Part shown: positions 1 through 24,370 of the stretch, one piece after another
How positions within the stretch are numbered: the stretch's first letter is position 1
How the letters are laid out: each line of letters begins with the position of its first letter
IMG/VR virus record: IMGVR_UViG_3300032224_001324
Coordinates: 1-24,370 of that record
DNA from: a virus
Strand: one strand, 5' to 3'
DNA length: 24,370 nucleotides
Translations under genes and position numbers: made by a program
Notes under the pieces: generated by a model
The model's database searches: none
What the model saw: the letters and a program-made list of their open reading frames with translations, nothing else
Told to the model about the DNA's origin: nothing

Positions 1-30
1 TACAAACAGTTTTCACCTTTGGCCAACTGA
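1..30 (+). CDS. possible 3' end of an upstream gene (partial)
   Basis: Frame 1 reads YKQFSPLAN and then a TGA stop at 28-30, immediately before the late promoter element at 31. In this genome the late elements usually abut or overlap the preceding stop codon, so this is plausibly the C-terminus of the gene before the fibre locus. Nine codons are too few for identification. The second frame is also open here, so the assignment is weak. Confidence 0.3.
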   Translation, partial: YKQFSPLAN

Positions 31-38
31 TATAAATA
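31..38 (+). promoter_or_regulatory. T4-type late promoter element upstream of the first fibre gene
   Basis: Exact TATAAATA, the late promoter box recognised in T4 by the gp55 sigma factor with gp33/gp45. It lies 22 bases before the ATG at 60 and directly follows a stop codon. A GAGGA Shine-Dalgarno at about 50-54 would fall within the predicted leader. Confidence 0.7.
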
Positions 39-59
39 TAGGAAACATTGAGGATTTAA

Positions 60-1139
60 ATGGCACGTCTCCAAGGTAACACAAGAATTTACGGAACAGC
101 TAACGTTGATACCAGTATTGGTGTTGGCGGTAACGTTGTTGTCAATGCAAGTACTTTGTTTATTGGTAACTCAACTGTCAATACGTATATTACAGCAACC
201 GGTGGTTTGTTTGTTAACAACAACGTTAACATTAACTTTAGAACAGTTAATGCTTCTGCATCTGTTAGTATGCGTCAACAAAGTGACGATAACTTTGTGT
301 TCTATTCAACTAACACTGCTTATGGTGCACGTGCTATTTGGTCTGTCTTTGCTAACAGTATCACAAGTAATCTTAGCATCTCAGTACCAACAAACTTTGG
401 TGCTAACGCAATATTAACAACTTTGCTTATTGCCAATGGTGGTTCTGGTACAGCAGGTCAAATATTAACATCAAACGGATCTACTGGTTCACCATATTGG
501 GCAGCTGTTAGTGCTGGTGGTGCTTTACTTCGTGCTCCGCAAATTTTAACATCTGGTACATCTTATACCACGCCAGCAAATTGTACAAAAATATATGTTG
601 AAGCAGTAGGTGGCGGTGGCGGTTCTGGTGGCTCTCCTGGTAGTCCATATGGTGGCTGCGGTGGCGGTGGTGGTGGCGGTGTGGCCAAATATTTTACCGT
701 AACAGCAAGTACTGCATATACATATGCAATTGGAGCAGCTGGAAGCGCAGGCTCATCTTCTGCTGGTGGTGGTAATGGTGGTGATACAACATTTACAGTA
801 AGTGGAACAACTATTACTGCATCAGGTGGAGCTGGTGGTCAATTAGGTGGTTCATCATCAGCTTTTGCAAGTGGTGGTGGTGCAACCAACGGTGACTTGA
901 ATATTACAGGTGGTTCTTCCGGTCGTGCTGGAGGTCCACCAGCATATCTCAATGAATTAGGTAGTCAAGGAGGTCATCCTGGCCTTGCTTACTTTGGTAC
1001 TGGTGGTCCTGCTTCATTTACTACAGGTGCTGGTATTTCTGGATCTGGATACGGTGCTGGCGCTAGTGGTGGTACAAATGGTAACCAAGCTGGTGCTGCT
1101 GGTACTCAAGGTGTTATTCGTATTTGGGAGTTTGCATAA
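60..1139 (+). CDS. glycine-rich tail fibre / adhesin protein
   Basis: A 359-residue virion host-recognition protein. Residues 1-160 are Asn/Thr/Val-rich fibre repeats (for example FIGNSTVNTYI, 34-44) ending in the common phage-fibre motif GQILTSNG (133-140) followed by YWA. Residues about 163-187 (LTSGTSYTTP...) lead into a long Gly-rich domain (about 183-350) with runs of up to seven glycines. Such domains in T4-group gp38 adhesins pack as polyglycine-II helices that display receptor-binding loops, and a similar role is inferred here. The ATG at 60 follows GAGGA. The stop overlaps the next start (TAATG). The same LTSGTS plus Gly-rich architecture recurs at 3709-5334, so the two proteins share a domain. 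No enzymatic motif is seen. The exact position in the fibre (tip or side) is unknown. Confidence 0.8.
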   Translation: MARLQGNTRIYGTANVDTSIGVGGNVVVNASTLFIGNSTVNTYITATGGLFVNNNVNINFRTVNASASVSMRQQSDDNFVFYSTNTAYGARAIWSVFANSITSNLSISVPTNFGANAILTTLLIANGGSGTAGQILTSNGSTGSPYWAAVSAGGALLRAPQILTSGTSYTTPANCTKIYVEAVGGGGGSGGSPGSPYGGCGGGGGGGVAKYFTVTASTAYTYAIGAAGSAGSSSAGGGNGGDTTFTVSGTTITASGGAGGQLGGSSSAFASGGGATNGDLNITGGSSGRAGGPPAYLNELGSQGGHPGLAYFGTGGPASFTTGAGISGSGYGAGASGGTNGNQAGAAGTQGVIRIWEFA

Positions 1140-1408
1140 TGAAAGCTATTTTAATTAACAGCGAAAACATTGTAGAAAACATTATTGTATGGGATGAGTC
1201 TTGTACAGCCCCAGAAGGATTAACTTCAATCATTGTTGAAGATGATTTTCTTATTTCTACTGGATGGATTTATAATGGGAATAATACTTTCACTGATCCA
1301 AATCCTCCAAACATAGATAATAGTACACCAGCTGTACCAACACTTCAACAGCTACAAACACAATTAGCTATTTTAGCTGCTCAAATCCAAGCGCTATCAA
1401 ACACATAA
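1139..1408 (+). CDS. small fibre-locus protein with VENIIVWD motif
   Basis: An 89-residue protein beginning MKAILIN with VENIIVWD at 12-19, then a GWIY segment (42-45) and DPNPP (53-57), ending in a Gln/Leu-rich heptad-like helix (69-86). Short proteins with a V-x-N-x-I-V-x-D start are frequent beside tail fibre genes of T4-like and other phages. Their role, possibly as fibre accessory or assembly proteins, is not established. I chose the ATG at 1139, which overlaps the upstream TAA as TAATG, rather than an in-frame ATG at 1124, which would overlap the fibre gene by 16 bases and add five residues unlike the family start. A relative with the same opening lies at 6178-6444. Confidence 0.75.
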   Translation: MKAILINSENIVENIIVWDESCTAPEGLTSIIVEDDFLISTGWIYNGNNTFTDPNPPNIDNSTPAVPTLQQLQTQLAILAAQIQALSNT

Positions 1409-1411
1409 ATA
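1404..1411 (+). promoter_or_regulatory. putative late promoter element before the S74 fibre gene
   Basis: CATAAATA, a NATAAATA-type variant of the T4 late box, overlaps the TAA stop (1406-1408) of the preceding small gene and lies 42 bases before the ATG at 1454. One base differs from TATAAATA. Its position in one of the few gaps of the locus supports it, but such 7-mers also occur by chance in AT-rich DNA. Confidence 0.45.
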
Positions 1412-1453
1412 GAAATAACAATAATAACACAAACCCATAGGGGACAGTGAACC

Positions 1454-3706
1454 ATGGCAGATAAAGATTTCGTAGTCAAGAATAGTCTCGTAGTCAATAC
1501 ATCCGTTGTAGCAAATTCTACCACGGTGGTTGCCAATGGCGTAACCATCAATTCTACTGGTGGTTTCTATGACGGCTACGTAAATGCCACGGCTTTCACA
1601 GGTGGTAATACTGCCGGAACTACCGGTATCATTGCCAACACTTCTCAAGTATTCATCGGTAACACTACAGTCAATGCATACTTAAATACAGTTGGACTGA
1701 ACGTCAATAATGCAACGATAGCTAATACTATCGGCGTCTATACCGGCACAGTCAACGCGGCAGTTCACTCTATCGGCACTACTATGGTTGCCAACAACTC
1801 TGGTATATTCTTCCCTACAGGTAACGTCGTTAGTTCTTCGGTTAACACTACCTTTGAATACGTTAATGGCTTTATTCACGTATCAAATACTACCGGTAAC
1901 GTGCAGATTCTTCCAGGTCTCTACAGTATCAATGCTACCGGCGTTGTCAATGCGTCGTCGTACACCATCGGTGGCAATTTAGTAGCTAATACTATTGGCG
2001 TCTATCACACTGGTATAGTCAATGCTTCTTCACATACAACAGGTAGTGGTTACGGCACTGCAACTGGTGGTGCTACTGTAAACTCTACAGTCATTGGTAT
2101 GGGTAACTCAAGTATTAATGGTTACATCTCATCAAATTCAACGACGTCTTTTTATACTGGTACCGCTTATGTTGCAGCTAGTATTCCATTAATTACATCA
2201 AACGTTGAAGTGCGTACTGCTAATATAACGATCAATGCAACTGCTGGTATTATTGCCAATGGTTCTATCGGTGTTGCCGGTCAAGTACTACTTTCAAACG
2301 GATCATCTGTTTATTGGGCTTCTGTTAACTCTTCTGTTATCACTGCTGCTGGTTCTGATACTCAAATACAGTTCAATGATACCAATACTCTTGCAGCTTC
2401 TGCTGGTTTAAGATTCAATAAGACATCAAATACAATTACAATTGGTAACACTGGTACTAATGCAACAGTTAACTCAACTGTATATACCGGTACAGCTAAT
2501 AATACATCTTATCTTGGCGGTACTATTGCATCTTCCTATGCTAAATCTGCAGACGTTCATTATATTGGTACAACATCCATTGCGTTGAATAGATCAAGTG
2601 CTTCTCAATCACTTACCGGTGTTTCAATTGATGGTAGCGCTAACTCTACAACATATATCGTTGCAAACACCGGTTTAGTTTCTAACTCATCTGGTGTGTT
2701 TGTTAATGCCGCCTACATCAATACTATTAGTTCAAATAGTACAAACTTTGTTGGTACTGTATCAGCAGCTAACGTAGTATCTAATACACAGCTGTCTGGT
2801 AACCTTTCATTTTATACTACAACATCTACTCTTGCAGCAAGTGGATTAGTTTATAAAGCATCAACACTTGCACAGGGTGGTGGTACTGGTGCTGCAATGA
2901 CATTCAATTGGTCTGGTCAAGGTGGCCAACCTTCATGGTTATGGGGTGGCAATGATGGTGCAAACCACTATGTTTATAACCCATCTAACTTTAATGTTAA
3001 TAGTGCTACCAGTGCTACTACAGCTACAAATTCTTCTCAGCTTGGTGGTGTAGCATCTTCATCTTATGCATTAAAAGCAGACTATGCTGCGTTGTCTGGT
3101 GCAAATTTTACTGGTCAAGGTCTTTTTACATATGGGCAATCAGCAACTTTACAAAATGCCAGTGGTGGCCTTGGTGGTATTATGTTACAAGCCACTAGCG
3201 GTGGTGCTGCGTATCAAGCGTTTCATAGACCGGGTTCTTATGCTATATACTTTGGTCTTGATACTGATAATCAAATGGCGGCTGGTGGTTGGTCTTCTGG
3301 TTCTAGTTATACAGCAGCAAATTGGAAATTTGGTTCAATAGGTGTTGGAACAACAGCATCAGGTACAGCTGGTGAAATTAGAGCAACAAACAACATTACA
3401 GCCTACTACTCAGATGATCGTTTGAAAGTTCGTCTTGGTAACATTGAAAATGCTCTTAGTAAAGTTCAATCATTGAATGGTTTCCACTATGAAGCAAATG
3501 AAACTGCTCAAGCGCTTGGTTATAAAGCAATGCCAGAAGTTGGTGTATCTGCTCAAGAAGTTCAAGCTATACTACCAGAGATTGTTGTACCAGCTCCTAT
3601 TGATGATAAATATTTGACAGTGCGCTATGAAAAACTTGTACCACTTCTTATTGAAGCAATCAAAGAATTAAAAGCAGAAGTTGATGCTCTAAAGAATAGA
3701 GATTAA
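1454..3706 (+). CDS. long tail fibre with C-terminal S74 intramolecular chaperone
   Basis: A 750-residue fibre protein. The N-terminus (MADKDFVVKNSLVV) is of the kind seen in aquatic T4-like fibres. Residues 20-250 hold degenerate Asn/Thr/Val repeats, including a near-duplicate pair at 90-108 and 178-197 (ANTIGVY...VNA..H). GQVLLSNGS at 276-284 followed by YWA is the motif shared with the first fibre gene. LGG...SSYA segments recur before the C-terminal domain. The last 98 residues are a peptidase S74 (endosialidase-type) chaperone starting SDDRLK, with Ser653 and Lys658 in the catalytic S-x4-K spacing, then GVSAQEVQ, LPEIV and a closing helix. In the family this domain drives trimerisation and cuts itself off before the Ser. 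Self-cleavage is therefore expected here. The first ~600 bases use more C-ended codons than the rest, which hints at mosaic origin. Confidence 0.88.
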   Translation: MADKDFVVKNSLVVNTSVVANSTTVVANGVTINSTGGFYDGYVNATAFTGGNTAGTTGIIANTSQVFIGNTTVNAYLNTVGLNVNNATIANTIGVYTGTVNAAVHSIGTTMVANNSGIFFPTGNVVSSSVNTTFEYVNGFIHVSNTTGNVQILPGLYSINATGVVNASSYTIGGNLVANTIGVYHTGIVNASSHTTGSGYGTATGGATVNSTVIGMGNSSINGYISSNSTTSFYTGTAYVAASIPLITSNVEVRTANITINATAGIIANGSIGVAGQVLLSNGSSVYWASVNSSVITAAGSDTQIQFNDTNTLAASAGLRFNKTSNTITIGNTGTNATVNSTVYTGTANNTSYLGGTIASSYAKSADVHYIGTTSIALNRSSASQSLTGVSIDGSANSTTYIVANTGLVSNSSGVFVNAAYINTISSNSTNFVGTVSAANVVSNTQLSGNLSFYTTTSTLAASGLVYKASTLAQGGGTGAAMTFNWSGQGGQPSWLWGGNDGANHYVYNPSNFNVNSATSATTATNSSQLGGVASSSYALKADYAALSGANFTGQGLFTYGQSATLQNASGGLGGIMLQATSGGAAYQAFHRPGSYAIYFGLDTDNQMAAGGWSSGSSYTAANWKFGSIGVGTTASGTAGEIRATNNITAYYSDDRLKVRLGNIENALSKVQSLNGFHYEANETAQALGYKAMPEVGVSAQEVQAILPEIVVPAPIDDKYLTVRYEKLVPLLIEAIKELKAEVDALKNRD

Positions 3707-3708
3707 TA

Positions 3709-5334
3709 ATGGGTTACTACAGAACGTACTATCTAACATCAGGTACATCATTCACTGTTCCTAATACATGGAATAATAGCGCTAACTTTGTAGTTTGCTA
3801 CGGTGGTGGTGGTGGCGGTGGTGCCGGCAGTAGTACAGGTGCCACTTATACTGGTGGCGGTGGTGGCGGTGGTGCTGCTTCAAAAACTACAAACATAACT
3901 CTTACACCGGGCAGTAGTATCCCTTATTTTGTTGGCGCCGGCGGTGGTCCTAATTCAGGTGGCGGTGATACATCTTTTAATAGTGGTCAAGTATATGCAA
4001 AGGGTGGTACTGCTGGTGGTAGTAGTGGCACAGCCGGTGTAGGTGGTTCAGGCGCTAGCGGTACAGGCGCTTCTCGCTACTATGGCGGTAATGGTGGTAC
4101 AGGTGGTAATGGCGTAGGTGGTGGTGGCGGTGGTGGTGCTGCCGGTGATGGCGGTGACGGTCAAGCCGGTTATACCTATAGTGGCTCTTCTGGTGGTCCA
4201 GGTGGTCAAGGCTATGGTGGTTCTGCTGGTGGTTCTGCTGGTACTGGCAATGCTGGTAATGGTGGTAATGGTAGCTATGCTGGCGGTGGCGGTGGCGGAT
4301 CAGGTGCTTATTATTCCGATAAAGCAGGCTCGGCACAATATAACGGCGGTAACGGCGGTTATTATGGTGGCGGTGGTGGCGGTGGATACTATGGCGGCTA
4401 TGGCATACAAGGTATCATTGTTGTTGGATATTATTGGGATAATATAATTCCATCAACAGGTCAGGTCACAGCACAAAATTGGAATCTAGCATTAGACTTA
4501 CCACCAACAAGTTCATTTAATATTGCTGGTACACCTGCCCGTAATCTTGCCGGCATTCTTTCTGGAGCTATTAGTTATCAAGATGGCCGCGGTAAGGGTG
4601 TGTTTGCACTTGATAGAACAATAACTGCAGATACACCAAATTATAATCTTTACAATGATCTTCTTTATAATGCAGCTTGGGATGGTTCAACAAAAGTAAA
4701 CGTAACAATTACTATCAATAGTGGAATTTATGTTTACTCAACAAGCACCGGAACACCAGCAATGGTTATCTCTGGTATGCCTGCCGGCTCTGTTGTCAAC
4801 ATCATAAATAATGGATATATTATTGGTGCTGGCGGCTACGGCGGTAAAGGTGAAGGTGGTAGTGGTTATAATAGAAGCTCAGCTGATACCGGTTATGCTG
4901 GTGGCGGGGGTGGAACCGCTCTTCAATTAGGTAGTACTGTAAATATTACAAACAATGGCGGTATTTGGGGCGGCGGTGGTGGTGGCGATGGTGGCCGTGG
5001 CGGTAACACCGGCGGCAAATCACGCGGTCCTACTGCTGGTGGCGGTGGTGGCGGTGGTGCTGGTTATAATGCAGGTGCTGGCGGTCCTGGTGGTACCAAT
5101 GGTGAGGGAGCTAATGGTAGCGCTGGAGCAAATGGTGGTAGAACAACAGGTGGTGCTGGAGGTGCTGGTAGAGCTTCTCCAGGTGGTAATGGTGGTGATG
5201 TAGGTAATGCAGGCGGACCTGGTGATTACGGTAGTGGTATAGTTTATGGTGTTGGTGCTGCAGGTTATTATATTATTGGCGGTGGGTATGCCACTTGGAT
5301 AACAACAGGCGATCGCCGCGGACAAGCAGGATAA
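3709..5334 (+). CDS. large two-domain glycine-rich adhesin-like protein
   Basis: A 541-residue protein starting two bases after the S74 fibre stop. After LTSGTSFTVP (9-18), which matches the lead-in of the first fibre gene, residues 32-235 form a Gly-rich domain with many GGGGGGG runs spaced by Ser, Ala, Tyr and Asn. A non-Gly-rich linker (about 240-370) carries fibre-like beta segments. A second Gly-rich domain begins near 373, with the sequences NITNNGGIWGGGGGG and GGTALQLGS. The second domain resembles the C-terminal glycine-rich receptor-recognising regions of T4-group gp38 and of some lambda-type side-tail proteins. It could be the terminal adhesin on the S74 fibre, as gene 38 follows gene 37 in T4. 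That pairing is inferred from position. Reverse-strand frames here look open only because GGN codons read as His/Pro/Thr-type codons. Confidence 0.75.
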   Translation: MGYYRTYYLTSGTSFTVPNTWNNSANFVVCYGGGGGGGAGSSTGATYTGGGGGGGAASKTTNITLTPGSSIPYFVGAGGGPNSGGGDTSFNSGQVYAKGGTAGGSSGTAGVGGSGASGTGASRYYGGNGGTGGNGVGGGGGGGAAGDGGDGQAGYTYSGSSGGPGGQGYGGSAGGSAGTGNAGNGGNGSYAGGGGGGSGAYYSDKAGSAQYNGGNGGYYGGGGGGGYYGGYGIQGIIVVGYYWDNIIPSTGQVTAQNWNLALDLPPTSSFNIAGTPARNLAGILSGAISYQDGRGKGVFALDRTITADTPNYNLYNDLLYNAAWDGSTKVNVTITINSGIYVYSTSTGTPAMVISGMPAGSVVNIINNGYIIGAGGYGGKGEGGSGYNRSSADTGYAGGGGGTALQLGSTVNITNNGGIWGGGGGGDGGRGGNTGGKSRGPTAGGGGGGGAGYNAGAGGPGGTNGEGANGSAGANGGRTTGGAGGAGRASPGGNGGDVGNAGGPGDYGSGIVYGVGAAGYYIIGGGYATWITTGDRRGQAG

Positions 5335-5345
5335 GGAAAGTTTAA

Positions 5346-5672
5346 ATGGCTAATAATATTACTATAAATGTCAAAAGCTATAATCAAAACACTATGTCTT
5401 TGATTGTTAGCTTTTCTGATGGAACTCATACAACAACAGATGTTCATGTTCAACCATATGTCTATGGTGCTGATAATACTGAAGACATGCTTAAGATGCT
5501 AGCAATTACTGGAAGTAATATGTTATTGACTGAAGTTAAAAGACGTAATTTTGCTGCCAACTTTGCTGCCCATGCTGAAATAAGAAGTGTTGTAAACACA
5601 TCTGTAACATTTTCAAGAGATGAAATTCTTGATATGTCTATTACTAATAATGGTCTTGAGGTTCAGATATGA
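5346..5672 (+). CDS. hypothetical protein of the fibre locus
   Basis: A 108-residue protein I do not recognise. It starts after an AAGGA site (about 5333-5337). Residues 1-35 look like beta strands (NITINVKSYN, SLIVSFSDGT), followed by a helical middle (EDMLKMLAITGSNMLLTEVKRRNF) rich in Ala/Asn and a polar C-terminus. No signal peptide, membrane segment or catalytic motif is seen. Its stop overlaps the next start as ATGA, so it is the first gene of the coupled chain running to 8724. It could be a small virion or fibre-accessory protein. It carries no sign of the enzymes downstream. Confidence 0.7.
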   Translation: MANNITINVKSYNQNTMSLIVSFSDGTHTTTDVHVQPYVYGADNTEDMLKMLAITGSNMLLTEVKRRNFAANFAAHAEIRSVVNTSVTFSRDEILDMSITNNGLEVQI

Positions 5673-6178
5673 AACATATTGAAGCTCCATTTATCTGTAA
5701 GGGGTTTGTCATTTGTGTTGGGCATTTAAGTGCTAACGACATATATGATTTTACAACTAAAGAAACAACAACAGATGGTGTTTTTAGTCAACTAGGTTAT
5801 TGCTTAGATGGTGGAGCTGTATTGAACGACAAGAATGGTCGTAAGGTAATGGATCTTGTTGCCGGTCAACTTTATGACTTTAAAGATCTTTATGGTAAAG
5901 AATATACAATGAATACCGGTACCCGTGGTGGTACTTGGTTTTGTATTAACCCAACACCTGCAACAAAAAGATACAAGTATGACTTAATTAGAGAAAGTCA
6001 AACTAAGTCAATTGCCGGTAAAGATTTTGAGCAAACAGTAATATGTGTTTATGGATCTATTACAGTAAATGGAAAAGATTTGATTGGTAAGCAATATGCT
6101 CGTATTCTTAATAACAAAACAGCTGTTGTTACTACACAACCAAATTCATTAGCATTGTATTTCTATGAGGACAAATAA
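5669..6178 (+). CDS. hypothetical protein, possibly duplicated cupin-like barrel
   Basis: A 169-residue protein with start and stop overlapping its neighbours (ATGA at 5669, TAATG at 6178). Two halves each look like short beta strands with glycine turns. In the first, residues 35-95 contain LDGGAVLNDKNGRKVMDL and a Gly/Thr turn. In the second, residues 120-169 contain VICVYGSITVNGKDL, then QYARI and a closing ALYFYED strand. The second half has the rhythm of a cupin barrel (strand, G-S-I-T-V-N-G, strand, late aromatic strand), but I see no complete His/Glu metal-binding set. The fold is a weak inference and no function is assigned. Position suggests a fibre-locus accessory protein co-translated with the small VKNIIVVD protein. 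Confidence 0.7.
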   Translation: MKHIEAPFICKGFVICVGHLSANDIYDFTTKETTTDGVFSQLGYCLDGGAVLNDKNGRKVMDLVAGQLYDFKDLYGKEYTMNTGTRGGTWFCINPTPATKRYKYDLIRESQTKSIAGKDFEQTVICVYGSITVNGKDLIGKQYARILNNKTAVVTTQPNSLALYFYEDK

Positions 6179-6444
6179 TGAAAGTAGCAATGGTTCACAC
6201 CGCTACACATGTGGTTAAAAATATTATTGTTGTTGATTCATTAAATGATACACCACCAGCTGGATATCATTATGCTGAAATGGAAATTGTTGAAACCCCA
6301 ATTGATCCAGAAATAAAAGCACTGCAAGATATTATTAAAGAAGTAGATCCTCTGTACAAGGTGGTTGAACCTACTTACCATGAAAGACCAATCAAATTAA
6401 ATAAAACAAAATGGACAAGTGAAAGAGGCTTTTTTGAGGATTAA
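6178..6444 (+). CDS. second small VxNIIVxD protein
   Basis: An 88-residue protein whose opening (MKVAMVHTATHVVKNIIVVD, 1-20) parallels the 1139-1408 protein (MKAILINSENIVENIIVWD). The two are probably distant paralogues of the same small fibre-locus family. The rest differs: PPAGYHYAEMEIVETP (25-40) is followed by a charged helix and a Lys/Arg-rich end (KLNKTKWTSERG) instead of the Gln-rich heptads. The ATG overlaps the upstream TAA. The stop is three bases before the next gene, whose Shine-Dalgarno (GAGGA) lies inside this gene's last codons. The function is unknown, possibly accessory to a fibre or adhesin. Confidence 0.7.
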   Translation: MKVAMVHTATHVVKNIIVVDSLNDTPPAGYHYAEMEIVETPIDPEIKALQDIIKEVDPLYKVVEPTYHERPIKLNKTKWTSERGFFED

Positions 6445-6447
6445 TTA

Positions 6448-7494
6448 ATGTTACTTGGTGAAATGTATTATTATGATAATGATAACAAGATTTATCCATT
6501 AAAGAATGAAGCTCTTAAAACTAAAAAAGATTTAAAGTTTTATTTCCATGATGATTTCTTTATCAAACAGCAATGGAAAGTAGAGCCAACAGAGTCTCTC
6601 AATGAGCTCTATAAACAGCGTGCCCAACAAATACGTGACAAATACGAATACGTAGTTCTTTGTTACTCTGGTGGTGCCGATTCAACTCAAATATTAGAAT
6701 CGTTTTATTACAATAATATCCATATTGATGAAATATTGGTTGTCGGCGCTCTTTCACAAGATAGTGAAAAAAGCGTTGATGAAAACCACAACGGTGACCT
6801 GTATCACAATGTGTTTCCAACACTCAATCAGTTTAAGTTGCCAAACACTAAAATAACTTTAATTGATTATACCAAGTATTTTAATGATCCAAACTTCTTC
6901 ACTTTAATTAAACAATATGGTCCTGAGTACCACAATTACATTGGCACATACTCAAGTGTACACAATCTATTTTGGTATGACTTACCTTTATTTTTTAGAT
7001 CAGATAAGCAAATAGCATTTATATTTGGTGCTGAAAAACCCAAAGTAATTTATCATAAAGACACTGGTAAGTTTTGTGCTACATTTATGGACTCATCTTT
7101 AACAGATTATGGTTTTAGATATAACTACGGTAGCGGTAAGAGAGTTAACTTCTATACAGATCCTGATGCTATTAAGTTAATGATTAAACAACACCATGCA
7201 GTTAAGAATTTTCTTTTAGAAAATGTTATTGGTAAAGATCCAATGATATATGATCGGTTTCAAGTAGATTATTTTAGTAATGTTAGACCTATAATCTATA
7301 ACTTAAAAAATCCACTGGCTTTTGAATCTATAAAATCCAAGACAACCGTTTTAAGTGCTAGAGACAAGTTTATGCTAATAAACAAGAATTCAGAGATATA
7401 TAATATATTCAGACAATCGTTAGTAAACCTTAGTAAAGATCGTAACATTAATCAACGTTATTCAATTCCATCAAGAGAGTATCCATTAAACTAA
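6448..7494 (+). CDS. PP-loop ATPase-like protein (first of three)
   Basis: A 348-residue protein with a P-loop-like pyrophosphatase motif YSGGADST at 73-80, preceded by the hydrophobic strand YVVLC. This is the SGGxDS loop of the N-type ATP pyrophosphatase (adenine nucleotide alpha hydrolase) fold, as in asparagine synthetase, QueC and tRNA thiolases. These enzymes adenylate a carboxylate, carbonyl or base before attack by an amine or sulfur nucleophile. About 70 residues precede the motif. There is no glutaminase Cys at position 2 and no CxxC zinc pair, so it is neither a full asparagine synthetase nor a typical QueC. Residues 77-105 align with the protein at 7927 (D-S...F..NNI.I..I.V). The ATG follows GAGGATTAATTA. 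The stop overlaps the hydroxylase start (TAATG), so the two are co-translated. The substrate is unknown. Confidence 0.78.
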   Translation: MLLGEMYYYDNDNKIYPLKNEALKTKKDLKFYFHDDFFIKQQWKVEPTESLNELYKQRAQQIRDKYEYVVLCYSGGADSTQILESFYYNNIHIDEILVVGALSQDSEKSVDENHNGDLYHNVFPTLNQFKLPNTKITLIDYTKYFNDPNFFTLIKQYGPEYHNYIGTYSSVHNLFWYDLPLFFRSDKQIAFIFGAEKPKVIYHKDTGKFCATFMDSSLTDYGFRYNYGSGKRVNFYTDPDAIKLMIKQHHAVKNFLLENVIGKDPMIYDRFQVDYFSNVRPIIYNLKNPLAFESIKSKTTVLSARDKFMLINKNSEIYNIFRQSLVNLSKDRNINQRYSIPSREYPLN

Positions 7495-7949
7495 TGTACT
7501 ACATTTACTGCTTCATTGGTTGGACTTTTTGTATTTACTGGTGTCATAGAGTGGCTCACCAAATACCCGCACTGCAATACTTTCATAAAGACCACCACAA
7601 ACAAATAGCTGATGATACTTATCAGGGATTGAATTGGAAGAATCTTTTTTTATTTTTTGATACTTGGAAAAGCACTATTGATCAATGGTTAACAGAAGTC
7701 ATACCCACCATTATTCTTAGTTACTTTGTTGGTTGGTGGTTATTTGGATTATATTATGTGTGGGCTGCTTTCATACAAGAAGCAATAGAGCACAACCCAA
7801 AGTTCAATCTGTATCCATTTATAACTAGTGGTAAATGGCATCTTGTTCATCACAGTCATAATGATAAAAACTTTGGTGTGTTTTTTCCTATATGGGATAT
7901 TATATTTGGATCTTGGAAAGCTATAGATGACAAAGAACGATTGGTTTAA
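7494..7949 (+). CDS. fatty acid hydroxylase-family membrane di-iron protein
   Basis: A 151-residue integral-membrane oxygenase candidate. The histidine clusters of the fatty acid hydroxylase / sterol desaturase family are all present: HRVAH (18-22), HKDHH (31-35), a lone His at 100 (EAIEH) and HLVHHSH (116-122). They are followed by the family signature NFGVFFPIWDIIFGSW (126-141). These His residues bind two irons that activate O2 for C-H hydroxylation or desaturation of lipids, sterols or carotenoids. Hydrophobic segments lie at 1-17 and about 68-95. Known members are usually over 200 residues, so this is a compact form, but no catalytic cluster is missing. It overlaps its neighbours at both ends (TAATG at 7494 and 23 bases at 7927), placing it firmly between two PP-loop genes. 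The family assignment is strong. The substrate is not inferable. Confidence 0.85.
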   Translation: MYYIYCFIGWTFCIYWCHRVAHQIPALQYFHKDHHKQIADDTYQGLNWKNLFLFFDTWKSTIDQWLTEVIPTIILSYFVGWWLFGLYYVWAAFIQEAIEHNPKFNLYPFITSGKWHLVHHSHNDKNFGVFFPIWDIIFGSWKAIDDKERLV

Positions 7950-8724
7950 ACACAATCTAGCTAATAGATTAACTGACCCAAGTTGCAATCTTAAAATAAC
8001 AATCAATCCAGGTCAATATACCAAGATGTCATTTGATGAAGCTTGTGACTATACGGCTAAGCAGATATACAAAGATCTTGGGCCTAGTCTTTATCTTGCG
8101 TTAAGTGGTGGTTATGATTCTGAGTTTGTTTTGAGAGTGTTTCAACGAAATAATATTCCAATTATTCCAATTGTTGTAATGACTGGCGGTAACCAAAAGG
8201 AAGCAGAATATGCTTTTAAAGCTTGTCCAGATCCTGCATTAATTGGTATAAATGAACAAATAGTTTTAAAGACATATTATACAGAAATATATCAAAAGTT
8301 AAACAGCTATGGTATTCACTCGGTACCAGCTTTATTGTGTGGTCAATATGCACAGGAACGTGGTGGTAATCTTGTTGTAGGTGAACATATCATTGATGGC
8401 ACAACGTTTCGTGTTAATGACTGGGATTTTTACAACGATGTATTATTAACCAATAAGACTGCTGAGTTCTTTATCTATACACCGGAAGTTGTTTATGCAA
8501 TGACCTATGAGATGACGGAAGATAGTGAACAACAATGGAAAGATAAGCTCTATAAATTGAAATCTAGACCAATTCATAGTTATCAATATACAAAAGCATT
8601 TGATACAGTATTAAAAGACATTAATTCAAAAAGACAATGCCATCCAAACCCTAGTCATTTATTTGGTAATAAAAATCAAATGTTAGACCAAATGTCAGTA
8701 TTTGATTTACCCTGTAATGAGTAA
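7927..8724 (+). CDS. PP-loop ATPase-like protein (second of three)
   Basis: A 265-residue protein with LYLALSGGYDSEF at 55-67, the SGGxDS pyrophosphatase loop after a hydrophobic strand, and TGGNQKEAEYA at 86-96 where the fold's second nucleotide-contact region usually lies. The loop and following helix/strand resemble the 6448 protein (LSGG.DS....L..F..NNI.I..I.V), suggesting duplication, but the C-terminal halves differ. Neither a glutaminase domain nor a zinc-cysteine cluster is present. The start at 7927 overlaps the hydroxylase gene by 23 bases and has only a weak GGAAAG upstream. Met34 is an alternative start that keeps the motif. The 3' end overlaps the convergent QueC-like gene by 49 bases. 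The proximity and overlaps suggest it acts with the hydroxylase. The reaction is unknown. Confidence 0.75.
   Translation: MTKNDWFKHNLANRLTDPSCNLKITINPGQYTKMSFDEACDYTAKQIYKDLGPSLYLALSGGYDSEFVLRVFQRNNIPIIPIVVMTGGNQKEAEYAFKACPDPALIGINEQIVLKTYYTEIYQKLNSYGIHSVPALLCGQYAQERGGNLVVGEHIIDGTTFRVNDWDFYNDVLLTNKTAEFFIYTPEVVYAMTYEMTEDSEQQWKDKLYKLKSRPIHSYQYTKAFDTVLKDINSKRQCHPNPSHLFGNKNQMLDQMSVFDLPCNE
8676..8724. other. 49-base convergent gene overlap
   Basis: The plus-strand PP-loop gene ends at 8724 and the minus-strand QueC-like gene ends at 8676, so their last 16 codons are complementary. Both reading frames run cleanly to their stops (TAA and TGA). No hairpin with a T-run is visible between them, so read-through would give antisense RNA to each gene. 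Confidence 0.75.
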
Positions 8725-9539
8725 TGCTGATTAGAATTTACATAATCAATTACCATTTGCTTTGTACGCAAGTCATTAATAATCTTGCCTCTTCTCATTT
8801 CAATAGGTAACCAATATCTTATTGGTGCAGATATGCCAGTATTGCCACCATACTCTAATGACTTTAATCTTCTCCAAGCATTAACATGTTCAGCAGTATA
8901 ACCGTTTAATCTCATGTCTTGAACTTTTTGATCCCACAAACACTTATAGCATCTACCACAAGGTTCATTCCATTGACCATTATTAGTAGAATTTGGGCTG
9001 TGGCAAGAAAGTGTTAATTCAAGAATGTTTTGTGGAAGATATTCAAATACATGCCATCTTGAAAAGTTTTCATAGTACTCATCTGTTACCAAAGGATTCC
9101 ACAACTCACCTCTTGTACAGAGCTCTGCAAACAACCTTTCAGCAGCAAATTGTGAGGGTGTTCCTTTTACAGAAGAATTCTTATATACAGATTGATCTTG
9201 TTGTTCCCAGGTACGACCTGTTGCTATTCTATCATAGACACCTGCATTAATATCAGCAGCTACACTATTAATGAAATATGTGTAGTAATGATCTGTTTCG
9301 GGTGTAATACTTTGATCAGTAACTGTTTTTCTAATGACTTCAAAATCTCTAATTTTTTTCAATTCTTGAATTAATCTTGGTATTCTAAGACTGCTTTGTG
9401 GTGTGTGACTAATACTATTCTGTGCTCCAGGTGCTTTATCAAGAACCACGGCTGTAACCTGATCGGTTGTATCAGTCAGTAATTTATACAGAATAAAAGT
9501 TGAATCTGCACCACCAGACCACATTAATAGTGTTTTCAT
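8676..9539 (-). CDS. QueC-like PP-loop protein with four-cysteine zinc site
   Basis: A 287-residue protein on the minus strand. The N-terminal MKTLLMWSGGADST (loop at 8-14) is the ATP pyrophosphatase motif right at the start, as in QueC. Cys179, Cys194, Cys197 and Cys200 (CGRCYKC at 194-200) match the C-xn-C-x2-C-x2-C zinc site of 7-cyano-7-deazaguanine synthases, although the first spacing is 14 residues, longer than in bacterial QueC. QueC makes preQ0 from 7-carboxy-7-deazaguanine, ATP and ammonia. Some phages use this chemistry to modify DNA or tRNA. The protein is longer than usual QueC (about 230 residues), and no FolE, QueD or QueE is in the window, so a different substrate is possible. 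AGGAG at 9550-9546 precedes the ATG, and a late-type element lies at 9559-9566. Confidence 0.75.
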   Translation of the reverse strand: MKTLLMWSGGADSTFILYKLLTDTTDQVTAVVLDKAPGAQNSISHTPQSSLRIPRLIQELKKIRDFEVIRKTVTDQSITPETDHYYTYFINSVAADINAGVYDRIATGRTWEQQDQSVYKNSSVKGTPSQFAAERLFAELCTRGELWNPLVTDEYYENFSRWHVFEYLPQNILELTLSCHSPNSTNNGQWNEPCGRCYKCLWDQKVQDMRLNGYTAEHVNAWRRLKSLEYGGNTGISAPIRYWLPIEMRRGKIINDLRTKQMVIDYVNSNQHYSLQGKSNTDIWSNI

Positions 9540-9558
9540 TTATAACTCCTTTTTATAC

Positions 9559-9566
9559 TATTTATT
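9559..9566 (-). promoter_or_regulatory. putative late promoter element for the QueC-like gene
   Basis: The plus strand reads TATTTATT, so the minus strand is AATAAATA, a NATAAATA variant. It overlaps the stop codon of the TctC-like gene (9562-9564) and lies 19 bases before the ATG ending at 9539. The leader would be very short but would still contain the AGGAG site. It is weak on sequence alone and is supported by position. Confidence 0.4.
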
Positions 9567-10506
9567 TGACTTTATCCAGTAAGTCTTTAGGAGTATTAGC
9601 TAATCTTTGCACAATATCGGTAACTTCTTGCCAACTTACTGGGTTTACCTCAATACTGGCTTTATTTGCTTCCTCAATATATTCCGGATCATTAGCAGCA
9701 AGTAGGAACCCTCTTCTTAAAATCTTTAGTTGTTTTTCTGATGTTTCAGGTGGAGCAATATATGGCCGCATTGTAGTATATTGCATTTCAAATAATTCAA
9801 GAAGTTGTTGATCTTTTTGATCAATAAGTTCAGCCAAAGTAGGTACGTCAGGAATTAGATGATATCTATTTTTACCGTTTGCAAACTGAAACATGATATT
9901 GATACCACTGTCTGGCTTAAGCCATTCTGGTTTAAATTGTCTGACACCATTATATGTGTTGAGATATGCTTCAACTTCTTTCTTTTCAAAAGCAAATCTT
10001 ACTTCATTAGCTGTATTATATCCATTTACTAGCTTAAAGTTTAATTTTGTTGCTAGTTGAATAAACTTTACAGGATCACCAATAACATTGTTTTGTGTAC
10101 CAACAATTAGTGGATTACTACATGGATTGCAATTTATTAGAAAGATATTGGCATTTTGACGACCGTCTGCCGTTGACCCAAGCCAGTTAAACTTCTCAGG
10201 CTTATACTCAATGCTTGGCCCACCAATGATACCAATAATAGGAATATTCTTTTGAGTAACAGCAATTGTAAAGCCATCTTTGGGTGCTATTGAATACATG
10301 TAGTTAGCAACAACCACACCGCCAGCACCAGGCATGATTTTATAAGTTATGGACGTAATATTTGGGGTGTGGTTTTGCAAGTATTTTGAGAATATTCTTG
10401 CATTTAATGCATGGGCATCATATGCGGCAGACATAACAATAGTCAGAACTTCTGCTTTTACGGGGGTAATAAATAACAATAATGCTGCCAAAATAGCTTT
10501 AAACAT
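9562..10506 (-). CDS. TctC/Bug-family periplasmic solute-binding protein
   Basis: A 314-residue protein with a clear signal peptide (MFKAILAALLLFITPVKA, predicted cut after Ala18). Family hallmarks of tripartite tricarboxylate transporter receptors follow: MPGAGGVVVANYMY (58-71), APKDGFTIAV (74-83), YKPEKFNWLGS (101-111) and PDVPTLAEL (219-227). Such proteins bind carboxylates or related small molecules in the periplasm and hand them to TctAB membrane partners, neither of which is in this window. I chose the ATG at 10506 because GGAG lies seven bases upstream and the signal peptide then starts the protein. The longer frame from 10635 would run into gene 13. A perfect TATAAATA on this strand lies 35 bases upstream. 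The family is usual in proteobacterial chromosomes and odd in a phage late region. The ligand is unknown, and the CxxC at 126-129 is unusual. Confidence 0.87.
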   Translation of the reverse strand: MFKAILAALLLFITPVKAEVLTIVMSAAYDAHALNARIFSKYLQNHTPNITSITYKIMPGAGGVVVANYMYSIAPKDGFTIAVTQKNIPIIGIIGGPSIEYKPEKFNWLGSTADGRQNANIFLINCNPCSNPLIVGTQNNVIGDPVKFIQLATKLNFKLVNGYNTANEVRFAFEKKEVEAYLNTYNGVRQFKPEWLKPDSGINIMFQFANGKNRYHLIPDVPTLAELIDQKDQQLLELFEMQYTTMRPYIAPPETSEKQLKILRRGFLLAANDPEYIEEANKASIEVNPVSWQEVTDIVQRLANTPKDLLDKVK

Positions 10507-10522
10507 AACAACTCCATAGATT

Positions 10523-10530
10523 GATAAATA
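10523..10530 (+). promoter_or_regulatory. putative late promoter element for gene 13
   Basis: GATAAATA (NATAAATA type) lies 28 bases before the gene 13 ATG, with AAGGGA at 10548-10553 as ribosome-binding site. It faces the minus-strand TATAAATA at 10541-10548. The predicted start points of the two promoters would fall within a few bases of each other. Confidence 0.5.
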
Positions 10531-10540
10531 ATATATAAGA

Positions 10541-10548
10541 TATTTATA
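10541..10548 (-). promoter_or_regulatory. T4-type late promoter element for the TctC-like gene
   Basis: The plus strand reads TATTTATA, the exact reverse complement of TATAAATA. It directs transcription leftward, 35 bases before the TctC-like start at 10506, with GGAG in the leader. It lies inside the leader of gene 13 on the other strand and touches that gene's Shine-Dalgarno. Confidence 0.65.
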
Positions 10549-10558
10549 AGGGATAACC

Positions 10559-11299
10559 ATGGCCGTTCCAGCTTCCAGACAAGACTTTACAGAATATTGC
10601 CTTCGTAAATTGGGTAAGCCAGTTATTGAAATCAATGTGGATGATGACCAAGTTCAGGACCGTATTGATGAAGCATTTCTTTATTACACCGACTATCACT
10701 TTGATGGTACCGAGAAAACCTATTACAAGTATCAAGTAACGGATACCGATATTACCAACAAGTACATTACGATGCCAGAGAACATCATCGGCGTCGTTAA
10801 TCTGTTTCCAATTGGTCAGTCTCTCAACACCAATAACTTGTTCAACATTCGCTATCAGATTGCATTGAACGACTTGTATACTCTTACATCGGTCTCGATG
10901 GTTCCATATTACATGGCTCTATCGCACGTTCAGTTCCTTGAACAGTTCTTAGTTGGTCAGCAGCCACTACGCTACAATCGTCACATTAACAAGCTCTACA
11001 TTGACATGGACTGGACACTCGTTGTCTCCGGTGACTACATCATTGTCGAGGCTTACTCAGTAATTAATCCAGACACATATACAAAGACTTGGGGTGATCG
11101 CTGGCTCGCTCGCTACGCGACTGCGTTGATTAAGCAGCAGTGGGGAACTAACCTTAAGAAGTACCAAGGAATGCAATTGCCAGGTGGCTTAACTTTTAAT
11201 GGTCAGCAGATCTATGATGAAGCTACTCAAGAGAGAGAAGAGCTTGAACATGAAATGATTACCAGCTACTCACTCCCAGTTACAGATATGATTGGCTAA
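10559..11299 (+). CDS. 13: head completion / neck protein gp13-like
   Basis: A 246-residue protein matching the T4 gp13 neck family: an N-terminal helical segment (CLRKLGKPVIEINVDDDQVQ within 15-35), a YYTDYHFDG block, and a C-terminal part with WGDRWLARYATALIKQQWG and LPGG. gp13 and gp14 form the neck between portal and tail and allow tail docking after DNA packaging. T4 gp13 is about 309 residues, so this is a shorter version of the kind usual in aquatic T4-like phages. It is the first gene of the conserved block and its stop overlaps the gene 14 start (TAATG). It uses more C-ended and CGT-type codons than gene 14. Identification rests on both sequence and the unbroken 13-14-15-16-17 order. 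Confidence 0.85.
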   Translation: MAVPASRQDFTEYCLRKLGKPVIEINVDDDQVQDRIDEAFLYYTDYHFDGTEKTYYKYQVTDTDITNKYITMPENIIGVVNLFPIGQSLNTNNLFNIRYQIALNDLYTLTSVSMVPYYMALSHVQFLEQFLVGQQPLRYNRHINKLYIDMDWTLVVSGDYIIVEAYSVINPDTYTKTWGDRWLARYATALIKQQWGTNLKKYQGMQLPGGLTFNGQQIYDEATQEREELEHEMITSYSLPVTDMIG

Positions 11300-12033
11300 T
11301 GGCAACAAATTTTTTCTTCAACAATTTTAAATCCGCACAGGAACAAGACCTGCTTGAGTCTTTGGTTGTTGAATCAATCAAGATTTATGGTGAAGACATG
11401 TACTATGTTCCACGTAATGTAAACAATCTTGATCAGTTATATACTGCTGATGATCAATCATCTTATACACAAGCATTTATGGTTGAACTTTATATTAAAT
11501 CAGTAGATGGTTTTGGTGGTGATGGTAACTTTATGTCAAAGTTTGGTCTTGAAATTAGAGACCAAGTTGTGTTCTCTATTGCTCAAAGAACATTTAATAG
11601 AGAAATTGGAATGTATATCCCGCTGACACGACCACGTGAAGGTGATATCATATTCTTCCCACTTAATAATAAATGCTTTCAGATCAAGTATGTTAACAAG
11701 TTTGAAATGTTCTATCAATTAGGTGCATTGCAGACTTGGGAATTAACTTGTGAACTGTTTGAATATTCAGATGAACTATTTGATACTGGTATCCCAGAGA
11801 TTGATGCTATTCAAACACGCATGAGTACAAATATTCTTGATCATGTAATTGTTGATGAACAAGATAATTATATTGAAACCGAAGACGAAAGTTATCTAGT
11901 GCCTGAAAATTACTCAGTAGATGATAATTTAGATACTGTAGCAGGTACTGGAACTAACCAAGTATTCCAAGGTGAGTCAGATAACTTCATTGACTTCTCC
12001 GTAAAAGATCCATTTAGTGAAGGTCATCTGTAA
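11299..12033 (+). CDS. 14: neck protein gp14-like
   Basis: A 244-residue protein near the T4 gp14 length (256). It opens MATNFFFNNFKSAQEQDLLESLVVESIKIYGEDMYYVPR, the pattern of the T4-like gp14 N-terminus. It continues with IPLTRPREGDIIFFPLNNKCFQI, a domain typical of neck/head-tail connector proteins, and an acidic C-terminus (VSDNLDT-type, Asp/Glu-rich, from about 190). It works with gp13 to complete heads and connect tails. Start and stop overlap the neighbours as TAATG on both sides, indicating coupled translation. Arginine is mostly AGA here, unlike gene 13. Confidence 0.85.
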   Translation: MATNFFFNNFKSAQEQDLLESLVVESIKIYGEDMYYVPRNVNNLDQLYTADDQSSYTQAFMVELYIKSVDGFGGDGNFMSKFGLEIRDQVVFSIAQRTFNREIGMYIPLTRPREGDIIFFPLNNKCFQIKYVNKFEMFYQLGALQTWELTCELFEYSDELFDTGIPEIDAIQTRMSTNILDHVIVDEQDNYIETEDESYLVPENYSVDDNLDTVAGTGTNQVFQGESDNFIDFSVKDPFSEGHL

Positions 12034-12869
12034 TGTTCGGTCAGCAATTTTATCATCAAACTATCCGTAAATATGTTGCTTTATTTGGAACATTATTTAA
12101 TGATATCCATATTGCAAGAACAAATAAAGCAAACCAAATAACTCAATATATTAAAGTGCCTATTACTTACGCGGCAAAAGAGAAAATGTTAGCTCGTCTT
12201 CAACAAGACCCTAATATTGACAGACCTTCCGCAACAATTACAATGCCTGTTATGTCATTTGAAATGACAAGTATTTCTTATGATACTGACAGAAAGTTAA
12301 ATACAATTACAAGATCTGCTTTTAAAGATACAACTAATGGCACTAATAAATTAAGATATCAATATAATCCAGTACCTTATAATATTGGTTTCAGACTTTA
12401 TATTATGGTTAAGAATGCTGAAGACGGTACAAAGATTGTTGAACAGATTCTTCCATACTTTACACCAGACTTTACTACTACAATAATGTTAATACCCGAA
12501 ATAAATGAAAAGAAAGATATACCAGTTATATTAAATGATATTAGTCAAGAAGATCAATATGAAGGTAACTTTACTGAACGTAGACAATTGATATGGACAT
12601 TAGACTTTACTCTTAAAGGTTATATCTATGGTCCTGTTAAGAAGTCTGCAATTATTAAGTATGCTAATAATGTATTTTACACACCATCAATTGAAAATCT
12701 TCAAGATGCTGTTGGGCAAGTTGATCCTGTAAGTTATGTACAAGTTCAGCCTGGTTTAACAGTCAGTGGTCAACCTACATCCAATGCCGCCGCTTCAATA
12801 CCAGTTGGTGAAATTGAAGTTACTGATGACTTTGGATATGTAATAGAGAAAACAGATTTAGTCACATGA
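12033..12869 (+). CDS. 15: tail completion and sheath stabiliser protein gp15
   Basis: A 278-residue protein, close to T4 gp15 (272). Matching blocks include MFGQQFYHQTIRKYVALFG at the start, the KVPITYAAKEK region, RYQYNPVPYNIGFRLYIM, EQILPYFTPDFTTT and RRQLIWTLDFTLKGYIYGPV. In T4, gp15 forms the hexameric ring that terminates the tail tube and sheath and binds the neck. The first base of the ATG overlaps the gp14 stop. The stop overlaps gene 16 by four bases (ATGA). Residues after about 235 are low-complexity and poorly conserved. Confidence 0.9.
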   Translation: MFGQQFYHQTIRKYVALFGTLFNDIHIARTNKANQITQYIKVPITYAAKEKMLARLQQDPNIDRPSATITMPVMSFEMTSISYDTDRKLNTITRSAFKDTTNGTNKLRYQYNPVPYNIGFRLYIMVKNAEDGTKIVEQILPYFTPDFTTTIMLIPEINEKKDIPVILNDISQEDQYEGNFTERRQLIWTLDFTLKGYIYGPVKKSAIIKYANNVFYTPSIENLQDAVGQVDPVSYVQVQPGLTVSGQPTSNAAASIPVGEIEVTDDFGYVIEKTDLVT

Positions 12870-13279
12870 AACCTAATGATGATCCAATTGGTAATGCGCT
12901 CGGGTTAACACCTTCACAAAACCAAGTACAAAACATAGTTAAACAAGCACACAATGATAGTGCTAAAAATGATTTTGAAATGGCCCGTTCTAATGTACAC
13001 GAAGTCATTCAGAATGGTGTATTTGCAATGGAAAAGTTATCTCAGATAGCGGATCAGTCTCAACATCCAAGAGCATTTGAAGTATTAGCAAAGCTTATGG
13101 ATACTATGCTTCAGGCAAATAAAGATCTTATGGAACTACAAAAGAATATAAGAGAGATTAGTACTGCCGATGAGCCTACTAATGAACAAGCCAAACAAGT
13201 GACAAATAATCTTTTTGTTGGATCCACCGCCGATCTACAAAAAGTAATTGAGAATATGAAAAATGGAAAAACAGAATAA
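12866..13279 (+). CDS. 16: terminase small subunit gp16
   Basis: A 137-residue protein between 15 and 17, as in T4 (gp16, 164 residues). It is mostly helical and charged. The central part (about 50-100, FAMEKLSQIADQSQHPRAFE then VLAKLMDTMLQANKDLMELQ) matches the T4-like small terminase coiled-coil core. In T4 it forms rings that recognise concatemeric DNA and stimulate the gp17 ATPase. No separate DNA-binding motif is evident at the N-terminus. It overlaps gp15 by four bases and gp17 by 17 bases, so the three are translationally coupled. Confidence 0.85.
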   Translation: MKPNDDPIGNALGLTPSQNQVQNIVKQAHNDSAKNDFEMARSNVHEVIQNGVFAMEKLSQIADQSQHPRAFEVLAKLMDTMLQANKDLMELQKNIREISTADEPTNEQAKQVTNNLFVGSTADLQKVIENMKNGKTE

Positions 13280-14921
13280 TAAAGGCTATAATGGTAATGT
13301 TCTCCTTAAGAAGGAGAATCAAGCCATTGAATGGACACCTGATTTAGTTCAGGAATATGTAAAGTGTAGTCAAGATCCGGTTTATTTTACTGAAACCTAT
13401 ATGAAGATTATAAACGTGGATCGTGGTCTTGTCAACTTTATTTTGTATTCATACCAAAAGGAAATGCTTAAATCGATGCAAGAAAATCGGTTTAACATTA
13501 TTGCAACGGCTCGTCAGGCCGGTAAGTCAACTGTCACTTGTGCTTTTGTTCTATGGTATGTTATCTTCCACCCGGAAAAGACTGTGGCACTTCTGGCCAA
13601 CAAAGGTGAAACTGCTCGTGAAATTCTTAACCGTGTTCAGTTAGCATATCAGCATCTTCCTAGATGGCTCCAACAGGGTATTAAGGAATTCCGTGCCGGT
13701 GCTATGGTGCTTGAAAACAATTCGCGTGTTTTGGCGGCAGCAACTTCATCCGATGCTATCCGTGGTTATTCTATTAATCTACTATTCATTGACGAGGCGG
13801 CATTTATTGATAACTGGGATGCATTCTTTACTTCGGTTTATCCTACAATTTCTTCTGGTAAAGAATCTAAGATTGTTCTGGTCTCCACGCCTAATGGTCT
13901 AAACCACTTCTATGCTATTTGGCAGAATGCTCATAAGACAGGCATTGAACATAATGGTTATAATCCGATCCGTGTGATGTGGCAAGATGTTCCAGGTCGT
14001 GATGAGGCTTGGAGAAATAGTACTCTTGCTGCCATGAACTTTGATATGGAAAAGTTTGAACAAGAGTACTGTGTTGAATTTCTAGGTTCAAGTGGTACAC
14101 TTATCGGTGGTTGGAAGTTAAAAGAACTTGTCCATCAAACACCTGAAAAATATAAGGACGGGTTGGCACAATTTGCAATTCCGGTACCAGGCAGAATATA
14201 TTCATGTATTGTTGACGTATCCAGAGGCAAAGGCCTGGATTACTCAGCATTTCATATTATAGACGTAACTGAGATGCCATATAAACAAGTTTGTATTTAT
14301 AGAAACAATCTTATAACACCCATTGAATTTGCTGAAGTTATTCATAGAGTGTGTAAATTATACAATAATTCCGTTGTTATGGTTGAAATCAATGATCTTG
14401 GTGAGCAAGTTGGCCATATGCTTCATTATGATTTTGAATATGAAAATGTTCTATTCACCGAAAACTCTGGTAGAGCAGGTAAGAAAGTATCAACTGGCTT
14501 TGGTTCTGGTGGTCGTGTTGATATGGGTATTAGAACCACTACAACCGTTAAGGCTACCGGCTGTGCTATCTTAAAATTATTGGTAGAACAGAATCAGCTT
14601 ATTATTAATGATTTCCACACGATTGAGGAATTGGCTACTTTTTCTCGTAAAGGAAAGAGCTATGAAGCCGAGGAAGGCAAGCATGATGACCTTGTAATGG
14701 GTCTAGTACTGTTTGCTTGGTTATCAGATCAGCAATATTTTAAAGACTACACGAACATAAATACAATGATTAAACTCCGTGAAAGAAGTGAAGAAGAAAT
14801 TATGAGCGACTTGTCTCCGTTTGGATTTGTGGATGATGGTAGGGGCGACTTGGAAGAGGCTTTACAGCTATCTCAAGGTCGTGACTATTGGGTTCTTGGG
14901 GTAGAGAATGAGAATTTATAA
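13263..14921 (+). CDS. 17: terminase large subunit gp17 (packaging ATPase and nuclease)
   Basis: A 552-residue protein (T4 gp17 is 610) that powers DNA packaging at the portal and cuts the concatemer. ATPase domain: Walker A RQAGKST (84-90), Walker B LLFIDEA (173-179, Asp177 and catalytic Glu178) and the coupling motif STPNG (208-212). The linker includes GTLIGG (278-283). RNase H-fold nuclease: Asp318 in IVDVSRG, Glu375 in VEIND and Asp475-Asp476 in KHDDLVM, equivalent to the T4 Asp401/Glu458/Asp542 triad. All catalytic residues are present. Compared with T4 it lacks much of the N-terminal extension. The start overlaps gene 16 by 17 bases. The TAA stop lies inside the late promoter for gene 18. 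Confidence 0.96.
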   Translation: MEKQNNKGYNGNVLLKKENQAIEWTPDLVQEYVKCSQDPVYFTETYMKIINVDRGLVNFILYSYQKEMLKSMQENRFNIIATARQAGKSTVTCAFVLWYVIFHPEKTVALLANKGETAREILNRVQLAYQHLPRWLQQGIKEFRAGAMVLENNSRVLAAATSSDAIRGYSINLLFIDEAAFIDNWDAFFTSVYPTISSGKESKIVLVSTPNGLNHFYAIWQNAHKTGIEHNGYNPIRVMWQDVPGRDEAWRNSTLAAMNFDMEKFEQEYCVEFLGSSGTLIGGWKLKELVHQTPEKYKDGLAQFAIPVPGRIYSCIVDVSRGKGLDYSAFHIIDVTEMPYKQVCIYRNNLITPIEFAEVIHRVCKLYNNSVVMVEINDLGEQVGHMLHYDFEYENVLFTENSGRAGKKVSTGFGSGGRVDMGIRTTTTVKATGCAILKLLVEQNQLIINDFHTIEELATFSRKGKSYEAEEGKHDDLVMGLVLFAWLSDQQYFKDYTNINTMIKLRERSEEEIMSDLSPFGFVDDGRGDLEEALQLSQGRDYWVLGVENENL

Positions 14922-14924
14922 ATA
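14917..14924 (+). promoter_or_regulatory. T4-type late promoter element for the tail sheath gene
   Basis: Exact TATAAATA, overlapping the TAA stop of gene 17 (14919-14921) and lying 46 bases before the sheath ATG at 14971. An AAGGAGA ribosome-binding site at 14958-14964 lies in the leader. Confidence 0.75.
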
Positions 14925-14949
14925 ATCTAGAAAACAAAAATATATTCTT

Positions 14950-14959
14950 TTCCATGGAA
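14950..14959. repeat. palindrome in the sheath gene leader
   Basis: TTCCATGGAA is a perfect 10-base palindrome whose right arm joins the AAGGAGA Shine-Dalgarno of gene 18. With G-T pairs, the flanks (TTCTTTTCC against GGAAGGAGAA) extend the pairing over the ribosome-binding site, so a hairpin could modulate sheath translation. Loop geometry is tight, so this remains speculative. Confidence 0.35.
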
Positions 14960-14970
14960 GGAGAATCCAA

Positions 14971-17076
14971 ATGCCATTTCAACTAAGTCCAGGCGTGAAC
15001 GTTACTGAAATTGATCTTACAACAGTAGTTCCTGCCGTTGCCTCCTCAGACGGTGCTATTGCAGGTATCTTTAACTGGGGTCCAGTAGGCGAACGTATCC
15101 TTATTGATACAGAAGATAAGCTTAAGTCAGTTTTCGGTAAGCCAACAACAGATAATGCTGAGACATGGTTCACTGCAGCCAACTTCCTTTCCTATTCAAA
15201 CCGTCTTTATGTAGTACGCGCTGCTGATACTACAGCAAACACTGGAAATTCTGCTTGGAATGCTGTAGCAAATACTGCTACAATTACCGGTGGATATGGT
15301 GCATGTGTTGTTAAGAATAAAACACACTTTGAAACTAAATCATTTGATGCAGACGTTAACTTTGTTGCAAGATATCCAGGTGCAATCGGCAATTCTCTTA
15401 AAGTTTCACTGTGTGACTCAGTAAATGCATTTAGTTCACCAGTTTATACTAATGCAGCTGATCATTCAGGTGCAGCATATTATGTTGATGTTACTTCAAG
15501 CTTTACTCTTAATATTGGTAACACCGAAACTGTTATTACAACCGTATCTGGTTCTGCAAATGCTGCCGCGGCACAACAATATGCTCAACATCTTGTTGGT
15601 CAATTTACACCAGGTGATTATTTTGTTGTTGGTAACTCATCAATTGGTCAACAATATATGCAGGTTGCATCTGTAAATAATGCAACCAGTGGTGTATTTA
15701 CTCTTAGATTTACCGATGCTTATAATCTTCACACCGCATATAATGCAAACTCTTCAGTTAATACCATAACAAACCGTACTTGGGAATACTTCAATGTTGT
15801 TGATACTGCCCCAACTACTACAGATTACGTAGCTCAGTTTGGTAACACATCAGCAATTGATGGTGTTCACGTAGTTGTTGTTGACGAAGATGGTAAGTTC
15901 ACTGGAACACCAGGTACCATTCTAGAAACATATGCCAATCTTTCTCGTGCTACAGATGCAAAGACTGTAGGTGGTGCTGATAACTATTATAAGACAGTCA
16001 TCAATCAGGCATCTCAATATGTTTGGTCAATTTCCGAATTGAGTCTATTAGGTCTTGGTTATACAAGATCAGCCCTTGATGTATATGATTCAAATTCACA
16101 AGTTCCAGCAACTATTAGTTTAGCTGGTGGTCAGAATGGTTATACAGAATCAACTACTAACCTTGCAACTATTGCATCTGGATATGATCTGTTTGCATCA
16201 GCTGAAGATGTTGATATCTCATTAATCCTTCAGGGTAAGCCAGTTGGAGGTACTTCAACATCTGGCGGTATGACTGTTCAGAACTTCCAATTAGCAAATT
16301 ATCTTATTGATAACATTGCTGAAACACGTAAGGATTGCGTTGTATTCATCTCACCGGATGATGCAATTGTTTCCGGACATATTAATAACGAAGCAACGGC
16401 CCTTGTTAATTGGAGAAACGTGGTTCACGACTCATCTTATGCCGTATTGGATTCAGGTTATAAGTACCAATACGATAAGTATAATGACGTGTATCGTTAT
16501 CTTCCATCAAACGGTGACGTTGCAGGTCTTTGTGCCCGTACTGATAACCAAAAGGATCCATGGTGGTCACCTGCTGGTTTCAATCGCGGTCAGATTAAGA
16601 ACCTTGTAAAGCTTCGTTTTAATCCACGCAAGGCAGATCGTGATATCATTTATAAGAATGGTATCAATCCAATTGCATCATTCCCTGGTCAAGGTACTGT
16701 TCTGTTTGGTGATAAGACACTTCAGTCTAAGCCATCAGCATTCGACCGTATCAACGTGCGTCGTCTGTTCATTGTTCTTGAAAAGGCTATTGCAACTGCT
16801 TCCAAGTTCACTCTGTTTGAGTTCAATGATGAATTTACTCGTGCACAGTTTAAGAACCTAGTAACACCATATCTTCGTGATGTTCAAGGCCGTCGTGGTA
16901 TTACAGACTTCTTGGTTGTTTGCGATGGTACAAACAATACTCCTGAAAGAATTGATCGTAATGAGTTCTGGGGCGATATCTATATCAAGCCTGCTCGTTC
17001 AATCAACTTTATCCAGTTGAACTTTGTTGCCGTAAGAACAGGCGTTCAGTTCTCTGAAATTGTTGGTCAGTTCTAA
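14971..17076 (+). CDS. 18: contractile tail sheath protein gp18
   Basis: A 701-residue protein (T4 gp18, 659). The N-terminus FQLSPGVNVTEIDLT is the classic sheath start that forms the inter-subunit mesh strand. The C-terminal domain with FEFNDEFTRAQFKN, RDVQGRRGITDFLVVCD, NNTPERIDRNEF and YIKPARSINFIQLNFVAVRTG is highly typical of T4-like sheaths and bears the tube-facing core. The middle (about 110-330) is the variable outer domain. The gene has its own late promoter and a strong AAGGAGA site, and it uses CGT/CTT-type codons as expected for an abundant protein. It surrounds the gp19 tube and contracts on infection. Confidence 0.95.
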   Translation: MPFQLSPGVNVTEIDLTTVVPAVASSDGAIAGIFNWGPVGERILIDTEDKLKSVFGKPTTDNAETWFTAANFLSYSNRLYVVRAADTTANTGNSAWNAVANTATITGGYGACVVKNKTHFETKSFDADVNFVARYPGAIGNSLKVSLCDSVNAFSSPVYTNAADHSGAAYYVDVTSSFTLNIGNTETVITTVSGSANAAAAQQYAQHLVGQFTPGDYFVVGNSSIGQQYMQVASVNNATSGVFTLRFTDAYNLHTAYNANSSVNTITNRTWEYFNVVDTAPTTTDYVAQFGNTSAIDGVHVVVVDEDGKFTGTPGTILETYANLSRATDAKTVGGADNYYKTVINQASQYVWSISELSLLGLGYTRSALDVYDSNSQVPATISLAGGQNGYTESTTNLATIASGYDLFASAEDVDISLILQGKPVGGTSTSGGMTVQNFQLANYLIDNIAETRKDCVVFISPDDAIVSGHINNEATALVNWRNVVHDSSYAVLDSGYKYQYDKYNDVYRYLPSNGDVAGLCARTDNQKDPWWSPAGFNRGQIKNLVKLRFNPRKADRDIIYKNGINPIASFPGQGTVLFGDKTLQSKPSAFDRINVRRLFIVLEKAIATASKFTLFEFNDEFTRAQFKNLVTPYLRDVQGRRGITDFLVVCDGTNNTPERIDRNEFWGDIYIKPARSINFIQLNFVAVRTGVQFSEIVGQF

Positions 17077-17082
17077 TAAATA
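17075..17082 (+). promoter_or_regulatory. putative late promoter element for the tail tube gene
   Basis: AATAAATA (NATAAATA type) overlaps the sheath stop codon (17074-17076) and lies 23 bases before the tube ATG at 17106, with GGAGG in between. A separate late start for the tube gene would fit the high copy number needed. Confidence 0.45.
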
Positions 17083-17105
17083 GGTAAAACGGAGGAGTTT
17101 AATAA

Positions 17106-17702
17106 ATGGCTACAGGTTTTAATGTTAACACATTCCGCACAAGAGGTTTAACTCTTGGCGGTGCACGTCCGACCCTTTTTGAAGTAATTCTTAAGGTGCC
17201 GGCATTCGTAGCTGCAAATGCTGAGGCGGAACAAAAATTCCGCTTCACTTGCCGCGGCGCTTCATTACCAGCTGCAACAGTTGCTGCAATCGATGTTCCA
17301 TACTTCGGTCGTACAATTAAGGTTGCTGGTGATCGTACATTCACAGATTGGACAGTAACAGTAATGAACGACGAAGATTTCCTTGTTCGTTCAATGTTTG
17401 AAAAGTGGTCAAATGCTATCAACAAGCTTCAGGCTAACGTTCGTAAGTCATATGCTAATGATGGCGACTATAAGTGCACCATGAATGTTGTACAATATTC
17501 AAAGGATGGAAAGCAGATTCGTTCGTATGATGTTATCGGTGCATTCCCAACATCAGTAGACGGCATTGATCTAAGCTGGGATTCACAAAACCAGATTGAA
17601 CAATTCGGTGTAACATTTGCTTATGACTATTGGCTGCCAACAGCTGGTACTGAAACAAATAATGCTTATTTTGGTGACGCAGTAACTCCAGTTTCAACTT
17701 AA
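17106..17702 (+). CDS. 19: tail tube protein gp19
   Basis: A 198-residue protein (T4 gp19, 163). It shows GGARPTLFEVILKVP near 18-32, then CRGASLPAATV, VPYFGRTIKVAGDRTFTDW and NDEDFLVRSMFEKWSNAIN, all typical of T4-like tube proteins. Hexamers stack to make the tail's inner channel through which DNA passes. GGAGG sits 7-11 bases before the ATG. Codon use is CGT-rich and C-richer like gene 18, consistent with high expression. The extra length compared with T4 is mainly at the C-terminus (GTETNNAYFGDAV). Confidence 0.94.
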   Translation: MATGFNVNTFRTRGLTLGGARPTLFEVILKVPAFVAANAEAEQKFRFTCRGASLPAATVAAIDVPYFGRTIKVAGDRTFTDWTVTVMNDEDFLVRSMFEKWSNAINKLQANVRKSYANDGDYKCTMNVVQYSKDGKQIRSYDVIGAFPTSVDGIDLSWDSQNQIEQFGVTFAYDYWLPTAGTETNNAYFGDAVTPVST

Positions 17703-17717
17703 TACTATATGATTTAC

Positions 17718-17735
17718 GGGATTTATCCCATTTTT
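17718..17735 (+). terminator. possible weak terminator after the tail tube gene
   Basis: GGGA-TTTA-TCCC makes a short four-pair hairpin (17718-17729) followed by ATTTTT. It lies between the tube and portal genes, in the one sizeable gap of the block without a NATAAATA element. The stem is short, so partial termination that lowers portal expression relative to sheath/tube is only a possibility. Confidence 0.3.
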
Positions 17736-17747
17736 GAAAGATAAGAA

Positions 17748-19496
17748 ATGGCAGAACTATTCGGTTTTGAATTTAAAAGAAAGACGCCACTAGATCCAGC
17801 ACCAACATTTTCTCCAAAAGAGACAGATGATGGTGCTCTAGTTGTAGCTGCTGGTGGAAGTTTTGGTACATACGTTGACCTTGATGGCACCGTAAGAACA
17901 GAAGCAGAGTTAGTTACTAAGTATCGTGAAATGGCATTACAGCCAGAATGTGATTCTGCCATTGATGAAATTGTCAATGAAACAATGTCGATCGATGAAA
18001 AAGATATTGTTGACATTGATCTAGATCAACTTGAAAATATTCCAGAAAAAGTTAAGAAAGCCATCAGAGAAGAATTTCTTAACTGTCTTAATATTTTAGA
18101 TTTTAATAGACATGCTTATGAGATTTATCGTCGTTGGTACATTGATGGTCGTTTATATTATCATATTATCATTGATGATAAAGATCCAAAAGCAGGCATT
18201 AAAGAAGTTCGATATGTAGATCCACGTAAGATCCGTAAGGTTCGTGAAATTGCTAAGAAAAGAACACGCGGTGGTGATTCAGGGTCTGCAGAAGCAGTCA
18301 TTCAAAAGACACAGAACGAATACTATATCTACAATGATAAAGGTTTCAACTATGGCAATAAGACTGTTGGTCCAACAACCACAGGCTTAAGAATTGCTAA
18401 AGATTCCATTTTACATGTTACATCTGGTTTAACAGATACAAATGGTACAATGGTTCTTTCATATCTTCATAAAGCCATTAAGCCTTTGAATCAGTTAAGA
18501 ACACTTGAAGATGCTCTTGTTATCTACCGTCTTGCTCGTGCTCCTGAACGTCGTATTTGGTATATTGACGTTGGTAATCTTCCAAAGATGAAAGCAGAAC
18601 AATACGTTCGTGAAATCATGGTCAAACATAAGAATCGTTTGATCTATGATGCTGAATCAGGTAATATCAGAGACGATCGTAAGTTTATGACTATGTTGGA
18701 AGACTATTGGTTACCACGTCGTGAAGGCGGTAAAGGTACTGAAGTTACTACTCTTCCTGGTGGTCAAACACTTGGACAAATGGATGACGTACTGTACTTC
18801 CAAAAGAAGTTCTTTCAGACTCTTAACGTTCCAGTTAACCGTCTTAACTCTGATGCTCTATTCTCACTTGGTAGAGCTACTGAAGTTACAAGAGATGAAT
18901 TAAAGTTTGCCAAGTTTATTTCACGTCTTCGTGGTAAGTTTTCCGGTCTATTTGTTAAAATGCTTGAGAAGCAATTAGTACTTAAGCAAGTTATGACTAT
19001 TGAAGACTTTGAGAATATTGCACCAAATCTTAAGTTTGACTTCTCTAAAGATAACTACTTTACCGAACTTAAAGACGGTGAGATTATTGAGAACCGTGTT
19101 AATCTTGCTCGTAATTTACAAGATATGGTTGGTAAATATTACTCACAAGAATGGTTGCGTAGGAACATTCTTCAACAGTCTGATGATGACATTGAAGAAA
19201 TGGATAAGCAGATTGATGAAGAAAATAATTCTGGTGATCCACGTTGGCTTGATCCAAATATTATGAATAATGAGATGATGTCTCAGCAGATGGGTATGGA
19301 ACAAGGTGACGGTACTGATGTACAACCATTGGCTAATGATGAAGATACTGATGCCACACCAAAGACGGATGAGAAGAACAGGAAGATCCAGAATGCTAAA
19401 GCAACATATGATCTTCTACAACAGAAAAAGAACAGAACATTGTCTGATGAAGCCAAATTGAAATCAGCAACACAAATATTAGCAAAAAATAAATAA
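17748..19496 (+). CDS. 20: portal vertex protein gp20
   Basis: A 582-residue protein (T4 gp20, 524). The diagnostic T4-like portal blocks are present: RAPERRIWYIDVGNLPK (264 onward), LPRREGGKGTE (322-332), then LPGGQ and FFQTLNVPVNRLNSDA. Twelve copies form the ring at one capsid vertex through which gp17 packages DNA and to which the gp13/gp14 neck attaches. It nucleates prohead assembly on the host membrane in T4. The C-terminal ~90 residues are an acidic, Gln/Met-rich tail plus a Lys-rich helix not needed for identification. No late promoter box is seen upstream, so it probably depends on the sheath/tube transcript. GAAAGATAAG is a weak ribosome site. Confidence 0.95.
   Translation: MAELFGFEFKRKTPLDPAPTFSPKETDDGALVVAAGGSFGTYVDLDGTVRTEAELVTKYREMALQPECDSAIDEIVNETMSIDEKDIVDIDLDQLENIPEKVKKAIREEFLNCLNILDFNRHAYEIYRRWYIDGRLYYHIIIDDKDPKAGIKEVRYVDPRKIRKVREIAKKRTRGGDSGSAEAVIQKTQNEYYIYNDKGFNYGNKTVGPTTTGLRIAKDSILHVTSGLTDTNGTMVLSYLHKAIKPLNQLRTLEDALVIYRLARAPERRIWYIDVGNLPKMKAEQYVREIMVKHKNRLIYDAESGNIRDDRKFMTMLEDYWLPRREGGKGTEVTTLPGGQTLGQMDDVLYFQKKFFQTLNVPVNRLNSDALFSLGRATEVTRDELKFAKFISRLRGKFSGLFVKMLEKQLVLKQVMTIEDFENIAPNLKFDFSKDNYFTELKDGEIIENRVNLARNLQDMVGKYYSQEWLRRNILQQSDDDIEEMDKQIDEENNSGDPRWLDPNIMNNEMMSQQMGMEQGDGTDVQPLANDEDTDATPKTDEKNRKIQNAKATYDLLQQKKNRTLSDEAKLKSATQILAKNK
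19488..19495 (+). promoter_or_regulatory. putative late promoter element for the core gene 67
   Basis: AATAAATA overlaps the portal stop codon (19494-19496) and precedes the AGAGG ribosome site (19499-19503) and the ATG at 19513. The leader would be very short. It is a NATAAATA-type match supported mainly by position. Confidence 0.4.
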
Positions 19497-19512
19497 CTAG
19501 AGGATGACATTT

Positions 19513-19749
19513 ATGGAAAACGAAGTTTCAGTGCAAGATTTGATCTCTCTTTCTTATGAACAAAAGCCTATTGAATTCCAACAGGCATTTAATGATTTAC
19601 TTTCTGATAGAATTGCCGCAGCAGTTGATGCAAGAAAGGTTGAAATAGCTTCTTCATTGTATAATGGAGAAACAGATGAGGAAGAAGAGACTGTAACTGA
19701 TACTGACATTACAGATCAAGAGGAAGATACAGATGGCGAAACAGCTTAA
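19513..19749 (+). CDS. 67: prohead core protein gp67-like
   Basis: A 78-residue protein immediately after the portal, the T4 position of gene 67 (80 residues). It has a helical N-terminal half (SVQDLISLSYEQKPIEFQQA) and a strongly acidic C-terminus of Glu/Asp/Thr (about 54-78). In T4 it is an essential prohead core component cut to peptides by gp21. I chose the ATG at 19513 because AGAGG ends nine bases upstream. The in-frame ATG at 19504 would leave no space. It overlaps the next gene by 17 bases. Confidence 0.8.
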   Translation: MENEVSVQDLISLSYEQKPIEFQQAFNDLLSDRIAAAVDARKVEIASSLYNGETDEEEETVTDTDITDQEEDTDGETA

Positions 19750-21205
19750 AGATATTTTAAAGCAAGCCCACGATAGAATCAAGGGTGTGCATTCTTCACA
19801 GACAAGTGATGCTTCACTTGGTAAAGATCCAGGCGTAGACTATAAGCCAAAGTCTGGTGACGAGCAAGACTTTGTTGCTAAGCACTCTGTAGAAAAGTGG
19901 GATGAACCATATGGTAACCCTAACTATTCCGATTCTGTAAAGTTTTCTTTGGAAAAAGAAAAGAAGCATGGCTATACAAAGCCTGAAGATAAGAAAGTCA
20001 ACGAGTCAAAAAAAGCTGAGGACGTCAAGTGTAACCACTCACCAGCCAAAACTTGGTGTCCAGTGCATGAAATGGCTGACTGTTCAATGTCAAAGAACAT
20101 TCGCGAAGATGAACAGCTTGATGAGCTTTCATCTGGTCTTTATAAGAGAGCAATGAACAAAGCTGGTAATAAAGCAATGTGGCTTAGTTCAGCTGGTAAA
20201 GACAATCCTGCATATAAGAAAAGATACGCTCAGGCTAAGAAGTTCCAAGCTAAGGGTATCGAGCAGGAAAAGAAAGAAAAAGCAATAAAAGAAGATATTG
20301 AACTTGATGAAGTAGTCGTTACAAGAAAGATGACTCCACAAGAAAAAGCTGCTCGTGCTGCTTATCTTAAGAAGCACTCAGAAAAAGTTGCCGGTCACGA
20401 TACCGGTGTTGCTCCTAAGAAGTCATTCAAGGACATTAACACAGAGCGTGGTGACTATACAAGTCAGCCATCTAAGATGGGCATTAGACATGCTATGGCT
20501 TCTGGCTACTATAAGAATGAAGAAGTTGAGAAGGTCAACGAGATTTCAAAAGATCTAGCTAAGAGCTATATTAGAAAAGCAAGCGATCAAGTAGATAATA
20601 CATATGAATATCATGGTGATAAGAAGACAACAAAAAAACTTGATAACCGTGAAATCGGTATTCGTACAGCTTCAATGAAGAAGAATGCTTCAAAGTATGT
20701 AAAAGTTCCAGCAACTGAAGAAGTAGTTAGTGAAGTACTAACTAAGTCAACGACTGCAGGTGAAACTATCTCTGACTTCGTTCACTCAAAGAATCCAAAG
20801 TTTGCTGGTAAGTCAAAAGAAAAGCGTAAGCAGATGGCTCTTGCCGCTTACTACGCCAAGCAGAATGAAGAGACTGTTCAAGAGTGTGGTTATCCAGCGC
20901 AGCCATTGATTGGTGGCATGGATCAGCCTCCTCGTGGTGGTTCAGATGAAGCTGCTGAGATGGTTAAGTCAGAACTTAAAGCACTTGCTAACAAGGCAAT
21001 GCATCTAACTACTCAGATGCCAGACAACATGCACGTTGAACCTTGGGTACAAGCAAAGATTGCTACTGCAAAAGAACTAGTTTCAAGTGTTCATGATTAC
21101 ATGGTTTATGGTGATCATGATAAAGAACAAGAAAAAGAAACAATGGATACACCTATGACATTTCCAAACATGTCAGTAGATGTTAACACGGGACAAAACG
21201 TATGA
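19733..21205 (+). CDS. large prohead-core/virion protein in the gene 68 position
   Basis: A 490-residue, highly charged protein (Lys/Glu/Ser-rich, almost no long hydrophobic stretch). Residues 100-117 hold a Cys/His cluster (Cys100, His102, Cys109, His112, Cys117; CPVH at 109-112) that could bind zinc. A helical unit recurs: LDELSSGLYKRAMNKA (129-144) and VNEISKDLAKSYIRKA (268-283). GKSKEKRKQMALAAYYAKQ (359-377) and a helical module ending WVQAKIATAKELVSSVHDYM (438-457) resemble segments found in several proteins of aquatic T4-like phages. LDE, LDE, VNE and VSE (ending at 131, 193, 270 and 334) resemble the (Ile/Leu)-x-Glu sites cut by gp21. A core or internal-head role is inferred from position. 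It is far larger than T4 gp68 (141 residues). No enzyme motif is seen. Confidence 0.7.
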   Translation: MAKQLKDILKQAHDRIKGVHSSQTSDASLGKDPGVDYKPKSGDEQDFVAKHSVEKWDEPYGNPNYSDSVKFSLEKEKKHGYTKPEDKKVNESKKAEDVKCNHSPAKTWCPVHEMADCSMSKNIREDEQLDELSSGLYKRAMNKAGNKAMWLSSAGKDNPAYKKRYAQAKKFQAKGIEQEKKEKAIKEDIELDEVVVTRKMTPQEKAARAAYLKKHSEKVAGHDTGVAPKKSFKDINTERGDYTSQPSKMGIRHAMASGYYKNEEVEKVNEISKDLAKSYIRKASDQVDNTYEYHGDKKTTKKLDNREIGIRTASMKKNASKYVKVPATEEVVSEVLTKSTTAGETISDFVHSKNPKFAGKSKEKRKQMALAAYYAKQNEETVQECGYPAQPLIGGMDQPPRGGSDEAAEMVKSELKALANKAMHLTTQMPDNMHVEPWVQAKIATAKELVSSVHDYMVYGDHDKEQEKETMDTPMTFPNMSVDVNTGQNV

Positions 21206-21480
21206 GCACTATCATTAAGCCAATTGGCAATACATCAAGTTGTAATACTTCAACTTTTGATTCTTATGCTAACAGTAATTTAGTAAAAGTAACACTTGCA
21301 GATTCAACATCAGTTTTAGCTGTAATTACATGCAAAGACTCAACAAACACGACAATCAAATGGTCTGTGTCTATTGTAGGTGGCGAAAGTTTTATTGTAG
21401 AAAAAGGTAAAACAGATATTATAACGTCAAACCACTCAGGTGTTTCTTTAGCAGCTACGCCAGTTGCTTATAAGAACTAA
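21202..21480 (+). CDS. hypothetical small beta-rich virion protein
   Basis: A 92-residue protein overlapping the core gene by four bases (ATGA) and ending nine bases before gene 21. It is Ser/Thr/Asn-rich with alternating hydrophobic residues (LVKVTLADSTSVLAVITCKD, 30-49, and KWSVSIVGGESFIVEKGKTD, 54-73), suggesting a small beta sandwich. No signal peptide or catalytic motif is visible. Its place between core and protease genes suggests a virion or prohead component. T4 has no clear equivalent here. Function unknown. Confidence 0.7.
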   Translation: MSTIIKPIGNTSSCNTSTFDSYANSNLVKVTLADSTSVLAVITCKDSTNTTIKWSVSIVGGESFIVEKGKTDIITSNHSGVSLAATPVAYKN

Positions 21481-21489
21481 GGAAGTAAA

Positions 21490-22158
21490 ATGAAACTCAT
21501 TACCGAACTAGTCGAAGACGTACAATACATTACCGAAGCTACAGAAAGCGGTGATAAGCAACACTTTATTGAAGGTGTGTTTCTTCAAGCTAACCGTAAG
21601 AATCGTAATGGTCGTATCTATCCACTTGAAATTATGGAAAGAGAAGTCAACCGCTACATCGGTGAAGTAGTTGATAACAAGCGCGGTTACGGTGAACTTG
21701 GTCATCCATCAGGTCCATCAATTAATCTTGATCGTGTGTCACATATTATTACCAGTTTAAAGCGTGATGGTGATAATTTCATTGGTAAAGCAAAATTAAC
21801 TGAAACTCCAATGGGTAACATTGCTAAAGGTCTTCTTAAGTCAGGTGCATCTTTAGGTGTATCTTCTCGTGGTATGGGCACTTTGACACCAGATAAAAGT
21901 GGTGCAATGGTTGTTGGTCCAGACTTTCATCTAGCCACCGCCGCTGATATTGTTGCAGATCCTTCTGCCCCAGATGCTTTCGTTAAAGGTATCATGGAAG
22001 GCGTTGATTGGGTTTATGATCCTACCAAGGGAACTTGGAAAGAAGAAAAGTTGGATGAGATGCAAAAAGTCATGCACAAGATGTCCGTTGAAGATATCAA
22101 TGAAAAGAAGTTTGCAATCTTCGAAACCTATATTACGAAACTATTGCTTAAAAACTAA
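21490..22158 (+). CDS. 21: prohead core protein protease gp21
   Basis: A 222-residue protein (T4 gp21, 212). The herpesvirus-assemblin-like protease fold is indicated by RKNRNGRIYPLEIM (37-50), GELGHPSGPSINLDRVSH (68-85, His72 as likely catalytic histidine), TPMGNIAKGLLKSGASLGVS (106-125) and SSRGMG (125-130, nucleophile Ser at 125 or 126). In T4 it assembles inside the prohead, activates itself, and cuts gp22, gp67, gp68, gp23 and others after Glu in (Ile/Leu)-x-Glu. GGAAG at 21481-21485 precedes the ATG. It sits directly before its main substrates 22 and 23. Confidence 0.93.
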   Translation: MKLITELVEDVQYITEATESGDKQHFIEGVFLQANRKNRNGRIYPLEIMEREVNRYIGEVVDNKRGYGELGHPSGPSINLDRVSHIITSLKRDGDNFIGKAKLTETPMGNIAKGLLKSGASLGVSSRGMGTLTPDKSGAMVVGPDFHLATAADIVADPSAPDAFVKGIMEGVDWVYDPTKGTWKEEKLDEMQKVMHKMSVEDINEKKFAIFETYITKLLLKN

Positions 22159-22162
22159 ATAT

Positions 22163-22170
22163 AATAAATA
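22163..22170 (+). promoter_or_regulatory. putative late promoter element for the scaffold gene
   Basis: AATAAATA lies in the 41-base gap between genes 21 and 22, 29 bases before the scaffold ATG at 22200, with GGGAGA as ribosome-binding site. NATAAATA-type match. Confidence 0.45.
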
Positions 22171-22199
22171 AATGTAAATTCCACGATGGGAGACTTTAA

Positions 22200-23240
22200 A
22201 TGAACGATCAAGTAGAAAACATTGAAGCTATTGAAGAGGGCACTCTTTCACAAGATTCTCTAAAGCCAGCTTCACGTCCTGTAACAGACGATCCAAAATC
22301 ACGTGTTGAAATTCTCAAGACTATGATTGGTGCAATGGCTGAAATGCCAAAGAAGGATCTTGTCAAGTGGTTCGACCAGACTATGTCACAGTTCGGTCCA
22401 GGCAAAGATCATGGTGTTGGCGATAAGTCAGCAGCTAATCAATCTTCAATTGATATGAAGGGCGGCAAGGGCCCAAAGACTAAAGATGCAATGCCAAAGC
22501 TTTCAGTTAAGGAAGACGTTGAAGAAATGTTCATCGGCCAAGACCTTTCTGAAGAATTCAAGGAAAAGGCTTCAACATTATTTGAAGCTGCTATCCAGGC
22601 ACGTATCATTGCTGAAACAGCACGCCTTGAAGAAGAATTTGAAGCACAACTTGAAGAAGCTGTAGCAGAAATTAACGAAGAACTTACTTCAAAGATTGAT
22701 TCATATCTCGACTATGTTGTTGAGCAGTGGATGGAAGATAATGAAGTAGCTATCGAATCAACTCTCCGCAATGAACTTGCTGAAGAGTTTATTGAAGGCC
22801 TGAAAGGTCTATTCTCAGAGCATTATATCAATGTTCCACAAGAAAAGATTGATGTAATTGAATCACTTGCTTCAAAGGTTGAAGAACTGGAAGCAATGGT
22901 TTCAGAAACTCTGGAAGAAAATAACCAGCTTAAGGATGCTCTTGTTGGCACGGAAAAGAAAGAAGTGTTTGAGTCATTCTTGGACGATCTTGCTCTCACA
23001 CAGCAGGAAAAGTTTAAGGCTCTCGCCGAAGGTATTGATTTCGACGGCGACCTTGAAACCTATGCAAAGAAGCTTTCCGTAATTAAGGAAAACTACTTCG
23101 GCGTAGAAAAGAAAGCCCCAACTTCTACAAATATTGTAGAAGAAACTTTCGAAGGTGATACAAAAGACACTAATACTGTTAACGTTGACCCAACAATGAG
23201 TTTCTATGCTCAGGCAATCTCAAGAACCCTTAAGAAGTAA
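22200..23240 (+). CDS. 22: prohead scaffold protein gp22
   Basis: A 346-residue protein (T4 gp22, 269) between protease and capsid genes. It is very rich in Glu, Lys and Ala and almost wholly helical. Long coiled-coil-like stretches run through about 125-250 (LFEAAIQARIIAETARLEEE and beyond). A Gly/Lys-rich hinge (GDKSAANQSS, MKGGKGPKTKD) lies at about 77-97. It forms the inner core that shapes the prohead and is then degraded by gp21. Residues 1-60 before the hinge are an N-terminal extension relative to T4, with a helical KSRVEILKTMIGAMAEMPKK segment. It has its own leader with a late-type element. Confidence 0.9.
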   Translation: MNDQVENIEAIEEGTLSQDSLKPASRPVTDDPKSRVEILKTMIGAMAEMPKKDLVKWFDQTMSQFGPGKDHGVGDKSAANQSSIDMKGGKGPKTKDAMPKLSVKEDVEEMFIGQDLSEEFKEKASTLFEAAIQARIIAETARLEEEFEAQLEEAVAEINEELTSKIDSYLDYVVEQWMEDNEVAIESTLRNELAEEFIEGLKGLFSEHYINVPQEKIDVIESLASKVEELEAMVSETLEENNQLKDALVGTEKKEVFESFLDDLALTQQEKFKALAEGIDFDGDLETYAKKLSVIKENYFGVEKKAPTSTNIVEETFEGDTKDTNTVNVDPTMSFYAQAISRTLKK

Positions 23241-23244
23241 TTGT

Positions 23245-23252
23245 TATAAATA
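23245..23252 (+). promoter_or_regulatory. T4-type late promoter element for the major capsid gene
   Basis: Exact TATAAATA in the 45-base gap between genes 22 and 23, 33 bases before the capsid ATG, with AAGGAGA at 23274-23280. In T4 gene 23 has one of the strongest late promoters with the same box. Confidence 0.78.
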
Positions 23253-23285
23253 ATAAACAATCTTAGTTAACAAAAGGAGACTAAA

Positions 23286-24370
23286 ATGTATTTAGCTGAG
23301 GACATCCAAAAGAAGTGGGCCCCAATTCTTGATCACGAAGATCTTGGTGCCATTAAGGATCCAACACGTCGTTCCGTAACTGCTGTTGTTCTTGAGAACA
23401 CACAGAAGGCACTTCGTGAAGCCGCTTCACACGGCGATTACCAGACACTGTCAGAAACAACTGCATCACCATTTGCTGCAGGCGTAAACGGCATGAATGG
23501 TTCTTCATCAACTGCTGGTACTGGCGGTATTGATACTTTCGATCCAGTTCTTATCTCACTCGTTCGTCGTGCAATGCCTAACCTCATTGCTTATGATATC
23601 TGCGGCGTTCAGCCAATGACAGGCCCAACTGGCTTGATCTTTGCTATGCGTTCAAAGTACAACGATCAGTCAAATGGCGACGCTAACCCAGCTCACCAAA
23701 CTGGCCAACAGACCAATGAAACTTTCTACAACGAAGTTAATACTGCATTCTCTGCAGTTAACGGCGGCGGAAACCAAGTTGGTAACAACTACGTAAATGG
23801 TTCAGGCATTCCTGGCGACAGTAATACTACACCACTTACTTCACTTGCCAACTATAACACTGGCGGTGGTATGTCAACTGCACAGGCAGAAGCTCTCGGT
23901 ACTTATGGTAACCAAGACTTTGCTCAGATGGCCTTCTCAATTGAAAAGGTAACTGTAACTGCTAAGTCACGTGCTCTCAAGGCAGAATACACTATGGAAT
24001 TGGCTCAGGATCTGAAGGCAATCCATGGTCTTGATGCTGAGACTGAACTTGCAAACATCCTTTCAGCTGAAATTCTTGCTGAAATCAACCGTGAAGTTGT
24101 TCGTACAATCAACGTCACTGCTGAACAGGGTGCTGCTGACAATACTACTACTGCAGGCGTATTTGATCTTGACACCGATTCAAACGGCCGTTGGTCTGTT
24201 GAAAAGTTCAAGGGTCTTATGTTCCAGCTTGAAAGAGAAGCTAACCAGATTGCCAAGCAGACTCGTCGTGGCAAGGGTAACATCGTTATCTGTTCTTCGG
24301 ATGTTGCATCCGCTCTTCAGATGGCCGGTGTTCTTGACTACGCTCCAGCTCTGAACTCAAACAATCTTCA
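23286..24370 (+). CDS. 23: major capsid protein gp23 (5' part, cut by window end)
   Basis: The open frame from the ATG at 23286 runs off the window after 361 codons (T4 gp23 has 521), so this is the N-terminal part. It begins MYLAEDIQKKWAPILDHEDL, as T4-like gp23 propeptides do, and has MPNLIAYDICGVQPMTGPTG, KSRALKAEYTMELAQDLKAI, HGLDAETELANILSAEILAE and the INREVVRTIN block. TLSE (54-57) followed by TTA is the likely gp21 cut site, equivalent to the T4 cut after Glu65. The mature protein builds the capsid hexamers. Codon use is strongly C-ended and CGT-rich, fitting very high expression. It has a strong AAGGAGA site and its own late promoter. Confidence 0.95.
   Translation, partial: MYLAEDIQKKWAPILDHEDLGAIKDPTRRSVTAVVLENTQKALREAASHGDYQTLSETTASPFAAGVNGMNGSSSTAGTGGIDTFDPVLISLVRRAMPNLIAYDICGVQPMTGPTGLIFAMRSKYNDQSNGDANPAHQTGQQTNETFYNEVNTAFSAVNGGGNQVGNNYVNGSGIPGDSNTTPLTSLANYNTGGGMSTAQAEALGTYGNQDFAQMAFSIEKVTVTAKSRALKAEYTMELAQDLKAIHGLDAETELANILSAEILAEINREVVRTINVTAEQGAADNTTTAGVFDLDTDSNGRWSVEKFKGLMFQLEREANQIAKQTRRGKGNIVICSSDVASALQMAGVLDYAPALNSNNL

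Follow-up and report, generated by a model that had tools for sequence, protein, structure and literature searches.

The window, a stretch of 24,370 nucleotides of viral DNA, carries an island at positions 6448-10506 that comprises three PP-loop proteins (PPA, PPB and PPC), the putative oxygenase FAH and an exported TctC-like protein, with adhesins on one side and the neck gene gp13 on the other (Table 1). The first-pass annotation of this DNA had named three PP-loop proteins, a fatty-acid-hydroxylase-family protein and a TctC-type protein, and all of these genes are indeed open at the positions given. The overlapping packing that it described is also real: PPA and FAH share 1 base, FAH and PPB 23 bases, and the convergent genes PPB and PPC 49 bases. 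Only 3 bases separate PPA from orf3, which in our judgement resembles small tail-fibre-associated proteins. Copies related to orf3 precede the cassette in four relatives (L002, L009, L010 and L029), and the small orf c3 fills the slot in others. The three small orfs in the interval 5346-10506 (at 5346, 5669 and 6178) gave no profile match to any enzyme. The gp13-type protein is 64% identical to the neck protein of the Stenotrophomonas phage DLP6. From the position of the island only, we infer that it acts late in infection.

Table 1. Features of the island and its borders in the window
Feature	Position	Strand	Basis
Glycine-rich adhesin, upstream border	3709..5334	+	sequence composition
orf3, small protein judged to be of tail-fibre-associated type, directly 5' of PPA	6178..6444	+	
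PPA, PP-loop synthetase, 348 aa, predicted asparagine/beta-lactam-synthetase-like fold without glutaminase domain	6448..7494	+	motif CYSGGADST
FAH, putative membrane di-iron oxygenase of the fatty-acid-hydroxylase superfamily, 151 aa	7494..7949	+	PF04116
PPB, PP-loop synthetase, 265 aa, predicted asparagine-synthetase synthetase-domain fold without glutaminase domain	7927..8724	+	motif ALSGGYDSE
PPC, QueC-like PP-loop protein, variant zinc motif C(x)14CxxCxxC	8676..9539	-	motif MWSGGADST
TctC-like exported periplasmic binding protein, 314 aa, signal peptide	9562..10506	-	PF03401
T4 gp13-type neck protein, downstream border	10559..11299	+	phrog_211, E 7.9e-43

The AlphaFold models of PPA and PPB (pLDDT 94.6 and 95.3) predict for both proteins the synthetase fold of asparagine and beta-lactam synthetases without a glutaminase domain. 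In the structure comparison (VIA), PPB aligned with asparagine synthetase over 233 residues (Z 14.4, rmsd 3.2), and from its residue 2 on it fell on the synthetase half of the enzymes with solved structures. PPA reached Z 11.1 against asparagine synthetase and about 10.9 against beta-lactam synthetase at an rmsd of 6.4-7.1, which is a modest match, and its Foldseek match had an E-value of only 1.1e-3. The N-terminal Ntn glutaminase with its catalytic cysteine is absent, both proteins being too short for it. PPA has 39 viral relatives; Y9, R58, R63, the SGGxDS motif, D94, E95, T134 and K197 are invariant in the family. Neither PPA nor PPB matched PF00733, and a relative of the c9 synthetase type scored below the 21-bit cut-off of this model (E 0.0087, 16.2 bits). 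Neither protein could be assigned from Pfam, PHROGs, NCBIfam or PADLOC, and a sequence search of solved structures found no match to PPA or FAH and, for PPB, generic PP-loop proteins only. FAH matches PF04116 well above the cut-off of 31 (65.7 bits, E 7.5e-18); no PHROG matched it. Its histidine set, described earlier as complete, was borne out, as H18xxxH22, H31xxHH35, H100 and H116xxHH120 do not vary among 18 viral relatives. Moreover, FAH has a hydrophobic stretch at residues 65-94. Not all enzymes of the PF04116 and PF00487 families act on lipids.

PPC matches the QueC-like family phrog_1550 (E 8.5e-11) as well as PF06508, the latter below cut-off (E 0.0012), and it keeps the CxxCxxC zinc motif. 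These features could point to a 7-deazaguanine-type modification of DNA or tRNA nucleobases with PPC acting as QueC, and in one locus (L047) FAH and a PPB-type gene do lie a few kb from a PTPS/QueD match. However, 11 of 12 records had no match to the PTPS/QueD family and none of the 12 matched the TGT family, although they include several cassette genomes of 105-168 kb; the PPC-bearing records, which are fragments, likewise lack matches to PF01242 and PF01702. Furthermore, PPC departs from the canonical QueC motifs: where QueC has C(x)8 before CxxCxxC, the window copy has a spacing of 14 residues and its relatives one of 12 or 14, and the YxQxHxxE motif that defines QueC (PMC13329287) is absent from all six PPC sequences. 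Given the QueD/TGT searches and the motifs of PPC, we rejected the nucleobase route, one of the options raised by the first-pass annotation, as the leading reading and regard it as hardly credible. A defence system was rejected as well, since the sole match of this kind obtained with PADLOC was a weak QatC match of PPC.

The window TctC-like protein scores just under the PF03401 cut-off of 27 (25.6 bits, E 1.1e-5), whereas relatives of the TctC7 group reach 67 bits and E-values up to 2e-18. Its N-terminus reads by eye as a signal peptide (MFKAILAALLLFITPVKA), and so do the N-termini of nearly all viral relatives. Two cysteines are invariant in TctC7, which is consistent with a periplasmic disulphide. 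Synthetase and TctC genes are neighbours in 20/20 cases for TctC7 and in 6/6 for PPC, with 4/4 further independent closer loci, and the pairs are duplicated in the loci L011 and L014. Such tight and repeated pairing could mean that the island serves nutrient capture, TctC taking carboxylates from the medium via a host permease and the synthetases amidating or assimilating them, with FAH as a side activity; phage contigs carrying a tctA domain and a 2OG-Fe oxygenase have been recorded (PMC6359870). We consider this quite improbable because no TctA/TctB permease was noticed among the called genes of the island, because the tightest link is that of FAH with PPB and not with TctC, and because FAH recurs with synthetases in loci without a detected TctC.

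The co-occurrence of the genes was assessed in 25 dereplicated viral loci with PPA (about 41-56% identity). Relatives were retrieved via PPA, FAH and alignments; viral scans that started from one sequence of PPB, PPC or TctC were empty, only because back-translated one-sequence patterns are too strict. FAH and PPB both lie beside PPA in 21 of the 25 loci, FAH never occurs there without PPB, and TctC genes are found near PPA in 22. In contrast, PPA, PPA2, PPB, PPC, FAH and TctC are all missing from the 43 control contigs, which were picked by relatedness of gp13 (Fisher p 7e-14 for the difference, with phylogeny not corrected for). Thus, the conserved co-occurrence expected of a system was found, and homologues scattered singly, the pattern that would have spoken against it, were looked for and not found. 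The set is more than a chance assembly, as it turns up again in dozens of divergent viral contigs, and its absence from the gp13-related controls marks it as a transferable unit. The relatives add 2OG-Fe(II) oxygenases, an amidoligase-like protein and a methyltransferase-like protein; neither these partners nor the synthetase-TctC pairing had been part of the first-pass annotation. Because PPA occurs without FAH and PPB in three loci (L007, L012 and L032), it may also serve another use. Gene order and strand vary among relatives, and the slot is hypervariable in T4-like phages (PMC7029224), so that together with the solitary copies of PPA one might suppose that these accessory genes are independent of one another, loosely gathered in a permissive insertion hotspot and without a shared function. 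This supposition, which we rate as very unlikely, is largely refuted by the co-occurrence, both by the fixed association of FAH with PPB and by the empty controls; moreover, the linkage of FAH to synthetases is seen again in a separate second architecture.

In this second viral cluster, which brings in a fatty-acid desaturase and two genes of acetyltransferase-like type, FAH is accompanied by other synthetases. All 18 loci fetched with FAH (L043-L062, L056/57 excluded) have a c9, c13 or PPB synthetase near FAH, and most also have the desaturase c10 and the GNAT-like genes c24/c25. Of 79 loci tabulated from a scan with the c9 synthetase, 27 have FAH, 39 a desaturase and 35 c13; one of the FAH loci (L202) also carries PPB. 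In L147, a single run contains two desaturases, a GNAT gene, FAH and a synthetase of PPB/c13 type, together with the beginning of a TctC gene, and in L056 FAH occurs with desaturases, an acyl-carrier protein and radical SAM and ATP-grasp genes. By eye, the cluster adjoins ThyX- and AAA/VWA-type genes, and in G008 FAH lies at 127 kb and the sole gp13 match, a weak one, at 60 kb; the cluster thus seems to be located outside the region of tail and neck genes. The recurrence of FAH with synthetases, desaturases and GNAT-like genes strengthens the lipid or small-molecule role proposed at first, while the nucleobase alternative named beside it is not supported. Since the cassette-type records that were checked contain no desaturase and no acyl carrier protein, an acyl substrate is an analogy from the second architecture only.

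Among 50,697 phage records, four of the five island proteins had no match. The FAH matches in INPHARED, all filed under 'Acinetobacter phage MD-2021a', were rejected because their neighbours purH, metN and nahG are chromosomal, and they look like misfiled chromosome. One scan of cellular genomes with PPA found nothing, and the cellular FAH scan returned only L147, which is a contig of 6 kb from an archaeal MAG and, in our reading, a misbinned virus. Relatives of c9 were found in at least 441 stretches of uncultured viruses and in one isolate, the phage Cygsa01, which has two c9-type synthetases after a Gly-rich adhesin and no annotated FAH nearby. In the open-access literature, no paper describing the gene set of the island was found.

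Shared by uncultured T4-like phages, the enzyme set beside the tail-fibre genes probably serves to produce or attach an oxidised small molecule or lipid in infected cells. Sequence and comparison show that the core of the conserved, movable unit is FAH with PPA and PPB, joined by further synthetase-TctC pairs, here PPC and its TctC partner. FAH would oxidise an acyl or other hydrophobic substrate associated with the membrane, PPA and PPB would activate carboxylates by adenylation and couple them with ammonia or an amine, and the TctC-like protein would bind a small carboxylate in the periplasm and thereby feed the pathway or hold its product. The product would most likely be a lipid or small molecule of oxidised amide type, with an effect on the envelope or the metabolism of the host, and we tentatively favour, at slightly less than even confidence, an accessory biosynthetic pathway of this kind in T4-like phages. 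The more specific proposal of a virus-encoded specialised metabolite pathway is doubtful; here, duplicated asparagine-synthetase-type ligases, each with an exported solute-binding protein, would act with the membrane di-iron oxygenase (and, in the second lineage, a desaturase and GNAT-like proteins) to yield a phage-specific acyl-amide lipid or small molecule.

The main rival, in our view an unlikely one, is that the targets of the enzymes are adhesins or tail fibres of the phage itself, which would be modified by amidation, hydroxylation, isopeptide formation or lipid attachment during late assembly to tune receptor binding or stability. Indeed, cassette-type loci with resolved flanks sit between adhesins and neck, c3 (19 loci) or orf3 (four loci) lies near PPA in the 25 dereplicated loci, and L167 has PPC and TctC7 amid adhesin genes; the arrangement in Cygsa01 also fits virion modification better. 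However, position alone is weak evidence in a slot that holds many unrelated accessory genes in T4-like phages (PMC7029224). Moreover, FAH is a predicted membrane enzyme and its TctC partners are secreted into the periplasm, and the related cluster with desaturase and GNAT genes appears to lie elsewhere in the genome.

The amide-type synthetase family is large and common in uncultured viruses and nearly absent from isolates. To our knowledge, the slot before gp13 in T4-like phages carries accessory genes (2OG-Fe oxygenases and others) without a settled function. In one group, these genes belong to conserved multi-gene modules, which makes them predictable, clonable and testable. A lipid or small-molecule product would represent a new class of virus-made metabolite, and a modification of fibres a new kind of virion chemistry.

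Each component can be compared with a known system. PPA and PPB are like asparagine synthetase B, beta-lactam synthetase and carbapenam synthetase (1ct9, 9b6c, 1jgt, 1q15) in their PP-loop SGGxDS motif and in the synthetase fold, which extends over nearly the full length of both PPB and PPA, but they lack the N-terminal glutaminase domain and are only 6-14% identical. FAH shares the complete di-iron histidine set and the small membrane-protein format with the FA_hydroxylase superfamily, for instance the ornithine-lipid hydroxylase OlsE, yet the OlsE model NF052566 gives only 11.9 bits (E 0.1) against a cut-off of 475. PPC resembles the QueC/QatC/Cap9 family (PF06508) in SGGxDS and CxxCxxC and differs in the features described above; its gene partner is an exported TctC protein, where QueC has QueD/E or TGT. 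The TctC-like protein resembles the receptor TctC of tripartite tricarboxylate transporters in its signal peptide and in a family match that for the window copy stays just below the cut-off; its partners are ATP-PPase synthetases. In pelagi- and cyanomyophages such as HTVC008M and Mosig, the same slot between tail fibres and neck is a host-recognition cluster and hypervariable accessory hotspot (PMC7029224). PPA, PPB, PPC, FAH and TctC are all absent there, and the hotspot instead holds ferrochelatase-like, heme oxygenase or halogenase genes; common to both are the slot itself and the 2OG-Fe(II) oxygenases c6 and c8.

The 24,370-base virus record has a T4-like late region, in which the interval between the adhesins and gp13 carries three small open reading frames followed by the PP-loop gene PPA, the FAH gene of the membrane di-iron fatty-acid-hydroxylase superfamily and the PP-loop gene PPB. 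A third PP-loop gene, PPC, and a TctC-like gene for a signal-peptide protein lie on the opposite strand. The genes were re-located in this interval, and the island features and coordinates of the first-pass annotation were correct; island junctions overlap (-1, -23 and -49 bases). Two small proteins, encoded after the first adhesin and before PPA, share an N-terminal pattern of the ALINxxTNIVENIIVVD type and are probably tail-fibre accessory proteins.

Coordinates of the island, its borders and compared loci
Feature	Record	Position	Strand	Remark
Small protein	window	1124-1408		
Adhesins	window	up to 5334		upstream island border
Small protein	window	6178-6444		
PPA	window	6448-7494	+	
FAH	window	7494-7949	+	
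PPB	window	7927-8724	+	
PPC	window	8676-9539	-	
TctC-like	window	9562-10506	-	
gp13	window	starts 10559		downstream island border
gp14, gp15, terminase, sheath, tube, portal-type genes	window	after gp13		named by order and sequence
FAH and PPB-type gene	L047	4181-8957		
Pre-gp13 slot	Pelagiphage Mosig (L065)	8880-13965		2OG oxygenases, ferrochelatase-like genes
Pre-gp13 slot	Pelagiphage HTVC008M (L066)	10665-13944		2OG oxygenases, ferrochelatase-like genes
Two tandem c9-type genes	Cygsa01 (L150)	6730-8879		

The co-occurrence of these genes, for which a check had been proposed, was examined with profiles built from PPA and FAH loci. The PPA search yielded 39 viral loci; dereplicating them at 80% PPA identity and keeping only those with 3 kb of downstream sequence left 25. 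FAH and PPB occurred together in 21/25 loci, PPB without FAH in 1/25, FAH without PPB in 0/25 and neither in 3/25. Some TctC gene was present in 22/25, the 2OG-Fe(II) oxygenases c6 and c8 in 18/25 and 14/25, respectively, and the further PP-loop synthetase PPA2 in 15/25. For comparison, contigs were picked among the gp13 matches listed, at about 57-80% identity, and 43 of them had 4 kb or more of upstream sequence; in the 4-10 kb flanks of these controls, PPA, PPA2, PPB, PPC, FAH and TctC were found in 0/43 (Fisher p 7e-14, uncorrected for phylogeny). 2OG oxygenases or a desaturase occurred in some controls, and c9-type matches in one. Thus, the island is a conserved accessory unit, usually all present or all absent.

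Synthetase and TctC genes are paired. Among the PPA loci, genes of the TctC cluster TctC7 always neighbour a PP-loop gene (20/20), PPC always neighbours TctC4 (6/6) and the synthetase c9 always neighbours TctC7 (2/2); PPA2 lies beside a TctC gene in 19 of 24 cases. Two such pairs occur in each of L011 and L014. A separate PPC scan added four close loci (L160, L164, L165 and L166), all with TctC4 divergent beside PPC; in the remoter relatives L168, L169 and L171, PPC is preceded by a 2OG-oxygenase-like gene instead (by eye). Signal peptides were recognised by eye in the TctC proteins, and two cysteines are invariant in TctC7. The PPA2-TctC7 pair appears to be mobile as one module, since its strand is flipped in L004/L005 relative to L003. 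Divergent proteins of 120-150 aa (clusters c37, c56, c69, c94 and c105; by eye one small alpha-beta fold) adjoin PPA2/TctC7 in L008, L011, L015, L019, L022 and others.

AlphaFold models built on alignments of viral relatives predict the folds of PPA and PPB at high confidence (pLDDT 94.6 and 95.3). The best structural match of the PPB model is asparagine synthetase (Z 14.4, rmsd 3.2, 233 residues), followed by beta-lactam and carbapenam synthetases (Z about 12). The PPA model matches the same families with poorer quality (Z 11.1, rmsd 6.7) and is borderline only in Foldseek. Folds of the asparagine-synthetase type activate a carboxylate or comparable group by adenylation and transfer it to ammonia or an amine. 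Unlike enzymes of that type, PPA and PPB have no glutaminase domain.

Island enzymes recur in a second context. In L043-L062, FAH relatives follow c24 (GNAT-like), the synthetase c13, c25 (GNAT-like), the fatty-acid desaturase c10 (PF00487, E 5.5e-13) and c9. Pfam searches of c24 and c25 gave no match; their label derives from a c24-type gene of L147 (PF00583, E 2.5e-5). A c9 scan recovered at least 441 coding stretches, and among 79 newly tabulated c9 loci the desaturase occurred in 39, c13 in 35, c24 in 32, c25 in 28 and FAH in 27. The most compact form is L147 (JANWKP010000208.1), a contig assigned to a Nitrososphaerales MAG and probably a misbinned viral one: its 6 kb contain two desaturase genes, a GNAT gene, FAH, a gene for a PP-loop synthetase of the PPB/c13 type and the beginning of a TctC gene. 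L056 additionally carries acyl-carrier protein, radical SAM and ATP-grasp genes. The second cluster, L147 and L056 thus make FAH and an asparagine-synthetase-type enzyme a recurring pair in lipid-like company. This cluster is probably independent of tail and neck genes, because FAH of G008 lies at 127 kb and the sole, weak gp13 match (E 8.9e-9) at 60 kb.

A search of 50,697 deposited phage records gave no match for PPA, PPB, PPC, TctC4, TctC7 and c13, and the two weak FAH matches look like misfiled chromosome. L149 (CAKLQH020000004.1), labelled Acinetobacter phage MD-2021a, shows purH, purD and metN in the displayed stretch and looks like a misfiled bacterial chromosome. The sole isolate lead is Pseudomonas phage Cygsa01 (PP179332.1): directly behind a glycine-rich adhesin it has two genes in tandem that bear an MnmA annotation and are members of c9, an asparagine-synthetase-like family of phages; in this isolate the c9 family could be tested.

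Cygsa01, L167 and the adhesins beside the island would fit enzymes that modify tail fibres, a reading that we consider less likely than a small-molecule or lipid pathway, given that FAH is a predicted membrane enzyme, that the TctC partners are exported and that the second FAH cluster appears distant from tail genes. For the same reasons we prefer, tentatively, the latter pathway. Its product would be of the oxidised amide type, and the TctC-like partner may act as a periplasmic handling protein. A role in 7-deazaguanine modification, assessed with published motif definitions (PMC13329287), is disfavoured; the sole hint of a link is L047, where a PTPS/QueD match and a gene that by eye resembles QueE are found within a few kb of FAH and a PPB-type gene.

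The pre-gp13 slot corresponds to the host-recognition cluster of pelagimyophages, a hotspot already on record (PMC7029224), and other phages carry different oxidative enzymes there. The slot of Mosig and HTVC008M is an oxidative-enzyme hotspot; that of Mosig additionally contains a heme oxygenase and a PcyA-like gene. In the open-access literature, we found no description of the gene set, its near all-or-none behaviour or the synthetase-TctC pairing; as a kind, accessory metabolic islands of phages are already known.

Follow-up and report, generated by a model that had tools for sequence, protein, structure and literature searches.

The question raised by this locus is what a secreted solute-binding protein (SBP) of the bacterial TctC/Bug type does in the structural region of a T4-like phage. 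The window, the whole stretch of 24,370 nucleotides analysed here (IMG/VR record IMGVR_UViG_3300032224_001324), is a fragment of a T4-like phage: gp13, gp14, terminase and sheath have matches among the PHROG families, and the closest relatives of the terminase come from Sinorhizobium phages N3/M12 (55%), followed by cyanophages (48%). The gene at 9562–10506 (minus strand) is an intact open reading frame that starts with ATG, is preceded by a GGAG Shine-Dalgarno sequence (10512–10515, minus strand) and encodes a predicted TctC/Bug-type secreted protein of 314 amino acids (P0001, a member of the viral clade A described below). It lies antisense to, and head-to-head with, the divergent neck gene gp13 (T4-like head–tail adaptor; 10559–11299, plus strand; PHROG 211, E 7.9e-43), which anchors the site; the placement of an antisense gene in the structural region by the sequence-only reading is thereby borne out. 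An artefact of a chimeric contig is ruled out, as the gp13 junction recurs in many separate contigs.

The N-terminus of P0001 consists of MFKAILAALLLFITPVKA, a signal peptide that matches the n/h/c pattern and ends before EV, the start of the following residues EVLTIV. By a home-made rule for signal-peptide scanning, an export signal is found in 62 of the 67 viral SBP-type proteins, compared with 43 of the 632 other ORFs in the neighbourhood, and P0001 would be exported via the host Sec pathway. Judged from these features, this is a real gene of a bacterial virus for a secreted protein, with small-molecule binding as its predicted activity.

Over its whole length, P0001 is a divergent TctC/Bug homologue according to sequence and profile comparisons. 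In tblastn searches it gives full-length matches to proteobacterial TctC (30% identity, E 1e-27, 92% coverage), consistent with the earlier description of a secreted TctC/Bug homologue, and its bacterial relatives are found in alpha- and betaproteobacteria rich in orphan Bugs. A profile bridged by bacterial members finds BugE, TphC, BugD, Bug27 and Polaromonas TctC in the PDB (E 1e-8 to 1e-4), and this profile match is the basis for the predicted two-domain type II SBP fold. The viral-only profile (A2) reaches no Bug protein in the PDB, indicating that the P0001 branch is far-diverged and that fold membership depends on the bacterial bridge. Against Pfam TctC (PF03401), P0001 scores 25.6 bits (E 1.1e-5), narrowly below the curated cut-off of 27 bits, and PF03401 matches 24 of 41 aligned relatives at E 0.01. 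The lack of TctA/TctB partners seen in the sequence-only reading extends to the relatives, with TctA in 0 of 44 and TctB in 0 of 16 related records; a complete TTT transporter (TctA and TctB with TctC) is not found in these phages.

In known TTT SBPs, a [PFxAGGxxD] loop coordinates the proximal carboxylate of the ligand (PMC8556258). When the pockets are compared by sequence alignment, the P0001 loop at this site is SAAYDAHALNAR, which departs from the canonical loop, and the core viral loop is mostly PSxDDSYxINAR or similar, with one residue fewer than the canonical one; the deeper relatives L134 and L143 retain GG. Asp30 replaces a bacterial Gly in 27 of the 30 core clade-A members but not in ten deeper members, Gly being present at this position in 54 of 70 bacterial sequences. 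As P0001 falls short of both the Pfam cut-off and the canonical loop, it is not filed as a canonical TctC. The earlier statement that family hallmarks are present thus holds for the overall homology and for the residues kept in clade A (P59-G60-A61, P75-x-D77-G78, G162-Y163 and A251-P252-P253), but not for the loop, which is absent in the core clade, or for the Pfam score.

Clade A has in addition invariant residues of its own, which bacterial sequences lack: D114-G115-R116 (40/40, 38/40 and 40/40, respectively), in which G115 is an insertion, and E240 (40/40). R170, G187 and G209-N210, the last also an insertion, are further invariant or near-invariant residues of this kind. The dN/dS ratios of close pairs are 0.05–0.14, and clade A is under strong purifying selection. 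The sequence-only reading had proposed that degraded pocket residues in related phages would speak against a function; at the sequence level, purifying selection and clade-specific invariant residues are found instead. These two features suggest that clade A rebuilt its pocket, or the rim of it, and has since conserved the new form, i.e., that the protein has been remodelled rather than decayed. Because the loop is changed (Gly to Asp, one residue fewer), the ligand or partner may differ from that of known Bug proteins.

Relatives of P0001 are widespread in uncultured viral contigs. Scanning IMG/VR with alignments, we found first 14 and then 43 loci with relatives of 27–49% identity, which a viral scan with a single-protein query did not detect, whereas no bacterial match in 84,980 species genomes exceeds about 32% identity. 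In a maximum-likelihood tree, 40 viral sequences form one group apart from the bacterial ones (SH-aLRT 94), and one long-branched viral sequence (L142) is placed among bacteria. The viral branch is separate from the bacterial proteins sampled, and the phylogeny that had been suggested for finding the donor lineage names no donor. Among INPHARED isolate phages, P0001, a second viral Bug-type protein (SBP2), a deep viral homologue and a typical bacterial TctC all gave no match, and neither the SBP family nor its coupled enzymes occur in any sequenced isolate phage of the searched collection.

Many related records contain two or three Bug-type genes, PF03401 matching in 34 of 44 records and repeatedly in several. 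SBP2 (Pfam TctC, 47.6 bits) forms its own viral group of 23, with dN/dS ratios of 0.03–0.13 in close pairs. A PP-loop (SGGxDS) gene stands directly before SBP2 in 18 cases with a spacing of −53 to +12 nt, and examples of such translational coupling are seen in L012 (915–1844, plus strand), L104, L105, L108, L114, L115 and L124. In some phages, the SBP2/PP-loop pair occurs twice. A third, small Bug-type group comprises three viral sequences (L092:5303–6277, minus strand; L097:6121–7101, plus strand; L111:13254–14237, plus strand), each beside a QueC-like gene in phages that also carry clade A. At 22 loci, a 2OG-Fe(II) oxygenase gene lies downstream of an SBP gene in the same direction, with a 4–8-nt overlap or a 1-nt gap in all 22. 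Gene spacing thus indicates translational coupling of the SBP genes, with 2OG-Fe(II) oxygenase genes at 22 loci and with PP-loop ATPase genes in 18 cases.

In the window, a QueC-like PP-loop ATPase gene (8676–9539, minus strand; PHROG 1550, E 8.5e-11), whose product has an SGGADS loop and CGRCYKC zinc-type cysteines, follows the P0001 gene in the same direction, 22 nt past the SBP stop, and a QueC-like gene adjoins an SBP gene in 12 of 42 related loci. Farther along, at 6448–8724, is an operon-like run of three plus-strand genes, and this trio is conserved in many relatives: PP1 (6448–7494; SGGADS), of the same family as the m89 proteins paired with SBP2; a fatty acid hydroxylase-type membrane enzyme (7494–7949; PF04116, E 7.5e-18) with 58–69% identical relatives in the same island; and PP2 (7927–8724), whose SGGYDS motif is conserved in relatives. 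PP1 and PP2 have no Pfam match. The label 'PP-loop' for proteins of the A5 profile is provisional, being based on the SGGxDS motif and weak homology, and this profile gives no match in the PDB at E 1. PADLOC and NCBIfam returned nothing useful, and no defence family matched the proteins examined beyond a trivial QatC motif hit. In T4-like phages, the island extends from tail-fibre/Gp38-like adhesin genes to the neck gene; in most T4-like members with a neck region, gp13 has the clade-A gene beside it in antisense orientation, and in the rest this gene is found elsewhere in the island, at a distance of a few genes. The window encodes a glycine-rich Gp38-like tail adhesin at 3709–5334 (Pfam GP38, E 2.3e-9). 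Between the tail-fibre region and the island, the window (5669–6178) and L012 (6738–7262) encode 51% identical, weakly cupin/pirin-like proteins.

The association with these enzymes extends beyond single loci. PP1/m89 proteins occur in 23 of 44 SBP-positive records versus 0 of 49 SBP-negative T4-like records (Fisher p 5e-10; p 3e-6 among records >40 kb), although these values overstate independence because the records share ancestry, and the co-occurrence is in part common descent. A better argument for a functional link is that the QueC-like/SBP pair recurs in phages of another layout, near tail-fibre genes (L131, L132, L134 and L143). In L139 and L140, which represent another phage type, a QueC-like gene immediately precedes the SBP gene, and the region has a single-strand DNA-binding protein rather than structural genes. 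Around the bacterial relatives (84 loci), PP-loop genes are rare nearby, with a single ORF found, and TctA is nearby in 15; a PP-loop family search of bacterial genomes, run with no positive control, gave no match. Overall, the P0001 relatives are a conserved viral family that moves with the same few enzymes in more than 40 uncultured phage sequences. P0001 is thus no isolated capture of a host gene, as it belongs to a viral family whose site is conserved and which is frequently accompanied by another Bug-type gene and by coupled enzymes.

As for the timing of expression, an exact T4-type late promoter motif (TATAAATA; 10541–10548, minus strand) lies 42 nt upstream of the P0001 ATG, in agreement with the late promoter assigned in the sequence-only reading. 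The window contains five exact copies of the motif versus 2.3 expected, and this count taken alone is weak evidence, as it is equalled in 7% of shuffles; four of the five (31, 14917, 23245 and 10541) are just upstream of a late gene on the correct strand. The motif also occurs at −44 to −47 before the same SBP gene in five related loci. These five are all close relatives and the exact motif is absent in most other relatives, so that late expression is likely for the window phage in particular. Scans for sigma-70 promoters and terminators gave chance-level results only.

The SBP family and its linked enzymes suggest that a specific nutrient is either taken up or trapped by these phages in the late phase of infection. 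In known bacteria, orphan Bug proteins that share a few TctAB permeases are the rule, and Bugs often outnumber TctAB (PMC5812351), which suggests that a phage need supply the binding subunit only. Clade-A proteins would be phage-adapted orphan SBPs that are made late, exported via Sec and closed in the periplasm on a small, probably carboxylate-bearing ligand, which might be passed on to a host permease, either TctAB-type or of another kind that depends on type-II SBPs. Once imported, the compound would be used by the 2OG-Fe(II) oxygenases and PP-loop ATPases made alongside the SBP, and not for host growth in general. PP-loop ATPases perform adenylating, carboxylate-amidating chemistry in known relatives. 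We tentatively favour this reading, in which clade A supplies a capture subunit, expressed late, that works through a host permease to provide for the linked phage enzymes, at a confidence a little under even; two or three divergent SBPs per phage exceed a single uptake need and, like the altered carboxylate loop, argue against it. In a bolder form, which is possible with a rather low probability, the locus would be a self-contained island of T4-like phages in which duplicated virus-specific SBPs, coupled to PP-loop and 2OG enzymes, import an environmental carboxylate via a host permease for conversion in the cytoplasm into a phage-specific product, e.g., a modified fibre, lipid or small molecule.

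The multiplicity of divergent SBPs would be accommodated if the protein were a periplasmic trap or exclusion factor, sequestering a ligand or jamming a host permease or receptor so as to prevent superinfection, weaken a host defence or signal, or adjust lysis, with no transport involved. The absence of TctA from these phages and the late promoter motif at the P0001 gene are consistent with such a role, and the remodelled loop together with E240 and D114-G115-R116 could make an interaction surface. The coupled genes, however, encode metabolic-type enzymes rather than lysis or immunity functions, and defence families are represented by nothing beyond the QatC motif hit, making this role unlikely. 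Alternatively, the island might be a module that alters host lipids/LPS or phage tail fibres, in which the SBP would be a periplasmic precursor carrier or a periplasmic or virion accessory. Its position speaks for this: in T4-like phages it is flanked by tail-fibre/Gp38-like adhesin genes on one side and the neck gene on the other, and in phages of another type it adjoins tail-fibre genes. A fatty acid hydroxylase and 2OG oxygenases would suit such a module, but no glycosyl- or acyl-transferase is present among the island proteins tested and adjacency to fibre genes may mark a merely tolerant insertion site, leaving this explanation distinctly improbable. Finally, a passenger TctC gene from a Bug-rich proteobacterium, retained by drift or as a generic uptake booster, would fit the bacterial relatives in alpha- and betaproteobacteria with many orphan Bugs, but is largely refuted and very improbable given the viral-only branch of 40 sequences with at most about 32% identity to bacteria, the strong purifying selection, the fixed synteny and the coupled gene pairs.

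Neither the fold family nor the concept of an SBP encoded by a phage is new. The viral protein resembles orphan Bug/TctC proteins (BugD, BugE, Bug27, AdpC and TphC) in secretion, size (about 300 amino acids), full-length homology and the absence of TctA/TctB nearby (PMC5812351, PMC8556258). Unlike them, it is phage-borne, has a late promoter motif, insertions at G115 and G209-N210 and coupled PP-loop/2OG enzymes, and has lost the canonical loop in the core clade. Cyanophage PstS is likewise a periplasmic SBP carried by T4-like phages with no membrane transporter parts; it is, however, an ABC-type SBP for phosphate controlled by the host Pho system, whereas the present protein is TTT-type and is accompanied by a late promoter motif and an island of enzymes. 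SUP05 viral contigs include a single tctA domain hit, and a 2OG oxygenase is listed there too (PMC4164917); this is also a TTT-related gene on a viral contig, but the genes described here are of TctC type only and form a conserved family. The QueC-like neighbour (8676–9539) shares an SGGxDS loop and a CxxC-type zinc motif with QueC/QatC, but is far below the curated cut-offs, and no QueD/QueE or QatA/B/D partners are seen. In the open-access literature, we found no phage TctC beyond a tctA domain hit, and no virus-specific Bug branch with duplicates, fixed synteny and coupled PP-loop/2OG enzymes.

Phage binding proteins are usually taken for single borrowed host genes; here, a virus-specific Bug branch occupies a fixed site and, often together with a second Bug-type gene and coupled to two enzyme classes, recurs across phages from many metagenomes. 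This raises a testable question, namely, which small molecule is needed late in infection, and what product the enzymes make from it.
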